Source of the DNA: Actinomycetes bacterium
GTDB lineage: Bacteria > Planctomycetota > Phycisphaerae > JAACET01
Assembly (NCBI GenBank): GCA_030614915.1
Contig: JAUXAG010000001.1
Coordinates: 187,170 to 251,169 of the forward strand
Reading direction: 5' to 3'
DNA length: 64,000 nt
Shown here: piece after piece, positions 1-64,000 of the stretch
Numbering within the stretch: the first letter of the stretch is position 1
Layout of the letters: the number at the start of each line of letters is the position of its first letter
Translations under genes and position numbers: made by a program
Notes under the pieces: model-generated
The model's input: the letters and a program-made list of their open reading frames with translations, nothing else
The model's database searches: none
What the model was told of the DNA's origin: nothing

Positions 1-134
1 TCCTCAATGACCGGGGCCAACATTTTACACGGGCCACACCATTCGGCAGAGAAATCCACCAAGACCGGTGTGGAGCTCTGGATGACTTCAGTTTGGAAAT
101 TCTGATCGCTGATAGTTACGGTGTTGCCTGGCAT
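1..134 (-). CDS. trxA: Thioredoxin, N-terminal part (3' end beyond window)
   Basis: Only the first 44 codons are inside the window. The start ATG at 134 follows a good ribosome site (GGAAGG, 9 nt upstream). The visible protein has the thioredoxin beginning: a beta strand VLVDFSAEW followed by the redox motif WCGPCK (Cys33 and Cys36), then MLAPVIE. Thioredoxins reduce cytoplasmic protein disulfides using electrons from thioredoxin reductase; the reductase is not in view. A short palindrome (AGCAGC...GCTGCC, 182-199) lies upstream and may end the FHA gene that precedes it on the same strand. Family assignment is firm; whether it is the main housekeeping thioredoxin cannot be judged from a fragment. 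Confidence 0.93.
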
Positions 135-234
135 GTGATTTTCCTTCCGGGAAAATGAAAACAAACATCCTACGCACTCTAAGCAGCATAAAAGCTGCCC
201 AGGGCCTGTAGTTTATTGAGGAAGTGGTTGGTTG

Positions 235-981
235 TCAAGGCTCCGGAGGCAAACTGGGAGAAAGGCCCTGCTGACGGACTTTCTCGCGGACGGCGGCGCG
301 GGCGATGTAGATGAGGGCATCGTGGGGTTCGAAGGCCTTTTTGGGCGAGTGCTGAGGCGGCGGGGCCTGGTCCGGGCCAGTGATAGCGTTGAGCCTACTT
401 TCCAGGGCGGCGACCTTTTCGTTGAGCAGCCTCAATTGGGCAGTGCAGTCGATGAGGGCTTTTTCATACCGGGCCATCTGTCCGCTCAACTGAGCGAGCG
501 GATAAGACGACCGTCGAGCGGGTTCAGGTGCAGAAGAAAGGCCGGGGCCCTGACGGACAGGTCGAGGTAGTAAGTCAGCCATGGCCGAGGCGGCAGGCGG
601 GGGTAGTTGGGCGTTGGGCTGGGAAAAACTGCTGGGCCGTATAGCCAGGGCAGAATAGTCGGAGGATAGGGGCAAATCAGAGGAAGAATTAATTCCCACG
701 AGAAAAGACAAATCGCCGAGGCGGAGGATGTCGGCGTTGTGGAGAGGCTGGCGGATGGCCCGACGGCTGTTGACGTAAGTGCCATTAAGACTGTGGAGGT
801 CGGTTATGAAAACGGCGTTTGGGGCGACGTCAACGATACAATGCCAACGGGAAAGGGTGGGGGAATCGAGGTGGAGGCTGCAATTGGGGTCGCTGCCAAT
901 GAGAGTGGAGCCGGAATTGAGAAGGTAAGTGTCGGGCAGGGCGGATTGGCCATCAAGTAGTAATCTGAGGCTAACATTCAT
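235..981 (-). CDS. FHA-domain protein with C-terminal coiled coil
   Basis: About 248 residues. Residues 5-95 form an FHA domain, a phosphothreonine-binding module: SRWH at 44-47 and NGT at 66-68 are the expected peptide-contact motifs, while the usual GR turn is GS. The middle is Pro/Ser/Ala rich, then a heptad-like helix (ARYEKALIDCTAQLRLLNEK) predicts oligomerisation, followed by a basic tail. No signal peptide. I chose the ATG at 981 because the FHA strand starts right after it; the frame stays open to 1020 but that extension is not FHA-like. It lies downstream of the Wzz/kinase-like gene on the same strand, so it might read phosphorylation linked to that envelope system (inference). Confidence 0.8.
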   Translation of the reverse strand: MNVSLRLLLDGQSALPDTYLLNSGSTLIGSDPNCSLHLDSPTLSRWHCIVDVAPNAVFITDLHSLNGTYVNSRRAIRQPLHNADILRLGDLSFLVGINSSSDLPLSSDYSALAIRPSSFSQPNAQLPPPAASAMADLLPRPVRQGPGLSSAPEPARRSSYPLAQLSGQMARYEKALIDCTAQLRLLNEKVAALESRLNAITGPDQAPPPQHSPKKAFEPHDALIYIARAAVREKVRQQGLSPSLPPEP

Positions 982-1146
982 GGCGGTAAGATAAATCAAA
1001 GATAAGAAATCAAAAAGCAAAGTGACAGATCAAAATTCAAAAAGTGAAGGATAAAATTGGAGCTTCTACATGTAATTTTGATCCTCGGGTTTCCAAGGGA
1101 GGCCTATGAAGCAGGCCGTGGCAATCTTGAGCGTCCGAAAGGTTGA

Positions 1147-1172
1147 GATTGCTTCGCTTCGCTCGCAATGAC
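1147..1172 (+). repeat. Dispersed GATTGCTTCGCTTCGCTCGCAATGAC repeat
   Basis: A 26-bp imperfect palindrome (ATTGC...GCAAT ends with TTCGCTTCGCTCG between). Very similar interspersed units are known from many unrelated environmental bacterial genomes. It sits in the 218-bp gap between the FHA gene and the Wzz/kinase-like gene, next to AT-rich CAAAATTCAAAA-type sequence (about 1010-1060). Confidence 0.6.
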
Positions 1173-1199
1173 ATCCGGCAGTTGAGCTGTTACAGACTA

Positions 1200-3374
1200 C
1201 TAGGTGTTCAAGACCGAGCCGATAACGGAGGCCCCGAGCTCCTCAAGGATGGCGGTGGCTCGGCGGGCCTGGCCGGAACGGGTAGAGCGAGCACTGAAAG
1301 AACAAATAACGCCGTCGGCCAAGGCGGCGATTATACGGCCTTCAGGACAATCGAGTAAAGGTGGAGCGTCGATGATAACGTGCTCAAATCTCTGGGCCAC
1401 CGAATCAATCAGAACTCGACAAGAAGGGGAACTCAAGAGCTCCGCTGAGTGCTCCAAGTGGGAGCCGGCGGGCATAACCGAAAGACGCTCTATACGGGTT
1501 CGACAGAGAGCTTGGGTCAGTGAGGCTGGATTACGCAGGACGTCGGACCAACCAGGCGATTCAGGCAGGTCAAAGACGTCGGCCAAGGCAGGGTTGTCCA
1601 GGTCGGCATCGAGCAGGAGGACGGTTCGTCCGGCCCGGGCCATGCTGATGGCCAAGTTGACACTCAAAGTGGTTTTTGTCTCGGCGGCAGTGGGTGCGGT
1701 CAGGACGATAGTACGCGGGGGTGCAGTATGGCCGAAGAGCAGGGCGGTTCGAATGTTGCGGTACTGGTCGTTGACATAATCGACCATGGAAACTTCCTGT
1801 GGCAACCAGAGCTCGTCCGTCTGGGCGTCATCAGAGCTGGGCAGAGAAGCAAGCACGGGTATGCCGACGCGACGGATGATATCTTCGGCATGGGTCAGGC
1901 GGGAATCGTAATGTTCGACCAGGGAGCCGATTCCGAGGGCCAGCAAAGCGGCCAAGAACGGACTGCCGATGATAAAGAACCAGCGGAGGTCGCTGGCCTT
2001 TTCGGCGACGTTGGCTGGACCGGCCAAGACGGGCTCGGCTGGGGGAAGCAGCTCGGCGGCCTTTTCCCGGAGCAGCTCAAGACGGTCTTCAATCAGCTCG
2101 TCAAGCTGGTCCACTTGCCCGGAGAGCTGGCGGACCTGAGTAATCTCCTGGGCAGCGGCGTTATCCTTGCTGAGTAGTTCCTTGAGGGCTGTGTCCTTTT
2201 CCATGCGGACGTGGTCCTTACCATCAACGAGGGTCTGCTGGGCGGCAACTTCGGCCTGGCGGGGGTTCCGGGCCTCTTTAAGGGCACGGGCTTTCAACTC
2301 GCTGAGTCGCTCGGTCATTCCCTGGCGAATCTGCTGGATGATGGTGGCCCGCTGCTGGGTAGTAGTCGAAGAATTCGAGCCTGCTTTTGGGAAGTCTTTC
2401 GGCAACGGGGAATCTGCCGGACCAGCAGAAGACAAAGGGATTGTAGAGGTGGTAAAAAGCTTTTCCTGGTCGGAAGTGGCAATCATGGTGCGATAAATGT
2501 CGCGGTACATTTCGAGCAGGGGGTCGTCCTCGACAAAGTCGTTCAAAAGGGCTTGGACCTTGTCGGTATCGGCAGGGGAGGTATTCAAGGCAGCAAGTCG
2601 TGCGCAGGCCTGGGTGTAATCGGCCTCGGCGGCGTCGAGATTACCCCTGGCGTCAGCCAAAGGCTGAATATAGTCCTGCCGGCGACGATAGAGGGCCCGG
2701 ATGTAGGCGTCGGTGTCTCGGCCAGAGAGGCTGTCTGAAATAGCCTGGCGCTCCCGGCGAAAGCGGGCGAGTTCGTCGCGGAACTGCTGGGTAATGCGGC
2801 GATGCTGGTCGATCTGGGGGCGGATATCCAGGGCTATGTAGGCCTGGGCGATGGCATTGGCGGCGTCGACCAAGCCTTGAGGTGAAGAGTCGGTAACGAC
2901 GACGGAAACTATCTGGCCTTTGTCCTGAAGTAGAGTGAAGGTGCGATCGAGGAGGTCGTCCACATCGGCAGCAGCGGTCATCTCGAGCTTGGCAGCGGCG
3001 GCGGTGATGATGTCGCGGTGGGGGATGCGCGTGAGCTCGGTGTTGAGATAGCCGGAATATCCGGCGCGGGCATCGGCGGCAGTGAGGATACCGTCAACGA
3101 CCGGCCGGGGTACAAAGCGGAGCTGAGCGACGGCCTGATAAACGGGATGAACAAAGATGACGGACAAGGACAATCCAACAATCAGCAAGAGGGAGAAGAT
3201 GACGAGCATGAGCCGCCATCGCCGGCGAAAGGTGCGAATCAGCAAGGAATGGGGAAGCTCTCGGGGGGCCAGATGAGGGCTCGGCAGCAGGGGATAATCT
3301 TCCGGCGGGGTAGGGGCAATATCTGGGCGGCTCTGCTCGATCTCGGAAAGCGGTGTTTGGGAAAGGTCGGGCAT
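1200..3374 (-). CDS. Wzz / tyrosine-autokinase-like membrane protein with degenerate P-loop
   Basis: 724 residues with the layout of polysaccharide co-polymerase/BY-kinase fusions: a Pro-rich cytoplasmic start, TM1 near 54-75, a long periplasmic coiled-coil Wzz region, TM2 near 463-485, then a cytoplasmic ATPase domain. In that domain the A' motif (LLLDADLDNP) and Walker B-like motif (HVIIDAPPLLD, about 665) are present, but the P-loop near 560 reads APTAAETKTT, so the invariant Gly before the Lys is Thr and the other glycines are Ala. No C-terminal tyrosine cluster is seen. It may control chain length without kinase activity (inference). It starts 3 bp after the stop of the basic 163-aa protein, so the two are probably co-translated. 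No other export genes are adjacent. Confidence 0.82.
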   Translation of the reverse strand: MPDLSQTPLSEIEQSRPDIAPTPPEDYPLLPSPHLAPRELPHSLLIRTFRRRWRLMLVIFSLLLIVGLSLSVIFVHPVYQAVAQLRFVPRPVVDGILTAADARAGYSGYLNTELTRIPHRDIITAAAAKLEMTAAADVDDLLDRTFTLLQDKGQIVSVVVTDSSPQGLVDAANAIAQAYIALDIRPQIDQHRRITQQFRDELARFRRERQAISDSLSGRDTDAYIRALYRRRQDYIQPLADARGNLDAAEADYTQACARLAALNTSPADTDKVQALLNDFVEDDPLLEMYRDIYRTMIATSDQEKLFTTSTIPLSSAGPADSPLPKDFPKAGSNSSTTTQQRATIIQQIRQGMTERLSELKARALKEARNPRQAEVAAQQTLVDGKDHVRMEKDTALKELLSKDNAAAQEITQVRQLSGQVDQLDELIEDRLELLREKAAELLPPAEPVLAGPANVAEKASDLRWFFIIGSPFLAALLALGIGSLVEHYDSRLTHAEDIIRRVGIPVLASLPSSDDAQTDELWLPQEVSMVDYVNDQYRNIRTALLFGHTAPPRTIVLTAPTAAETKTTLSVNLAISMARAGRTVLLLDADLDNPALADVFDLPESPGWSDVLRNPASLTQALCRTRIERLSVMPAGSHLEHSAELLSSPSCRVLIDSVAQRFEHVIIDAPPLLDCPEGRIIAALADGVICSFSARSTRSGQARRATAILEELGASVIGSVLNT

Positions 3375-3377
3375 TTG

Positions 3378-3869
3378 CTAAGATCCGTTAGAGGCGGCCG
3401 AATCGGACAAAGGATGATTGTGATCAGGTGAATGCTGCAGAGCAGCCTGGATGCGTGCGTTGGCCAGACTGGTTAAGAGCTGATGGCAGTGGGTGTCAAT
3501 CGAGCCGGGCATATCGGGGAGGAATTGCCGGGTTTGGCGGACATGGCGGCGGGCCAGGTTGGCTAAGGGATTGGCAGAGAAGATCAAGGTCGGCTGGTCG
3601 GCCGGGGCGGATTGAGAGGGCTTGGCTTCAACTTCCATCACAAAAGGAGAGGCTGCTGCGCGGAGCAGGCGTTTCATGAGGCCGGGGACGAGGTCAGCGG
3701 GGGGCTGAGGGGAGATAGCAGCAGGCTGCTGGGGGTCGGGGGCTTGCGATGCAGAAGGGCCTCGGGTCGAAGCGGCAGAGACGGCCCGCTTGGCCCGGCG
3801 GATTTCACTGTCGAGGTGAGCTTTGCCGGAGCGGGAGGCCTTTTTGCGAATGGTGCGTCTCTTAGCCAC
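3378..3869 (-). CDS. Basic unknown protein upstream of the Wzz-like gene
   Basis: 163 residues, GTG start. I do not recognise a family. The first 30 residues are strongly basic (KRRTIRKKASRSGK), then a Pro/Gln/Ser-rich linker (about 37-60), then a mixed region with LARRHVRQTRQFLPDMPG and a His-rich tail. No signal peptide or membrane segment. Codon use matches its neighbours and the stop nearly abuts the next start, which supports a real gene working with the Wzz/BY-kinase-like protein. No ribosome site is obvious, so the start is uncertain. Confidence 0.6.
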   Translation of the reverse strand: MAKRRTIRKKASRSGKAHLDSEIRRAKRAVSAASTRGPSASQAPDPQQPAAISPQPPADLVPGLMKRLLRAAASPFVMEVEAKPSQSAPADQPTLIFSANPLANLARRHVRQTRQFLPDMPGSIDTHCHQLLTSLANARIQAALQHSPDHNHPLSDSAASNGS

Positions 3870-4194
3870 TGATCTGTCTTAAAAACGCAAAAGAGAATTA
3901 GCCACAGATTACGCAGATTTCACTGATAAAGAAAGGTACACATTGAAACTTATTGTAACCGGCTGGGAGGCTGAGTCAAATGTTTTGGAGAAAATCAGGT
4001 GGGGATTGTGCGAATCCAGGCTTGGGGGACCCTTCGGGTCTTTCATAATCGGGTTTGACAATATCGAACGTCCCGACAACAATAAGCCTCGGTATAACAG
4101 GGGGCTAAATAGAAGAATGAATGGGTTGCAGTGGCAGCATGAAAAACCTTAATCCAGCCAACGTTGGTTGCTGTGGGGGTATGGAAGGCATATT
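3870..4194. other. Intergenic region with dispersed TTAGCCACAGAT repeat
   Basis: Divergent promoter region between the minus-strand basic protein and the plus-strand aldo/keto reductase. At 3898-3927 it holds one unit of the TTAGCCACAGATTACGCAGA family seen at several other places in the window. Near 4105 the string GGGGGCTAAATA resembles the right flank of the GC hairpin elements but no partner arm is present. No coding potential seen. Confidence 0.5.
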
Positions 4195-5202
4195 ATGAAG
4201 CGGCGAGAATTTTTGAAAAAGACGGCTGGTCTGGGAGCAGCGGCGGCAATGAGTAGGTTGCTTAGGGATTTACCGGGTAGCAAGGCCTGGGCGGGGCAGG
4301 CTGAGAAAAAAGGGAATGGGTCGATACTGGGCAAACGGGCGTATGGGCGCACGGGGGTGAAACTCTCGATCATAGGCTTTGGGGGCATTGTGGTATCCGG
4401 GGTCGAGCAGAAACATGCCAATGAGGTGGTGAGCCGGGCGATCGAAAAAGGGGTGAACTACTTTGATGTGGCCCCGACGTACGGGGATGCGGAGCTGAAG
4501 CTGGGGCCGGCTCTGGAAGCTTATCGCAAGAAGGTTTTTTTGGCCTGCAAGACAACACAACGAAAGGCTGAGGGGGTGCGGGTGGAACTGAAGCGGTCGC
4601 TGGAACGGCTGCGGACGGATTACCTGGATTTGTATCAGCTTCATGGGATTACGGACGTGGCCAAAGACGTGGATACGGCCTTCGGCAAAGGTGGGGCGAT
4701 GGAGGCGTTTATTGAGGCTAAGAAGGCGGGGATGGTGCGACATCTGGGATTCTCGGCGCACTCGGTGGAGGCGGCGATGGCGGCAATGAATCGTTACAAC
4801 TTTGAGTCGGTAATGTTTCCGATTAATTTTGCGTGTTATTACGGGGGAAATTTCGGGCCGCAGATTATTGAAAAGGCCAAGGCGAAGAAGGCGGCGGTGC
4901 TGGCGATAAAGGCGACGGCCCGGGAGCCGTGGCCCGCGAAGGACCATCCGGAACGGAAGGAATTCGGTAAGTGCTGGTATCGGCCGTTGAGCGAGCGGGC
5001 AGAGATTGAGCTGGCGCTGCGTTTTGCTTTGAGTGAGCCGATGGTGACGGCGGCGATTCCTCCGGCCCAAGAGAAGCTGTTCTGGATGGCGGTGGATGCG
5101 GCGATGGATTTTGAGCCATTGGGCGAGGCGGAGAAGAAGAAAGTGCAAGCGTGGGGTGCGAAGACCAAGCCGATGTTCAGTTATAAGGAGGACAAACGAT
5201 GA
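4195..5202 (+). CDS. Tat-exported aldo/keto reductase
   Basis: About 335 residues. The start ATG at 4195 gives a textbook twin-arginine signal (KRREFLKKTAGLGAAAA), so the enzyme is exported folded, presumably with NAD(P)H bound. The mature part is an AKR (beta/alpha)8 barrel: GRTGVKLSIIGFGG at the start, FDVAPTYGDAE with catalytic Asp and Tyr, LACKTTQR with Lys and LYQLHG with His, so the catalytic tetrad is complete. No C-terminal ferredoxin segment of the kind some long AKRs carry. Its stop overlaps the start of the next membrane protein (ATGA at 5199), suggesting they form a unit. Substrate unknown. A second, cytoplasmic AKR lies at 51331-52305. Confidence 0.9.
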   Translation: MKRREFLKKTAGLGAAAAMSRLLRDLPGSKAWAGQAEKKGNGSILGKRAYGRTGVKLSIIGFGGIVVSGVEQKHANEVVSRAIEKGVNYFDVAPTYGDAELKLGPALEAYRKKVFLACKTTQRKAEGVRVELKRSLERLRTDYLDLYQLHGITDVAKDVDTAFGKGGAMEAFIEAKKAGMVRHLGFSAHSVEAAMAAMNRYNFESVMFPINFACYYGGNFGPQIIEKAKAKKAAVLAIKATAREPWPAKDHPERKEFGKCWYRPLSERAEIELALRFALSEPMVTAAIPPAQEKLFWMAVDAAMDFEPLGEAEKKKVQAWGAKTKPMFSYKEDKR

Positions 5203-5465
5203 GCGAAGAACTCAGGCAAATCATTCACTCGGCGGCGGTGGCTGGTTGGTGGACGGTCCTGCTGGGGGCCATTTGGCTGACGGTAGCTTGGCTGATCTGG
5301 ATGGGGATTCTAAAGGCCAAGCCGAGTTGGCTGATCACACTTTGGGGCGGTAATCTCGAATGGAAGCAGGTCCAGCAGATCATGCTCACCTTCATGGCTG
5401 TGTTCAAGTTGATACTCTTCGTCTGCATACTGATCTGCATCTGGCTGACGCTGTGGGCGAGGTAG
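5199..5465 (+). CDS. Small two-helix membrane protein coupled to Tat-AKR
   Basis: 88 residues, start ATG overlapping the AKR stop by 4 bp with ribosome site AAGGAGG at the end of the AKR gene. Two hydrophobic helices: about 17-38 (WWTVLLGAIWLTVAWLIWMG) and about 62-86 (FMAVFKLILFVCILICIWLT), both Trp rich. I do not recognise the family. The translational coupling suggests it anchors or supplies electrons to the exported reductase, but no cofactor-binding His or Cys pattern is clear. Confidence 0.75.
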   Translation: MSEELRQIIHSAAVAGWWTVLLGAIWLTVAWLIWMGILKAKPSWLITLWGGNLEWKQVQQIMLTFMAVFKLILFVCILICIWLTLWAR

Positions 5466-5561
5466 GCACAGTGCGGCTGAGGTAGCGACCCGATTAAGGA
5501 TTCGTGAAATCCTAAATGGGATAGATGTGTATATACAAAACGCTCGGAAAGGAGAGTGCCA

Positions 5562-6710
5562 ATGAGCAGGGGTAGTTTGCAAGTTCAGAAGTTATCCAGA
5601 GGCGTCGTGTGCTTGATCTTTTTAGGGGTGGCGTGCGCATCCTGCGACGAGCTTCAGGGTAAGCAGGAAGAGCTGAAAGTGGAGGGAAGGCAAGAAACCC
5701 TTCAGTTCTATCCAGCTCTAGTAGTAGGGGAAAAATGGGGCTACATTGATAGGGCTGGAAAAATGGTCATCAAGCCCCAATTCGATGAGGCCAAGCATTT
5801 CTACGAAGGGCTGGCAGCTGTCAAGGTAGGAAAAAAATGGGGCTTTGTTGATCACATGGGCAAGTTTATTGCCAAACCACGATGGGATAAGGTTGGCCGT
5901 TTCAGTGATGGAATGGCACGGGTGGGAATCAAGCGAGATTACGATCCAAAAACAAATGTGATGCACTGTCGGTGGGGCTATATAGACAGAACCGGTAAGG
6001 TCATTGTCAAGCCGAAATATGATTATGTTTCCGACTTTTCAGATAACATAGCATTTGTGGAGATTGATCCTCGTTTTCCGTGGGAGATGGGCAAAAGCTA
6101 TTTTATCGATAGGAGTGGAAGAAAACTGTTCAAGGGAAAAGCCCGTGCGGAAGGCCCCTTCTCTGAAGGCCTAGCTCTGGCCCGGCTTCCTCTAGACAAG
6201 GAAAAGGAAGATGAGTACAAAGGATTTGGATATATTGATAAGACAGGTACATTTGTCATTCCGCCACAATTCAAGCACAGTCAGCGATTTTCAGATGGTG
6301 TGGCTGTTGTTGACACGTTCCCTTTGCCCCACCCAACATTCGGCCGTATTGTCCACAAAAATGGCAGAGTAGTGAAGATATCCGATAGGATGTTAGGTGA
6401 TTTTTCGGAGGGCTTGTGCATCGTCAGTTTATCTTCTGGTAACGACGCATATATGGATAAGACGGGCAAGGTGGTCATAGAAGGGCAACCGTCCTGGCGT
6501 GCTTATCCTTTCCAGGAAGGCTTAGCACTCGTGGAGGTCAAGGGCAAGGATGGGCTAAGGTACGGCTTCATCGATAAAACCGGTCAATTCGCCATTGAGC
6601 CGCAGTTTCGGGAGGCCGAGTCATTCCATAATGGATTGGCTTATGTGGATGGCAGGTATATTGACAAAACCGGCAAGTTCGTTTGGAAGTCATCAGACTA
6701 TAAGGATTAG
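5562..6710 (+). CDS. Exported WG-repeat protein
   Basis: About 382 residues. ATG at 5562 lies 7 nt after GGAAAGGAG. An N-terminal hydrophobic stretch (VVCLIFLGVACASC) looks like a lipoprotein or Sec signal; the lipobox is imperfect (Cys at -3). The rest is about nine WG (KWG) beta-repeats of the form WGYIDRxGKxVIxPQFD, e.g. near residues 50, 85, 135, 225, 320 and 350, each about 40 residues apart. WG-repeat proteins are common in bacterial envelopes and probably form propeller-like binding surfaces; no enzyme activity is implied. It stands alone, 96 bp after the membrane protein, with its own leader sequence, and has slightly lower GC than its neighbours. Confidence 0.85.
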   Translation: MSRGSLQVQKLSRGVVCLIFLGVACASCDELQGKQEELKVEGRQETLQFYPALVVGEKWGYIDRAGKMVIKPQFDEAKHFYEGLAAVKVGKKWGFVDHMGKFIAKPRWDKVGRFSDGMARVGIKRDYDPKTNVMHCRWGYIDRTGKVIVKPKYDYVSDFSDNIAFVEIDPRFPWEMGKSYFIDRSGRKLFKGKARAEGPFSEGLALARLPLDKEKEDEYKGFGYIDKTGTFVIPPQFKHSQRFSDGVAVVDTFPLPHPTFGRIVHKNGRVVKISDRMLGDFSEGLCIVSLSSGNDAYMDKTGKVVIEGQPSWRAYPFQEGLALVEVKGKDGLRYGFIDKTGQFAIEPQFREAESFHNGLAYVDGRYIDKTGKFVWKSSDYKD

Positions 6711-6758
6711 AGATTTCTGCGGAGTACAGGTAAGTAGGGGCAATAGAAGTCGGAGTCG

Positions 6759-8582
6759 GTGAAGGATAGAAACAGCACATCAGAAAAAGGGGAGCTGGGC
6801 AGGCGGGTGAGTGAGGAGCTTTTGCCGTTTGTCGAGCAGCCGGGGCAATATATCGGGGGGGAAGTCAATCAAGCCAAAAAAAACCTCACTCAATGCCAGG
6901 TGAAAATAGCCCTGGCGTTTCCGGATGCGTACGCGGTGGGGATGAGCCATCTGGGCTTGGCTATACTCTATGAGATTGTGAACAATATGGAAGCAGTAGC
7001 GGCGGAGCGGGTGTACTGCCCGCGGCGAGATGCTGAGAAGGTGATGAGAGAAAAGGGGATTGAACTGTTTAGCTGGGAGTCGCGGCAGGCGGTGCGGGGG
7101 TTCGATATCCTGGGGTTTTCGCTGCAATATGAGATGTGCTGCACGAACGTGCTGACCATGCTGGGTTTGGCCCGGATAAGTTTGAAGGCGAAGGAGCGAG
7201 GTGAAGATGAGCCGTTGGTTATCGGTGGTGGGCCGATAGCCGAGACGCCGGAACCGCTGGCGGAGTTTTTCGATGCGTTCATCATCGGGGACGGCGAAGA
7301 GAGTTTGCCGGCATTTATCCAAGCATATCAAGAAATGCGAAATACCCCCCGGCACGTAGGCCGGGGGCGTTGGCGAGAAGAGATGCTGCGGGAGATGGCG
7401 CGGAGATTTGACTGGCTGTATGTGCCGAGCTTGTATGAGGTGAAGTATGCGAAGGATGGGAGGATTGCGAGTTTTGAGCCGAGGTTTGCGGATGTGCGGG
7501 CGAAGATTCGACGGGCGCAGGTGAATGATTTTGAGAGGTGCCCAGGGGTGAGCCGACCATTGGTAGCTCATACGAAGATCGTGCACGAACGGGTGGCGAT
7601 TGAGATCATGCGGGGCTGTCCAAACAAGTGCCGATTCTGTCAGGCGGGGTACACGCGGCGGCCGGTGCGGTACCGAAGCGTAGAGAGGATAGTGGAATCG
7701 GCGAGGGAGGCACTAAAGGCTACGGGATATGACGAGGTCTCGCTGGTGTCGCTGAGCACGTCGGATTATCCGAAGCTGGCTGAGCTGATCAAACGGCTGA
7801 ACGAGGAGTTTGCGAAGGGGCGGGTGAATGTTTCTTTGCCGAGCCTGCGGGTGGGCGAAACGCTGCGACTTTTGCCGGAGCAGATCTCGGTGGTCCGTAA
7901 GAGCGGGCTGACTATTGCCCCCGAATCGGCCAGCGAGCGGATCCGCCTGGCGATGAACAAACGAATAAGTGATGAGGATCTGACCGCTGGTGTAGCCGAG
8001 GCCTACAAGGCGGGCTGGCGACAGATCAAGTTGTACTTCATGGCCGGGTTCGAGGGTGAAGAGCTGGAAGACATAGAGGGTATTTATGAGCTGGCGGTGA
8101 AGCTGAGCGAGCTTCGCCGGGAGGTGGCAGGGGGTCCGGCGAAGGTGAACGTGGCGGTGTCGTGGCTGGTTCCCAAGCCGCATACGCCGTTGGCGTGGTG
8201 GGGACAAAAAGAGGCGGAGTATTTTCACGGGGTGCGTCGGATGCTGCGGAGGCGACAGAGCAGAAAACATAAGGCGGTGCAGATCAAGTTTCATAACGTG
8301 GAGCGGTCGGTGCTGGAGGCGGTGCTGAGCCGAGGCGATCGGCGGTTGGGAGCGGTAATCGAGTGGGTATGGAAAGCGGGGGCGAGGTTCGATGCCTGGG
8401 ACGAGGAATTCGAGGCGGGTCTTTGGGAGCGGGGCTTTGAGGCGGCGGGGTTGGAGGCGAGCTTCTATGCAAATCGGCAAAGAGATTATGAGGAGATTTT
8501 GCCGTGGGAGCACATTGAAGCGGGCCCCGGAAAAGACGAACTGATCGAAGAAGCCAAAAAGATCAGGGGTTTGTGGAAATAA
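6759..8582 (+). CDS. Radical SAM protein of the TIGR03960-like family
   Basis: 607 residues, GTG start with GGAG 6 nt upstream. Residues 35-175 resemble the B12-binding-like domain found before the radical SAM core (FPDAYAVGMSHLGLAILYEI, VIGGGPIAETPEPLAEFFD). The cluster motif is CPNKCRFC with Cys287, 291 and 294, which would ligate the SAM [4Fe-4S] cluster; QAGYTRRPVRYRS follows. The family usually sits next to, or is fused with, a DUF2344 protein; none is visible here. Function of the family is uncharacterised; tRNA or protein modification is a guess. Odd point: codons for about residues 196-204 are made by a GC-rich palindrome (7346-7367) matching an intergenic element at 34313, an apparent in-frame insertion. 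Confidence 0.9.
   Translation: MKDRNSTSEKGELGRRVSEELLPFVEQPGQYIGGEVNQAKKNLTQCQVKIALAFPDAYAVGMSHLGLAILYEIVNNMEAVAAERVYCPRRDAEKVMREKGIELFSWESRQAVRGFDILGFSLQYEMCCTNVLTMLGLARISLKAKERGEDEPLVIGGGPIAETPEPLAEFFDAFIIGDGEESLPAFIQAYQEMRNTPRHVGRGRWREEMLREMARRFDWLYVPSLYEVKYAKDGRIASFEPRFADVRAKIRRAQVNDFERCPGVSRPLVAHTKIVHERVAIEIMRGCPNKCRFCQAGYTRRPVRYRSVERIVESAREALKATGYDEVSLVSLSTSDYPKLAELIKRLNEEFAKGRVNVSLPSLRVGETLRLLPEQISVVRKSGLTIAPESASERIRLAMNKRISDEDLTAGVAEAYKAGWRQIKLYFMAGFEGEELEDIEGIYELAVKLSELRREVAGGPAKVNVAVSWLVPKPHTPLAWWGQKEAEYFHGVRRMLRRRQSRKHKAVQIKFHNVERSVLEAVLSRGDRRLGAVIEWVWKAGARFDAWDEEFEAGLWERGFEAAGLEASFYANRQRDYEEILPWEHIEAGPGKDELIEEAKKIRGLWK
7346..7367. repeat. In-frame GC hairpin element inside radical SAM gene
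   Basis: Perfect 8-bp stem CCCCCGGC / GCCGGGGG with loop ACGTAG. It encodes TPRHVGRG in a surface-like linker. The element at 34313-34334 has the same loop and a stem that differs by one compensated base pair. Confidence 0.7.
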
Positions 8583-8585
8583 CCG

Positions 8586-8765
8586 TTAGAGGGCAGCTCC
8601 GGCTAGAGCGGGTTCCAAGAAGGCGGGCTCGTGCTGCTCGGCAAGGACCTCGGTGAGATGGTTGAGGTATTCCTGGAGAGATTCGTGGGAGAAGGCGGCC
8701 AGGAATTCGGGCCTGGCTGAGGTGTTGATCTCCATGATGCGGTCGATGATTTCTCTTTTGGTCAT
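8586..8765 (-). CDS. Small conserved-looking 59-aa helical protein
   Basis: ATG at 8765, stop at 8586. GAGG lies 6 nt upstream of the ATG. The protein begins MTKREIIDRIMEINTSA and continues with predicted amphipathic helices (EFLAAFSHESLQEYLNHLTEVL) and ends ALAGAAL. Acidic, no Cys, no membrane segment. I do not recognise the family, but codon use, the ribosome site and the balanced amphipathic pattern argue that it is expressed. It faces the radical SAM gene tail to tail with 3 bp between. Confidence 0.6.
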   Translation of the reverse strand: MTKREIIDRIMEINTSARPEFLAAFSHESLQEYLNHLTEVLAEQHEPAFLEPALAGAAL

Positions 8766-9404
8766 GCGGGACCTCGCAGTAATCGGGCAACGGTTGTGAA
8801 CAGCTGCGACACAGGTGAGGACGATTTTCTTTATCGGGTATCAGGGAAGAAAAACTTTAGCGGTAGTAGAATGGGGCAGTCGGGGCGGCGAAGGTCCTAT
8901 AAATAGGGCAGGTTATATATCTGAAGGATGGTTTGGAGAAGCTCCGCCGGCAAAGACCGGGGCGTTGGGCAAGGCGGGTAATAAAAGAACCGGGGGCCGA
9001 GCTCCTCCCGCCTGGAACAAATTGGCGTCCGTCGGCCCCCGGCTATATTAATAACTGCCGGCAGGAACGTAACCGGCAGGTAGGAACAAAGGTGTAAGTC
9101 ACGAAGACGCTCCTGTATCCTCTCTCTTTTCTCTAGGGCGTGCATTTGCCGCTGGACGGGCAAGTTCAGTAACGGCAAGTCGAACAATTTTTAAGAGATT
9201 CGGCCGATATTTATGAGCGATACAAAAGCAAGATATGATCTGTCACACGAACGAATAACTTGGCCTTCTACTTTTATTATTCCCGCGAAAAAAGAAAAGG
9301 CAAATAAAGCGGAAAGAAATTCTTTATGAGGGTTACGACGGGCGTGCAGGAATCGAAAGAGAAAGGTGAATAAATGGAACGCAAATAAGAAAGGCAAAAC
9401 GGTT
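8766..9404. other. 639-bp intergenic region with large GC hairpin
   Basis: No convincing gene. At 8990-9042 there is an 11-bp perfect stem (CCGGGGGCCGA / TCGGCCCCCGG) around a 31-nt loop, followed by CTATATTAATAA, similar in style to the other GC hairpin elements of the window. A weaker palindrome TGCCGGCAGGAACGTAACCGGCA spans about 9056-9078. 9200-9404 is AT-rich. The downstream side may hold the end of the S41 protease transcript. Confidence 0.45.
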
Positions 9405-11792
9405 TTAGTTCTGCGATGTCGTGGTTGGTTGGTTTTGGTTGAACAACAATTCCAGGCGGGCCATCAACAGGGCGGTCTCAAGCTGGGGGTCGGGCACGAG
9501 GGGGGCTTGCTCTTGCGTGGAATCATCATGGGGGGAGGTTTGGGTCGGCTCGGCAGTCGGCTCAAGGGGTCCTTCGGGCTCGGAAGAATCAGCAGGGGGC
9601 TGGGGAGGTTGCGAAACATGGTCGTCGGGGGAGTCGTTTGGAGTATGGATGATCTTGGCCTCGCCCCAGCGGGCGTAGAGTGATGTAAACTCGCTAGGAG
9701 TCAAGTCCACGTGAAAATCAGGCTCGACTCCCCAGGTGTCGGCTTCGTCGGAGCGTTGAACGTTGCGTCCTTCGGGCAGATACCAGTAGCCAGTGGTGAG
9801 CCTTATGCTGACCTGGGAATCGTCGAACCATGTCGGCCGCAAGGGAAAAATCCTTTGGACCAGTCCTTTGCCAAAGGTGCGCTCTCCTACGATGGCGGCA
9901 CGGTGGTGGTCCTGGAGGGCGCCGGCAACGATTTCAGCGGCGGAGGCCGATCCGTCGGAGGTGAGGACGACCATGGGCCAACCGGCACAGGAGTCGGGGC
10001 GTAGGGTCTTGGCGGTGGAAGATTTGACCCGACGTCCGCCCTTATATCGCTGGGTAGTGACGATAACTTTATCGGCCGGCAGAAAACGGTCGGAGACTTC
10101 TTCGGCGCCCCTTAGAGTGCCCCCGGGGTCGAAACGCAAGTCGAGGATAAGAGCACGAGCGCCCTGCTTGCGGCAGGCCTCGATGGCCTGGTCGAGTTGG
10201 CCGGTGGTGTTCTTCATGAAGTGGGCGATTCTGATATAGGCAATCTTTTCGTCCTCGTCGAGGATATAGTCCCAAGTGTCGTCGGGCAGGCGGCTGTAGC
10301 CGAAGACAGATCTGATTTTGATTTCGTCGCGGACGATGGGTACGTCAAACTCCTGGGTGCGACCGGGGCGTTTGATGGTCAAATTGACAGTGGTTCCTTT
10401 TTTGCCGGTGATGCGTCTGACAGCCCCGTTGACGGTGATGCCCTTGGTAGTTTTTCCGTCAACGGCGACGATCAAATCGGCGGCCTGGAGTCCGGCCTTG
10501 AAGGCTGGAGTGCCTACCACGGGGGTGAAGACCTCAAGCTGTTTGGCCTTATTTATGCGGATCAGTACGCCGATGCCGTTGAATTTTCCGGTGATGGTTC
10601 TGGAAAGCCATTCTTGCTGGTCGGGCCAAATCATCTCGGTGTAATCATCGAGTGCCTGGAAGGCCTGATTAGTAAAGAGGTCGACCAGGATAGGCTCGGG
10701 AATGTGAAGGTCTTGGCGGTTCTGGGAAATGGTCTGATAATAGATTTTGCGAAGGTCCCCGGCAGTAACATGGGGGTCTTTATTGAGCGAATCAATTTTT
10801 TGGTCGGTATAGTTGACCAGGCGAGGCAGGGCCAAGCTTTGATCAGGCTCAGTAGAGAAGAGTTCGTCCAAGTGTTTGGTGGTCAGGAACAAGCGAAAGC
10901 CTTTAAGGGCCCCCAGGAGCATCTTGTGATAATCGACGGGCTCGACGTAATACTTGTCGATAACGAGGAGAGCCCTTTCAAAATCGCGTTTTTTGACATC
11001 GCGGAGCCTCTGCTGCCAGTCGGAGTCTTTGCCATAGGCGCCCTGGATGCTGGCGTGCAGGCCGGCCTGCTCGTAGCGCTGCTTCCAAGAGTCATCGTCT
11101 TTAAAGATGAGTACTATCTCACGGAGGATCAGGGCGGCTTCGCCGTATTCTCCTTCATCGGAGAGCTTATCGGCCTGGGCGGCGCAGAGCTGGACCAACT
11201 CGTCGAGCCAATCTTCGCTGCGGAGGTCCTGAGGACAGGGGCTAGCCAAGACGGCCTTCAGAGCAGAGGCCAAGGCGTCTTGTTCTCCTTCATCGGAGAG
11301 TTTATCGGCTTGGGTGGCCGAAAGCCGGACGAGCTTGTCGAGCCAATCTTCGCTGCGACGCTCCTCGGGGCTGAGGCTGGCCAAGATTGCCTTTAGAGCA
11401 TAGGCAAAGGCGTCTTGTAACTTGGCCTGCTGGATATGTTCCTTGGCCTGAGCGACGTGTTCGTCGGCGGTTTGGCGTCGGCGGAGATTGCGGTCAGAGA
11501 AGAACTGGTGGTACTGGCTGAGCCAATCCTGCACACGCGGGCTGTCGCTGAGAGACAGTTCAAGAGAGGTTAGGAGCAGATTCTCGGCCTGGACGAGGTC
11601 GTTCTGGTTGAGCAGATCGAGCACCTGGCGCTGAAGCTCTCGTGTGGAGAGGAGAACCCGGGCAGGCTGGGCAGGGGTCGGCGGGGTCTGGACGTTGGCC
11701 AACTGGGGCGGTGCGGCCAAAAGCGGAGTGAACAGCAGGAGCAGGACGAGAAAGAAGCTCAGCAAAAGACTAATTGGTTTGCTGGAACTCAC
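9405..11792 (-). CDS. S41 C-terminal processing protease with helical repeat N-terminus
   Basis: 795 residues, GTG start preceded by GGAG. A signal peptide (LLLSFFLVLLLLFTPLLAA) directs export. Residues 45-260 are helical repeats including a 45-residue tandem duplication (units beginning RSEDWLD). A PDZ domain follows (GIGVLIRINK...VFTPVVGTPAFKAGLQAADLIVAVDG, about 405-480), then the S41 serine-lysine peptidase: nucleophile in TSDGSASAAEIVAGAL and Lys in ERTFGKGLVQ. The last 100 residues are a Pro/Asp/Gln-rich low-complexity tail. CtpA-type enzymes trim C-termini of exported proteins. The gene is monocistronic by spacing (over 200 bp on both sides). Confidence 0.93.
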   Translation of the reverse strand: MSSSKPISLLLSFFLVLLLLFTPLLAAPPQLANVQTPPTPAQPARVLLSTRELQRQVLDLLNQNDLVQAENLLLTSLELSLSDSPRVQDWLSQYHQFFSDRNLRRRQTADEHVAQAKEHIQQAKLQDAFAYALKAILASLSPEERRSEDWLDKLVRLSATQADKLSDEGEQDALASALKAVLASPCPQDLRSEDWLDELVQLCAAQADKLSDEGEYGEAALILREIVLIFKDDDSWKQRYEQAGLHASIQGAYGKDSDWQQRLRDVKKRDFERALLVIDKYYVEPVDYHKMLLGALKGFRLFLTTKHLDELFSTEPDQSLALPRLVNYTDQKIDSLNKDPHVTAGDLRKIYYQTISQNRQDLHIPEPILVDLFTNQAFQALDDYTEMIWPDQQEWLSRTITGKFNGIGVLIRINKAKQLEVFTPVVGTPAFKAGLQAADLIVAVDGKTTKGITVNGAVRRITGKKGTTVNLTIKRPGRTQEFDVPIVRDEIKIRSVFGYSRLPDDTWDYILDEDEKIAYIRIAHFMKNTTGQLDQAIEACRKQGARALILDLRFDPGGTLRGAEEVSDRFLPADKVIVTTQRYKGGRRVKSSTAKTLRPDSCAGWPMVVLTSDGSASAAEIVAGALQDHHRAAIVGERTFGKGLVQRIFPLRPTWFDDSQVSIRLTTGYWYLPEGRNVQRSDEADTWGVEPDFHVDLTPSEFTSLYARWGEAKIIHTPNDSPDDHVSQPPQPPADSSEPEGPLEPTAEPTQTSPHDDSTQEQAPLVPDPQLETALLMARLELLFNQNQPTTTSQN

Positions 11793-12004
11793 GGGTTCTC
11801 CATCACGGCTGAAATCAGCTCATGCGTTAGGATAATCGGAACACAACGTGCCTAAGTATAGCATGTAGAAGGGGGAAAGGTCAAGAAATGAAGCAGGGAC
11901 ACAGGGCCAAAGGCACAACGCATAGCGTCCTTCCCGTAGGGACCTGTGGTCGGAAGGCACAGAGTGAAAAGCAGGAAAGCCAAGAAAAGGCGGGGAAAAA
12001 GGGT

Positions 12005-12442
12005 TTACCAGGGTCCGGAGTCCTCGGGAGGCAGGCGAAAGTGGGCATTGTAAAGACGGTTGGCAGCCCAGTACCAGAGAACCAGCGAGGCGAGTACGAG
12101 CAGAAGAGTGGCTACAGCCCAGAGGATGTCCCAGAGGGGCAGAGGGCCGGCAGAGGGGAGCCTAAGCAGAAGAACGATAACGTAAAGGGCGAAGAGGATG
12201 AATCCGGCCAAGGCGGATCGGCGGGACAGGCGGACCTGCCAGGAATCTCGGCCGGTCAGGGCCAGGGCTAAGACGACGACGGGCCAAACGGCAACAGCGA
12301 AGCCGACCAAGACAAAGATGGCGGCTACGAGAACCAGGGCGGCGTGGACAAGAAAGTAGATGACGTGGTCTCTATTAGGGGAGAAGTCCATGGAAGTGGA
12401 GAAGCGGTCAAAACGCTGGCGGAAAGTTTCGGTGATGTTCAT
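12005..12442 (-). CDS. Integral membrane protein, four helices
   Basis: 145 residues from ATG 12442, just after the MazG-like gene. An amphipathic start (MNITETFRQRFDRFSTSMDF) is followed by about four hydrophobic segments (HVIYFLVHAALVLVAAIFVLVG; VAVWPVVVLALAL; ALAGFILFALYVIVLLL; WDILWAVATLLLVLASLVLWYW). The family is not recognised. It lies 31 bp downstream of the pyrophosphohydrolase gene and probably shares its transcript. Confidence 0.7.
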   Translation of the reverse strand: MNITETFRQRFDRFSTSMDFSPNRDHVIYFLVHAALVLVAAIFVLVGFAVAVWPVVVLALALTGRDSWQVRLSRRSALAGFILFALYVIVLLLRLPSAGPLPLWDILWAVATLLLVLASLVLWYWAANRLYNAHFRLPPEDSGPW

Positions 12443-12473
12443 GGGCTTGCTCGCGAATAAGAGGTTTTCTTGT

Positions 12474-12737
12474 TCACTTGTGACCGAGGCAATTTCCGGA
12501 TGTATATTTGGCGACGGCTTTGGCCAAATCGACATTGTTGATGTTGGCCAGGGTGCAGAGCCAGGCAAAGACGTCGGCGAATTCTTCCTCTATGTTTTTG
12601 TGGTCGTTTCCGGCCAAGGCGGTGGCCAATTCGCCGACCTCCTCGATGAACCACATGAAGGTAGCAGGAGTGCCGCGCTGCCGGTCGCGGGTTTCGTAAC
12701 GGTCGGAAATGAATTTTTGGAATTCATAAATCTTCAT
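12474..12737 (-). CDS. MazG-like nucleotide pyrophosphohydrolase
   Basis: 87 residues from ATG 12737. The all-alpha NTP-PPase signature is clear: EEVGELATAL followed by EEEFADVFAWL, where the EExxE and ExxD acidic residues bind Mg2+. Single-domain MazG-like enzymes hydrolyse (d)NTPs or their damaged forms to monophosphates; the substrate cannot be told here. A longer reading to 12797 is possible but the extra 20 residues are not typical. Adjacent to apt, which fits nucleotide housekeeping. Confidence 0.88.
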   Translation of the reverse strand: MKIYEFQKFISDRYETRDRQRGTPATFMWFIEEVGELATALAGNDHKNIEEEFADVFAWLCTLANINNVDLAKAVAKYTSGNCLGHK

Positions 12738-12856
12738 TTTCTGAGCAACCTTTCCAGAAGGGCGGTCAGGCTCGGTGTGAGCCGGAGGCCGAAGCAAAGT
12801 ACAGCGTACATAATACCGCGGGATTGAAGGCTCTGCAATGGGTTCAAAACAAGATG

Positions 12857-13384
12857 CTATTCGGTGTCGTCGGCGATGAGGGTGAGGATTTCGTGGTCGC
12901 CGAGCTTCTGGCGGCCGTGGAGAAAGGTGAGCTCGATGAGAAAGGCGATGGCGACGATTTTTCCGCCGAGGCCCTGGACGAGCTGACAGGCAGCGGCCAT
13001 GGTGCCGCCGGTGGCTAAGAGATCGTCAACAAGTAGGACTCGCTGGCCGGGGGAAATGGCGTCGGTGTGAATCTCGATGGTATCAGTGCCGTATTCGAGC
13101 TGGTAGGTAGCGGAGGCGGTGTCGGCGGGGAGTTTGCCGGGCTTGCGGATGGGGACGAATCCGGCCTGGAGCTGGCGAGCGACGGCGGCGCCGAAAATAA
13201 AGCCGCGGGATTCGACGGCAGCGACTATATCGATGTTACGCTGACGGTAAGGTTCGGCCAACTGTGCCACGGCCTGGTCGAGGGCGGCGGGGTTGGCCAA
13301 AAGCGGGGTGATGTCGCGAAAGCCGATGCCGGGCTTGGGGAAGTCGGGCACCAAACGGATGAACTGACGAAGATCTATAGACAT
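12857..13384 (-). CDS. apt: Adenine phosphoribosyltransferase
   Basis: 175 residues from ATG 13384. Converts adenine and PRPP to AMP in purine salvage. Diagnostic parts: FPKPGIGFRDITPLL at the start (APT family flexible region), ESRGFIFGAAVA (hood/adenine side), the PRPP-binding loop VLLVDDLLATGGTM and a C-terminal LHGRQKL. Length is normal for bacterial Apt. It is 119 bp upstream of the MazG-like gene on the same strand. Confidence 0.95.
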   Translation of the reverse strand: MSIDLRQFIRLVPDFPKPGIGFRDITPLLANPAALDQAVAQLAEPYRQRNIDIVAAVESRGFIFGAAVARQLQAGFVPIRKPGKLPADTASATYQLEYGTDTIEIHTDAISPGQRVLLVDDLLATGGTMAAACQLVQGLGGKIVAIAFLIELTFLHGRQKLGDHEILTLIADDTE

Positions 13385-13638
13385 AACAAGTCCAAAAATC
13401 AAAAATCAAAGTGCAAAATGACATATAAAAATTCAAAAATGCCGTCCTCGGTTAAAGCAGACTGATAAAGCTTAACTGGTGGTTGGGGGGTGCCTGGCAA
13501 ATACAGCCGGACGTCGTCATTTTGAATTTTGCACTGTAGTTTTGATAATTGCATTTTGATATTTGATATAAACGGCTGTATTTGCTTCTACCTCAATAAG
13601 CTATTGCCGTTATTCAAGCTGGGGCTTACGCTGTAGTA
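13385..13638. repeat. Inverted AT-rich CAAAATnCAAAA repeats
   Basis: Two copies of an AT-rich dispersed sequence face each other: AATCAAAGTGCAAAATGAC near 13404-13422 and GTCATTTTGAATTTTGCACT near 13517-13536, continuing as TTTTGATAATTGCATTTTGAT. The same kind of sequence flanks 1000-1060 and 31858-31880. No coding potential. Confidence 0.5.
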
Positions 13639-14130
13639 CTAGCTAGCGGGGACCTGGGCTTCAATCTCCTCGAGGAGGTCCACGACGTCCTGAGCGGATC
13701 TGCACTGCAAAAGGAAGTTGAGGAAATTGCCATGATTGGCCACGGCGGCGATGCGTCCGAGGATACGAATCTGGCGGTCCTTATCGGCTATGGGCGAAGC
13801 GAGCATAAAGACGGCATGGGTGGGTTGTTTATCGAGGGAGTCAAAATTAACCCCGTCCCGGGAAAAGCCCAAGACGCCAACTAGGCCGGAACTGAGAGCG
13901 GTGCGGACGTGGGGGATGGCAATGCCCCTTCCGATGGCGGTGGTACCGAGGGCCTCGCGGGCCAGGATCTCCTTGACGAACTTTGGGAGATCATCCTTGT
14001 TGAGCTGGTCAGTGATCGCCAGGGCGTTGGCCAACTCCTCAACGACTTCTTTCTTGGTGGAGGTCTGTAAGGGAAAGACAACACGATCGACGGAAAAGAG
14101 GGCTTTCAGCTTGCTGAGATCTACGGTCAT
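13639..14130 (-). CDS. PTS EIIA-type (PtsN-like) regulatory protein
   Basis: 163 residues from ATG 14130 (GGAG 7 nt upstream). Fructose/mannitol-class EIIA fold; the phosphorylated His lies in RGIAIPHVRT, and the helices that follow (SPIADKDRQIRILGRIAAV) are typical. Such stand-alone EIIA proteins receive phosphate from HPr and regulate potassium, nitrogen or stress responses rather than transporting sugar. It lies directly downstream of the STAS/anti-sigma genes in the same orientation (107 bp gap), so an input into partner switching is conceivable (inference). Confidence 0.88.
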   Translation of the reverse strand: MTVDLSKLKALFSVDRVVFPLQTSTKKEVVEELANALAITDQLNKDDLPKFVKEILAREALGTTAIGRGIAIPHVRTALSSGLVGVLGFSRDGVNFDSLDKQPTHAVFMLASPIADKDRQIRILGRIAAVANHGNFLNFLLQCRSAQDVVDLLEEIEAQVPAS

Positions 14131-14237
14131 AAGAAAACTCCGGCAGGTTCGAAACTCCAAAGGGGCATGATGATAGACTCACGGTCGGGAATTTTCAAGA
14201 ACAAAGCAGCAGAATTGCGATAATCGGGGGGCAGAAA

Positions 14238-14564
14238 TCATTCTAAGGCCTGGTCCAGGGAGTCGTAAATAGCTAATAAGCGATCCAGGCCGGTGGTTTT
14301 TATTATCTGGAGGATGAGCGGCTGAGGCCCGGCCAGGCGGAGGAAGCCTCCGGCCTCTCGCAGACGGGTGTAGGTGCGGACGAATACGCCCAGGCCCATA
14401 GAAACGATGAAATCCATGCGGGTCAAGTCGACAACCAGGCGGGTGTGCCCGGCATCGATAAGCTCGTTGAAAAAGTCGAGCAGAGGGTTGCTGTCGGCAC
14501 TGTCCACCGAGCCGACGATGGTGATAACAACCAGATGCGGGCGCTTATCAACAGAAAGTTCCAT
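14238..14564 (-). CDS. STAS-domain anti-sigma antagonist lacking the usual phospho-serine
   Basis: 108 residues, a single STAS domain (VITIVGSVDSADSNPLLDFF ... LVVDLTRMDFIVSMGLGVF). In SpoIIAA/RsbV the loop reads DSSGLG and the second Ser is phosphorylated; here it reads VSMGLG, so by eye the acceptor is Met with only the preceding Ser kept. It follows the RsbW-type kinase gene after 6 bp, and was probably co-transcribed with it and the upstream STAS gene. Confidence 0.87.
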   Translation of the reverse strand: MELSVDKRPHLVVITIVGSVDSADSNPLLDFFNELIDAGHTRLVVDLTRMDFIVSMGLGVFVRTYTRLREAGGFLRLAGPQPLILQIIKTTGLDRLLAIYDSLDQALE

Positions 14565-14570
14565 GGGACT

Positions 14571-15011
14571 TTAGCCTGCCTGCCTGCTTTGAGGGGAGGT
14601 AATCCGTTTGACCATGCGGACTTCGTTTCCGCGAGAATTGTAAATAACTTCGTCCATATAAGCGCGCATAAGAGTGATGCCGCGACCACTGGGGTCTTCG
14701 AGGTGGTCATCAGTGGTAGGATCAGGTACGGCGGCAGGGTCGAAGCCCTGGCCCTGGTCGGTAACGATGAGCTGGACCTTTTCGGGCTCGACGGCAAACC
14801 TGACGGTAACGGTCTTATCGGGGTCGAGACGATTGCCGTGCTTTATGGCGTTGGAGAGGGCCTCCTCGAGAGCTAAACGAACGGCAAAAAGATAATCATC
14901 GGGATAGTTTTGGCGACGGAGCTCGGTAATCAGACGCTGCTCGACCTGGCGAGCAGAGGAGAGCTCGGAAGAAATGCTAAGGCACTGGAAGTGCTGATTG
15001 GTACTCACGGG
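14571..15011 (-). CDS. RsbW/SpoIIAB-type anti-sigma serine kinase
   Basis: About 146 residues. GHKL ATPase fold with all boxes intact: N-box EALSNAIKHGN, G1 box VTDQGQGFDP, and GRGITLMRAYMDEV as the G2 region. Proteins of this type bind a sigma factor or another target and phosphorylate STAS partners. Start taken at the GTG at 15011; a TTG two codons upstream is an alternative and neither has a clear ribosome site, suggesting coupling to the upstream STAS gene, whose stop is 12 bp away. Genes on both sides encode STAS proteins. Confidence 0.9.
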   Translation of the reverse strand, partial: PVSTNQHFQCLSISSELSSARQVEQRLITELRRQNYPDDYLFAVRLALEEALSNAIKHGNRLDPDKTVTVRFAVEPEKVQLIVTDQGQGFDPAAVPDPTTDDHLEDPSGRGITLMRAYMDEVIYNSRGNEVRMVKRITSPQSRQAG

Positions 15012-15023
15012 CAACACTGAATT

Positions 15024-15380
15024 TCAGAAGGCTGCAAAAGCAGCGTGGGCGGAATCATGGACCTCAAAGACACGATGCAGCCTTGTTATAACAAAGGCCT
15101 GGTAAATGTGGGGGAGTATATTGCAGAGCTTGAGCTGTCCGCCGGTGGCGTCGAGCTTCTTGGCGAAAGAAACCAGAAATCCCAGAGCTGAAGATGACAT
15201 TTGCTGGACTCCGGCGAAGTTGATGAGGATTCTGAGGCCGGGACGCCGTTCGAGCAGGGAAGTCAACTGTTGGCTAATGTCAGCGATGGCGACGTGGTCA
15301 ACAATCCTCCGATCAGCAAACTCCACCACCAAGACGTCGTCTTGGAAAGAAATAATCAGACGCGAGAGCTCTTCGGACAC
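15024..15380 (-). CDS. STAS-domain anti-sigma antagonist with conserved serine
   Basis: About 118 residues from GTG 15380, which has AAAGG 7 nt upstream; the frame is open a little further to a TTG at 15413. STAS domain with loop QQMSSSALGFL, which keeps a Ser at the position phosphorylated in SpoIIAA. It is the first gene of the STAS-RsbW-STAS set and so the likely substrate of the kinase that follows. Confidence 0.87.
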   Translation of the reverse strand: MSEELSRLIISFQDDVLVVEFADRRIVDHVAIADISQQLTSLLERRPGLRILINFAGVQQMSSSALGFLVSFAKKLDATGGQLKLCNILPHIYQAFVITRLHRVFEVHDSAHAAFAAF

Positions 15381-15519
15381 CCAAAACCTTTCGCTACAGC
15401 CCGGATGGTGCAAAAAGAGGCCATCAACGCGCTGAGCCGATAGAAGCGGCTCGGGCCAGTCGGAATATGGTATGCAGCCGAAGGGGCCAGGTCAAGGGTT
15501 TTCGGCAATTGCAAAAGCC

Positions 15520-15548
15520 TTGACGGCAAGGGCAAAGGCGCGTAGAAT
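15520..15548 (+). promoter_or_regulatory. Sigma70-type promoter for hsp20-lon
   Basis: TTGACG at 15520-15525 and TAGAAT at 15543-15548 are separated by exactly 17 nt. It lies 66 bp before the Hsp20 start. No CIRCE inverted repeat (TTAGCACTC) is visible, so heat control, if any, is by another route. Confidence 0.6.
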
Positions 15549-15614
15549 AGAGAGCTGTCATATCTGAGGCCTTGGGTGGGGTTCTTTGAAGGGGCTAAGC
15601 AGGGAGTGAGAAAA

Positions 15615-16025
15615 ATGGCTATGGCAGTTCAATCACACGAGGACAGGCTTACCGACCACAGCAGAGACCTGGGCGAAGCTATGCAGCGAGCGACACATAG
15701 TCGTTTCTTCCGGTTTTCTCCGCCGGATGCCTGGCAACCGGCGACGAATCTGTACGAAACGGCGGACCGCTACGTAGTCTGCATGGATCTGGCGGGGGTG
15801 AACCGAGAGGAAATAGACGTGGAGGTTCGCCAGGAGGTGCTGGTAATCCGGGGCCGACGTGAAAGCCCGTGTCCGCAGAGCAGCTCGAAGGTGCATCTGA
15901 TGGAGATCGATCACGGGAATTTCCGTCGGACGATAACGATTCCATCGAGCGTAAACGTGGACAACATCCGAGCCCGCTACGTGGACGGCTACTTATGGGT
16001 GGAGCTGCCGAAAAGCAGTGGGTAG
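15615..16025 (+). CDS. Small heat shock protein, Hsp20 family
   Basis: About 136 residues from ATG 15615 with GGGAGTGAG upstream. The alpha-crystallin domain runs from about 45 to 130 (PATNLYETADRYVVCMDLAGV ... VEVRQEVLVIRGRR ... FRRTITIPSSVNVDNIRARYVDGYLWVELPK). No classical IXI tail after the domain: the protein ends soon after LPKSSG, so oligomer packing may differ. It acts as an ATP-independent holdase. Lon begins 54 bp downstream in the same direction, a sensible stress operon. Confidence 0.92.
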   Translation: MAMAVQSHEDRLTDHSRDLGEAMQRATHSRFFRFSPPDAWQPATNLYETADRYVVCMDLAGVNREEIDVEVRQEVLVIRGRRESPCPQSSSKVHLMEIDHGNFRRTITIPSSVNVDNIRARYVDGYLWVELPKSSG

Positions 16026-16079
16026 GAGCAGGGCTGGGGCGGGCGGGACAGAATAATCGCGATACAATAAAGGCAGCTC

Positions 16080-18542
16080 ATGGACTCAGAAACAGACAGG
16101 CCAATCCGAGAGTTCTGGGTGGAAGCAGAAGACGGCTCAGATCAGGATACGGGGATAATCAGGTCGGGCCAGGCCGACGAATCCGGTCCGGAGCAACTGG
16201 AAGTCCCCAAGGAATTGGCTATTCTGCCCATCCGCAACGGGGTGGCGTTTCCAGGGACGGTGATGCCTCTGACCATCGGTCGGGAACGGTCGAAACGTCT
16301 GCTGGACGATATTCTACCCGAGATCAAGGTGGTGGGAATATTCACTCAGAAAGATCCGCAGGTGGAAGATCCGGGTTTTGGAGACCTGTACGGGGTGGGC
16401 TGCGCGTGCGTGATCCTCAAACTTCTAAAGCTGCCCGAAGCGAATTTGTCTATCGTGGTGCACGGACTGACGCGGGTGGTTATCGAAAAAGGGCTGGGGA
16501 CCGAACCTTACCACCGAGCAGTAGTGCGGATCGTGGAAAATCGGGTGGAGCCTTCCAAAGAGCTGGATGCCCTAATCCTGTCGGTGCGGGAGACCGCGAG
16601 CAAGATAATCAATCTGAGCCCCAATGTGCCCAACGAAGCGGGTCTGGTTCTGGATAACATCACGGATCCGGGATCGCTGTCGGACTTTCTAGCGGCGAAC
16701 GTGACGGCAAAACTGGAAGACAAACAAGAGCTGCTGGAAATGACGGCGGTGAAGAGGCGCTTCAGCAAGCTGGCTGAGCTGATGGGCCGACAGGTGGAAG
16801 TGCTGGAGCTGAGCAACCAGATTCAGACCAAAGTCAGGGAATCGATCGATAAGAATCAGCGGGAATACTTCTTACAGGAACAACTCAAGGCCATCCAGAA
16901 GGAACTCGGACAAGCGGACCAGCGAACGACGGAAGTGGCGGAGATGGAAGAAAAGATCTCCCAGGCAAAGATGCCCGAAGCGGTGGAGAAAGAAGCCCGG
17001 AGAGAGCTGGATCGGATGAGCAAGATTCCCATGCAGTCTCCGGAGTACTCGGTGTCCCGGACGTACGTGGATTGGCTCTGCGAGGTGCCGTGGTCGGTTA
17101 GCACGGAGGATAATCTGGATATCCGCCGAGCAGCGAAACAACTGGACGACGATCACTACGATCTGCAGAAAGTGAAAAAGCGGGTTCTGGAGTTCCTGGC
17201 GGTGCGTAAACTCAAGCCCAGCGGTCGAAGCCCGATCCTCTGCTTCGTGGGTCCTCCGGGAGTGGGCAAGACCTCGCTGGGCAAGAGTATCGCGGCGGCG
17301 CTGGGTCGAAAGTTTATCCGGATATCGCTGGGGGGGGTGCGGGACGAGGCGGACATCAGAGGGCACCGACGGACTTATATCGGGGCCCTGCCGGGACGTA
17401 TTATCCAGGAGATTCGCAAGGCCCGCTCGCACAACCCGGTATTCATGCTGGACGAGGTGGACAAAATCGGGCAGGACTTTCGGGGAGACCCGGCAGCAGC
17501 CCTGCTGGAAGTGCTGGACCCGGAGCAGAACTTCAGCTTCACGGATCACTATCTGGATGTTCCTTTCGATCTGTCAAAAGTGATGTTCATCGCTACGGCG
17601 AACTACATGGAACCGGTGCCCCCGGCCCTGCGTGACCGGATGGAAGTGATAGAATTGCCGGGGTACACGGCGATGGAAAAGCAGTACATTGCCGAGCGTT
17701 TTCTGCTGCCAAGGCAACTGGAGGAGAACGGGCTGAGCGACGGCAAACTGAAGATGTCGGAAAAGGCGCTGCAGGGGGTTATTCAGTCTTACACGCGGGA
17801 GGCGGGGGTGCGGAACCTGGAACGGGAGCTGGGGAGCATATGCCGGGCAGTGGCCGCCCAAATCGCCAAGGGGCGAAAGAAAGCCCAGGTGATTACGGAA
17901 AAGTCGCTGGGGAACTATCTGGGACCGGTAAAATATGAGCGGGAGTTGGCCCAGCGGACGAGCATGCCGGGGGTGGCAACAGCTCTGGCCTACACGCCGA
18001 CGGGGGGGGAGATCATGTTCGTGGAGGCCACGGGGATGCCGGGGAAGGGTCAGATAATCATCACCGGTCATGTGGGCAACGTGATGGAAGAGTCGATAAA
18101 GGCGGCCCACTCTCTGCTGCGCTCGCATACAAAAGAACTGAAGATCAGTGACGACGTACTGGCCAATAGTGATATTCACGTACATGTTCCGGCTGGTGCT
18201 GTTCCCAAGGACGGTCCTTCGGCAGGATTGGCGATATATGTGGCGTTGGTGTCGCTGCTAACGGGCAAGGTAATTAATCCCGACGTAGCTATGACGGGGG
18301 AGATAACGCTGCGGGGGCTGGTGCTTCCGATTGGCGGGGTGAAGGAAAAGGTGCTGGCGGCGCATCGGGCAGGGATAAAATGCGTGATTCTTCCAGCGAG
18401 GAATCGCAAGGACATGACAGACATTCCCAAGGAAGTCAAGTCGGAAATGAGCTTCCGTTTCGCGTCTCGAGTGAGTGAGGGATTACGGCTGGCTCTGAAA
18501 TCCGAGCCGGGCAAAAAGCGGCAACGAGCGAACAAGAAATAG
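16080..18542 (+). CDS. lon: ATP-dependent Lon protease
   Basis: 820 residues, full length for LonA. N-terminal substrate-binding domain starts at LAILPIRNGVAFPGTVMPL (about 45). AAA+ module: Walker A GPPGVGKTSLGK near 390, Walker B PVFMLDEVDKIG near 455, then the sensor region. Peptidase domain: catalytic Ser in PKDGPSAGLA (about 711) and Lys in GGVKEKVLAAHRAG (about 755). Degrades misfolded and regulatory proteins in the cytoplasm. Probably expressed with hsp20 from the promoter at 15520. AAGG is 7 nt before ATG 16080. Confidence 0.97.
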   Translation: MDSETDRPIREFWVEAEDGSDQDTGIIRSGQADESGPEQLEVPKELAILPIRNGVAFPGTVMPLTIGRERSKRLLDDILPEIKVVGIFTQKDPQVEDPGFGDLYGVGCACVILKLLKLPEANLSIVVHGLTRVVIEKGLGTEPYHRAVVRIVENRVEPSKELDALILSVRETASKIINLSPNVPNEAGLVLDNITDPGSLSDFLAANVTAKLEDKQELLEMTAVKRRFSKLAELMGRQVEVLELSNQIQTKVRESIDKNQREYFLQEQLKAIQKELGQADQRTTEVAEMEEKISQAKMPEAVEKEARRELDRMSKIPMQSPEYSVSRTYVDWLCEVPWSVSTEDNLDIRRAAKQLDDDHYDLQKVKKRVLEFLAVRKLKPSGRSPILCFVGPPGVGKTSLGKSIAAALGRKFIRISLGGVRDEADIRGHRRTYIGALPGRIIQEIRKARSHNPVFMLDEVDKIGQDFRGDPAAALLEVLDPEQNFSFTDHYLDVPFDLSKVMFIATANYMEPVPPALRDRMEVIELPGYTAMEKQYIAERFLLPRQLEENGLSDGKLKMSEKALQGVIQSYTREAGVRNLERELGSICRAVAAQIAKGRKKAQVITEKSLGNYLGPVKYERELAQRTSMPGVATALAYTPTGGEIMFVEATGMPGKGQIIITGHVGNVMEESIKAAHSLLRSHTKELKISDDVLANSDIHVHVPAGAVPKDGPSAGLAIYVALVSLLTGKVINPDVAMTGEITLRGLVLPIGGVKEKVLAAHRAGIKCVILPARNRKDMTDIPKEVKSEMSFRFASRVSEGLRLALKSEPGKKRQRANKK

Positions 18543-18739
18543 GCGAGGGAGAAATTAGTTGCCTTGAGTGGCTAAGAGGTATAGGATATTTGGCGGTAAA
18601 ATTTTTTTGCGCCCATCAAATCGGGCACAAAGCTAGGATTTGCGCCTATCCAACGGCCGGCGAAGGAAAGAGTCCGTGGCTGGGCGATGGTGTAATTAAA
18701 GCTGCGGCAAGAAGTTAGCATACCAGCAAGGTGAGGATT
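18543..18739. other. Leader region with possible RNA structure
   Basis: 197 bp between lon and the oxidoreductase. Contains TTGCGCCC...GGGCACAA (18606-18634 area) and GGAT...ATCC small stems, then a purine-rich stretch (GGCGAAGGAAAGAG). No match to a riboswitch class that I can name; function unknown. Confidence 0.3.
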
Positions 18740-19708
18740 ATGTCTGAAGATTATAAACTAGCTTTCGCGGATGATTTGGGATTCTGCAATATCCTGCTCT
18801 CGGCTATTGGCGGGGATGGTGCGAACATGGCGGCCAAGATGCTGTTCAAGCTGGGGGTGCTGGAAGTGGGCCTTGACGGCGGCTACGACGCGAAGTACGG
18901 GTCGGAGAAAAAGGGTACGCCGACAGACGTATCGGTTCGTTTCTGCAAGGCCGGTACGGCGGTGCGGGCGGTAGGACCAACGACTAGGGCGCATATCCTG
19001 GTAGTTTTCCACGAGAGCCTGATCCGTCCTCTGGCGCTGAACAAAGGGCTGTACGCCAATGCGATTGTGATTGTGAACTCGACCAAGTCGCCCGAAGAGG
19101 TGCGGGACATTCTGGAATTGAACTCGGGACGGGTAATCTGCCTGGACGCGAGCAAGATCGCCGAGGAGACACACAGTCGATTGAATATGCCCATGCTGGC
19201 GATGCTGTGCAACGTGCTGAGCTTTCCGGCTAAGGTGGTGGAAGAGGCAGTGAAAAAGCAATGGCCACGGGCGGCCGAGGCCAACGTGGCTGCGTTCAGG
19301 GCGGCAGTGAGCACGGCTAAAGAGGCCCAGTTTGGGGCGGATGGTAAGTATCCGCTGGTGGAATTCAGCGAGTCGCGCGGGGGGCTCGGCTTCCTGAACA
19401 TGCTGCCGGGGGGGAGGATCGATGCCCTGAAACATTCGACAGTAGAGCGAGATAATGCTGAAGGCAGATTAGGGCCCAATCCGATCTTCGATGCTGAGGA
19501 GTGCACGAGCTGCGGGATGTGCCTGACGGTCTGCCCGGATCCGGGGGCAATCGTGTGGAAAGAAAAGAAGATGACGGGGATTGATTCGAAGTTTTGCAAA
19601 AGCTGCATGCGGTGCGTGGAAATCTGCCCGCGGACCGGAAGAGCACTAAGAGATCCACATAAAAAAGAAGAAGCAAAAGAAACCACGGTAGCAGGGGAAA
19701 AAAAGTAA
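18740..19708 (+). CDS. 2-oxoacid:ferredoxin oxidoreductase gamma subunit fused to 2x[4Fe-4S] ferredoxin
   Basis: About 322 residues from ATG 18740 (AGGTGAGG upstream). Residues 10-195 match the gamma subunit fold (AIGGDGANMAAKMLFKLG, then YGSEKKGTPTDVSVRF). After a linker come two ferredoxin motifs, CTSCGMCLTVCP (about 255) and CKSCMRCVEICP (about 290), each able to bind a [4Fe-4S] cluster, equivalent to the delta subunit. A Lys/Glu-rich tail ends the protein. The alpha-beta fusion is next (51 bp), so the pair makes a complete enzyme that decarboxylates a 2-oxoacid to acyl-CoA and reduces ferredoxin. Substrate not resolved. Confidence 0.9.
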   Translation: MSEDYKLAFADDLGFCNILLSAIGGDGANMAAKMLFKLGVLEVGLDGGYDAKYGSEKKGTPTDVSVRFCKAGTAVRAVGPTTRAHILVVFHESLIRPLALNKGLYANAIVIVNSTKSPEEVRDILELNSGRVICLDASKIAEETHSRLNMPMLAMLCNVLSFPAKVVEEAVKKQWPRAAEANVAAFRAAVSTAKEAQFGADGKYPLVEFSESRGGLGFLNMLPGGRIDALKHSTVERDNAEGRLGPNPIFDAEECTSCGMCLTVCPDPGAIVWKEKKMTGIDSKFCKSCMRCVEICPRTGRALRDPHKKEEAKETTVAGEKK

Positions 19709-19759
19709 GGCGGAAGGCTATTTCGAATTGCGAATTGCGAATTTAAGGAAATAAATACA

Positions 19760-22006
19760 ATGGCTAAGGCAGCAGTAATCGAGAAACCAAAAACTAAGGC
19801 TTCCAAACCACAAACGGTGTGGATAGGCAACGGCAACGAGGCGGTGGCTCGGGCGATTATACAGATCGGCTATGACGGCGAGGGATATTACCCGATAACC
19901 CCGTCGAGCGATGCCGGGGAGGCGGTGAGCAAGGCCTTTGCGGCGGGTGAAACCGATATTGCCTTTGTGCCTCTTACCTCGGAGCTGGCGGCTATAAGTG
20001 CTTGCGCGGGTATGGCCATCGCCGGCGGCAGAGTAGTAGATGTAACCAGCGCGAACGGTCTGCTACTAAAGATTGAAGAGATGCCAGCTATCTCCGGACT
20101 GGCTTTGCCGATGGTGTTGAATCTTTCGACGCGGGATGTGTCGGCGCCTCTGAACATCAAGAACGGGCACAGCGATCTGGCGGCGTGCCTGGGGATGGGG
20201 TGGATGATCCTGTGCGCGCCGACGGTGCAGGCAACGTATGATATGAATATCCTGGCGTTGAAGGTAGCGGAGGCGGTGAATTTGCCGGCCATCGTGGCCT
20301 ATGACGGATTCCATACATCGCATGCCAATCGGCGGATTGAGATATTCGCGGAGAAAGAGGATGTGCGGGAGTTCTTGGGTGAAAAGCCGAAAGGGACGAC
20401 GATTTTCGACGTGGAGAATCCACACACCTTTGGGCCTTATATGAATGACGATCTGATCAACACCAAGGTGCAGATCGATGCCAAGATGGCGAGGGCCTAT
20501 GAGGTGTTGCCGGGGATATTCGAGGAGTACGCGAAGTGGTCGGGCAGAGAGTACGGATTCGTGGAGCGGTACGGTGCGGATGATGCGGAAGTGGTAATGG
20601 TGATGATAAATACGGGAGGGGAAACGGCCAAGGATGCGGTGGACAGGCTTGTGGGCCGGGGGGAAAAGGTGGCGGTGGTGATTCCGAAGGTGCTGCGGCC
20701 TTTCCCTGAGAAAGAACTGGTGGAGGCGGTGGCTGGGGCGCGGACGATCCTGGTGGGTGAACGAGTGAGCCAATACGGGGCGAGCAACTACTTGGCCAAC
20801 GAGCTGGGGGCGGCGCTGCAACGGGTGGGAACCAAGGCGGAGATTATTCAGCGGACGTACGGGGTGGGTGGATTGACGCTGACATCGGAGGATGCGGAGA
20901 AACTGTTCGAGATAGCCCAGGGCTGGCCGAACCTGGATGATGCGGATGAGCAGAAGCGCAAATGGTACTACGGGGCTTGGCCGGGCGATATAGATTACAC
21001 GCCAGCGGTGAAAATCGAAGCGGCAACGGGTGAGGACAAATCGCTGAATATCGGGGCAGAAAAAGTGAATCTGCGTGAACTATCCCAGATGCCGATACGG
21101 TTCGAGAAACACGCGGCCTGCCCGGGATGCGGGATCTTCGTGAACCTAAACCTGTTCCTGCGGGGCATCGATGGGCCGGTAGTGGTGTTCTTCAACACCG
21201 GCTGCGGGATGGTGGTGACGACGGGTTATCCGTATACGACGTTCAAAGTGCCGTACTTCCATAACCTGTTCCACAACGCCTCTTCGACGGCTACGGGGGT
21301 GGTGGAGATGTACAAACGGTTCCGGGCTCAGGGCAAGCTCAGCAAGGAGATAACCTTTATCGCTATCAGCGGCGATGGGGGTACGGACATCGGGATGGAC
21401 CAGGTTATCGGGGCGGCGCTGCGGAACGATCCGTTCATTCTGCTGGAATACGACAACAAAGGGTATATGAATACGGGGGCCCAGATGTGCTACACGGGGA
21501 TCAAGGGGCAGCGGAACAGCAATGCCCACATCGGCCCGCAACAGAAGGGCAAAACGACACACCATAAGGACGTGATCGAGATATTGCGAGGTACAAATTG
21601 CTCGTATCTGTTCCAGGCGGCGGAGTCGAATGCAGTAGATATGATCCGCAAGGCCCGCAAGGCGCAGCAGACGGTGCGGGATGGTGGTTTTGCGTTCGGG
21701 AAACTGTGGAGCGTGTGCCCGCTGAACTGGGGGATGAAAGAATCGAACGGGCCGGCGTCGGTTAAGGCGGCGGTGGACTCGTGTCTGTTTCCGCTGTACG
21801 AGATTGAAAAGGGGATCACAACGCTGAATTACGATCCGGAAAAGCGCAAGAAGAAGGTTCCGGTAACTGATGCGTTCAAGCTGATGGGGGCGGGTTTTGC
21901 ACATATGATGAAACCGGATTTCGCTGAGATAGTGGCTGACGTTCAAGGGGAGGTGGATCGGCGCTGGGCAAGGCTCAAGGCCAAGGCGGAGAACGAGATT
22001 CTCTGA
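19760..22006 (+). CDS. 2-oxoacid:ferredoxin oxidoreductase alpha-beta fusion
   Basis: 748 residues. Residues 20-390 are the alpha part (GNEAVARAIIQIGYDGEGYYPITPSSDAGE; later VVIPKVLRPFPEKELVEAV). From about 435 the beta part begins with FEKHAACPGCGIFVNLNLF and carries the thiamine-diphosphate motif ISGDGGTDIGMDQVIGAAL and YDNKGYMNTGAQ. Usually alpha and beta are separate; the two-gene arrangement here (gamma-delta, alpha-beta) contains all four domains. Oxygen-sensitive and typical of anaerobes. Upstream sequence GAATTGCGAATTGCGAATTT is a short direct repeat, followed by AAGGAAATAAATACA before the ATG. A strong terminator follows at 22170. Confidence 0.93.
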   Translation: MAKAAVIEKPKTKASKPQTVWIGNGNEAVARAIIQIGYDGEGYYPITPSSDAGEAVSKAFAAGETDIAFVPLTSELAAISACAGMAIAGGRVVDVTSANGLLLKIEEMPAISGLALPMVLNLSTRDVSAPLNIKNGHSDLAACLGMGWMILCAPTVQATYDMNILALKVAEAVNLPAIVAYDGFHTSHANRRIEIFAEKEDVREFLGEKPKGTTIFDVENPHTFGPYMNDDLINTKVQIDAKMARAYEVLPGIFEEYAKWSGREYGFVERYGADDAEVVMVMINTGGETAKDAVDRLVGRGEKVAVVIPKVLRPFPEKELVEAVAGARTILVGERVSQYGASNYLANELGAALQRVGTKAEIIQRTYGVGGLTLTSEDAEKLFEIAQGWPNLDDADEQKRKWYYGAWPGDIDYTPAVKIEAATGEDKSLNIGAEKVNLRELSQMPIRFEKHAACPGCGIFVNLNLFLRGIDGPVVVFFNTGCGMVVTTGYPYTTFKVPYFHNLFHNASSTATGVVEMYKRFRAQGKLSKEITFIAISGDGGTDIGMDQVIGAALRNDPFILLEYDNKGYMNTGAQMCYTGIKGQRNSNAHIGPQQKGKTTHHKDVIEILRGTNCSYLFQAAESNAVDMIRKARKAQQTVRDGGFAFGKLWSVCPLNWGMKESNGPASVKAAVDSCLFPLYEIEKGITTLNYDPEKRKKKVPVTDAFKLMGAGFAHMMKPDFAEIVADVQGEVDRRWARLKAKAENEIL

Positions 22007-22092
22007 AAAGAAGGGCACAGAGCCACAAAGGCACAAAGCAGATAAAGAAAGAGAAGATTTTTGACGCTGATTTCGCTGATTACGCAGAAAGA

Positions 22093-22137
22093 TAATTAGC
22101 CACAGATTCATCCTTCGTAGCAGAGCTACTACGGAGA
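22093..22137. repeat. TTAGCCACAGAT unit joined to CTTCGTAG palindrome
   Basis: TAATTAGCCACAGATTC runs directly into the palindrome CTTCGTAGCAG / CTACTACGGAG (22113-22136). The same palindrome occurs at 31898-31921. The stretch 22055-22165 is built almost wholly of such dispersed units (GCTGATTTCGCTGATTACGC, ACAGACTACACAGA). Confidence 0.6.
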
Positions 22138-22169
22138 ACAGGTTTCACAGACTACACAGATAATTAGGA

Positions 22170-22207
22170 AAAGGCCGGGTTGAGATGCCCGGCCTTTCTT
22201 GTTTTTG
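22170..22207 (+). terminator. Intrinsic terminator after the oxidoreductase operon
   Basis: Stem AGGCCGGG (22172-22179) pairs with CCCGGCCT (22188-22195) around an 8-nt loop, followed by a T-rich tail (TTTCTTGTTTTT). An A run precedes the stem. Confidence 0.85.
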
Positions 22208-22318
22208 TGGCGAGTGGGCTTAAGGAATATCCCCCGCTGTTTATCGGGGATATCATCTGCCGAACGTTACGGCTCAGCTTCCGGCGCAGCTACGCGACGG
22301 TAAGCTGGAACCGTCTTG

Positions 22319-22771
22319 TTAGACATTCTTCCTTTTCATATAGAACCAAAGCTTGTGGCCGTCGTGTCCCAGTAGAAGGAAGCCCTTCTCGAAACGGAAC
22401 GTCTGCTGCCCTTCCAGTTTGGACGGCCAGAACGCAAACCATTCCGCCAGACGTTTGCCGGCAGCCGTGCTGGGTTTGTCAAACCGATATGTTATCATCA
22501 TGCCACGCTCGAGCGAGTACGTCCCCGTGAGCGATTCGTCGATCGTATTGATGCCTTCGGTTCGGCTGGATCGCCACACGAATTGTCCGTTTGCCCGGAA
22601 GGTTACCTCAAGATTCCAGTCGGCATCTCCGGGGTACGCGTGATCTTCCGCCTGGGTGTGCTGCTTGGTCCATGTGCCGGTCAGCCCGAACTCGGGTCCT
22701 TCCCGGCCATCGCAAGCTGCCAGCGTACCGGCGATCCCAACAAACACGAAAAACATGGTTGATCGTGACAT
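22319..22771 (-). CDS. Small lipoprotein, lipocalin-like length
   Basis: About 150 residues. The signal peptide ends in the lipobox TLAAC, so Cys about 20 should be lipidated. The mature part is rich in alternating beta strands (LTGTWTKQ, WNLEVTFRANGQFVWRSSR, LTGTYSLERGMMITYRF, GQQTFRFEKGFLLLGHDGHKLWFYMKR), like small beta-barrel surface proteins that begin with a LTGTW strand. No enzyme motif. Two ATGs are adjacent; the second (22771) has the better spacing to GGAGAG. It precedes the FHA-GAF protein after a gap of about 45 bp across opposite order on the same strand (lipoprotein is downstream). Confidence 0.75.
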   Translation of the reverse strand: MSRSTMFFVFVGIAGTLAACDGREGPEFGLTGTWTKQHTQAEDHAYPGDADWNLEVTFRANGQFVWRSSRTEGINTIDESLTGTYSLERGMMITYRFDKPSTAAGKRLAEWFAFWPSKLEGQQTFRFEKGFLLLGHDGHKLWFYMKRKNV

Positions 22772-22818
22772 CATTCTCTCCAGTTGAACTTGGTTTGGTG
22801 TATCGGAGACATTTCGAG

Positions 22819-24438
22819 TCAGTCAGACAGCTTGGGCTGAATCACCAGCAGCGTAATCGGATTGCGCTGAGGGGTCTGGCGCATGAAATCGCGGAGGTCG
22901 CGCCATAAATCGCGGAGCATATCAGCGGCAGGTCTGGCAAAGTTCTCCTCCACACTTTGAGTAAAGCGTTCCAGGCCGTACTGCTGACGCTGAGCATTGC
23001 GGGCGGTAAGAAGGCCCTTGGTCCAGAAGATAAGGGTCTGTCCGGACTGCATGTACACAGATCGGTCGGTAAAGGCAGCGATGGGGTCGAGGCCCAAAGG
23101 GACCAGATCCTGGGCGGCCAGGATGTCCAACTTTCCAGATTTGTTGAGCACAAAGGCGGGCTGACCACCGGCATTAGCCAATTCGAGATGTCCGGAGTCG
23201 AGCCGTAACCTGAGGACCATGGCTGAGATCGGACAGGGATCGGGAGCGGAGAGATAATCCCTATTCATGAGTTCCAGCAGTGCGGATGGGCTCTGCCCAG
23301 TACGGCTCCACATGGCGAAAGCCCCGCGGAGACGAGCCAAGCAAGCCAAGGATTGGCCATCGTGCCGAGCGGTCTTGGCGAGGACGATGGTGAGAGTATT
23401 GTCGTCAAGAAGGTGGACGTCATGGCAGTCGGTACCGTCGCCGCGCCCGGGATAGGCGGCGGCCTGGATGGCACAACTGGGCGGGGCGGGCAAGGCAGCC
23501 GGCTTTAGCAGAGCGGCAACCTGGGCGGCAGAGCCAACCAAACGATTGGGCTGCTGACGCTTGGCGGACCACTCGGCAACCATGCGATGAATAGCAGTGC
23601 CGATGTAGGCGGCTATGATGATGAACTGATCGAGGTCGGCCTGATTGTAGGCGGGACTGTCGGCGGAATTATCAACGTAGATCACCCCAACAGTTCCCCT
23701 AGGAGTCTGGACGGGACAGGACATGGCTGAGCCGATGCGCTTGAAACTCTGAATCCCGGTTCCACGGCGGGGGAAATCGGCCGTTCTGGGAATCAAGACG
23801 GCGTGGTCGTGATCTAAAGCCCGTTCAATCATCGGCGGAGGAAGGGAACGGTCGTCAAGGACCTTTCCAGAACTGGAACGTCCGGAGCTGATGGCAATAG
23901 GGGCCTGCATGTCTGTTCGCAGTCCAATCCAGGCATCAGCAGCCTCGAAGATAGCCAGCAAACAATCCAGGATTTCCTTGAGCATCTGCTGCTGGTCAGA
24001 AATCAAGAGGAGCCTGGCGCTGACATCTTGAATATTCCTGGCGGTAACCGCCCGGAGGGAAATAACATCCTCGGGATAACGGACGATGGCGGTTTCGGGC
24101 AGCTGGGCGAACTTGGGCGGGGCCTTGGCGAGGGGAGGTTGGGAGTCGGATCTGCCGGATTTTATGAGCAGGCGGAATGGGCCGATGTCGATGCGGTCGC
24201 CGCCGCGGAGGCGGGCGCGCCTTGCGGGCTTGCCGTTTAGCAGGGTTCTGCCTCCGCTGCCGAGGTCCTCCAAATACCAGCGTCCCTTATCATCCTGCAA
24301 CAAGATGGCCTGTCGCTTGGGTATGGTGTGCAGGGGCAGGTTGACGTGAGCAGAGGCACCGCTTCCGATAATAATGGGGCCTCTTTCGAGACTGAGGCTA
24401 GTGAGGACCTGTCCACTTTTTTGGACGGTGATGTTCAC
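22819..24438 (-). CDS. FHA-GAF-SpoIIE-like protein with degenerate phosphatase motifs
   Basis: 539 residues. FHA at 5-95 (degenerate: IPKRQA replaces the SxxH motif, LLNGK keeps the Asn), GAF at about 140-300 (ILDCLLAIFEAADAWIGL ... SAMSCPVQTPRGTVGVIYVDNS), and a SpoIIE/PP2C-like domain from about 325. The metal-binding Asp positions are largely lost by eye: DVxGHG is KTARHDG, the TDG motif is WTKG, and the final DDxT is RNPIT. It may therefore be a non-catalytic scaffold for STAS/RsbW proteins such as those at 14.2-15.4 kb (inference). It lies 83 bp downstream of the BioF-like gene. Confidence 0.85.
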   Translation of the reverse strand: MNITVQKSGQVLTSLSLERGPIIIGSGASAHVNLPLHTIPKRQAILLQDDKGRWYLEDLGSGGRTLLNGKPARRARLRGGDRIDIGPFRLLIKSGRSDSQPPLAKAPPKFAQLPETAIVRYPEDVISLRAVTARNIQDVSARLLLISDQQQMLKEILDCLLAIFEAADAWIGLRTDMQAPIAISSGRSSSGKVLDDRSLPPPMIERALDHDHAVLIPRTADFPRRGTGIQSFKRIGSAMSCPVQTPRGTVGVIYVDNSADSPAYNQADLDQFIIIAAYIGTAIHRMVAEWSAKRQQPNRLVGSAAQVAALLKPAALPAPPSCAIQAAAYPGRGDGTDCHDVHLLDDNTLTIVLAKTARHDGQSLACLARLRGAFAMWSRTGQSPSALLELMNRDYLSAPDPCPISAMVLRLRLDSGHLELANAGGQPAFVLNKSGKLDILAAQDLVPLGLDPIAAFTDRSVYMQSGQTLIFWTKGLLTARNAQRQQYGLERFTQSVEENFARPAADMLRDLWRDLRDFMRQTPQRNPITLLVIQPKLSD

Positions 24439-24521
24439 GAAGGCCTCCCGGCTGAGGATAGGTCTGGGGCAATGGTATCTTAGAGTACATTTCGGCCAAA
24501 ATCCAGGGACGATTCAGCAGT

Positions 24522-25721
24522 TCAGGGCTGAGATGGGTGGCTGAGGAGTCCGAGCTCGCGGGCGACGCAAATCAGGGCCTGGACGAGGTCGTCAATGTCG
24601 CGGGGGCTATGAGAGGACATGAGGGATATGCGTAGGCGGGCCTTGCCTCTGGGGACGCTGGGCTGGCGGATGGCGGGGATCATGAAGCCGCGCTGCCAAA
24701 GCAAGTGGCTGAACTGCAGGGCCAATTCCGCCCGGCCAAGCATAATCGGAATTATGTGGGCCTCGGCTGAGCCAAGTTCAAAACCGGCCCGGCGCAAGTC
24801 GTGGCGGAGCTTCTTGGCGACGGCCTGGAGATTTTCTCGGCGCCGGGGCTGGTGCTGAATGACTTCGAGGGCAGCGGCGGCGGCGAGACAAACTACCGGG
24901 GGGGCAGCGGTGGTGTAGATGTAACTGCGGCTGCGGTTCCTGAGATATTCGGCAAGCTCGGCGGAACAGCAGACGAATCCGCCGAGAGAACCAAAGGCCT
25001 TGGAGAGCGTGGCGACGGTAACGTCTATGTGCTCTTCGACATCGAGCAGCTCGGCGGTGCCGCGGCCATGTTCGCCAAGCACGCCGGTACCGTGGGCGTC
25101 GTCGACGATGAGCAGGGCCCGGTATTTGTTCTTGAGGGGAATAATCTCAGGCAGGTGAGCAAAGTCGCCGTCCATGCTGAAAATACCCTCGGTGATGATG
25201 CAGATGCGCCGAGCCTGGGTATAGCGCTGGAGGAGGTCAGCCAATCTCTTGATGTCGTTGTGGGGGAAGAATCGGGTGGTGGCCCGGCTGGCACGGGCGG
25301 CGTCGATGATGCTGGCGTGGCAAAGCTTGTCGATCAAGAGGACATCACGGGAGCCGGCCAGGGCGGTCAAGAGGCCGAGGTTGGCCATATAGCCGGTGGG
25401 AAAGAGTACGGCGGCTTGGCAGCGTTTGAACTGGGCCAATTGCTGTTCGAGCGAGATGTGGGCGGTCGTGGTTCCGCAAATCAAGCGAGAGGCAGCGCTG
25501 CCCCAGCCCCAGCGAGATAATCCATCGCCCAGGGCGGTGAGGACCTGGGGGTCATTGGCTAGATCGAGATAATTGTTGGAGCAAAAGACGCGGATCTGTC
25601 GGCCATTGACCACGGTGGTTTTGCCGGCGGCAGAGTCGGTGGTTTCAGGACAGCGGATCAGGGCGCGCCGGCGGAGGTCAAGAAGCTCCCGGCGAATCTG
25701 TGAAGGCAAACTGTGGTCCAC
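24522..25721 (-). CDS. bioF: Alpha-oxoamine synthase, 8-amino-7-oxononanoate synthase-like
   Basis: About 399 residues; PLP fold type I enzyme that condenses an amino acid with an acyl-CoA. Motifs: FCSNNYLDLANDP, SAASRLICGTTTAHISLE, VDDAHGTGVLGEHGRG, and the Schiff-base Lys in TLSKAFGSLGG. Similar enzymes are BioF (alanine, pimeloyl-CoA/ACP), Kbl (glycine) and Spt (serine palmitoyl); without other biotin genes nearby the substrate stays open, BioF being the best general match. Start uncertain: GTG 25721 chosen, TTG 25727 and a longer TTG form to 25778 are possible. Confidence 0.85.
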   Translation of the reverse strand: MDHSLPSQIRRELLDLRRRALIRCPETTDSAAGKTTVVNGRQIRVFCSNNYLDLANDPQVLTALGDGLSRWGWGSAASRLICGTTTAHISLEQQLAQFKRCQAAVLFPTGYMANLGLLTALAGSRDVLLIDKLCHASIIDAARASRATTRFFPHNDIKRLADLLQRYTQARRICIITEGIFSMDGDFAHLPEIIPLKNKYRALLIVDDAHGTGVLGEHGRGTAELLDVEEHIDVTVATLSKAFGSLGGFVCCSAELAEYLRNRSRSYIYTTAAPPVVCLAAAAALEVIQHQPRRRENLQAVAKKLRHDLRRAGFELGSAEAHIIPIMLGRAELALQFSHLLWQRGFMIPAIRQPSVPRGKARLRISLMSSHSPRDIDDLVQALICVARELGLLSHPSQP

Positions 25722-25834
25722 AGGCAAAGCACAAACCTGCTGTAAGGAAGAGCATTGAACGACGGAAGAAGTACACAAATCGTCAGGCTCGTCGATTGAG
25801 CACGACTGAAGGGCAGGATGTCGGGGCGAACAAA

Positions 25835-26059
25835 CTAATCCGCAGCCACATTGCCGGGACTCTGCCTGCTGACATTGGTCGCCCGAGGCCCCTTTTGGCC
25901 CTGAAGGAGCTCGTACTCGACGGTTTCTCCTTCGGCCAATTTGCGAAATCCATCGGCCTGAATGTCCGAAAAATGGACAAAGATATCGCGACCGTCCTGT
26001 CCCTCTATAAAACCATACCCTTTTTTCTCATCAAACCACTTTACAGCTCCTGTAAACAT
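25835..26059 (-). CDS. Cold-shock domain protein
   Basis: 74 residues from ATG 26059 with GGAGG 7 nt upstream. CSD with both RNA-binding motifs: KWFDEKKGYGFIEG (RNP1) and DIFVHFSDI (RNP2). Binds single-stranded RNA/DNA and melts RNA structure. Nearest upstream gene on this strand is HU, over 260 bp away, leaving room for the long 5' leader that is usual for cspA-type genes. Confidence 0.95.
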   Translation of the reverse strand: MFTGAVKWFDEKKGYGFIEGQDGRDIFVHFSDIQADGFRKLAEGETVEYELLQGQKGPRATNVSRQSPGNVAAD

Positions 26060-26322
26060 GGCCACCTCCATTTAACAACTCCGCCCAACAGGCGTTGCGC
26101 CCTGCCCGCAACAGAATTGGCCCGCGGCATTGCGGTACAAAACCCCCTATAAGATGTTCGGTCCTATCAGACTGGGAAGCTCACTGTACTCGCTGAGATG
26201 ACGCCCCGCCCTACTCTTTCAGGGATAGGCCCCCTTGGCTGTATCTATTACTCCCAGCTAAGACCAGAAATGTCAAAGCCAACATACGTTCAGCTTCGCT
26301 AAAACAATCACAAGACAGTGTC
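26060..26322 (-). promoter_or_regulatory. Long leader of cold-shock gene with putative promoter
   Basis: On the minus strand a perfect TTGACA lies at 26271-26276; the best -10-like hexamer, TAATAG (26245-26250), is 20 nt away, longer than ideal. From there to the ATG is about 185 nt, including a GC-rich stem (CCTATCCC...GGGCGGGG region, 26200-26235). Long structured leaders are known to control cspA-type messages; that is inference here. Confidence 0.35.
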
Positions 26323-26634
26323 TCAAACGGGATTCCGCTGGAGTTTCATTTTCATAAGACGACCTGTCTTAAATTTGACGGAGCGTTTCGGTGGAACATG
26401 AACCCTTTCGAGGGTCTTTGGGTTCTGGGCGATGCGCGCGGCCCGCCGCTTGGTTTCAAAAACACCAAAGTCGCGGAACTCCAAGCGGTTACCCTTACCC
26501 AGTTCATCGATAATCTGGTCCAAAAAAGTCTGTATGACCTTCTTGACCATTACCCGCTTGTTACCGGTAAGGTCAGCGACCCGGTCTACAAGCTCCTTTT
26601 TCGTTCTAGTAGCTGATCGCGAATCTGTAGCCAT
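26323..26634 (-). CDS. HU-family DNA-binding protein
   Basis: 103 residues; ATG 26634 with GAGG 7 nt upstream. Typical HU/IHF fold: TKKELVDRVADLTG, dimer helix VIQTFLDQIIDELGKG, strand NRLEFRDFGVFETKRR, and the DNA-binding arm with Pro (NPKTLERVHVPPKRSVKFKTG). N-terminal SATRT and C-terminal KMKLQRN are slightly basic extensions. Nucleoid protein that bends DNA. Own promoter upstream (26787-26815). Confidence 0.95.
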   Translation of the reverse strand: MATDSRSATRTKKELVDRVADLTGNKRVMVKKVIQTFLDQIIDELGKGNRLEFRDFGVFETKRRAARIAQNPKTLERVHVPPKRSVKFKTGRLMKMKLQRNPV

Positions 26635-27149
26635 CGTGTGCCTCTTTCATTAGGAAGAGAAAAGACTTATCAGCAGCAAACCGGTAAAATCCAGAGCTTC
26701 TGCTCAAGTTGCTCTCATACACCCACCTACAAATGGTCTAATCGGAACTGATATGCCTGGACGAATATACCCAAACGCGTAACTATAAGATACCAAAAAG
26801 ACTTCCCGCAATCAAGAAAGTTTTTGGACAATTGCAAAAGTTCCTAAAATCTACCCCGGCCAGCAACCGGGGGACCATTTGTAGGTATCGGGAGCAAAGG
26901 GCAAAATACTGTAACCTTTTTTCAAGACAGGCATTAGAAGATTATGGAGACGATTTGTCATGAGGGGCAGCAAGGGCAGGGATACTGCAAGTTACTTACA
27001 TAAGATGTTGTAGTTACGTAGGTTATAATTGAGGTCGCCGAATATTGCTATTAAGCAGGGCCTGGAAGGCAGGCGGGATTGTTGGGGAAGGATTTTTTCA
27101 GCCCCAAGCGTCCGCTGAAGGCTGGCATTGAGCTTTGAGGCCGCTGGGG
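26635..27149. other. 515-bp intergenic region upstream of HU
   Basis: Holds the HU promoter, a CCCCGG...CCGGGG hairpin at 26854-26872, and AT-rich sequence. The end near 27030-27149 is the 3' side of the GH130 gene. I see no gene or RNA family. Confidence 0.4.
26787..26815 (-). promoter_or_regulatory. Sigma70-type promoter for HU gene
   Basis: On the minus strand, TTGATT (26810-26815), 17-nt spacer, TATCTT (26787-26792), about 150 nt before the HU start. Confidence 0.5.
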
Positions 27150-28106
27150 CTAGGGGAGGGGGCAGGTGCTGGCGTACTCGAGGACGGCGCTGAGATCAGC
27201 AGTGGCTACGGCGATACAGGTGTCGGCGGCGCCGTAGTAGAGTCGCAACTGATTCGTTTTCTTATCGACGACGGCCCCGGTGGGAAAGACGACTCCAGGA
27301 ACGTCGCCGGTGAGCTCATAAGGCAGACAAGGAGCAAAGACCCATTCATCGCATCGGCGGATGAGCTTGCGAGGGTTTTCCAGATCAAGCAAAGCCAAGC
27401 CCACACGATAAACCTGACCGGCCGGCGTTACGCGCACGCCGTGATAGATGATCAGCCAGCCGGCGTCGGTTTCGATGGGCTGAGTGCCCAGGCCGACACG
27501 ATGGCAATCCCACCAGCCGTCGCGCACGGGGATAAGAATCTCGTGCTCGCCCCAGTAATGCAAGTCTGGTGAGAAGCTGATCCAGATGTGGGCTTGGCCT
27601 CGAATTATGGGCCGATGAATCATGGCGTAGAGGCCATTGAAAAGTCGGGGGAAGAGACAGGCGTCCTTGTCCTCAGGGGGAAAAGGTGTGCCCATGCGTC
27701 TGAAGGTCTTGAAATCTTCGGTCATTATCAGGCTGACCAGCGGACCGCCGACGGAAAAGGAGACACAGGTTATGGCATACTCTCCGCTGTCGGCCATGCG
27801 GACGATGCGGGCATCTTCGAGTCCCCAGCGTTCCTCATGGGCCTTAGGCTCGGGCTCAAGCATGGGCTCGGGGTCAATCTGCCAATTGGTCAAGCCGTCC
27901 TCGCTGCGGGCGGCGGCCAGATGTGAAAAGCCGCGTCTGTCCTCGACGCGGGCCAAGAGAAGAGTGTGGCCGTTAAGGCAGACGGCTGCGGGATTGAAGA
28001 CGGCGTTGGCGGGGTAGGGCCAATCGCCGGGGCTGAGTATGGGATTGTCCTCGAAGCGACTAAAGAGGTCGTTCTGCTGTTTGTAGGTGCAAGTGGTGGC
28101 TTTCAT
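27150..28106 (-). CDS. Glycoside hydrolase family 130 phosphorylase
   Basis: 318 residues, ATG 28106 with GGAG upstream. Five-bladed propeller family GH130, which phosphorolyses beta-mannosides (mannosyl-glucose, mannobiose, manno-oligosaccharides) to mannose-1-phosphate. Seen: NPILSPGDWPYPANAVFNPAAV, ARVEDRRGFSHL, RWGLEDARI, and the closing GVVFPTGAV...LRLYYGAADTCIAVA, all hallmark blade motifs. No signal peptide, so it acts on imported sugars. Which mannoside is used cannot be read; no mannan genes are next to it. Confidence 0.92.
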   Translation of the reverse strand: MKATTCTYKQQNDLFSRFEDNPILSPGDWPYPANAVFNPAAVCLNGHTLLLARVEDRRGFSHLAAARSEDGLTNWQIDPEPMLEPEPKAHEERWGLEDARIVRMADSGEYAITCVSFSVGGPLVSLIMTEDFKTFRRMGTPFPPEDKDACLFPRLFNGLYAMIHRPIIRGQAHIWISFSPDLHYWGEHEILIPVRDGWWDCHRVGLGTQPIETDAGWLIIYHGVRVTPAGQVYRVGLALLDLENPRKLIRRCDEWVFAPCLPYELTGDVPGVVFPTGAVVDKKTNQLRLYYGAADTCIAVATADLSAVLEYASTCPLP

Positions 28107-28306
28107 TTGTGCAGTCTCCGGCTAAAAGCGCTGACCTTTGGCCTGTCGAACTGGTCGTAGAGCTATTGTCGTCAAGAGGGGGTAGAATCCTTGAGCCGTT
28201 CTGAGGACTTCGGGAAGGTAAGCTGAGAGTTGCTTCGGGGAGGACGGCGCTATAGGCTAAGGCAGCTAATAGAGGTTGGTCCGGTTAGCTTGGGGAGGAT
28301 GTAGCA

Positions 28307-29155
28307 ATGAATAGCATGAAGATTGTCCCGGCAGCGGTGGAGTTGGCGTTGCTGGTGGGGCTGGTGTTTGCTGGGGGTTGCGGCAGGGGGGATCGGGTGG
28401 TCGAAGAACCTCCTCCGGCTGGGCCGGAAAGGGCGCCGGATGTTGAGGCGAAGAAACCGCAGGTGGGCCAAGCGCGGCCGAGCCATGAGCATCCGGCGTT
28501 TAGAGAAAGGGTGGCTGAGCGAGAGGCGATGGTCAGCAAGCAGATCGCCGAGCGGGCGTTTGCCCAGACGATCAAAGACCAGAAGGTGCTGGAGGCTATG
28601 CGGACGGTTCCGCGACACGCCTTCGTGCCTGGGCGGTATCAGAGGCAGGCGTATGCGGATCGCCCTCTGCCAATCGGGTACGGGCAGACAATCTCTCAGC
28701 CGTATATCGTGGGGTATATGACGGAAATGCTGGAACTGGACGAGAAATCGAAGGTGCTGGAGATCGGCACGGGCTCGGGGTACCAAGCGGCAGTGGCGGC
28801 GGAGCTGGCGGGGCAGGTTTACAGCATAGAGATTATCAAGGCCCTGGGTGAAAGTGGGCAGAAGCGGCTGAAAGAGCTGGGGTATAAGAACGTGGTGACC
28901 AAAGTGGCGGATGGGTATTACGGTTGGCCGGAGAAGGGGCCTTTCGAGGCCATTATTGTTACGGCGGCGAGCTCGCATATACCTGGGCCGTTAATCGAGC
29001 AATTGAAGCCGGGGGGGCGGCTGGTGATTCCGTTGGGGTCGGCCTGGCGGGCTCAGGAGCTGGTGCTGGTGAGCAAAGGAGCCGACGGGACGGTGCAGAG
29101 CCGAGGGTTAATGGGGGTGCGATTCGTGCCGATGCTGGGCAAAGCACAAGAATGA
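28307..29155 (+). CDS. Exported protein-L-isoaspartate O-methyltransferase-like lipoprotein
   Basis: 282 residues; ATG 28307 with GGGGAGG upstream. The N-terminus has a hydrophobic signal ending VFAGGC, a plausible lipobox, then a Pro/Glu-rich linker to about residue 60. The catalytic domain is [25 protein letters not shown] loop [52 protein letters not shown] repairs isoaspartyl residues using SAM, which is cytoplasmic, so an exported form is odd; some bacteria do have such proteins. It may act before export or have another role. Confidence 0.88.
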
Positions 29156-29245
29156 TAAGAGAGGCACAAGGCAGAAAAAGAAACGGAAAGAAAGATTTTT
29201 TGACGCTGATTACGCAGATTTCGCTGATAGTACAAACAAAGAAAT

Positions 29246-29401
29246 ACAGAAAAGATAATTAGCCACAGATGAACACAGATAAACACTGATTATAAGAAAT
29301 ACAGAAAAGATAATTAGCCACAGATGAACACAGATAAACACTGATTATAAGAAATACAGAAAAGATAATTAGCCACAGATGAACACAGATAAACACTGAT
29401 T
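29246..29401. repeat. Three tandem 55-bp TTAGCCACAGAT repeats
   Basis: Near-identical head-to-tail units at 29246-29300, 29301-29355 and 29356-29401 (last one truncated). Each contains AGATAATTAGCCACAGATG then AACACAGATAAACACTGAT. A diverged unit (ACGCTGATTACGCAGATTTCGCTGAT) precedes them at 29202. The array ends shortly before the next gene start. Confidence 0.9.
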
Positions 29402-29447
29402 GCAAGAAACAAGAAAATCGGCAACCAGCAGAAACGAAGTGCGGCAC

Positions 29448-31877
29448 ATGGTTAGCTTGAGCATTACGGTGGTTCTGATCTCGGCGGCGGTGCTGGGATT
29501 GGAGCTGGCACTGATGCGGGCTCTGAGTGTCAGTATGTGGCATCACTTTGGGTACCTGATTATCTCGGCGGCCCTGCTGGGGTTTGGGCTGAGCGGGGTG
29601 GCGATCAGCATAGGAGAGAAGTTTTTCCGACGACATTGGCAAACGGGTGTGTGGCTGAGCGGGCTGGGTTTTGCGATCGCGGCCCCGCTGGGATACTACG
29701 TGGCCAGCATGATTCCGCTAAATGTGCTGGAGCTAATCTGGGATCCGCGGCAGAAATGGTACCTGGGGTTGTACTACCTGGCGCTGCTTCCGAGCTTTTT
29801 GTGCGGGGGTGGATGCGTGGGTTTGGCGCTGCTGGGCAGGAGCGAGCGGGCCTGGAGCCTGTACGGGTTGAACCTGCTGGGCTCAGGGCTGGGGGCGGTG
29901 GCGGGCGTGGGGCTGATGTACGGTCAGAGCCCCACGGAGGTGATCATGGAGATGTGCCTGCTGGGATTCGCTGCGGCGCTGGCGGGTGCGGCTGGGCGAG
30001 GTATGGGGCGAGTGGTGGTAACCTTTTTAATAGGGGTGGTTACGATAACGGTTTTCGGGCTGTGGCGGCCTTTGCCTATGCCGATTTCGGCGTATAAACA
30101 GCTATCGTTCTACCAAGGGCTCAAGGACTTTGAACTGCTGGCGACGCGGTACAGTCCGCTGGGCAGAGTGGACCTGGTGCGGAGCGGGGCGATCCGGCAC
30201 TTTCCGGGGTTGAGTCTAAATTTCAGGGAGGGGCCGGCGGGCAAGCCGAGGCAGGCGGGACTGACCTGGGATGCGGATGGGGTGAGCGCGGTAAATCGCT
30301 TCGAGAAATTGGAGGAGCTGGCCTGCTATAACTGGATGAGCTCGGCGCTGGTTTATCAACTGGTAGATGGGCCGAGGGTGCTGGTGGTGGGAGCGGGGGG
30401 AGGCAGCGACGTGGGGCAGGCGTTGTACGAAGGGGCCAGCGAAGTGGTGGCTCTGGAGATGAACGGGCAGGTGATTGAGCTGCTGACGGGGGAGTTTGCC
30501 GAGTTGGCGGGGGGAATCTATGGGCGAGAGGATGTGCGGGTGGTGAAGGCTGAGGGGCGGCATTTTCTGGAGCGGACTTGGGAGCAGTTCGACGTGATCC
30601 AGATGGCCCTTCTGGAATCGCAACGGTCGGGGGCGGCGGGGGTGTATGCCCTGAACGAAAGCCAACTGTACACGGTGGAGGGGATCGAGCGGGCTTTGAG
30701 CCGATTGCGAGCCGGCGGGGCGCTGAGCCTGACGAGGTGGCTGAAGAGCCCGCCGCGAGATGCAATCAAGATGCTGGCCACGGTGGCGGCGGCTCTGGAA
30801 AGGCAGGGGGTAAGTGAGCCGGGTGAGCAGGTGGTGATGATTCGCAGCATTCTAACGGCAACGATTGTGGTGAAGAATGAGCCGTTCAGCGAAGAAGAGA
30901 AAGGTAAGGTGCGGCAATTTGCGGGGCAAAGGCACTTCGACCTGGTGCATGTGCCGGGGATGAAGGCGAGCGAAGCAAATCGATATCACAAACTGAGCAA
31001 TCCGGAAGGGCCTTACTACGCGGCGGCGCAGGAGATTTTCGGCGGGCGAGCGGAGGAGTTTTTCGAGAGGTATGCGTATGACGTTCGGCCGGCGACGGAT
31101 GATCGGCCTTACTTCTATAATTTTTTTCGGTGGCGAAGCGTCGGCCAGATGCGGCAGACGCTGGGGGAAAATTGGCTGAGCTTCGCGGAGTCGGGGTATT
31201 TGATATTGGCTGTGGGGTTGGTGCAAGTGGTGGTCTTAAGCGTGCTGCTGCTGATAGTGCCGGCGGTGCTGGTTGGCCGGCGAGTGAGGGGCGAGCGAGG
31301 GCGGCTGTGGTGCACGGCGGGGTACTTCTTGGCCCTGGGCTTAGGGTATATCTTTATCGAGATGGGGTTTATTCATAAGCTGAGCCTGCTGCTGGGCAAT
31401 CCGATATGGGCGGTGGCGGTGGTAGTGGCGAGCTTCTTGTGCTTTTCAGGGGTCGGCTCGATGGCGGCGGGGCGGTTGTCCCGAGGGCGAAGGGGGGCAG
31501 CAGTGGTTAGCTGGGCGATCCTGGGGATCGTCTGCTGGGCGATTGGGTTGGCGGGGATTCTGCAGGTGGGCTCGGGGTGGTTGATGGGCTTGAGCAACTG
31601 GGTGCGAACGGTGGTGATTGTGGCGATGATTGGGCCGATGGCCTTTTGCATGGGCTTTTGCTTTCCAACGGGGCTGCGAATGGCGAGCAAATCGAGCGGG
31701 TCGCTGGTTCCCTGGGCCTGGGCGGTGAATGGGTTCGGCTCGGTCACCGGAGCGGTGGGGGGAACGGTGCTGGCGGTGTCGATTGGTTTTACGTGGCTGA
31801 TTGTGATAGCACTGGGGATGTATGTGGTAGCGTCGTTTCTGATTGGGAGGTTGGGAAAATCAAAAATCAAATTGTAA
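29448..31877 (+). CDS. Large membrane protein with spermidine-synthase-like domain
   Basis: About 809 residues. Roughly seven N-terminal transmembrane helices (VVLISAAVLGLELALMRAL; YLIISAALLGFGLSGVAI; ...), a soluble Rossmann domain at about 250-520 (VLVVGAGGGSDVGQALYEG, VVALEMNGQVIELL), then six or so more helices. This is the layout of membrane spermidine-synthase-like proteins. The strand that carries a catalytic Asp in true aminopropyltransferases reads DVIQMALLES, so polyamine synthesis is doubtful. ATG 29448 chosen; the frame is open upstream into the repeat array. It follows the PCMT-like lipoprotein, another Rossmann enzyme at the membrane. Confidence 0.85.
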   Translation: MVSLSITVVLISAAVLGLELALMRALSVSMWHHFGYLIISAALLGFGLSGVAISIGEKFFRRHWQTGVWLSGLGFAIAAPLGYYVASMIPLNVLELIWDPRQKWYLGLYYLALLPSFLCGGGCVGLALLGRSERAWSLYGLNLLGSGLGAVAGVGLMYGQSPTEVIMEMCLLGFAAALAGAAGRGMGRVVVTFLIGVVTITVFGLWRPLPMPISAYKQLSFYQGLKDFELLATRYSPLGRVDLVRSGAIRHFPGLSLNFREGPAGKPRQAGLTWDADGVSAVNRFEKLEELACYNWMSSALVYQLVDGPRVLVVGAGGGSDVGQALYEGASEVVALEMNGQVIELLTGEFAELAGGIYGREDVRVVKAEGRHFLERTWEQFDVIQMALLESQRSGAAGVYALNESQLYTVEGIERALSRLRAGGALSLTRWLKSPPRDAIKMLATVAAALERQGVSEPGEQVVMIRSILTATIVVKNEPFSEEEKGKVRQFAGQRHFDLVHVPGMKASEANRYHKLSNPEGPYYAAAQEIFGGRAEEFFERYAYDVRPATDDRPYFYNFFRWRSVGQMRQTLGENWLSFAESGYLILAVGLVQVVVLSVLLLIVPAVLVGRRVRGERGRLWCTAGYFLALGLGYIFIEMGFIHKLSLLLGNPIWAVAVVVASFLCFSGVGSMAAGRLSRGRRGAAVVSWAILGIVCWAIGLAGILQVGSGWLMGLSNWVRTVVIVAMIGPMAFCMGFCFPTGLRMASKSSGSLVPWAWAVNGFGSVTGAVGGTVLAVSIGFTWLIVIALGMYVVASFLIGRLGKSKIKL

Positions 31878-31890
31878 ATAGCAAAATTAC

Positions 31891-31921
31891 ATTCATCCTT
31901 CGTAGTAGTACTACTACGGAG
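31891..31921. repeat. CTTCGTAG palindrome, second copy
   Basis: ATTCATC followed by arms CTTCGTAGTAG (31898-31908) and CTACTACGGAG (31911-31921). Copy one is at 22113-22136, with the same TTCATC left flank and a related right flank (AACAGG versus AACGGG). Confidence 0.7.
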
Positions 31922-32043
31922 AACGGGAAGCAAAATTAACAAAGGCACGGCAGAGAAGGCGTCTGGCAGGGCTGGTAAGGATACTTGCGACTCGGGGCAT
32001 AATGGAGAAATAGAGCAAGCCGGCCGAATGTGAAGAAAAAACA

Positions 32044-32100
32044 GTAACTGTCCCCTATAAGCATAAGCATGTTTGGAAAATAGGTAACTGTCCCCTATAA
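32044..32100 (+). repeat. Two REP-like GTAACTGTCCCCTATAA units
   Basis: Direct copies at 32044-32060 and 32084-32100, 40 bp apart. A reverse-oriented relative (GGTAACTGCCCCC on the minus strand) lies at 33371-33383 beyond the AT-rich gene. Sequences of this kind are associated in other genomes with REP-type transposases; none is in the window. Confidence 0.6.
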
Positions 32101-32232
32101 TCCAAAATCGAGGTTCACAGAATAAACAGTGGCTAAACCGCACTTACACTAACTTGTTTCTTTGCAAAAAAGGGTAAGATAACATAATGTTCCTGTTGCA
32201 ATATAAATGTTCTTTACTAACAGTGAGGTAGT

Positions 32233-33192
32233 ATGGGTATTCAAGGCCGTTCAATATTGGGTTGGATTGCAGTTGGTTTGATAACTCTTGTTGCATCTTG
32301 TTGGGCTTTCTGGGGAACACTTGAGAATTTCCATGAGGGGTGGTGGTATCCAAGTCTATTAGAGAATTTAGCTTTAATGTTGGTACAGTATCTGAGTTTT
32401 TCTTTAATTATTATCATGATTGGATTCGTCGCCATCCGTTGGCCAAAAATTGGAGGTGGATTACTAATTGTACTAAGTTTTCTTTTGGGTTTTCTGGTGC
32501 TTAAGATTAATCCATTGTCACAAATGAGCTTGAGAGATATCTTTATCTGGTTTTTATTTATAGGCCTTCCATGGGTAGTTGCAATTCTTTTCCTGTTTGG
32601 CCGGCCTGAGCCTAGAAAACTGGCTTACCTGATCGTAGGAGGCGTACCTTTACTTGTTTCGATTGTTTGTGCAGTTGAACCCATTTGCCGTATTTCAGGC
32701 AGAATTGATGATGGCAACCGTGAAATGCGATTGGTTGAGGGTAATGGTGTTAGACTGATTTGGGCACCGGCGGGCCCAGGCTGGGTCAGAGAATATAACC
32801 AAGCATGCTTGTGGGAAGAGGCGCGTAGAAGATGCAGGTTCTTGACAAAAGACGGAAAAACTCTTGCCGATACACCACAAAATATTTGGCGACTTCCTAC
32901 TGTGGATGAAGCGGTTCGTTCAATGACCCGGCATGGTCATAATTGCGGAGGAATATGGGACAAAGAAAAAAAAAGGGCTACTTATAAGATTCGTCCCGAT
33001 AAAGAATCACCGCTTTGGGATACAATATCTGGTATTATTTATTGGTGGACTGCGACAGAATTCGATGAAAAACATAGTTTCGTGATTCTTTATAGTGGCG
33101 ACGTTTGGATTAAGAGCAAACAAGGAAGAAATATAGTTACCAGGGGATTCAGGGCAGTTAAGGCAGCGAACTGTAGCAAAAATGAGCATTAG
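32233..33192 (+). CDS. Membrane protein with C-terminal DUF1566-like domain, AT-rich
   Basis: 319 residues, GAGG close before ATG 32233. About five transmembrane helices in residues 8-160, then a soluble domain from about 185: LIWAPAGPGWVREYNQACLWEEARRRC, IWRLPTVDEAVRSMTRHG, IIYWWTATEFDEKHSFVILYSG, NIVTRGFRAVK. That WRLPT...WTAT...RAVK pattern is the DUF1566/Lcl C-terminal fold, related to C-type lectin/formylglycine-enzyme-like folds. Its GC content and codon use are far lower than those of both neighbours, and REP-like units flank it, which suggests recent acquisition. Function unknown. Confidence 0.75.
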   Translation: MGIQGRSILGWIAVGLITLVASCWAFWGTLENFHEGWWYPSLLENLALMLVQYLSFSLIIIMIGFVAIRWPKIGGGLLIVLSFLLGFLVLKINPLSQMSLRDIFIWFLFIGLPWVVAILFLFGRPEPRKLAYLIVGGVPLLVSIVCAVEPICRISGRIDDGNREMRLVEGNGVRLIWAPAGPGWVREYNQACLWEEARRRCRFLTKDGKTLADTPQNIWRLPTVDEAVRSMTRHGHNCGGIWDKEKKRATYKIRPDKESPLWDTISGIIYWWTATEFDEKHSFVILYSGDVWIKSKQGRNIVTRGFRAVKAANCSKNEH

Positions 33193-33366
33193 AGCATTTT
33201 AAGTTTTACTCTATTTGGTTTTTGCAGGATTCAAATCTAGCAAATACGGCTGCAAAAAAACACAACTGGGCTCTTACAAACTCTATTAAATCGCGGGCTT
33301 CTTGATTCTTGTGAGGCGAGAGATTATCCATAAGCGAATACATCGAATGCACATTTCCCCGGAAAC

Positions 33367-33383
33367 GGGGGGGGGCAGTTACC
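33367..33383 (-). repeat. REP-like unit, inverted copy
   Basis: GGGGGGGGGCAGTTACC, the reverse complement of the GTAACTGTCCCC units at 32044 and 32084 with one change. It marks the right edge of the AT-rich island. Confidence 0.5.
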
Positions 33384-33392
33384 ACTTTTTGC

Positions 33393-34157
33393 TCATTGTG
33401 TTATGTCTCCGCGGATTCCAAGGATGACGGTTTGGAGTTGGAGCTTTGAGGCGGCGCGTTCGAGGGCTTGGTGGGCCAGGTGGGCCAAGCCGTGGCAACA
33501 GGGGACTTCCATGTGGGCGACAGTGAGGCTTTTGAGGTCGTTGTTCTTGATGATCTCGGTGAGCTTTTGGAGGTAGGGCTCGGTGTCGTCGAGCTTTGGG
33601 CAGCCGATGATGACGGCTTTGCCGGCTAAGAGCTTGCGGTGAAAGTCGCCGTAAGCGAAGGCGGTACAGTCGGCGGCCAGGAGCAGGTCGGCGTTCTTGA
33701 GGACGGGAGCTTCGGGAGAGATGAGGCGCATCTGTATGGGCCAATGGGTCAGCTGCGAGGGGACTTGGCCGGTGGCGGCATCAGAAGTCGCAGCCTCAAA
33801 TTCAGCGGCTGTGGCGCCGGGGCAGCCGCCGGCTTTGGGCCCAGCAGTCGGAGTGGTGGTTTGGGCGGCGTGGCGGGCGGCGGCCTTTTCCATACGCTCG
33901 ACTGCCTGGGGGCCTTTGCTGTCCAAGAGGTGCTGCTTGGTAGCGTCGGGGTCGAAGGCGTCGGCCTCCTGCTCTTCGATGCGCAAGGCACCAGTGGGGC
34001 ATTCGCCGACGCAGTCGCCAAAGCCGTCGCAGTACAGCTCCTTGACGAGCCTGGCTTTGCCGTCGATGATCTGAATGGCACCCTCGGCACAGGCGACGAC
34101 ACAGTCGCCGCAACCGTCACACAAATCCTCGTCTATAGTGATGATCTTTCTTTTCAT
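33393..34157 (-). CDS. 4Fe-4S ferredoxin partner of hybrid-cluster protein
   Basis: 254 residues, AAAGG before ATG 34157. First cluster motif CDGCGDCVVACAEGAI is complete; the second, CDGFGDCVGECPTGAL, has Phe in place of the second Cys. A linker (Ala/Thr rich, 80-130) leads to a C-terminal domain with LLLAADCTAFAYGDFH, VIIGCPKLDD and EVPCCHGL, where several Cys could bind another cofactor. It lies 188 bp downstream of hcp on the same strand; proteins of this type usually accompany Hcp and are thought to feed it electrons. The intervening DNA is full of repeats. Confidence 0.88.
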   Translation of the reverse strand: MKRKIITIDEDLCDGCGDCVVACAEGAIQIIDGKARLVKELYCDGFGDCVGECPTGALRIEEQEADAFDPDATKQHLLDSKGPQAVERMEKAAARHAAQTTTPTAGPKAGGCPGATAAEFEAATSDAATGQVPSQLTHWPIQMRLISPEAPVLKNADLLLAADCTAFAYGDFHRKLLAGKAVIIGCPKLDDTEPYLQKLTEIIKNNDLKSLTVAHMEVPCCHGLAHLAHQALERAASKLQLQTVILGIRGDITQ

Positions 34158-34345
34158 GTTACACCTTTAGCCACAGATTACGCTGAAATCACAGAAAGAG
34201 AAGAATTCTTTGACGCAGATTACGCTGATTACGCTGATATTACAGAAACGGAAAGAAAGATAATTAGCCACAGATTACACGGATGAACACAGATTATAAG
34301 AATAATGACGGCCCCCCGACACGTAGGTCGGGGGCATTACAAAGA
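34158..34345. repeat. TTAGCCACAGAT repeats plus GC hairpin between hcp and ferredoxin gene
   Basis: AGCCACAGATTACGCTGA at 34169-34186 and TTAGCCACAGATTACACGG at 34264-34282, with GACGCAGATTACGCTGATTACGCTGA between. The hairpin CCCCCGAC-ACGTAG-GTCGGGGG sits at 34313-34334, immediately 3' of the hcp stop. Confidence 0.75.
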
Positions 34346-35989
34346 CTACGGTCCAGCAAGAATGGCCTTCAGGTCCTCGGCGGGGGTGGAAATGGGGGCG
34401 ATGTTGAACTTTTCCACTAAGATGTTCAGTGCGGCTGGGGAGATGAAGGCGGGGAGGCTTGGGCCAAGGCGGATGTTCTTTATGCCCAAGTGCAAGAGGG
34501 TAAGGAGAATAGCCACGGCCTTCTGCTCGTACCAACTGATGATCATGGAAAGGGGTAAATCGTTGACCCCACAATCGAAGGCCTCGGCCAGGGCGACGGC
34601 AATCTGGACGGCGGAGTAAGCGTCGTTGCATTGGCCGATGTCGAGCAGGCGAGGGATGCCGCCGATGTCGCCGAAATCCAATTTGTTGAAGCGGTACTTT
34701 CCGCAGGCGAGGGTGAGGATGACGCAATCGTCGGGGACCTGCTGGGCGAAGTCGGTGTAGTAGTTTCGTCCGGGCTTTGCGCCGTCGCAGCCGCCGATGA
34801 GGAAGAAGTGTTTGATGGCTCCGCTTTTGACGGCTTCGATGATTTTGGGAGCTACGGAGAGGACGGCATCGTGGGCAAAACCGACGGTGATGGTCTGCTG
34901 GGGGGCGTCCTCGGTGAAGCCATCGGCAGAGAGGGCAGCGTCAATGAGGGGGGTAAAGTTACGGTCGGCAATGTGGGTTACGCCGGGCCAGGCGACGAGG
35001 CCGCTGGTGAAGATGCGGTCAATGTAGCTGGCCTGGGGCTTCTGGATGCAATTGGTGGTCATGAGGATGGAGCCGGGAAAGGCGGGGAACTCTTTGCGCT
35101 GATCCTGCCAAGCTCCGCCGTAGTTGCCGACGAGGTGGGAATACTTTTTCAGGCCGGGATAGCCGTGAGCAGGGAGCATCTCGCCGTGGGTGTAGATGTT
35201 GATGTCTTTGCCAGTGGTCTGCTTGAGGAGCTCTTCGAGGTCCAAGAGGTCGTGGCCGGAAATGAGAATGGCTTTTCCTTTGACGGGGGTGATGCGGACG
35301 GGTGTGGGTGTGGGGCTGCCATAGGCGGAGGTGTTGGCTTTGTCGAGCAGGCCCATGACCTTTAGATTCATTTGGCCGCAGTCGAGGCTGCGCTGTAGGA
35401 GCTGGTCAACGGTGGGGTCGGGCTTGGTGAGAAAGTCGAGGTTTTCGTGGAAGAAGGCGTAGACGTCGTCGTCCTGCTGGCCGAGGATTTGGGCGTGGTC
35501 GGCATATGCGGCGGTGCCCTTTAGGCCATAGGTCAAGAGTTCCTGCAGGCCGGTTATGTCCGGGCCGAGAGAGTTCAGGCGTTTGGTGATGGTTATCTCT
35601 TGGGCCTGAGTGAGGAGGGCGTCGAGGTCCCCGGCGGGCTGCCAGGCGGCGGGGCCGCCGAGCTGCTCGGGGGTCTTGGCGGCATCGTGGTAAAGCGAAC
35701 GGGCCTTGTCGCGCAGCTGGGCAGCACGTAGGAGTAGGGCTTGGAGACGCTGAGGATCGAAGTTGACATTGGTTATGGTGGAGAAGAGGGCTTCGACAAC
35801 AAAGACATCTATTTCGTGGTCCTTGAGGCCGAATTGGCGGGCACGGTGGGCGTAGTTGGCAAGGCCCTTGACGGCGTAGATGAGCAGGTCCTGCAAAGCG
35901 GCAGCTTCGGGGCTTTTGCCGCAGACGCCCTGGATGGTGCATCCCGAACCCTTGGCGGTCTGCTCACACTGATAGCAAAACATATCCAT
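34346..35989 (-). CDS. hcp: Hydroxylamine reductase (hybrid-cluster protein)
   Basis: 547 residues, full length. GGAAG precedes ATG 35989. The N-terminal cubane Cys set is CYQCEQTAKGSGCTIQGVC. Later ligand regions of the hybrid Fe-S-O cluster are recognisable: ILISGHDLLDLEELLKQT, HGEMLPAHGYPGLKKY, NCIQKP (Cys), and FFLIGGCDGAKPGRNYYTDFA. Hcp acts in nitric oxide/nitrosative stress, reducing NO to N2O and hydroxylamine to ammonia. An Rrf2-type regulator is just upstream, a layout known from NsrR-controlled hcp genes. Confidence 0.96.
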   Translation of the reverse strand: MDMFCYQCEQTAKGSGCTIQGVCGKSPEAAALQDLLIYAVKGLANYAHRARQFGLKDHEIDVFVVEALFSTITNVNFDPQRLQALLLRAAQLRDKARSLYHDAAKTPEQLGGPAAWQPAGDLDALLTQAQEITITKRLNSLGPDITGLQELLTYGLKGTAAYADHAQILGQQDDDVYAFFHENLDFLTKPDPTVDQLLQRSLDCGQMNLKVMGLLDKANTSAYGSPTPTPVRITPVKGKAILISGHDLLDLEELLKQTTGKDINIYTHGEMLPAHGYPGLKKYSHLVGNYGGAWQDQRKEFPAFPGSILMTTNCIQKPQASYIDRIFTSGLVAWPGVTHIADRNFTPLIDAALSADGFTEDAPQQTITVGFAHDAVLSVAPKIIEAVKSGAIKHFFLIGGCDGAKPGRNYYTDFAQQVPDDCVILTLACGKYRFNKLDFGDIGGIPRLLDIGQCNDAYSAVQIAVALAEAFDCGVNDLPLSMIISWYEQKAVAILLTLLHLGIKNIRLGPSLPAFISPAALNILVEKFNIAPISTPAEDLKAILAGP

Positions 35990-36064
35990 ACGTTGCTTCC
36001 TTCGTTATAGGCACAAACGCAAACACTTGCCTAAAAGAGGACACCGGAAGACGGAGCCGAAAAC

Positions 36065-36493
36065 CTATGTTTGGTTGGGCAAGGGTGAGCTATGGGGGAC
36101 GAGGTCGGCGATAGTAACGCTGCGGAAAAAGCTGATCAGCTCTTCCTGGATGGCCAGAAGCTTCTTGTGCAAGGAGGAGACCTCCTGACGTAGGGGTCGG
36201 TCGGTGCTGAGGAAGCAGCGGTTCACAGTGAAAGGCCCCTGGAGGATTTCGAGGACCCGAAGGACGGTGATTTTTTCGGGTGCTTTGCCTAAACGAAATC
36301 CCCCGGATCGACCGCGTGTACCCCGGACTAATTTGGCCCGTCCCAAAGCCTGCATAATTTTGTGGAGCAGGTCCTCGGGAATTTCTTCCGTCTGGGCCAG
36401 GTAGTGCACAGAAACGAGCTGCCTGGGAGTGGCCTTGGCCAGAACTACAAGGCATCGCAAGGCGTAATCAGTTTTCCGTCGTATTATCTCCAT
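36065..36493 (-). CDS. Rrf2-family transcription regulator
   Basis: About 142 residues from ATG 36493. Winged-helix N-terminus typical of Rrf2 (IIRRKTDYALRCLVVLA, VHYLAQTEEIPEDLLHKIMQAL, GRSGGFRLGKAPEKITVLRVLEILQG). The region that normally has three Cys for an [Fe-S] cluster contains only VNRCFLS, so a canonical cluster is unlikely. It lies upstream of hcp on the same strand (75 bp), and probably senses nitrosative or redox stress to control hcp (inference). Confidence 0.88.
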   Translation of the reverse strand: MEIIRRKTDYALRCLVVLAKATPRQLVSVHYLAQTEEIPEDLLHKIMQALGRAKLVRGTRGRSGGFRLGKAPEKITVLRVLEILQGPFTVNRCFLSTDRPLRQEVSSLHKKLLAIQEELISFFRSVTIADLVPHSSPLPNQT

Positions 36494-37080
36494 TCGAAGT
36501 CTCCATTTCGATTCTGCCCGCTGTCTAAACACTTATCGAGCCATTTGGCATTGAACTGTTTTAACATGGGCTATCTAAGCTTTCCAAAAAAGGCAAGAGA
36601 ATACTGGAGTATAGTAGTCCTGTATTTCGAGAAAATCAAGTTTTTTGGCAAAAAAAACAGATTTGGAGCCTGCTGCTATAACTTCTTGTGTATTGAGTTG
36701 TTATATACAATGAGGCTACAATTTGGCGGCTTTATCGCTGGGCAGAATTCGGTCCCGGCCAGGGCGGGTGAACGCTGATAGCGGTTGGCGAAAGGTTTAC
36801 CTTGAGCTTGCCGAAAGGCGGGCCGGAAAAAGAAACCCCCGGTAACGCGTAGCGTCCTTCGGAAACCGGGGGCTAAATATAAGACAAGTCTGCGGCAGTT
36901 CGAGCTAGAGTCTGTCCAAGGAAAACGCTGTGATCTTGACAGTAGAAAGTAGAGAGTAGATCGCTAGGGCAAGCCTTTTTCTACTGGTTTATCCGCAAAG
37001 CGGATACCTGGATCTACTGTTGAACTATCTACTGTCTCGGTCTCTGTGCTTTTGCCCGGCAAGATTGTCGGGACAAAGCA
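36494..37080. other. 587-bp intergenic region with two composite inverted repeats
   Basis: AT-rich near the Rrf2 start (36550-36720), then a GC hairpin element at 36835-36872 (ACCCCCGGT ... ACCGGGGG followed by CTAAATATA), then an imperfect long inverted repeat: GACAGTAGAAAGTAGAGAG (from 36938) against ATCTACTG...TATCTACTGTC (to 37036), enclosing the small hairpin ATCCGCAAAGCGGAT (36991-37005). No gene seen. Confidence 0.6.
36835..36882 (+). repeat. GC hairpin element with CTAAATATA flank
   Basis: GAA, then ACCCCCGGT (36835-36843), 21-nt spacer AACGCGTAGCGTCCTTCGGAA, ACCGGGGG (36865-36872), then CTAAATATA. Same arms and flanks as 62415-62473. Confidence 0.85.
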
Positions 37081-38415
37081 CTAGAGGACGGGCAGATACT
37101 TTTCCAATTCCCAGGCGGTTACCTGGCTGCGGTAGCGGTCCCACTCAATTTTTTTGTTGTCCAAGAACTTCTCGAAGATGTGATCTCCGAGTGCTTCGCG
37201 TACGATTTTACTGTCCTGGGTACAGACGATGGCTTCGTCGAGACTGCCGGGCAGAGACTCGATACCGGCTTGGTTGCGTCGCTGAAGGTCCATCTCAAAG
37301 ATGTCCTCCTCGACGGGGGCGGGCAGCTCATAATTGTTCTCGATGCCCTGCAAGCCGGCGGCCAACATAACGGCAAAAGCCAGATATGGGTTGCAGGCAG
37401 GGTCCGGACAGCGGAACTCGGCCCTGGTGGCCTTGGCCTTTTCAGGCTTGTACATGGGGACACGAACGAGGGCAGAGCGATTGCGGCGAGCCCAGGAGAC
37501 ATAGACCGGGGCCTCGTAGCCGGGGACAAGTCGTTTGTAGGAATTGACCCACTGGGCGACAACGAGGCAGATCTCCTTGGCGTGTTTCAAGAGGCCGGCA
37601 ATGTAGGCCTTGCCGACTTTGGAAAGGTGCTGAGGGTCGCGGGCATCAAAAAAGGCGTTCTGGTCGCCGCGGAAAAGCGATTGGTGCACGTGCATGCCGC
37701 TGCCGTTGTGAGCGAAAAGGGGTTTGGGCATAAAGGTGGCGTAGACGCCGTGCTTCATGGCGATTTCCTTTACGGTGAGCCGATAGGTCATGGCTCGGTC
37801 GGCCATATCCAAGGCGGTGGCGTAGCGGAGGTCGATTTCGTGCTGACTGGGGGCGACCTCGTGGTGGCTGTACTCAACGGGGATGCCCATGGACTCCATA
37901 GCCAAGACGATATCACGGCGTAAATCGCTGGCCACGTCCAAAGGAGTCAAGTCAAAATAACCGCCATGGTCGAGAATCTGAGGTTTACCTTCGCTGGACT
38001 TGAAGAAGAAGAACTCCAGCTCTGGTCCGACGTAGAATTTGAATCCTGCCTGCTGGGCCTTTTTGACCATTCGTTTGAGTGCCCAGCGTGGGTCGCCGGG
38101 GTAATGCTCGCCGTTGGGCAAAAGGATGTCGCAGAACATTCGGCCCACGGCTATGTCGTCTCCGGATCGCCAGGGGAGAATCGCGAAGGTGGCGGGGTCG
38201 GGCATGGCGATGACGTCGGATTCCTCTATGCGGGCGAAACCCTCGATACTGGAGCCGTCAAAACCCATGCCTTCCTTGAGGGCGGTCTCCAGCTCGGGCG
38301 GGGTGATGGCAAAGCTCTTGAGAAAACCCAGCACATCGGTGAACCATAAACGGATGAACTTGACTTTCTTTTCCTTCGCCAATTTCAAGACGTCCTGTGC
38401 GGTTTTGGTGGCCAT
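37081..38415 (-). CDS. glnA: Glutamine synthetase, type I
   Basis: 444 residues, AAGGAG 8 nt before ATG 38415. Catalyses ATP-dependent glutamate amidation. Motifs: LWFTDVLG..., GMGFDGSSIEGFARIEESD, PELEFFFF, EVAPSQHEIDLR, NGSGMHVHQSLF, RNRSALVRVP and NPYLAFAVMLAAGLQGIE. Length and the lack of the NLYDLP adenylylation site point to the GSI-alpha type, regulated by feedback or binding proteins rather than by adenylylation. No ammonium transporter or PII gene adjacent. Confidence 0.96.
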   Translation of the reverse strand: MATKTAQDVLKLAKEKKVKFIRLWFTDVLGFLKSFAITPPELETALKEGMGFDGSSIEGFARIEESDVIAMPDPATFAILPWRSGDDIAVGRMFCDILLPNGEHYPGDPRWALKRMVKKAQQAGFKFYVGPELEFFFFKSSEGKPQILDHGGYFDLTPLDVASDLRRDIVLAMESMGIPVEYSHHEVAPSQHEIDLRYATALDMADRAMTYRLTVKEIAMKHGVYATFMPKPLFAHNGSGMHVHQSLFRGDQNAFFDARDPQHLSKVGKAYIAGLLKHAKEICLVVAQWVNSYKRLVPGYEAPVYVSWARRNRSALVRVPMYKPEKAKATRAEFRCPDPACNPYLAFAVMLAAGLQGIENNYELPAPVEEDIFEMDLQRRNQAGIESLPGSLDEAIVCTQDSKIVREALGDHIFEKFLDNKKIEWDRYRSQVTAWELEKYLPVL

Positions 38416-38456
38416 GGTTCTTACTCCTTATCAAGACTAGGGCCGTTAATATTCGT

Positions 38457-39161
38457 TCATTTTGCCCGCAAAATCAAATCATATCCGATCCACATAACGG
38501 CCAAGTCGGCGAAGACGTGGCTAATGTAGCAGTCCCAAATGGAATAGCCGGCCAGGCGCATGCGGGCCCAGGCGAAGCCGGCGAGCATGGTGGCCAGGAC
38601 ACAAAGAATAACGAGAGACAGTTGGAATAACGAAAGTAAGACGAAGATATGATGCAGCCCAAAAAGGGCTCCGGCGATCAGGGACAAGACGAGCGGGCCT
38701 CGAATCCGTTGAGCCAACTGGGTAAGAATGAATGCCCGCCAATAATACTCCTCGAAGAGCGAATGGACGAGGGATATAAAGACGGCCATGAGCCAATAAT
38801 AGGGGAACAAGCCGAGGGAGCGGACTTTGTCCAATATTGGCAGGGGGTTAACGTGTCGCTGCAAGAAAACATAATAGCCGGTGAGTACGACCGCGGCCAT
38901 AAGCAGGCCCAGCCCCAATCCACCGAGCATAGTGGTTCGCAGGCAACCGCAAAGTCGACAAACCTCGGCCAACGAGAGGCCCGATAGCCACCAGAGAGTA
39001 ATTGGCAGAGCAATCATCAGTAATTTGAAGACTGGGTAGGTAAGGTTGGTGTACCAGTGGAAGTGGATGGACACGGCAGTCTGAACCGCGGGCAAGAGAC
39101 AGAACAAGGCGAGCAATGGAAGAGACGTTCTTTTGGCAGCTTGACTGATGGGTGGATGCAT
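38457..39161 (-). CDS. CPBP-family intramembrane metalloprotease
   Basis: 234 residues with about seven hydrophobic helices. The CPBP/Rce1-type motifs are present: SLFEEYYWRAFIL (EExxxR) about 135 and LHHIFVL (His) about 170, with a later SHVFADLAV. These residues form the membrane-embedded active site. Substrates of bacterial members are mostly unknown. It is 41 bp downstream... of no coupled partner: glnA follows on the same strand. Confidence 0.85.
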   Translation of the reverse strand: MHPPISQAAKRTSLPLLALFCLLPAVQTAVSIHFHWYTNLTYPVFKLLMIALPITLWWLSGLSLAEVCRLCGCLRTTMLGGLGLGLLMAAVVLTGYYVFLQRHVNPLPILDKVRSLGLFPYYWLMAVFISLVHSLFEEYYWRAFILTQLAQRIRGPLVLSLIAGALFGLHHIFVLLSLFQLSLVILCVLATMLAGFAWARMRLAGYSIWDCYISHVFADLAVMWIGYDLILRAK

Positions 39162-39275
39162 GGTGATTCTGCTCTCCGGTCCGGCAGGGCAATAGTATAA
39201 ATACCAATCATACAGAAAGAAATACAGAGAATACAGGAAGAGAATTAGCCGCAGATGAAGAAGGGGGTGGGGTGG

Positions 39276-40169
39276 TTATCTGGCAGTGGACTGAGCTGCT
39301 TCGATGGGTCGCTGGGTGAGCTCCTGCTGGGCCAACTCGAGCAACTCCTCGTAACTGAGCCCGTCATCGGGGGCGGTGGCCAGGCCGGCATGCATAACCA
39401 GTGGTGTGCGTGCCTCAATGATGGGTATTTCGGTAAAAGAGGACATCAGTCGCTGGACGGCTAAGTGGCTTCCGTGGCCGTCGGTTCCGGGCATAATCCA
39501 CAAAAATCTTCGGCGGGTCAGGCGAGCCAAGAGGTCCACGGTGCGAATCATGCCGGGCAGAAAGTCAGCAATCCTGTCCAAGACGATGGGCTCAACGGGC
39601 TGGGCCTGGAAGGACTTGCCAGTTTGCTGCTCGAGGATATCGAAGATGCAAAGGCTTGTGTGGCCTCCGTAGCGCTGAACGCGGTGCAGCTCCCTGAGGA
39701 CATCCTTGCGAAGGACCTTGCGAGCGATAACGGACAATGGGGCGTCGGCCTGGGCAGATTCGACCAGCGATTGCCTGTAAGCAAGGGTGCGTTCAGCCAA
39801 GGTGGCCAGGGCAATGGGATCGAAGGGCTTATTGAAATATTGATTCAAGTCGAGATATCGGCCGGGCTCGTGGGCCGGGCCGGTTGAGCAGAGAAAAACA
39901 AAGGGGATGGCTTCGAGGTCGAGGTCTTCGGGCATGTTTTCCTGGAGGCTTTCGCGGCTGAAGTCCTTGATGGCGGTGTCGCAGACGACAATGTCGGGGA
40001 CCTGGAACTCTATGGCTGAGACCGCCTGCTCAAGATTGCTGGCGCCGAAGACGCGGAAACCAGCCCGGGCAAAGGTCTGCTCCAGGACATCCATGGTCTC
40101 GTAGTGGTCAGCTACCAGGAGGACGACATGTTTGTCTTGACTATTGATGAGTTTTGCTCCAACAAACAC
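39276..40169 (-). CDS. Response-regulator receiver with degenerate GGDEF-like domain
   Basis: About 297 residues. Receiver domain first (VVLLVADHYETMDVLEQTF, PDIVVCDTAIKDFSRE with phospho-Asp candidate in CDTA, PFVFLCSTG, NQYFNKPF with the conserved Lys). The second half has the outline of a GGDEF fold (RKVLRKDVLRELHRVQRYGGHTSLCIFDI ... LLARLTRRRFLWIMPGTD ... MHAGLATAPDDGLSYEELLELAQQEL) but the GGDEF motif itself is RRRFLW, so no cyclase activity is expected. Start unclear: GTG 40169 used, GTG 40220 is the longest; GGAG points to a codon ATC, which is unusual. Confidence 0.75.
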   Translation of the reverse strand: MFVGAKLINSQDKHVVLLVADHYETMDVLEQTFARAGFRVFGASNLEQAVSAIEFQVPDIVVCDTAIKDFSRESLQENMPEDLDLEAIPFVFLCSTGPAHEPGRYLDLNQYFNKPFDPIALATLAERTLAYRQSLVESAQADAPLSVIARKVLRKDVLRELHRVQRYGGHTSLCIFDILEQQTGKSFQAQPVEPIVLDRIADFLPGMIRTVDLLARLTRRRFLWIMPGTDGHGSHLAVQRLMSSFTEIPIIEARTPLVMHAGLATAPDDGLSYEELLELAQQELTQRPIEAAQSTAR

Positions 40170-40444
40170 AGGGGGGTAATCCCGAGGGCAGAGACAGCAA
40201 CGATACTCCCTGAAAGACACACAGGCCAGGGGTGCAGCCGAATTTGGTCAACACTTGTAGTTAATCGGCTAAGGAAAAGGGTCACTTCAGGTTTGATTCG
40301 GGAGTTTTTTAGTGATTTGCTTGCGGGGCTTATAGGACTAAGGATTGGAGATGGGTGTCCAATAAGAGGCTGGAGAGTGAATGGCCGGGACGAACAAACA
40401 GAAGGAGTTAGAAAAACATCAAGAAAACGGGCTGCGGTTGCTGG

Positions 40445-41065
40445 TCAGTCGCCGAATTCCACTTGGGGAACGGTGGTGGCAGCGGGCTCGGTGGCTTTGA
40501 AATACTCGGCGGGGCCTACACCGGCCCAGTTACAAAACATTCGGCCGAAGAACTCTTTTTGATAAGTATTCAAGAGCTGTACCGCCTGGTTGTAGCGCTT
40601 ACGAGCTACAGCCACTCGGTTCTCCGTGCCTTCGATTTGGGCCTGGAAGGTCAGGAAGTTCTGGTTGGCTTTGAGGTCCGGATAGCGTTCCTGGAGCAAT
40701 AAAAGGCGTGAAAGCCCCCCCTGAAGGATGTTCGCAGCCTGGACCTTCTGTGTAGTACTGGATGCCTGGAAATACGCTTTGCGGGCATCGGCGATGTGAG
40801 TGAACAACTCCGTTTCATGAGCGGCATAGCCCTTGACGGTCTCCAGCAGCATGGGAATGAGATCGAAACGGCGCTGAAGCTGGGTTTCGACCTGGGCCCA
40901 CTGGGCTGGGACGGCTTCTGACTTACGTATAGCGCTGTCATATCCGGCTTTGGCCACGAGCAGGCCAATGATGACAATCAAGACAATGACGCCGAGGACA
41001 ATCCAACCAGTGTAGGATCTTTTTTCAGGAGCGTAACGAACGTTTTTTATGTTACCAGTTGACAC
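40445..41065 (-). CDS. LemA-family protein
   Basis: About 206 residues from GTG 41065, which has GGAGG 8 nt upstream. One N-terminal helix (WIVLGVIVLIVIIGLLV) followed by the LemA coiled-coil domain: AVPAQWAQVETQLQRRFDLIPMLLETVKGYA, then RYPDLKANQNFLTFQAQIEGTENRVAVARKRYN, and FFGRMF near the end. A Cys/Trp-containing tail follows. Faces outside or periplasm with a helical bundle; function in bacteria unclear. The start overlaps the 3' end of the TPM gene by 14 bp, a common LemA-TPM pairing. Confidence 0.92.
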   Translation of the reverse strand: MSTGNIKNVRYAPEKRSYTGWIVLGVIVLIVIIGLLVAKAGYDSAIRKSEAVPAQWAQVETQLQRRFDLIPMLLETVKGYAAHETELFTHIADARKAYFQASSTTQKVQAANILQGGLSRLLLLQERYPDLKANQNFLTFQAQIEGTENRVAVARKRYNQAVQLLNTYQKEFFGRMFCNWAGVGPAEYFKATEPAATTVPQVEFGD

Positions 41066-41840
41066 TTGCACCACCTCCACCAAAACCACCCCCAAATCCA
41101 CCGCCGAAACTACCGAATCCGCCGCCGGAGCCGCCGGAGCCTCCACCGCCGAATCCACGACCAATAGACATACCAACCATCATAGGCCAAAACCAGCCGC
41201 GAGCGCCGCGGCGGGTCCTTTGACGCGAACCAAAGACCATCGAAAATATAAAAAACATCAAAATTACACCGGCAAAGGGGCATCTTGCTGATCCGGTCCT
41301 GACGGTGACGGCGGGCATGCCCGAGATTTGTACACCATACTCTTTGGCAGCCTGGTTGGCCAGGGCCAAGGTGCCTTCATATAGTCCCTTGCCGAAGTTT
41401 CCGGCCTGAAAATTAGGGACAAAGTATTCTCGGGACACAGTACTGCAAAAGGCATCCGTTACTCGGCCTTCCAGGCCGTAACCTACAGCTATATGTCCAC
41501 TACGATCGTCAACAGCCAAGAACACCAGTAGACCGTTGTCCAAACCATCCTTGCCAAGTCTCCACTTGTCGTGAGCGATATTCATGGCAAAATCGAATGC
41601 AGGAACGCCCTTTGTACTGCGAATGGTAAGTACCACTATGTTAGCACCAGTCTTGTTTCCAAGATCATTTAACCAGCCTTCCAACTTTGAGCGATATGCC
41701 GGGTCCATGACGCCAGCCAGGTCCATCACGTGGCTGGTGGGCTTAGCAGGGATTTGCTGGGCTAGAAGAGATGCGGCGGGGACCAGGAGCAGGGCCCAAA
41801 AGGCGGCAAGGGTCAAAGATGATTTAGACACTGATTTCAT
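41052..41840 (-). CDS. TPM-domain membrane protein with Gly-rich tail (YgcG-like)
   Basis: About 262 residues from ATG 41840. Signal peptide (SSLTLAAFWALLLVPAASLLAQ), TPM domain at about 35-165 (VMDLAGVMDPAYRSKLEGWLNDL, ANIVVLTIRSTKG, DNGLLVFLAVDDRSGHIAVGYGLEG), a transmembrane helix (GVILMFFIFSMVFG), and a Gly/Ser-rich tail (RGFGGGGSGGSGGGFGSFGG). TPM proteins often pair with LemA and are linked to membrane protein repair. The start lies inside the end of the upstream gene (17-bp overlap), so three genes are translationally coupled. Confidence 0.9.
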   Translation of the reverse strand: MKSVSKSSLTLAAFWALLLVPAASLLAQQIPAKPTSHVMDLAGVMDPAYRSKLEGWLNDLGNKTGANIVVLTIRSTKGVPAFDFAMNIAHDKWRLGKDGLDNGLLVFLAVDDRSGHIAVGYGLEGRVTDAFCSTVSREYFVPNFQAGNFGKGLYEGTLALANQAAKEYGVQISGMPAVTVRTGSARCPFAGVILMFFIFSMVFGSRQRTRRGARGWFWPMMVGMSIGRGFGGGGSGGSGGGFGSFGGGFGGGFGGGGASVNW

Positions 41841-42552
41841 TAACGTACTTGGACAAGGATTCGATGTCTCTGTAGACCTGTTCGAACTGCTTGAAGGAGG
41901 CCTTGGCCGGGACGGAAAGGCAGTTCTTGAGTCCGGGCAGCTTCCAGTCAAGCAGGCCCTCGATGGCTAAGACGACTGCGGCGGCATTAGGGGGCGAGTC
42001 GAGCTCCTTTAGCCAAAGGACGGCCCGGAGGACTCGGAGGATCTGCTCCATAGCTGCGGAGAGGAGAGGGGCGATGAGGGTGTCTTTGTAAGCACTCAAG
42101 AGGCCCTGACGGAGAGTAATCAGGTTGGTTTTGAGCTCGCGTTCGCACTGGAGACGGACGTCGGGGCGTGAAAACTCCAAGGACTCGAAACAATCTTGGC
42201 CAAGGACCATGGCGTGGAGACGCTGGATCTCGAGGAGTTCAACAGGGAAGCTGTCTCGCGACTGGTCGATGTAACGTTCGGTCATGAAGAGTGGGGCCTG
42301 GAGGCGTTGGCGTCCGAGGCGGGGTCCGTGGCTGCGCAATTGGTTCAGCAGAGCGAGGTCCATTTTTTCGAGGACGGCTACGCTGCGAACGGGCATGCGC
42401 TTAGGATCGAAATCGTCAGTGAGGGCGGCGCCGAAGACGGCCAAGACCTGGAGATTATCAGAGGCCTGGTCGAGCAACAACTGGGCGAGATTCCGGACCG
42501 GAGCCTGGACCAACTGGGGCAGCGAGGAAACATCTATGTCTGATTTGTCCAT
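41824..42552 (-). CDS. Unknown protein heading the TPM-LemA operon
   Basis: About 242 residues from ATG 42552 (AGGAA 8 nt upstream). Mostly helical. Residues 20-80 (VRNLAQLLLDQASDNLQVLAVFGAALTDDFDPKRMPVRSVAVL) look like a minimal nucleotidyltransferase-type start (Gly-Ala-x-Leu then DDFD), but the match is weak. The rest has charged helices with no motif I can name. Overlap with the TPM gene implies joint expression, so it is a candidate third component of that system. Confidence 0.7.
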   Translation of the reverse strand: MDKSDIDVSSLPQLVQAPVRNLAQLLLDQASDNLQVLAVFGAALTDDFDPKRMPVRSVAVLEKMDLALLNQLRSHGPRLGRQRLQAPLFMTERYIDQSRDSFPVELLEIQRLHAMVLGQDCFESLEFSRPDVRLQCERELKTNLITLRQGLLSAYKDTLIAPLLSAAMEQILRVLRAVLWLKELDSPPNAAAVVLAIEGLLDWKLPGLKNCLSVPAKASFKQFEQVYRDIESLSKYVNEISV

Positions 42553-42660
42553 AGGAAAGATTCCTAACATCTGAACTCGGGAATTGTTGGCAGATATTGT
42601 ACCAAGGGCAGTGGAGAGAACAAGCAGCAATTATGCGAAAAAAGAGTCGAAGACGGAGGA

Positions 42661-43815
42661 TCAAGGAGCCATAAGCTCGACGACCATGATCTGGGGCGGA
42701 CAGAGGAATCGCAGTCTTGCGGCTGGGCCTCGCTCCATTCCGATTCCGCGAGAAATGCACAAGCGGGTGCCATTGACTTGATGCGAGCCGGCGGCCTGGC
42801 TACGTGGGATACGGCAAGCGGTGGTCAGGGCACCGATAAATGGGAAACAGATTTGTCCGCCATGAGTATGTCCGGCCAGGCAGAGGTCGATGGCGTGGCT
42901 GGCGGGCAGGTCGAGGACGAAATCCGGCTGGTGTGAGAAGACAATGTTGAAAGTCGAGGAGTCGAGCCGACTGAGCGGATCCGCAGGGGCAAGGGCCAGC
43001 GCAGCACCGGTCTGGAGGGACAGGCCCGTCAGACAAATGGAGGCTTTGGGCTGGTCAAGGGTGATACTGCGGTCAATCAACCATTGAACGGTGGTAGTAT
43101 CAAAACAGTCATTGCCGTTGCGAAACTCGCAATTTCCGGCCACGGCAAATACGCCGAGCGGCGCGTTGAAGGACAAGTCGTTGAGCATTTTGGCAAGGGC
43201 CTCGGCCTGGAGACGGTAAGATTTGCGATCGGGACACTGCAGGTAGTCGCCGGCGAAAAGGATAAGATCGGGCCCTAATTCGAGGGTCCGGCGAAATACG
43301 CGTTGTTCGTAAGCAGTCAGGCAATCGGTCTGGAGGTCGGCCAAGACGACGATGCGCAAGGGGCGATCGAGACCGGCCAACTTGCCCGAACGGACCTGGT
43401 AGAAGGCGGTCTGCAAGCGGTAAGGCTCAATAAAGTGAGCATAGATATAGGTGCCGAGTAGAAGAGCTGCGGCGATCAAGAGAGTCAGGCTCAGGACCGA
43501 AAGGGCAGTTGGGGGTAACTGGGGCGGCTTGGAAGTCCAGAGGACTAATGAGAATATGAGCAGGGTGAGGGGCAAAACGAAGAAGAGCTGGGCGACTACA
43601 AAGCCGACAACAGCGAATAAGCGTCCGGGAGTCAGTATCGCAAAGAGTACGGCCAGTAAAAAAGCCAAGGCCGCCAAGACAACCAGGTACACAGCCAAGA
43701 GGCTGAGAAGGCTCGAAACAGTGGAAATGCGGGCGAGCGCGGTGCGGAAATTCCAGGCGGCCAGGCTGGAAAAAACAAAACAAAACAAAATATAAGAGAT
43801 TAGGCGGAAACGCAT
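42661..43815 (-). CDS. Membrane metallophosphoesterase with altered ligands
   Basis: About 384 residues from ATG 43815. Four N-terminal transmembrane helices (RLISYILFCFVFSSLAAW; LLAVYLVVLAALAFLLAV; LFAVVGFVVAQLFFVLPLTLLIF; LSLTLLIAAALLLGTYIYA), then a calcineurin-like phosphoesterase: VVLADLQTD, ILFAGDYLQ, VAGNCEF, FSHQPDF and LAGHTHGGQ. The usual DxH is DLQ and GNHE is GNCE, so two metal-site residues differ, while GD, the single H and GHTH are kept. Similar to YkuE-like enzymes with membrane anchor; substrate unknown. Confidence 0.85.
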   Translation of the reverse strand: MRFRLISYILFCFVFSSLAAWNFRTALARISTVSSLLSLLAVYLVVLAALAFLLAVLFAILTPGRLFAVVGFVVAQLFFVLPLTLLIFSLVLWTSKPPQLPPTALSVLSLTLLIAAALLLGTYIYAHFIEPYRLQTAFYQVRSGKLAGLDRPLRIVVLADLQTDCLTAYEQRVFRRTLELGPDLILFAGDYLQCPDRKSYRLQAEALAKMLNDLSFNAPLGVFAVAGNCEFRNGNDCFDTTTVQWLIDRSITLDQPKASICLTGLSLQTGAALALAPADPLSRLDSSTFNIVFSHQPDFVLDLPASHAIDLCLAGHTHGGQICFPFIGALTTACRIPRSQAAGSHQVNGTRLCISRGIGMERGPAARLRFLCPPQIMVVELMAP

Positions 43816-43858
43816 GAAAAGTATTCGGGTGGGCACTGCGGTGGACTCCAAAGGCAGA

Positions 43859-45184
43859 TCAGGGATTCTGTTCTTTGTGACGTTGGAGGAACTTTTTGAT
43901 CAAGGCTTCGTGGCCGCGTCCGGTGGGGCGGTAATAGGTTTTGTCGACACCGAGGTATTCCTGATCGACTTTGGCGTCGGGATATTTGTGGGGGTATTTG
44001 TAGCCTTGGCCGTGGTCGAGCTTCTTGGCCCCGGGGTAATTACTGCTGCGGAGGTGCCGGGGAACCGGTATGGTCCGGTTGTTCTTGACGTCGGCCACGG
44101 CGGTCCAAATGGCCATGGCTGAGGCGTTGGACTTTTCGGCGGTGGCCAAATAGATGGCGGCCTGGGCAAGTGGCAACTGGGCCTCGGGGAAACCGACGAA
44201 ATCGGCGGCGTGGAAGGCACTGGTGGCGACAAGGAGGGCCTGAGGGTCGGCGTTTCCGACGTCCTCGGCGGCAAAAATGACCATGCGTCGAGCGATGAAG
44301 CGCAAATCTTCGCCGGAATCAATCATGCGTGCCAACCAATAGATGGCGGCATCGGGGTCGGAGCCGCGCATGGATTTGATGAAGGCGGAGATGACGTCGT
44401 AATGCTTATCGCCGTCGCGGTCATAGTCGAGGGCTTTGCGCTGAATGGATTCGACGGCGACATCCAGATCAAAGACGAGAGGTTCGCGGGGTGTGGGGGA
44501 TTGGGAGAGGACGCCGATCTCCAGGGCGGCCAAGGCCCGGCGGGCGTCGCCGTCTGAGGCCCTGGCCAGGTGATTGAGGGCCTGGTCGGTAATCCGGACC
44601 TGATATTGTCCCAATCCAAACTCACGGTCGGCGAGGGCCCGGCGAATCAAAATGATTATGTGCTCGGGAGAGAGGAGCTCGAACTGGAAGATGGCAGAGC
44701 GCGAAATGAGAGGAGAATTGATAGTGAAAAAGGGATTCAAGGTGGTGGCGCCAATGAGGATGACGATGCCGTTCTCGACGTCGTCGAGGAGTATGTCCTG
44801 CTGGGCCCGATTGAAGCGGTGCAGCTCGTCGATGAACAATACGGAGCGTTTGCCGTCGGCGGTGAGCTGGGAGCGGGCGGCCCGGAGGATTTCACGAATT
44901 TCCTTGACGCCAACGGTGGCGGCGTTGACGGGATAGAAATCGGCGGCGGTGAGGTTGGCAATAATCATGGCCAGGGCGGTCTTGCCGGTGCCCGGGGGTC
45001 CGTAAAAGATGACGCTGCTGAGGCGGTCGGCCTGGATCATTCGGCGGAGCATCTTTCCGGGGTCGATGAAGTGCTCCTGTCCGACGAAATCTTCAAGGGT
45101 TTTGGGGCGCATGCGGACGGGCAAGGGCTCGGCCCCGGCCAAATGCCGGCGGTAGTTGTGCTGATCGCCAAAAAGGTCCGACAT
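43859..45184 (-). CDS. rarA: Replication-associated recombination ATPase RarA/MgsA
   Basis: About 441 residues from ATG 45184 (AGGAG 8 nt upstream). AAA+ clamp-loader-like ATPase acting at stalled replication forks. Start PLPVRMRPKTLEDFVGQEHF, Walker A FYGPPGTGKTALAM near 63, Walker B FIDELHRFNRAQQD near 118, sensor region GATTLNPFFTINSPLISRS, and the C-terminal tetramerisation domain (DPDAAIYWLARMIDSGED, FIARRMVIFAAEDVGNADPQAL). Length normal. Confidence 0.95.
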   Translation of the reverse strand: MSDLFGDQHNYRRHLAGAEPLPVRMRPKTLEDFVGQEHFIDPGKMLRRMIQADRLSSVIFYGPPGTGKTALAMIIANLTAADFYPVNAATVGVKEIREILRAARSQLTADGKRSVLFIDELHRFNRAQQDILLDDVENGIVILIGATTLNPFFTINSPLISRSAIFQFELLSPEHIIILIRRALADREFGLGQYQVRITDQALNHLARASDGDARRALAALEIGVLSQSPTPREPLVFDLDVAVESIQRKALDYDRDGDKHYDVISAFIKSMRGSDPDAAIYWLARMIDSGEDLRFIARRMVIFAAEDVGNADPQALLVATSAFHAADFVGFPEAQLPLAQAAIYLATAEKSNASAMAIWTAVADVKNNRTIPVPRHLRSSNYPGAKKLDHGQGYKYPHKYPDAKVDQEYLGVDKTYYRPTGRGHEALIKKFLQRHKEQNP

Positions 45185-45319
45185 GAGCACGGCTCCTAGC
45201 CCGGAAACTTCAACTACTACGGTTCGAAGGGGTAAGGGGTTCTTGGGGCTAATATAAGTCTATCGGATGACTGGGGTAAATGGCAAAGGGTAAAGCAGCG
45301 GCAGAGGCAGGCGATCAAC

Positions 45320-46537
45320 TCAAGGGCGGATAACCTCGGTGCGGCCGGGACTATGGAGGCGATACTTTATGCCCCGCCAGATGATGGTTTTGGTCGGGAC
45401 TGAGGCAACAATGCAAAAGAGCATGACCAGATTTGTCAGGGGCGAGGCGAAGATATCAAGCCAGGTGGCCCGGTTCAGGTCGTGCTTATGACGGGGCAAA
45501 ACGAGAAAGATATTGATGCGGCGGAGGATGCCCTTGAGGAGGCCGAAGGCGTAAATAATAATGGGGATGGGCCAAACAAAATTAAAGGCGGGGTGAGCAG
45601 TCCAGGCGGTCCAGATGGCCAGGCCCAGGCCGAGCCAAAAGGTCAGGGCATATTGCAAAGAAGCAGCCAGGGCAATGAGCCATAGTCCGGGCTTGCAGAC
45701 CTTGGTGATGATAAACTGGCGGCGAACAAACTCGAAAAGTTCCGACCAAGTCAGGGCATCGCGGGAAGCGCAGTAACACTTGGGTTCAAAGACCACACGA
45801 AAGCCGCCCTTTTTTACGGCTGTGGAAAGAGTCAGGTCGTCGGTAATGGCCCCGGACCAGACGTCGGCGATCTTGAGGCGATCGAAGTGCTCCTTCCGGA
45901 TGGCCATGGTCCCACCCCAAGCGTGATTGAGGCAGTGGCGACCCATGCCGCCAGCGGGGACAGCATTGAGGACCGAAAGGGTAAGGGAAGCGAGATTCTG
46001 GCGGGCCGGTACGTACCAGCGATAGCCGGTTACTACGCCGACGGTAGGTCTGACCAGAGGGTCAACGAGGTGGCGCAGCCAATTGGGGGCCGGATGGATG
46101 TCCGAGTCGATAAAGGCCAAAATGGGAACTCCTCGGGAAGCCTGGCGAATAGCCTGGAGCTGGTTGTAGACTTTCTGGGCGCAATTCTGGGCGGGCCCGG
46201 CAAAGACGAGGCAGGCGCGGTCAGGGCCGACCTCGTCGAGGAGCTTGCGAATTAGAGGGACGGCGGGGTCGTCGGGATCGGCTACGGTGAAGATGACCTT
46301 GTAGTCGGGGTAGTCCTGGGCAAGCAAGGGACGAAGGTTTTCCTCCAAATTCTGGTCCAGGCCACAACAGGGACAGATCAGGTCGGCGGGGGGCATGTAA
46401 TTGTGCGGGGGACGGACTTGCCGGATTCGTTTGCGGACGAAATGGAAATTATCAAGGCCCTGGATAATAATGGCGATAGCCAGGGCGATCATGGCCCATC
46501 CGAAGAGAGCAAAGATAATAACTAAAATATCCATCAT
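45320..46537 (-). CDS. Membrane glycosyltransferase, ceramide-glucosyltransferase-like
   Basis: 405 residues. One N-terminal helix, a GT2/GT21-type catalytic domain, and about four C-terminal helices. Motifs: LICPCCGLDQNLEENL, FTVADPDDPAVPL, FIDSDIHPAPNWL (DxD), WGGTMAIRKEHF, AITDDLTLSTAV (ED-like base), and FVRRQFII (product-binding RRQ). Likely transfers a sugar from a nucleotide donor to a membrane lipid. The Fe-alcohol dehydrogenase gene ends 10 bp upstream, so they share a transcript. A diverged paralogue lies at 54778-55965. Confidence 0.87.
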   Translation of the reverse strand: MMDILVIIFALFGWAMIALAIAIIIQGLDNFHFVRKRIRQVRPPHNYMPPADLICPCCGLDQNLEENLRPLLAQDYPDYKVIFTVADPDDPAVPLIRKLLDEVGPDRACLVFAGPAQNCAQKVYNQLQAIRQASRGVPILAFIDSDIHPAPNWLRHLVDPLVRPTVGVVTGYRWYVPARQNLASLTLSVLNAVPAGGMGRHCLNHAWGGTMAIRKEHFDRLKIADVWSGAITDDLTLSTAVKKGGFRVVFEPKCYCASRDALTWSELFEFVRRQFIITKVCKPGLWLIALAASLQYALTFWLGLGLAIWTAWTAHPAFNFVWPIPIIIYAFGLLKGILRRINIFLVLPRHKHDLNRATWLDIFASPLTNLVMLFCIVASVPTKTIIWRGIKYRLHSPGRTEVIRP

Positions 46538-46547
46538 AGCTGAGGGG

Positions 46548-47669
46548 TCAGAAGGCCCTTTGAAGAATTTGGGTGTAGTCGTGCAAATCCATTTGGCGTT
46601 TCATTCGGGGCAGGGCCCGGGCACAATTGAGATGGCAACGTTGGGCCAGGGCGGGCAGATCATCCTGAAGTACCGCGGCCTGTGAGAGACTGGTGGGAAT
46701 GTTGAGCCGCTGGTTGAAATCCAATAAGCCGATTTCGATGTCCTCACAGTCGAGAATACGACAAAGTCGTGATATTTTTTCTGGGTAGTCGTCGGCTATG
46801 TAGGCAATGGTATAGGGTAAGAGGAGGGCGTTGGCCAAGCCGTGGCCCATGCCATAGCGAATGGTGAGGGTGTAGGCCATGCCGTGATTGATGATGGTGC
46901 CAGCGACGTTGAGGGCCAATCCGGGGAGCATGGAGGCTAGTAACATTTCGTGACGGAGGTTTATGTTTTTGGGGTCGGCCAAAACAGCGGGCAAGGCGTG
47001 GGTAATCATCTGCAGGGCCTGGAGACAAAAGGAGTCGGAGAGCAGATTGCCAGCGGTGGATAGATAGGCCTCGAGGGCGTGGCTGAAGGCGTCCATGCCG
47101 GTCTGAGCGGTGAGGTCGGCAGGCAGGGCAAGGGTCAGTTGAGGATCGAGGATGGCCAGACGAGGGATAATGGATTCGGCGGCAATGGTTTTCTTGGCAT
47201 TGGCCTGGGGGTCGACGATGACGGAGTATCTGGTAACCTCCGAGGCGGTGCCGGCGGTGGTGGGCACGCAGACGACCGGAGCAGCGGAGTGGTCGAGTTT
47301 CTCCTGGCCGAAATAGCGATTCAAAGGCGAAGGATTTCTGAGCAAGACGGCGGCGGCTTTGGCCACGTCCATAGCCGAACCGCCACCTATGCCGACGACG
47401 AGGTCGCAGTTGTTGGCCCGGCCCAAATCGGCCGCGGCCTGGACTGTAGCTACAGCGGGATCAGGTTCGACCTGATCGAAGAGGATCGATTGGGCGCCGG
47501 CATCGGCTAAAAGCTTTTGAGCCCGAGTGAGCAATCCGGATTGGCGGGCGAAGCTTTTGCCCGTGATCAGCAGAGGTTTTTTACCGAACTGGGCGGCGCG
47601 GGCCAAGTGGTTCAAAGCATCTTGGCCAGCAATCACGCGGGCGGGCATGTAGAAGACGGTATCGGACAC
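46548..47669 (-). CDS. Iron-containing alcohol dehydrogenase
   Basis: About 373 residues from GTG 47669, with GGGGAA 7 nt upstream; a longer frame to 47780 exists but its start lacks a site and its sequence is not ADH-like. Fe-ADH fold: VVGIGGGSAMDVAKAAAVLL (NAD-binding), CVPTTAGTASEVTRYSV, and metal ligands in DAFSHALEAY, INHGMAYTLTIRYGMGHGLANALLLP. Oxidises or reduces short alcohols/aldehydes or phosphonoacetaldehyde-type substrates; not resolved. Adjacent to the glycosyltransferase. Confidence 0.92.
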   Translation of the reverse strand: MSDTVFYMPARVIAGQDALNHLARAAQFGKKPLLITGKSFARQSGLLTRAQKLLADAGAQSILFDQVEPDPAVATVQAAADLGRANNCDLVVGIGGGSAMDVAKAAAVLLRNPSPLNRYFGQEKLDHSAAPVVCVPTTAGTASEVTRYSVIVDPQANAKKTIAAESIIPRLAILDPQLTLALPADLTAQTGMDAFSHALEAYLSTAGNLLSDSFCLQALQMITHALPAVLADPKNINLRHEMLLASMLPGLALNVAGTIINHGMAYTLTIRYGMGHGLANALLLPYTIAYIADDYPEKISRLCRILDCEDIEIGLLDFNQRLNIPTSLSQAAVLQDDLPALAQRCHLNCARALPRMKRQMDLHDYTQILQRAF

Positions 47670-48006
47670 CTGATTATTCCCCGCAAGTGAAGTTCGAAAA
47701 CCCCCAGAGCGGAGGCTAAGAAACAATCTATGCTCCAAAAGCGGCTGTTGCAAGGACTTTCTAAGGCGAAGTGGGTGCATTATGGTTTCGGGGAATCAGA
47801 AGGCCAGGTCTTTTACCAAGTTTTAGGATGACTTCTAGTGTGGGGCTTGTCTATCCGCCTAGATAGCGGTAGATTAGAGGCGGTAGCGGCCATAGGCAGA
47901 ATAATAGATGCAAACGAGACCTGATGGGTTTCTTGCGATTTTGCCCTGGTCTCGGTGAGAACGGCTGGGTTTTGACTCTTGAGAGAAAGAAAGGAAAAAC
48001 CTGCTC
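47670..48006. other. Divergent intergenic region
   Basis: 337 bp between the Fe-ADH gene and the HPP gene, read in opposite directions. The stretch GCGGTAGATTAGAGGCGGTAGCGG (47865-47888) repeats GCGGTAG. No gene or strong hairpin seen. Confidence 0.35.
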
Positions 48007-48516
48007 ATGGCAGCGCATATCTTCGACCAACGTTTTTCAGGGAACAAGTGGCGGTATCTGTTGCAGTGCGTATTGGCCACGGTTTCGGCCATGCTGGTAC
48101 TGATGGTGCTGAACACCATGGCCAATAAGGTGGTGATTGCCTCGTTGGGGGCGAGCTGTTTTATTGCCTTCTGCGTGCCTCACAAAAAGGCCTCCAGTCC
48201 CAGGTTTCTGGTGGGCGGATACATCATAGGCATTGCGGCCGGGACGCTCTGTTACTGGCTGGCCAAAACGCCTTGGCCTGATTCATTGAGCATCCTGCAG
48301 AGCCACTCCGATGTGATTTTTGGAGGCCTGGCCATCGGGCTGGCCATGTTCGGTATGGTGGTTACCAACACCGAGCATCCCCCGGCGGCAAGTCTGGCCC
48401 TGGGATTCGTTCTGGGCCCATGGCAGTTGCTGACCATCATCGTAGCCATGGTGGAAATCATCTTGCTTTGCCTATTGAAGAGACTGCTCAAGCCCATCCT
48501 GATAAACCTTCTGTGA
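48007..48516 (+). CDS. HPP-family membrane protein
   Basis: 169 residues, GAAAGGAAAAA upstream of ATG 48007. Four transmembrane helices with the defining motif EHPPAASLALGFVLG near 125 and a conserved ASLGASCFIAFCVPHKKASSPRFLVGG region. HPP proteins are linked to nitrite transport in plants and cyanobacteria; role here unknown. Stands alone. Confidence 0.92.
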   Translation: MAAHIFDQRFSGNKWRYLLQCVLATVSAMLVLMVLNTMANKVVIASLGASCFIAFCVPHKKASSPRFLVGGYIIGIAAGTLCYWLAKTPWPDSLSILQSHSDVIFGGLAIGLAMFGMVVTNTEHPPAASLALGFVLGPWQLLTIIVAMVEIILLCLLKRLLKPILINLL

Positions 48517-48767
48517 CGGATAACTCGCTCATGCAATTTCAGGCAAAGGTTTAGACGCAGGGGCAAGGCGCAGTGTGAGAGACCCGGGGCGTTTGAACCC
48601 AAGGCAGATTGCCAGATGTGTTGCATCCACACTATGTGGTCGGAGGAAAGTTCTAAGAGATCCCCCGCGGGGACTCCTCGGGCCAGCGAACAAATGGCCC
48701 GGGATTACCGTCGCTGCTGCCAGAGCCGACAATAGGGTCAGCTCTGGCGGGAACCGACGGAACACAC
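48517..48767. other. Convergent intergenic region
   Basis: 251 bp between the HPP and RRM genes. It has GC stems such as CCCCCGCGGGG (48662-48672) and CAGAGC...GCTCTG (48720-48745) that may terminate the converging transcripts. No gene seen. Confidence 0.35.
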
Positions 48768-49016
48768 CTAGCGTTTGGGACGTGCTTCGTTGACAACCAG
48801 GGTTCGACCGTCTATCTCGGTGCCATTCATAGCTTCGATGGCGGCCCGGCCCTCGTCGTCATTAGCCATTTCGACGAAACCGAAGCCTCTCGAGCGATCA
48901 GTGACCCGGTCGACAACGACCTTGGCCTGATCAACGGTTCCATGGGCGGAGAATGCTTCTTGCAACGTTGCGTCTGTCATGCTGTACGACAGGTTGCCTA
49001 CATAAATGTTCAACAT
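48768..49016 (-). CDS. RRM-type RNA-binding protein
   Basis: 82 residues from ATG 49016 (GGAG 8 nt upstream). Single RNA recognition motif: RNP2 IYVGNLSY at 3-10, RNP1 RGFGFVEM at about 43-50, ending TLVVNEARPKR. Same type as cyanobacterial and proteobacterial Rbp proteins, often cold-induced. No Gly-rich tail. Confidence 0.95.
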   Translation of the reverse strand: MLNIYVGNLSYSMTDATLQEAFSAHGTVDQAKVVVDRVTDRSRGFGFVEMANDDEGRAAIEAMNGTEIDGRTLVVNEARPKR

Positions 49017-49238
49017 AAGAGAGACTCCCGGCGACGGTCCAATGCGATTGACTCTCAACCAAACTGGAGAAACGTCGCAAATCCTGAAAAGAGGGCTGCG
49101 CTCTGGGCAGCCACAGCGGGGATATATTGGCCAGACCCGGCAGAAAAGTCAAATCAATTTTTTTCGGCCGGGGCCGCTTTGTTTTCCGGCCTGGTCCTGA
49201 GTCCAAATCCGCCTGCCCCGACTTGGTTGCACCACCGC

Positions 49239-50564
49239 TCATAACACATACTTGCGGGTCAGGCCCACCACAAAGAGTGCCATCAAAGCTGCTCCCGAAA
49301 AGGCCTCCATGTCGGCCCAGAAGCGAAAGCCGAGCTTGGGAATCAAATCGCCGTAACCCAGGGTGGTGAAGGTAACGGCGCTGAAATGCAGGCACTCTGC
49401 GATCGGAGGCTTGTATTGGAGCACTTGCTGGTCGTTCAGATTGCTTGGGGCAATGCCGGCAAAGAAAAAATATAATCCCGCCCAGAACATAATGAACAGA
49501 ACCCCAATCAGCAGCACGCGGTGGGGCTTCTCGCCATATCCAAAGAGTATGCGTGCAAAGCCCAGCTCCAGGAGGCAGGACCAGAAACGCCCTTTCCAGG
49601 GCTTTGGCCCGCAGGCCTTGCGCCGGCCGCTCTCGATGGCACACTGTTCTGCGTAGTGAAATTGCCCCGCGTGACGATAGTCGCCGCGCCTGCGCGAGGC
49701 CTCCTTTGCCATGCGATAAAGCAGCTCTCCCTGTTCGCGTCTGTAGAAGGGACGACCTCCCCTCTGGAGCAGTGCCCAGGAAGGCAGATCTACCAGGACG
49801 GCCCGTCCGTCGCGGAAAAAAGCGTCAATAAACCTGGCGTCGGCCCGGAAGCTGGCCCCGGAGAATACAGCGTCGCCCTGAAAGTTAGTTCCGGAAAACT
49901 CGGCGTCTCCGTGGAATTGGGCCCGTGCAAACCTGGCATTGTTCTGGAAGATAGCCCCGGAGAATTCGGCCTCGCCGTGAAAATTAGTCTCCGAGAACCA
50001 GGCGTAATGCTGGAAGTTTGCTCTGCAAAGGGCAGCGTAACCCCGGAAAGTGCTCTTGGAGAACTCAGCGACGCCCTTGAAGGTGGCCATGTGGAACATG
50101 GCGTCGCCCTGGAAGAGAGTCTCAAAGAACATAACCTTGCCGCGAAAGGAAGCGCCGATAAAGCCGGCATTTAGTTTGAAGGTAGCCTTGGAAAAATTGG
50201 CGATGTACTTGAAGACAGTGTCGGAAAAATCGACGATACTCTGGAAAGTGCTTTCGGAAAAGCTGGCGATACTTTGGAAGGTGGCCTTGGAGAAGACGGC
50301 ACTGCCGGCAAATACCAGGCCGTCGAAGCGCTTGCCGTCGGGGTCTCTGGGAAAATGCCATCCGGCAAAAGAACATCCGTCGGAGGAGACGGCCTTGCGA
50401 CGGGCGTATTGCCAGACTTCTCTGGCGGTGTCGTGATCTTTTTCGTTTTGGGGGGCGTGATAGAGGCACAGGCCATCGGGCGATTCGGACCAGGCGGATT
50501 CAGAACAGCCCTCGTAGGCGCAAGTGGTTCCGGGGGGCTGTGTCTTCTTGGCTGGGGCGGGCAT
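49239..50564 (-). CDS. Pentapeptide-repeat / potassium-channel fusion
   Basis: 441 residues, GGGAG before ATG 50564. N-terminus has a Cys cluster (CAYEGCSES ... GLCLYH) that may bind zinc. Residues 75-235 are divergent pentapeptide repeats of the form AxFSxAxFQ (about 30 units), predicting a right-handed beta-helix. After a basic helical linker come two transmembrane helices around a K+ selectivity filter: FSAVTFTTLGYGDLIP near 400. So a cytosolic beta-helix is joined to a two-helix channel. Pentapeptide repeats occur beside ion channels in some bacteria. A gate or protein-docking role for the helix is inference. Confidence 0.88.
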   Translation of the reverse strand: MPAPAKKTQPPGTTCAYEGCSESAWSESPDGLCLYHAPQNEKDHDTAREVWQYARRKAVSSDGCSFAGWHFPRDPDGKRFDGLVFAGSAVFSKATFQSIASFSESTFQSIVDFSDTVFKYIANFSKATFKLNAGFIGASFRGKVMFFETLFQGDAMFHMATFKGVAEFSKSTFRGYAALCRANFQHYAWFSETNFHGEAEFSGAIFQNNARFARAQFHGDAEFSGTNFQGDAVFSGASFRADARFIDAFFRDGRAVLVDLPSWALLQRGGRPFYRREQGELLYRMAKEASRRRGDYRHAGQFHYAEQCAIESGRRKACGPKPWKGRFWSCLLELGFARILFGYGEKPHRVLLIGVLFIMFWAGLYFFFAGIAPSNLNDQQVLQYKPPIAECLHFSAVTFTTLGYGDLIPKLGFRFWADMEAFSGAALMALFVVGLTRKYVL

Positions 50565-50665
50565 GTGATACTCCCTTAATCAACTGGGCAGTTACCGTCC
50601 GAGCGGTCGGATCGAGCCCTTCTTGGCTTTTCCTGGCCGTGCCTAACCAGATAGGGGCGCATCGC

Positions 50666-51139
50666 TCACCTCTGGTAGGTTCCGACCAGTTCGCCCCGCC
50701 CCAGGATGTGCCCCTCCATAGCCGAGAGCAGGGCTTGTTTGTCGGCACCGGCCTTGAGGTCCAATTGTGTATCCAGGGCGTAGAGCTTGAAATGATAGTG
50801 GTGCACGCCGTGGCCGGGGGGCGGCATAGGTCCGTGATAGCCGATATCACCGGAGGTATTGCGGCCCTGGAGAGCCCCGGCTGGGCTAGTAAGTTGGGCA
50901 TCAGCGGCAATACCCTCGGCCAAGCCGGCTGCGTCGGGAGGAATCTTGTAGATTACCCAGTGTACCCAGGGCTGGGCCGTCGGAGCGTCGGGGTCGTCAA
51001 CAATCATGGCCAACTCTTTGGCAGCCTCGCTAATGCCCGACCAGCTCAGAAGCGGAGATATATCTTCACCTTGTCCGCTGTAGCGGCGGGGAATCGGTTG
51101 GCCCTGAGCAAAAGCTGAACTTCGGATGGTGAGTGTCAT
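50666..51139 (-). CDS. YbhB/YbcL-type phosphatidylethanolamine-binding protein
   Basis: 157 residues, GGAGAA before ATG 51139. PEBP fold: IPRRYSGQGEDISPLLSW, VDDPDAPTAQPWVHWVIY and YHGPMPPPGHGVHHYHFKLYAL, the anion-binding pocket. No signal peptide. Members are soluble, with unclear function. Ends with LGRGELVGTYQR, the normal family end. Confidence 0.94.
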   Translation of the reverse strand: MTLTIRSSAFAQGQPIPRRYSGQGEDISPLLSWSGISEAAKELAMIVDDPDAPTAQPWVHWVIYKIPPDAAGLAEGIAADAQLTSPAGALQGRNTSGDIGYHGPMPPPGHGVHHYHFKLYALDTQLDLKAGADKQALLSAMEGHILGRGELVGTYQR

Positions 51140-51175
51140 GGCTGGTTCTCCTGTGGTTTTGGGTTTTTCATATTC

Positions 51176-51268
51176 CTAGTCCGATCGGCCGCAGCCGAAG
51201 AGCCCGCAAAGCAAAAAAACCAAGAAGATCTTGGCCAATGGACCGGTTGTAAAATGTCCTGCGTTCAT
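51176..51268 (-). CDS. Possible 30-aa membrane peptide
   Basis: ATG 51268 gives a short basic start, one hydrophobic helix (LAKIFLVFLLCGLFGC) and the end GRSD. It sits 62 bp after the aldo/keto reductase stop on the same strand. An upstream in-frame ATG at 51328 gives 50 residues. No strong ribosome site; could be chance. Confidence 0.3.
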   Translation of the reverse strand: MNAGHFTTGPLAKIFLVFLLCGLFGCGRSD

Positions 51269-51330
51269 GATCTCATTCTGCCTGTATTTGGGCAACATAT
51301 TTTTCCGGGGACTCGCTGAAACGCTCATGG

Positions 51331-52305
51331 TTAGGACTTGGCCTCCTCCGTGCGGTCGGTGGCTATAGGGACCGGGGCGGTCAGGGCAGAGATTTGCTGC
51401 CATTGTTCGGGGGGCATCTGGTAGTCGGCGCCGGCCAGGGAGTCCTCGAGCTGTTCGAGGTTGCGGGCCCCGATGATCGGGGCGGTGACGGCTGGATTGG
51501 CCTTGACCCAAGCTACAGCCAAAGTAGCCGGTTTGACGCCGAGCTTCTGGGCATAAGCGGTGAAGTCCTCGGCCAGCTTGTAGAGCCAATCGGCACCGTA
51601 GCGGGCAGCGTATATCTTGCTGGCGTTCAGCCGGCCCTTCTTATCCCGCCGAGTGGTGGAATACTTGCCGGTCAGTAGCCCGGCGCCCAAGGGGCTGTAG
51701 GGGATGACCGCCAAGTTCTCATCGCGAGCCAGGGGCAGGATTTCAATCTCTGCGGTGCGCTTAGCCAAACTGTACATCGGTTGGAGCACCTGTATCGGGG
51801 CCAGGCCGAGGGTGCGGCTGATACCCAGGGCTTTGGCTGTCTGCCAAGCCGAGAAGTTGCTTACACCAACGCACAAGACCTTCCCCTGCCGAACCAGGTC
51901 GTCCATCGCCCGCAGCGTTTGCTCTATGGGTGTTTCAGCATCGAAGATGTGACAGAAGTACACATCTAGCCGATCGGTGCCCAGACGCCGCAGCGAATCC
52001 TCAACGGCGAGCATGATGTTGTGTCTGGATAAGCCGCGGCCATTGGGGTCGTCGCCGGTTGACACACCCACCTTGCTGGTGATCACAAGCTCGTCGCGAC
52101 AGTCCTTGATGAGCCGGCCGAGGATTTTTTCGGCCAGGCCCTGGGAGTAAATGTTGGCACAGTCGAAAAAATTGATCCCGGCCTCGCGGCAGCGGGCGAA
52201 CATGGCCGCGGAGGTAGACTCATCGGCGTCGCCTCCAAAACTCATGGTTCCAAAGCAAAGCTTCGAAACCTGCACCCCCGTCCGACCAAGCGTGGTGTAC
52301 TGCAT
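51331..52305 (-). CDS. Cytoplasmic aldo/keto reductase
   Basis: 324 residues, GGCAGGAG before ATG 52305. NAD(P)H-dependent AKR with the full tetrad: FFDCANIYSQG (Asp, Tyr), ITSKVG (Lys) and YFCHIFD (His). The start GRTGVQVSKLCFGTMSFGG and the closing PIIGARNLEQLEDSL are standard. Substrate not known. It lies 5 bp after the stop... of no gene on its own strand upstream except the 723-aa secreted protein, which ends 5 bp before this start region, so the two are likely co-transcribed. Confidence 0.94.
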   Translation of the reverse strand: MQYTTLGRTGVQVSKLCFGTMSFGGDADESTSAAMFARCREAGINFFDCANIYSQGLAEKILGRLIKDCRDELVITSKVGVSTGDDPNGRGLSRHNIMLAVEDSLRRLGTDRLDVYFCHIFDAETPIEQTLRAMDDLVRQGKVLCVGVSNFSAWQTAKALGISRTLGLAPIQVLQPMYSLAKRTAEIEILPLARDENLAVIPYSPLGAGLLTGKYSTTRRDKKGRLNASKIYAARYGADWLYKLAEDFTAYAQKLGVKPATLAVAWVKANPAVTAPIIGARNLEQLEDSLAGADYQMPPEQWQQISALTAPVPIATDRTEEAKS

Positions 52306-52309
52306 TTAT

Positions 52310-54454
52310 CTACTCCTGCCAATTGAATTCAATTCCCTTGGCCTTTAGGGCCTCGACAGCCTTGGCCAACCTTTCCTGAAAATCCGCTTCGTCTACTATT
52401 TCCACACCATGGGCCCCGCCCACCACGTTCCTCCTGCCGTTGTGATTGGCCTTGCTTTCAAAGAGAACCAGCAGATTTCCGTCAACATCATCCGGGCCGG
52501 GCCAGGGCAGCAGAACATAGTGATTGTCTTTTTCCGGATCACCGCCAACACTCGGACAGATAAAGAGTTCGCCCGGAGTGTAGTCTTCCTCAATCAAGAC
52601 CTCGCTCCATCGCCCGGCATCCGGATATTTGCCCTTGTGGCTGTTTGCGTACAAATACAAGGCGGTGTCCAAGCCTTTCACACGCGTGGCACATACTGCT
52701 GCGTTGGCTTGGCCTGTGGCTCGCCGAACGGCCGGAACAAGTATAGCTACCATGTAGGCAGCAGCAGACAAATCCTCGTCAACTCGTAAGGTATTCGGCT
52801 CAACCGAATAGCTTGCAGAAACCAGTGACATCTCTGCTAGATTCACCTCCTGCAAAATAGCTCCCAAGCTGGGCCGAAAATTTTTCACCATGCTGAATAT
52901 ACTCCCGAAATCAAGGTAAATCTCGGCAATTCTATTGGAGGGCATAGTGGCCCGCGCCTTGGCCATCTTTGGATAATCAGCCAGGCTCGAACCATGACCG
53001 TTAGCCACATTGATAACCCGCTCAGCCCGCTCGAATCCCCCGCCGACGATAAGCAGCACCTGAGCATCCGTCGGTGCAGCTATGCGGATGCTCATATCCG
53101 GACCGATGACCATGGGCAAGACCCGCATTACCTGCATGGCTTCGTTGGCAGGTGGATTATCCTGCCCAGTGTCGGCAAGTCTTATGGCGATGGTGTCGAT
53201 GCCCACGCCGGCATAGCTCTCGGCAGCGTCGGTATAGATGAGCTGCACGCCAGTGTCCTTGATCAGCGCGGAGACGGATCCACTTTGACAGGCTGTTTTT
53301 ATTTGCTGCTTGAACGCAGCAGCATCGGCGACATCGAAGCGGGCAACGAAGTTTAGCATTCCCGTGGCTGGGCTGCCCATACCGGCCGAAAAAGCCAGGC
53401 CCGAAAGCTGCCGGTAAGTAGCTTTGATATCTGATATCAGTTTCTCAGTAGATTCCTCGCCTAGCTTTTCCGCCAAGCTCGGATAAGTCACAGCTCTGGC
53501 CAAAAGACCGTCACTAATGACGTCGAGTTGGGCCGGGGAGATTCTCAGGGCCCCGGCCAGAATAAACGCTCCGGAGGGTATGGACTTATAGCTCGGCTCG
53601 GGCTGTCCTATCTGAGCGTTGATAAGCTCCGCCGCCGGCGAATCAGCTTCGAAAATTGCTCTTGCGTTATAGAAGATACCTTTATCGCTTACTTCCACGA
53701 TGTAGATGAACTTGTCCAGTTGTTCAACAAAGGATTGGCTCAAATCTAACGAAAATAATCCCATATCCCTTTCTATGATCTGCTTAGAATCGGCCAGCTC
53801 AGACTCTTGATCCACTTCACCTCGCACTTCAGAGCGAGTTTCATTCAATCCCTGAATTAACGACGGTCTTATTCGCTGAAAGTCGGCTAACAGCACGATT
53901 TTGCCTTGCTCGTAGGCTTGGCGAACTTCGGGCAAGACTTCAAACGATCCCTGGCCATTTGCCAGCTCCGCCGCCATGTCAGGCTCAAAGGCCACCACCA
54001 CAAACTCGCCCTTCACTGCCAGGTATATGTATTCAACCGTTTTGTCCTGGGTTGCGACCATTACCACACCCTCGGGCAATTCGCCCCCCATCGGGGCATT
54101 GTCTTTATGGCTCTGCAGGACCGCGCCCGCATCGGCGGCACTAATCAGAAAAGCTATGGGCATTTCACTTTCGGGAAACTTCTGGCAATCCGGCATGACA
54201 ACAGCTGCCGGGCCGGTGAAATCTACATCGCCGAGCACTTGGCGAATCGGGGCAAGGGGGTCTTTGAAATCCTCTTCCTCGGCCAGAACGGGCACCAATA
54301 GTTTGATCTGATCCACAATGCCCTGGGGGCTTTTGACGGCCACAAAACCGTAGGCATCTGCTGGAACAGACGACAAAACGTCCGCCTGACCCAGAGCAAC
54401 CGTGCAGGCAAGCAGCAAACAAGACGCAGGCAGGATTGTCAGTCGAATTTTCAT
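52310..54454 (-). CDS. Large secreted protein with C-terminal H-X9-DG-like domain
   Basis: About 714 residues from ATG 54454 (AGGAGG 7 nt upstream). Signal peptide (ILPASCLLLACTVALGQA). Residues 25-570 are a long alpha/beta region resembling the DUF3352-type proteins of planctomycetes (VPADAYGFVAVKSPQGIVDQ, several strand-helix repeats). The last 130 residues resemble the C-terminal part of planctomycete pseudopilin-like proteins: VKGLDTALYLYANSHKGKYPD, GELFICPSVG, YVLLPWPG, VVGGAHGVEIV. There is no N-terminal prepilin methylation motif, so it is not a pilin itself. Probably a periplasmic or surface protein. Confidence 0.8.
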   Translation of the reverse strand: MKIRLTILPASCLLLACTVALGQADVLSSVPADAYGFVAVKSPQGIVDQIKLLVPVLAEEEDFKDPLAPIRQVLGDVDFTGPAAVVMPDCQKFPESEMPIAFLISAADAGAVLQSHKDNAPMGGELPEGVVMVATQDKTVEYIYLAVKGEFVVVAFEPDMAAELANGQGSFEVLPEVRQAYEQGKIVLLADFQRIRPSLIQGLNETRSEVRGEVDQESELADSKQIIERDMGLFSLDLSQSFVEQLDKFIYIVEVSDKGIFYNARAIFEADSPAAELINAQIGQPEPSYKSIPSGAFILAGALRISPAQLDVISDGLLARAVTYPSLAEKLGEESTEKLISDIKATYRQLSGLAFSAGMGSPATGMLNFVARFDVADAAAFKQQIKTACQSGSVSALIKDTGVQLIYTDAAESYAGVGIDTIAIRLADTGQDNPPANEAMQVMRVLPMVIGPDMSIRIAAPTDAQVLLIVGGGFERAERVINVANGHGSSLADYPKMAKARATMPSNRIAEIYLDFGSIFSMVKNFRPSLGAILQEVNLAEMSLVSASYSVEPNTLRVDEDLSAAAYMVAILVPAVRRATGQANAAVCATRVKGLDTALYLYANSHKGKYPDAGRWSEVLIEEDYTPGELFICPSVGGDPEKDNHYVLLPWPGPDDVDGNLLVLFESKANHNGRRNVVGGAHGVEIVDEADFQERLAKAVEALKAKGIEFNWQE

Positions 54455-54777
54455 GGTTCCCTCCTGAATGGAAACGTTCACAAACGATTAGCCCTGCACA
54501 TACGGCAGAAATATCCGCCGCTGGTCGGTAATATCATACCCGAATCCGGCGGCGGATGTAATCCCCTGCTCGGGGCGGGGTATTAGAAGCCCCCCCCAGG
54601 ACGCTCGTGCTTCGCAGCGCTTCGCAGAGTAGTACAGCCTGGGGGCGTTAGAAGTGAAGAAACCGGCGGATGGTTCTTGCTTTTGTAGATGTTTTAGTCT
54701 ACCTAATTACTGCTGCTATGTTTGGCTATGTCGGCGGCGGGCGGTCCTGTCCGGAGGGGCGAAGAACCGGAGACGCT
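54455..54777. other. Divergent intergenic region with GC hairpin element
   Basis: Promoter region for the secreted protein (minus) and the second glycosyltransferase (plus). Contains the 60-bp repeat at 54590-54649. From 54670 the frame of the glycosyltransferase is already open from an ATG, and could be an alternative start. Confidence 0.5.
54590..54649 (+). repeat. 60-bp GC hairpin repeat, copy 1
   Basis: CCCCCCCCAGG ... CCTGGGGGCG stem around ACGCTCGTGCTTCGCAGCGC..., identical over 60 bp to 62342-62401. Confidence 0.9.
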
Positions 54778-55965
54778 GTGATAATCGTATGGATAATATT
54801 CGGGCTGGGATTGGCCCTGCGCCTGTGGCTGTTGTATTGCGGCTATCGGCTGGGGCAGTTCGTCAAGGCTCAACTTCGCCAACCACTGCCGGACTCAAGT
54901 ATGGCAGTAACTCTGATCGCCCCGTGTAAAGGTATTGATCCGGGTTTCGAGGAGAATGTTACTGCCGTACTCTCTCAGCAATACCGCGGTTTCTGGGAGG
55001 TCATTTTCGTGGTCGAAAGCGAAGATGACCCAGCCTATGCGGTTCTGAACAGGATCATTAAAGCCAACTCGCCGGGCCGAGCTTGCATCCGGGTGGCTGG
55101 GGTGACTGAGAACTGCAGCCAGAAGATCCACAACATGCTGGCCGGCGTGGCTGAGGCAGATACACGAAGCGAAGTGTTCGCCTTCGTGGACTCGGACGTG
55201 CGTCCGGGCCCGGATTGGCTGGCTCATTTGACCGCACCGCTAGGGCGATTCGAATATCCAGCCAGTACCGGCTATCGGTGGTATGTCCCCGTGCAAGGCG
55301 GCTGGGCGAGCGCCACGCGGGCGGCATGGAATGCCTTGGTCTCGACGGTGGGTGATCCCAGTTGGCGGGCCTACGTTTGGGGAGGCTCCTTTGCTCTACG
55401 TCGCCAGGCTTACACGCGAATGGGCATGGGTCGGCTGTGGCGCAATGCCCTGTCCGAAGATATGCTCCTGACCAGAGAAGTGTACCGGACGGGAAGGAAA
55501 GTAGCCTTCGTGAGCCAATGTATGATCCCCAGCCATGAGGATTGCAGCTGGGGGGAGGGCTTCGATTTCATGTGCCGCCAGAGCCTGGTGGCCAGGGTCT
55601 ACGCAGCACAGATGTGGTTGGTGGGATGGGCGCTGTGTCTGGTTTACCTTGTGCCGCTGATTGTGATCGCAGGGGCGGCGATGTGGGGACTGCTGGCCGC
55701 TGAGCCGGGCAGCTATCTTGTCCTGGGGGCTGGGGGACTACTGTTTGGCCTGGACCTGACCGTGGGAGCTCAGCGTCGCAAAACGGCAAAACAAATCCTT
55801 CCCGATTGCGATTTCAGCAAGACCCGATGGATGGATACCTTTGGACAGGTTTGGGTGGTGGTGGCAGCCCTGTGGGCCTTGATATGCTCGTGGCGTTCTC
55901 GTAGAATGCTCTGGCGAGGACGAGTGTACACACTGATAAGTCCTCAGGAGACTCTGGTGGAATAG
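54778..55965 (+). CDS. Second membrane glycosyltransferase, ceramide-glucosyltransferase-like
   Basis: About 395 residues from GTG 54778, which has GGAG 5 nt upstream and puts one helix (IIVWIIFGLGLALRLWLLY) before the catalytic domain as in the paralogue at 45320. ATG 54670 would add 36 residues with another helix. Motifs: LIAPCKGIDPGFEENV, FVVESEDDPAYAVL, AFVDSDVRPGPDWL, TGYRWYVPVQGG, WGGSFALRRQAY, LSEDMLLTREV and CRQSLVARV. Ends with three helices and RMLWRGRVYTLIS, as in the first copy. Lipid glycosylation is likely; acceptor unknown. Confidence 0.87.
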   Translation: MIIVWIIFGLGLALRLWLLYCGYRLGQFVKAQLRQPLPDSSMAVTLIAPCKGIDPGFEENVTAVLSQQYRGFWEVIFVVESEDDPAYAVLNRIIKANSPGRACIRVAGVTENCSQKIHNMLAGVAEADTRSEVFAFVDSDVRPGPDWLAHLTAPLGRFEYPASTGYRWYVPVQGGWASATRAAWNALVSTVGDPSWRAYVWGGSFALRRQAYTRMGMGRLWRNALSEDMLLTREVYRTGRKVAFVSQCMIPSHEDCSWGEGFDFMCRQSLVARVYAAQMWLVGWALCLVYLVPLIVIAGAAMWGLLAAEPGSYLVLGAGGLLFGLDLTVGAQRRKTAKQILPDCDFSKTRWMDTFGQVWVVVAALWALICSWRSRRMLWRGRVYTLISPQETLVE

Positions 55966-56026
55966 AACGAGTCGCGCAAACCGGCAAGAAATAGATATGG
56001 GGCCCCATGGAAAGGGACTCGAAGTT

Positions 56027-57055
56027 ATGATGCAGATGAGCCTAATCATTTTTCTGGTCGGAATGTCGTACTCGGCCGGTCCCTATACACCCTCGCGTGC
56101 GGAAAGGCCAATAGCAAGCGCGGCCCAACAGCGTCTTCACACCAGACGTCAGCTCACCGAGCAAATCGAGCAGTGGCGGACAGAGGCCAGGCAAATCAAA
56201 CCAGAGCAGATAGAGCGAGCCTTCAAAGAAAAACCCGACGTAATAAAGCTCGAATTAATAGTTGGCTCGGATTGGACCGAAGTGTCCAAGCTGCTGAGTA
56301 AGGAGATGAGAAACCCACGGACAAGTCGGTTGGAAAAGGCCTATATCGGACGGCACTTGGTGAGCCTGCTGAGTTTGGCTCCCAAAGCGGATTTAGTCCG
56401 ACAGATGAGATTGCTGCCGCAGACTTTTGCGATTACTCCGGATACTATTCGCGACCTTCCTGAGTCGAGCCTGGAACTGCCGGCCCTGCCGAAAACGAGG
56501 GCTGATAGAGACAAATACACGAAGGTCTATTTAGACGCCATAAAGCGGGTCGAGAAAGAGGCCAGGGAGCGGAACGTCCAGGACAAGAGGATCGTACTGA
56601 TCAACAAGTCGGTAAATATATTGAGAAAGGATTTCACGAGCTTACTACTGCAAAGCGGAATCCGCCGGGGATATCAGACAGTAATCGAAAGACTGAGCCA
56701 ACAACTGAGGACCGCCGACGCCAGTTTTACCCAGACCGTCAAGGCACTGGAAGAAGCTCGGCTGGATGAGATGGACATCGGGCTGGCCAAGTTTACCCAG
56801 GCCAGGCTCAGAATTCTGGCCAGGCGTTTTTCCGGCCCGCGGCAATACATCGTCTATAGCAAGGTCGTGAAATACCAGCTCAACCGCTCGGACTTCGAAC
56901 AGGTCGAGTTGGATTTCCAGAAGAGCATAGAGGACACCCTGAGTAAGTTGACCCAGCGGATAGAAAGCCACCGCCAGCGTGAACGCTCTAAGCCGCTGGA
57001 AAGAACCCCCGGGCCGCTGGAAAGGACCCCCGGCCCGTCAGACAGGGCCCGTTAG
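56027..57055 (+). CDS. Secreted helical protein of unknown function
   Basis: About 342 residues from ATG 56027; three ATGs are close together. Signal peptide (SLIIFLVGMSYSAGP). The mature protein is almost all charged alpha helix (RRQLTEQIEQWRTEARQIKPEQIERAF; SQQLRTADASFTQTVKALEEARL), likely coiled coil. The C-terminus has a short Pro-rich direct repeat, PLERTPGPLERTPG, encoded by GC palindromic DNA (CCCCCGGGCC / GGCCCGGGGG-like). Family not recognised. Confidence 0.72.
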   Translation: MMQMSLIIFLVGMSYSAGPYTPSRAERPIASAAQQRLHTRRQLTEQIEQWRTEARQIKPEQIERAFKEKPDVIKLELIVGSDWTEVSKLLSKEMRNPRTSRLEKAYIGRHLVSLLSLAPKADLVRQMRLLPQTFAITPDTIRDLPESSLELPALPKTRADRDKYTKVYLDAIKRVEKEARERNVQDKRIVLINKSVNILRKDFTSLLLQSGIRRGYQTVIERLSQQLRTADASFTQTVKALEEARLDEMDIGLAKFTQARLRILARRFSGPRQYIVYSKVVKYQLNRSDFEQVELDFQKSIEDTLSKLTQRIESHRQRERSKPLERTPGPLERTPGPSDRAR

Positions 57056-57161
57056 CGAACTGGGTTGCTGCAAAAAAAGTCCTGGAAGATTCGCTTACTT
57101 TCGGTTATCGATATATTGACACTTCTTCACTCGGAGGACTCATTTTTAGCAGGAGGCTATC

Positions 57162-57479
57162 ATGGCAGAAATCAACCAACCGCCGACGGCGCCGACAGTG
57201 GCTCAGCCACCAGCCCAAGGAGCACTCAAACCACACCGTGGAGGAGTGGTTTTGACCCTGGGAATACTTGGTCTCGTCCTATGTGTCATTTGCGGGATCA
57301 TTGCCTGGGTCATGGGAAAGAATGACCTGAGGGAAATAGACGCAGGGACCATGGACCCAGCCGGACGGGGATTGACCAATGCGGGCAAGATCTGTGGAAT
57401 GATCAGTGTTATCCTTGCTTGTGCAGGGTTTGCCATCTGGCTGCTGGTCGTGATCATTGCTGCAGTGGCCGCAGCCTAA
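57162..57479 (+). CDS. DUF4190-like small membrane protein, copy 1
   Basis: 105 residues, AGGAGG before ATG 57162. Pro-rich start (QPPTAPTVAQPPAQG), then two helices: GGVVLTLGILGLVLCVICGIIAWVMGKNDL and GMISVILACAGFAIWLLVVII. The G-x-LGILGLVLCxICGIIAWVMGKNDLxxIDAGxMDPxGRGLTxAGKICG core is the DUF4190 type. A tandem homologue follows; both probably sit in the inner membrane. Function unknown. Confidence 0.85.
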   Translation: MAEINQPPTAPTVAQPPAQGALKPHRGGVVLTLGILGLVLCVICGIIAWVMGKNDLREIDAGTMDPAGRGLTNAGKICGMISVILACAGFAIWLLVVIIAAVAAA

Positions 57480-57517
57480 CCGGCAAAAAGTCTTACTCTG
57501 CTGGATGGGAATTCACA

Positions 57518-57853
57518 ATGACAGAACTAAATCAGCCGCCGCCTGCGCCGACAGCGCTTTTAAGCCCAGGACAGCAATTACTAAAATGCCATCGCGGCGG
57601 CATAATCTTGACTCTGGGTATCCTGGGCATAGTGCTCTGCTTTATCTGCGGGATCATCGCCTGGGTGATGGGCAAGAACGATATACGCCAAATGGACGCC
57701 GGAACCATGGACCCCGCGGGCAGAGATTTGACTCAGGCAGGCAAGATCTGCGGGATCATTGGTTTCGTCATGGGCTGTATAAGCGTAGGTGGGGTAATTC
57801 TATGGATCCTCTTCGCCCTGGGCGTCGCCATTTTTGCAGCCATCGTCTCGTAA
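57518..57853 (+). CDS. DUF4190-like small membrane protein, copy 2
   Basis: 111 residues from ATG 57518. About 70% of positions in the core match copy 1 (TLGILGIVLCFICGIIAWVM, AGTMDPAGRDLTQAGKICG), with a longer second helix (IIGFVMGCISVGGVILWILFALGVAIFAAI). Tandem duplication is evident. The next gene starts 5 bp downstream, so the three form one unit. Confidence 0.85.
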   Translation: MTELNQPPPAPTALLSPGQQLLKCHRGGIILTLGILGIVLCFICGIIAWVMGKNDIRQMDAGTMDPAGRDLTQAGKICGIIGFVMGCISVGGVILWILFALGVAIFAAIVS

Positions 57854-57857
57854 TCGG

Positions 57858-58268
57858 ATGAAGATTGAGCTGACTCACACTTCTCGTCGTCCTCCCTGGC
57901 CCGCTTGGGCTTTGGGCCTGGTTTTACTATGGTTAGCCCTAGGCGCCGCAGCCGTTTGGCTTGCTGCTCGTACCGGCCAGGCTGTGCAGCTTTGCTTGTT
58001 CAAGCGGCTGACCGGCACGGCGTGTCCTACGTGCGGGCTGACGCGTGGACTGTTGTCTGTTTTGCAGGGCGAGATTGCTGCAGCTTGGTTGTACAACCCG
58101 CTGCTGTTTTCGATAATAGCCATATTCTTTGGGCGAACCGTGGTGCGGGCAATTTCCGCGCGGAGCGTGCGAATGCAGTTCTCGCCCAGGGAACGAGTGA
58201 TCGGTTGGATTTTGGCTGTCGCTGTAGGTCTAGCTAACTGGGCATATGTAGCTTTGTGCCTAGGATAG
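57858..58268 (+). CDS. DUF2752 membrane protein
   Basis: 136 residues from ATG 57858. Three helices and the DUF2752 motif TGTACPTCGLTRGL near 60-73, whose Cys-Pro-x-Cys-Gly-x-Thr-Arg pattern defines the family. Function unknown; members often lie next to DUF4190-like or interferon-induced-type membrane proteins, as here. Confidence 0.9.
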   Translation: MKIELTHTSRRPPWPAWALGLVLLWLALGAAAVWLAARTGQAVQLCLFKRLTGTACPTCGLTRGLLSVLQGEIAAAWLYNPLLFSIIAIFFGRTVVRAISARSVRMQFSPRERVIGWILAVAVGLANWAYVALCLG

Positions 58269-58428
58269 AATTGGCAGTTGAGCCGGCGCTGTAGTTGGTC
58301 CTTTGGGCCAGGAAAAGCTTGCAAGTTCTGCGCGGTTGTTATAGTTTTTTTGCCCAGCAAATATTGTACTGGAGTCCTTCCTGGGAATGTGAATTCAGCC
58401 TCTTCCTCACGAGAAAACAGAGACTTCT

Positions 58429-59373
58429 ATGAGCAAATCCAAGTCAGGCAAGGCTATGGTGGCTGTCGTAGGGTCAATCAACATGGACTTGGTGGTCAAG
58501 ACGGCGGTACTTCCGGGGCCGGGCCAGACGGTGCGGGGCAGAGGCTTTAGCAGTATGCCGGGGGGCAAAGGGGCCAACCAGGCGGTGGCCGCGGCCAGGC
58601 TCGGCGCCGAGGTGCAGATGATCGGCAAGGTGGGCAGCGACGATTTCGGCGAGCACCTCTTGATGTGCTTAAACAAGAACCAAGTGGACACGTCCGGGGT
58701 GGTGGTGGCCGAAGGGGTTTCGTCCGGGTTGGCTATCGTAATGGTCGATGGTCGGGGCGAAAATTCGATCTGTATAGTGGCTGGGGCCAACGGCCAAATG
58801 CATGCGGACGACGTGCTGGCACAGGAACAAATCATCTCCGGGGCGGACGTGCTGCTCTTGCAGTTGGAGCTTCCGGTGCCGACGGTTCTGGCGGCAATCA
58901 GGCTGGCCCGCAAACACGGGGTCAAAACCATCCTGGACCCGGCCCCGGCGGCGGCAGATACCCCGCCGGAACTGCTGAAGGTGGATATTATTACGCCGAA
59001 CCACATCGAGGCCGGCATGATGGTCGGCGAGCCGATCAAGGATGTTCGCTCAGCCAAGACGGTGGCTTCAGCCCTGGTTGCTTACGGCCCGGAAGCGGTG
59101 GTGGTGACCATCGGCGAAAAGGGAGCTGTGCTGGTGGACAAATCCGATCGTATCCGGCACTTTCCGGCTCCGAAGATTCGCATCGTGGATACCACCGCTG
59201 CGGGCGATGCCTTTACCGGCGCCTTGGCCGTGGCCATTGGCCGTGATGAAAAGCTCAGCGATGCCATTCGCTATGCCAATGTCGCCGGGGCCTTGGCCTG
59301 TGTGAAGTTCGGGGCCCAGCCGGCTATGCCCACCCGCCAGGAAGTGGAAGAGTTGCTGGCACGGCAAGACTGA
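58429..59373 (+). CDS. rbsK: Ribokinase (PfkB family)
   Basis: 314 residues. Phosphorylates ribose to ribose-5-phosphate, or a related sugar. Motifs: VVGSINMDLVVKTAVLPGPGQTV, MPGGKGANQAVAAARLGAEV and the ATP/catalytic DTTAAGDAFTGALAVA with the base Asp. The Asn in IITPNHIEA and the GEKGAV loop are also standard. No transporter or RbsD nearby; downstream genes are a remnant of mntP and a URO-D-like gene. Confidence 0.94.
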   Translation: MSKSKSGKAMVAVVGSINMDLVVKTAVLPGPGQTVRGRGFSSMPGGKGANQAVAAARLGAEVQMIGKVGSDDFGEHLLMCLNKNQVDTSGVVVAEGVSSGLAIVMVDGRGENSICIVAGANGQMHADDVLAQEQIISGADVLLLQLELPVPTVLAAIRLARKHGVKTILDPAPAAADTPPELLKVDIITPNHIEAGMMVGEPIKDVRSAKTVASALVAYGPEAVVVTIGEKGAVLVDKSDRIRHFPAPKIRIVDTTAAGDAFTGALAVAIGRDEKLSDAIRYANVAGALACVKFGAQPAMPTRQEVEELLARQD

Positions 59374-59392
59374 AAACACCGGACCATATTAG

Positions 59393-59461
59393 ATCGAACT
59401 GATCGCCGGGGTGGTCCTCATCGCCATCGGTTTAAAAATACTACTCGAACATTTGTTCTGA
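59393..59461 (+). pseudogene. Remnant of MntP-type manganese exporter C-terminus
   Basis: The 69-bp frame reads IELIAGVVLIAIGLKILLEH then LF and stop, matching the final helix of MntP/YebN efflux pumps (LIGG-like, VLIxIGxKILLEH). It starts directly after an in-frame stop, has no start codon and no upstream homologous sequence, so only the end of the gene survives. Confidence 0.55.
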
Positions 59462-59517
59462 ATTGCCCACCTTAAAATGTCCCAATTATTGTCTAGACTT
59501 TGGGGAGGGGTTCAATT

Positions 59518-59613
59518 ATGATCAGGTGGTCCGTCGGCTCGCATGCAGCCCATAATGGGCAATCTGGTGTTCTTATTGGCAGGATAAAGGAGTTGTTCCC
59601 TGAAGGAGCTTAA
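59518..59613 (+). CDS. Possible 31-aa leader peptide upstream of URO-D-like gene
   Basis: ATG 59518 has GGGGAGGGG 7 nt upstream, the strongest ribosome site in this stretch. It encodes MIRWSVGSHAAHNGQ... and its stop (59611) overlaps the next gene by 14 bp, so it could couple translation of the URO-D-like gene. Could be coincidence. Confidence 0.3.
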   Translation: MIRWSVGSHAAHNGQSGVLIGRIKELFPEGA

Positions 59614-60691
59614 CAGTAAAGAACGTATCGCCAGGATTCTCAAACATCAGCCGGTCGATCGGATTGGGTTGTATGAGCATTTCTGGGAAGATACCCAAGA
59701 GCACTGGGTTCAGCAGGGCTTCCTCAAGGAAGACGAAGATCTCATCCAGCATTTTGGGATGGATGTCCGGATGGCTGGTTTCCCCAATATGATGGCTGAC
59801 CTCGACTTCGGAGAGGAGATCGTTGAGCAAAGCGACGAATGGAAGCTGGTCCGCGATGGGAATGGGGCATTATTGCGACAGTGGAAGCACAAATCCGGCA
59901 CGCCGGAGCACGTGGACTTTATGGTGAAGGACCGGTCCGGATGGGAGGAATGCGTTCGTCCTGTTCTGATAGATGACAGCCGGTTGGGCGACCGCATTTG
60001 TTTCGAAGACTACCGGAAAGCCCGCCAGCTTGCGCGGCAGGAACAGCGTTTCTTCTGCTGGCACGGGGTAAACGTCTTTGAGTGTATGCATCCGCTCTGC
60101 GGACACGAGTATATGCTCATGGGCATGGCCTTGGATCCGGACTGGGTCAAAGACATGTGCAGCGTATATGCTGATCTGATTCTCAAAACCCAGCAGATGC
60201 TCTTTGCGGAGGAAGGTAAGCCCGACGGCATCTTCTTCTATGAAGACTTGGGCTTCAAGGGTAGGCCGTTCATGTCGCCGACGATGTACAAACAGATCGT
60301 CTGGCCGGCACACAAGAAGACCTTTGATTACGCTCACTCCATCGGCTGTCCCGTGCTGGTGCATTCGTGCGGATATGTCGAACCGCTCGTAGCGGACCTG
60401 ATCGAGGCGGGCATGGACTGCCTCCAAGTACTGGAAGTAAAGGCCGGCATGGATCTGCTGAAGATCAAAAAGCAGTACGGCGACCGGATTGCCCTCTTTG
60501 GAGGGGTGGACATCCGCATCTTGGAGACCAACGACAAGGCCAACGTCGAGCGGGAGCTGCTCAGTAAGCTTCCTGCGGCCATGGAAGGCGGCGGGTACAT
60601 CCTTCACACCGACCATAGTGTTTCGACCCGCGTGGACTACGAAACACTTAAGTATTTCCAACAGCGCGGCCTGGAGATTGGGACATACTAG
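59600..60691 (+). CDS. URO-D-like (uroporphyrinogen decarboxylase fold) protein, apparent CTG start
   Basis: About 363 residues. The frame is open only from 59588, with CTG 59600 placed 7 nt after AAAGGAG as the sole reasonable start; the next candidate, TTG 59669, would cut off LNSKERIARILKHQPVDRIG, which is the typical N-terminus of this family. Barrel motifs: PDGIFFYEDLGFKGRPFMSP, VHSCGYVEPLVADLIEAGMD and RIALFGGVDIRIL (barrel strands lining the active site). Planctomycetes have many such paralogues, often with dehydrogenases like the gene that follows; a methyltransferase or sugar-degradation role is likelier than haem synthesis. Confidence 0.88.
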   Translation: MKELNSKERIARILKHQPVDRIGLYEHFWEDTQEHWVQQGFLKEDEDLIQHFGMDVRMAGFPNMMADLDFGEEIVEQSDEWKLVRDGNGALLRQWKHKSGTPEHVDFMVKDRSGWEECVRPVLIDDSRLGDRICFEDYRKARQLARQEQRFFCWHGVNVFECMHPLCGHEYMLMGMALDPDWVKDMCSVYADLILKTQQMLFAEEGKPDGIFFYEDLGFKGRPFMSPTMYKQIVWPAHKKTFDYAHSIGCPVLVHSCGYVEPLVADLIEAGMDCLQVLEVKAGMDLLKIKKQYGDRIALFGGVDIRILETNDKANVERELLSKLPAAMEGGGYILHTDHSVSTRVDYETLKYFQQRGLEIGTY

Positions 60692-60860
60692 GCGTCTCAT
60701 TACGCTGTCGCCCTCAGACTGTCAAAAAGTATTTCCAACATTAAGGATGTTCGCTACGCTTGGGTCGGTGGCCGGAGCGGCTGAGCTTGGTAAATCCGTA
60801 TTAAACCATAACGTTAAATAGTTCTGCCACATTAGAGCTGATATCTGCCCGGAGGAAGCT

Positions 60861-61898
60861 ATGAGAGTTTTGAGATATTTGGAACCGCATAAGGCTGATT
60901 TATTGGAAGTTGACGACCCAAAGGCGGCCCCAAATCAAGCGTTAGTTAAGAATGTTTGTTGCAACGTGAGCGCCGGTACAGAGATGGCTTTTTATCGTGG
61001 TACTGCTCCGCAGATCAACAGCGAATGGCTGGCGAACGGCCTCTGGGTCGACAAGCCTGGAAACCTTACCTATCCGATGGATTCGAGTGATCCGGATGTG
61101 TGGTGGATGGGCTATGCTAGTGTTGGCGAGGTTGTCGAGGTTGGATCTGAGCTCAAGGGCGTTAAGAAAGGTGATATAATCTTTACGATGCAGGGCCATA
61201 AAGAAATGCAGATTATCTCTGAGGGTAATTTCTCGATTGTTCCTGCAGGGATGACTGCTCAGCAGGCTTCGTTTACGGTGCTTGCGGTGACTTGTTACAA
61301 CGGTATTCTCGATGCAAATATTAAGCTTATGGACAATATCGTAATTATTGGAATGGGCACACTCGGCCAGTTGCTGCTGCAGATGGCTAAGCTCAGTGGT
61401 GCGGTAGTTGCCTGTGCGGACTTCTTTGATGAGCGTCTGAATCTGGCAAAAAAACTCGGCGCTGATTATGTGATTAATTCGTCAAAAGACGGCGAACTTG
61501 CAGAGAAGGTTTTTGAAGTGTTTGGTTATGCAGCTGATGGGGTTATTGAGGTAACGGGTAATTCGAAAGCTCTTTCTCAGGCCGTTCGTTGCGTTAAAAA
61601 AGATGCTCAGGTTACGGTGCTTTCCTTTTACCAGAACCCTCCAGACAATTTTCAGATGGGTCGCGAGTTTCACAGTAACCGCACGACGATTAAGTCCTCA
61701 CAGATTGGTGGGATAAATCCTGCCTTATCACATCGTTATGATGATGAGCGTCGTATGAAGGCTTCTTTGGAGCTTATTGCAAAAATGGATGTCGATTCCC
61801 TGGTCTCGCACAACTGTAAGTTTTACGAGTACCCGGAAATGCTTAAGACCATCAGCGATAATCCTTCGGCTTGCAAGTCGGTAATTATTGAATACTAA
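60861..61898 (+). CDS. MDR-family dehydrogenase without structural zinc motif
   Basis: 345 residues, GGAGG before ATG 60861. Medium-chain dehydrogenase: GAP-like start NVSAGTEMAFYRG, hinge VGEVVEVGSELKGVKKGD, Rossmann motif VIIGMGTLGQLLLQMAKLSG, and ends SVIIEY. The four-Cys zinc lobe is missing. It lies after the URO-D-like gene. Third codon positions use many more A/T than the neighbours, suggesting a different origin. Confidence 0.85.
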   Translation: MRVLRYLEPHKADLLEVDDPKAAPNQALVKNVCCNVSAGTEMAFYRGTAPQINSEWLANGLWVDKPGNLTYPMDSSDPDVWWMGYASVGEVVEVGSELKGVKKGDIIFTMQGHKEMQIISEGNFSIVPAGMTAQQASFTVLAVTCYNGILDANIKLMDNIVIIGMGTLGQLLLQMAKLSGAVVACADFFDERLNLAKKLGADYVINSSKDGELAEKVFEVFGYAADGVIEVTGNSKALSQAVRCVKKDAQVTVLSFYQNPPDNFQMGREFHSNRTTIKSSQIGGINPALSHRYDDERRMKASLELIAKMDVDSLVSHNCKFYEYPEMLKTISDNPSACKSVIIEY

Positions 61899-62140
61899 TG
61901 ACCTGTCCCCTGTGGGTATTGAAAATTCCGTCCAGCTCATTATACAATGACTTATGGTTCTTGAGCAAATCTCTATTTTGATCCATTACTTGTCCTTCTA
62001 AACGAGAATTAAGGAGGGCACAGGGGTTAGGATGTGCTAAATCATACATCCAGGGGCAGTCTAACCTGCAACAGATTAAGAATATTCAATGGATCGTCGT
62101 CGCTGCTCAACTGAATCGGCATTTGTATGGTCGGGACTAA

Positions 62141-62320
62141 GCGATCACAGCCTACAAGCAGGCCATCCGCATCAAGCCCGATGATGCCAAGGCCCACTTC
62201 AATCTTGGAGTTACCTATTTTGAGCTCGGCGACAAAGATTCGGCCTTGGAAGAATACAGAATCCTCAAAGATTTGGATAAAGATAGGGCCAACGAGTTGT
62301 TCAACTTGATTCACGAATAG
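62141..62320 (+). pseudogene. TPR-protein C-terminal remnant
   Basis: The frame after an in-frame TAA (62138) encodes AITAYKQAIRIKPDDAKAHF then NLGVTYFELGDKDSALEEY and ends ANELFNLIHE-stop, one and a half tetratricopeptide repeats. Upstream codons (NRHLYGRD before the TAA) also look TPR-like, so a GAA or CAA to TAA change may have broken it. No start codon; the rest of the gene is absent. Confidence 0.7.
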
Positions 62321-62341
62321 GTTCTCCGGGGCATTAAAAGC

Positions 62342-62401
62342 CCCCCCCCAGGACGCTCGTGCTTCGCAGCGCTTCGCAGAGTAGTACAGCCTGGGGGCGT
62401 T
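62342..62401 (+). repeat. 60-bp GC hairpin repeat, copy 2
   Basis: Identical to 54590-54649 over 60 bp. Immediately followed by GAAGCGAAGAA and the next GC element. Confidence 0.9.
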
Positions 62402-62414
62402 TGGAAGCGAAGAA

Positions 62415-62473
62415 ACCCCCGGTGGGCCCCCCAATCGCGATATTTCGCGATTTGGGACCCCTAAAACCGGGGG
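62415..62473 (+). repeat. GC hairpin element with CTAAATATA flank
   Basis: ACCCCCGGT (62415-62423) and ACCGGGGG (62466-62473) enclose 42 nt that hold an inner palindrome AATCGCGATATTTCGCGATT. The right flank GCTAAATATA is the same as at 36873. Confidence 0.85.
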
Positions 62474-62641
62474 CTAAATATAGCATGATCCACAGAACCT
62501 TTATGCAGCCGCGCGCCCTTGCCGCACGGCGGGCCAGATGTTATGCTATCTGCGTGCAGAGCTTGGCGGGCTCGGCGTGCGGAATGTATAAATCAGCATT
62601 GAACGTAACCCCTTATGTTACAGCGGGAAAGGCTTAGGCAA

Positions 62642-63694
62642 GTGAAGAAGATAGCAGTAATCGGCGGAGACGGGACGGGGCCGGAAGTAGTCCGCGAGGC
62701 TCTGAAGGTGCTCAAAGAAATCTCTGGGCTGGAAGACTTCAAGCACCAAACCGAGTCCTTCGACTTTGGCGGGGATCGGTATCTATCGACCGGGGAGATT
62801 ATCAACGAGGCTGAGGTCGAGCGTCTGCGAAAGTTCGATGCCATCCTGCTCGGAGCGGTCGGGCATCCAAAGGTTGCTCCGGGCATCCTGGAGAAAGGAC
62901 TGCTGCTGAGGCTGCGTTTCAGCCTGGACCAGTACATTAATCTTCGGCCGGTCAAGCTCTACCCCGGCGTGGACTGTCCGCTCAAAGACAAGGGTCCGGA
63001 AGAGATCGACTTCGTGATCGTCCGCGAGAACACCGAGGGCCTTTATACCGGGGCAGGCGGTTTTACCTACAAAGGGACAGAGCGGGAAGTGGCTACGCAA
63101 TTAATGGTCAATACGCGGGCGGGCGTGGAACGCTGCCTGCGGTATGCCTTTGAGCTTTGCCGCAAACGCAACGACAAAAAGATGCTGACCCTGGTGGCTA
63201 AGACTAATGTGCTGACTTTCGCCCACGACCTGTGGTGGCGGGCCTTCAACGAAGTGGCCGAGGACTACCCGGACATCACGACCGATTACAACCACGTGGA
63301 CGCCTGCTGCATGTGGATGGTTAAGAATCCCGAGTACTACGACACCATTGTAACCACCAATATGTTCGGGGATATCATTACCGACCTGGGGGCGATGATC
63401 CAAGGGGGCATGGGCTTGGCAGCCGGCGGCAATATTAACCCCGAAGGGGTGAGCATGTTCGAACCCATCGGCGGCTCGGCGCCGAAGTACACGGACAAAG
63501 GGGTCATCAATCCCCTGGCGGCTATCTGCGCCACGGCTATGATGCTGCGGACTATCGGGCTCGAATCGGCCGGCGATAAGGTTGAAGAGGCGGTGATGCA
63601 GGTTACACCGAAACTCAAGTCGATGTCGGCCGGCAAGATGGGCTACTCCAGCAGCCAGGTGGGCGACCTGGTTTGTAAAGCCCTATCGGACTAA
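62642..63694 (+). CDS. leuB: 3-isopropylmalate dehydrogenase-type decarboxylating dehydrogenase
   Basis: About 350 residues from GTG 62642 (GGGAAAGG upstream; ATG 62615 is an alternative). Isocitrate/isopropylmalate dehydrogenase fold: IAVIGGDGTGPEVVREALKV, FVIVRENTEGLYTG, VAKTNVLTFAHDLW, DACCMWMVKNPEYYDTIVTT, NMFGDIITDLGAMIQGG. The EPIHGSAP motif reads EPIGGSAP, an uncommon variant, so the substrate could be another 3-hydroxyacid. Leucine synthesis (leuB) is the most likely role; no leuA/C/D nearby. Confidence 0.85.
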   Translation: MKKIAVIGGDGTGPEVVREALKVLKEISGLEDFKHQTESFDFGGDRYLSTGEIINEAEVERLRKFDAILLGAVGHPKVAPGILEKGLLLRLRFSLDQYINLRPVKLYPGVDCPLKDKGPEEIDFVIVRENTEGLYTGAGGFTYKGTEREVATQLMVNTRAGVERCLRYAFELCRKRNDKKMLTLVAKTNVLTFAHDLWWRAFNEVAEDYPDITTDYNHVDACCMWMVKNPEYYDTIVTTNMFGDIITDLGAMIQGGMGLAAGGNINPEGVSMFEPIGGSAPKYTDKGVINPLAAICATAMMLRTIGLESAGDKVEEAVMQVTPKLKSMSAGKMGYSSSQVGDLVCKALSD

Positions 63695-63708
63695 AAGAAA
63701 GTTAAGCA

Positions 63709-64000
63709 ATGGATTCTAACGGTAGCGCCCTCACTTGCAACGTCTTGGTGCTGAACCGGCACTACCAGGCCCTGCGGGTAGTCCAGGCCAAGCGGGCCTT
63801 CTCGCTGCTGTTTCGACGGCTGGCTGAGGTGGTGGCTGTCGAGCAGGATACTTACAACACCTACGACTTCCAGAGCTGGGCTGAGGTTTCCGAACTGCGG
63901 CGGCAACTCTCGCCCGACGGTCACGACTGGGTGCATACGGTTCGGCTGACCATTGCCGTGCCGCGGATTATTCGCTTGTTATTTTACGATCGTCTGCCGC
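63709..64000 (+). CDS. HNH endonuclease, N-terminal part
   Basis: First 97 codons only, cut by the window edge. The start resembles planctomycete HNH endonucleases: CNVLVLNRHYQALRVVQAKRAFSLLFRRLAEVV, then VRLTIAVPRIIRLLFYDRLP. The HNH site lies beyond the window. The gene follows leuB by 14 bp, so the two may be co-transcribed. Confidence 0.85.
   Translation, partial: MDSNGSALTCNVLVLNRHYQALRVVQAKRAFSLLFRRLAEVVAVEQDTYNTYDFQSWAEVSELRRQLSPDGHDWVHTVRLTIAVPRIIRLLFYDRLP

Follow-up and report, generated by a model that had tools for sequence, protein, structure and literature searches.

The closest described systems are the REP elements and their RAYT enzymes (TnpA_REP), in which short, multi-copy, intergenic palindromes carry a tag at one foot of the stem, the RAYT gene lies between inverted copies in an arrangement known as a REPtron, and the type of stem tracks the type of RAYT (Nunvar 2010, PMC2817692; Quentin 2018, PMC6006769; PMC8266576). 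The published tags are GT[AG]G and CGTC, and CnGA in the case of class 3 (PMC3733652, PMC6006769). How REPs spread is an open question in the field, and in one view inverted doublets, termed REPINs, are the moving unit and singlets their remnants (Bertels and Rainey 2011, PMC3116915). No REP with a CTAAA/TTTAG tag was found in the literature searched, which does not prove that none exists. The hairpins described here carry this very tag, and we consider it highly probable that they constitute a REP family whose dispersal is putatively the work of a Y1/HUH transposase subfamily (RAYT/TnpA_REP).

In the window, the whole 64-kb stretch of DNA that was analysed, a sequence-only reading had pointed to two hairpins with common arms, a common right flank and different interiors of 21 and 42 nt, and both are indeed real (36836-36881 and 62416-62482, tags included; Table 1). 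The window contains two perfect hairpins of 8 bp or more that bear the tag, vs none in 100 dinucleotide shuffles, and as single-stranded DNA each of the two elements folds better than 200 of 200 shuffles. The 42-nt interior itself contains a second hairpin. The left flank, which had been given as GAA, holds up in part only, being AA or GA at the foot of the stem, inside AAAGARA in the genome to which the window belongs (the own genome). A third hairpin at 8990-9042, taken in the same reading to have related arms, is an 11-bp hairpin that separates two convergent genes, one for a radical SAM protein (+), the other for a PDZ/S41 peptidase (-), but it is no member of the family: the combination of its arms (CCGGGGGCCGA) with its flank (CTATATTAA) does not recur exactly in about 430 kb of own-genome DNA, and it was therefore set aside as an unrelated singleton. 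Directly upstream of the second CTAAA hairpin lies a hairpin of another, related-looking family (CCCCC.GG ... CC.GGGGGC[AG]TT), members of which are often found immediately 5' of CTAAA hairpins and in their simple forms elsewhere read CCCCC.GG(ACGTAG)CC.GGGGGCATT; the interior of the copy in the window folds no better than shuffles.

Table 1. Hairpins, tags and adjoining sequences in the window
Feature	Position	Strand	Remarks
REP hairpin	36836..36872	+	Arms CCCCCGGT (36836-36843) and ACCGGGGG (36865-36872); 21-nt loop insert AACGCGTAGCGTCCTTCGGAA (36844-36864)
3' tag CTAAATATA	36873..36881	+	Other strand: TATATTTAG
REP hairpin	62416..62473	+	Arms CCCCCGGT (62416-62423) and ACCGGGGG (62466-62473); 42-nt interior (62424-62465)
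3' tag CTAAATATA	62474..62482	+	
Recurrent 3' companion GCATGATCCACAGAACCTTTATGCAGCC	62483..62510	+	Adjoins other family copies too
Hairpin, second related-looking family	62345..62397	+	CCCCCAGG ... CCTGGGGG, then CGTT (to 62401); own loop insert
Isolated GGGGGCTAAATAGA, without left arm	4100..4113	+	Degenerate half copy or chance

The own genome amounts to 2.56 Mb in 36 contigs, from which stretches around copies were sampled, with genes called as longest open reading frames. A genome-wide search for arms plus flank had been suggested in the sequence-only reading, with few copies as the outcome that would speak against it, and such a search returned 88 matches to ACCGGGGGCTAAATATA with up to three mismatches vs 6 for the reversed pattern. 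The exact word GGGGGCTAAA likewise occurs 119 times genome-wide vs 5 times for its reversed pattern, and 94 of the 118 such words in the sampled stretches are accompanied by a left arm that is 7 bp or longer. The family comprises about a hundred copies of a small mobile hairpin. Its core can be written as AA-[CCCCC..GGGGG hairpin, loop 3-5 nt]-CTAAAYA, and the stems are of a few types, namely CCCCCAGG(ATAAA)CCTGGGGG, CCCCCGGT(AAA)ACCGGGGG, CCCCCGGC(GTAAA)GCCGGGGG and a few others. Hence the arms, which had been regarded as constant, themselves vary, and since the stem types differ in their letters, pairing is kept while the letters change, as is also seen in one orthologous pair between the own genome and a congener (G002). 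The hairpin scan demanded pairing, and pairing alone is for this reason not independent evidence, which comes instead from the tag and the flanks. Rfam holds no match for the element.

In the same congener, two inverted copies of the hairpin enclose a Y1_Tnp-like open frame of 169 codons in the manner of a REPtron. Related genes form a compact subfamily (A1) of about 150-165 aa with the motif TWTTYGTWLQGDERGYVK near the N-terminus, HxH and W[TS]xG[FY]DKR[FY]C. Its Tyr is invariant, and in 25 of 29 members a His stands at position +4 from it (Y-x3-H). All 14 aligned members match Pfam Y1_Tnp with HxH and Tyr invariant, and the subfamily scores below the NCBIfam cut-off for RAYTs. At the search threshold, matches were counted in 58 of 119 relatives of a Planctomycetota genome (G104), some of them of a more distant, class-3-like kind. 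An inward-facing AA-hairpin-CTAA is found within 350 bp at 27 of the 29 readable subfamily loci, in 15 of them on both sides, and the same flanking hairpins are found in 3 of 26 class-3-like relatives, two of these three being among those closest to the subfamily. Some RAYT loci furthermore carry exact stems of the own genome, CCCCCAGG at L227 and L229 and CCCCCGGT at L202, L215, L219 and L221, and the distances between stems are correlated with the distances between RAYTs (Mantel r 0.55, p 5e-5, n=27). In the own genome, searches with Pfam Y1_Tnp and with the RAYT of the congener gave nothing convincing, and the own-phylum sample yielded only more distant relatives; the own copies were thus probably left behind by a transposase that has since been lost, unless the gene lies in an assembly gap.

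The record names Actinomycetota and Elusimicrobia among the matches had raised the idea of a spread across phyla, which was dropped, the "Actinomycetota" genomes being congeners of the own genome. One genome of the same class as the window (G080) and a Phycisphaerales genome (G108) give identical match coordinates, and the Elusimicrobia match L034 has the same flanks as the Planctomycetota match L086, which suggests mis-binning. The deposited names look wrong for JAACET (OTbin.97) and DAOVKO (CSMAG_1421), recorded as "Actinomycetota", and for the "Elusimicrobia" contig L034; the own genome, of which those two are congeners, belongs by its kinship with G080 and G108 probably to Planctomycetota, class Phycisphaerae.

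As to mechanism, the RAYT would bind the single-stranded hairpin, cut at or near the CTAAA tag and join copies into the lagging-strand template during replication. Insertion into this template predicts one orientation per replication arm, and the entry of a copy into the tag of an older one predicts tandem arrays. With contig stretches pooled, 93 of 97 sampled hairpins follow the sign of the GC skew and the other 4 lie at a skew switch; the pooled-contig count is 97:0 when it includes these last, four copies on contig C12 (53.0-56.2 kb) that closely follow the cumulative maximum at position 53,017. Copies within one array are not independent, which makes the p-value calculated for the pooled count too favourable, but the agreement with skew holds contig by contig. 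Two skew switches were found, on C2 and C12, and on C2, where the sign changes after about 60.4 kb, the orientation of the copies reverses from one side to the other. When skew is taken from the DNA within 4 kb of a copy, the count is 75:22, local skew being a noisy measure since pooling by contig gave a clear result. A mere trend is seen in another Planctomycetota genome (G106; 60:16 with skew) and in genus mates (36:7, local skew noisy). The G-rich strand is by convention the leading strand. It is on this convention that the assignment to the lagging template rests, since dnaA is not found at the skew flip of C2, and so does not confirm this flip as the origin, and two dnaA-like genes lie elsewhere (C14 at 13 kb, C12 at 84 kb). 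The pattern of orientation suggests insertion into DNA exposed during replication, a step we infer from this convention and from the behaviour of IS200/IS605 elements and RAYTs (PMC6006769, PMC8266576). Other frequent dispersed repeats of the own genome are all polarised with GC skew as well, among them A/G-rich repeats that lack a hairpin (GAAAGAAATACAGA 22:0, TCCTTCCCGTAGGG 20:0, TCACCACGAAGGCA 13:0 and AATTAGCCACAGAT 13:0, counted in stretches L124-L163 and the window, a sample biased to hairpin-holding stretches). The polarity is therefore not specific to a RAYT, and it may have a general cause that is not peculiar to the CTAAA hairpins.

The strict polarity per contig, switching where skew switches, could also be taken to mean that the hairpins, whatever their origin, are polar chromosome markers kept by selection and read by a segregation or repair machine in the manner of KOPS. 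This is very unlikely, since the C2 sample that spans the skew switch (6-125 kb) contains no copies and the spread is patchy, since copies are nested and in tandem and their stems variable, and since unrelated repeats have the same polarity; the association with RAYTs is likewise not predicted, although a mobile element might later have been co-opted.

The hairpins might also be explained as intrinsic terminators of transcription that act on the opposite strand, where they read as a GC stem followed by TTTCTTT. In favour of this, the reverse-strand stem often precedes TTTC or TCTC, and a glutamine synthetase gene on the minus strand ends about 200 bp before the copy at 36836. The copies are indeed mainly intergenic (90 of 97 vs 14% expected), but a gene ends on the usable strand in 50 of 92 cases, which does not exceed the share among intergenic gaps at large (109 of 192), divergent genes flank 25 copies, and orientation tracks GC skew instead. 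The strands of neighbouring genes show no bias matching the orientation of the copies, whose position and strand are accordingly not set by an upstream gene, and as the direction of neighbouring genes is irrelevant the hairpins are not dedicated terminators. This explanation, which also leaves the RAYT flanks unaccounted for, must be regarded as very improbable. The sequence-only reading had preferred mobile elements to plain terminators, with a location of all copies just after genes with T-runs as counter-evidence, and on this point it is borne out by the many, mostly intergenic and gene-strand independent copies, by their tandem and nested occurrence and by their association with a transposase.

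Unusually, copies are mostly single or head-to-tail rather than in inverted REPIN pairs, and some are nested in loops. The loop measures 3-5 nt in most copies, and the long interiors, a minority, are other small sequences nested in the hairpin loop. They belong to a few recurrent sequences, AACGCGTAGCGTCC...GTCGGAA and GGGCCCCCCAATCGCG...GACCCCT, the latter once with a further hairpin inside. At one orthologous site the hairpin is plain in another genome (G001), whereas in the own genome it bears a loop insert and is joined in tandem by one more hairpin; the right flank is the same in both. Clean empty sites were sought in congeners, in which intergenic DNA is too diverged at all but one site. 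Chimeric half-hairpins GATGACAGCAAGGATAAACCTGGGGGCTAAA are present in several copies (L128 1-250, L139, L145, L151 and others), as if joined inside the loop, some of them forming a 59-bp tandem array that lies at the end of a contig. The claim that constant ends with variable insides define the element, as in an integron-like cassette with exchangeable cargo, finds no support and is hardly credible, for although the two sites in the window combine common arms with different interiors, most loops are of 3-5 nt and the few types of interior are short repeats, without genes, that also occur outside hairpins.

Compared with known systems, the family agrees with REP/RAYT in being a short, multi-copy and mainly intergenic palindrome tagged at one stem foot and in the co-variation of stem and RAYT, and the congener G002 and other Planctomycetota, though not the own genome, have inverted copies around a Y1_Tnp gene. 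It differs in that the stem foot carries CTAAA/TTTAG and neither GT[AG]G nor CGTC, that the RAYT has Y-x3-H and not Y-x3-NP, that none was found in the own genome, and that the sampled copies have one orientation relative to skew. Class 3 of TnpA_Y1 (Quentin 2018, PMC6006769) is similar in being mostly from Planctomycetes, in its NHVH and W[TA] motifs, in its atypical gene-flanking hairpins and in their high copy number in a host, and a class-3-like protein (L189) has a similar N-terminal TTYGTWL motif, but the proteins of that class have YV[VI][AENY]EQ and are longer (median 178), and its foot is CnGA, in contrast to Y-x3-H, about 150-165 aa and CTAAA here. REPINs are likewise short, non-autonomous mobile DNA of a RAYT, but they are inverted doublets, whereas single and head-to-tail copies dominate here and within each contig the sampled copies, 97 in all, point one way. 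IS200/IS605 elements (IS608, ISDra2) resemble the family in that they use a Y1/HUH enzyme, recognise hairpins and, by the published model (PMC6006769), favour the lagging strand, but the units here are of about 34 nt and carry neither tnpA nor tnpB, and the enzyme is a relative of RAYTs, not TnpA_IS200 (Y-x3-Q). Tentatively, and with rather more doubt than belief, we put forward that a distinct class of Planctomycetota RAYTs might move single hairpins, and no inverted pairs, with near-absolute strand specificity at the replication fork, copies stacking in their own tags and loops and being written into only one strand per replication arm; if true, polar repeats would record the direction of replication. 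Single, uniformly oriented copies and a matching divergent RAYT subfamily make replication-coupled single-strand spread directly testable, and REP/RAYT systems are extended by a new tag and by a RAYT group that falls outside the published classes compared.
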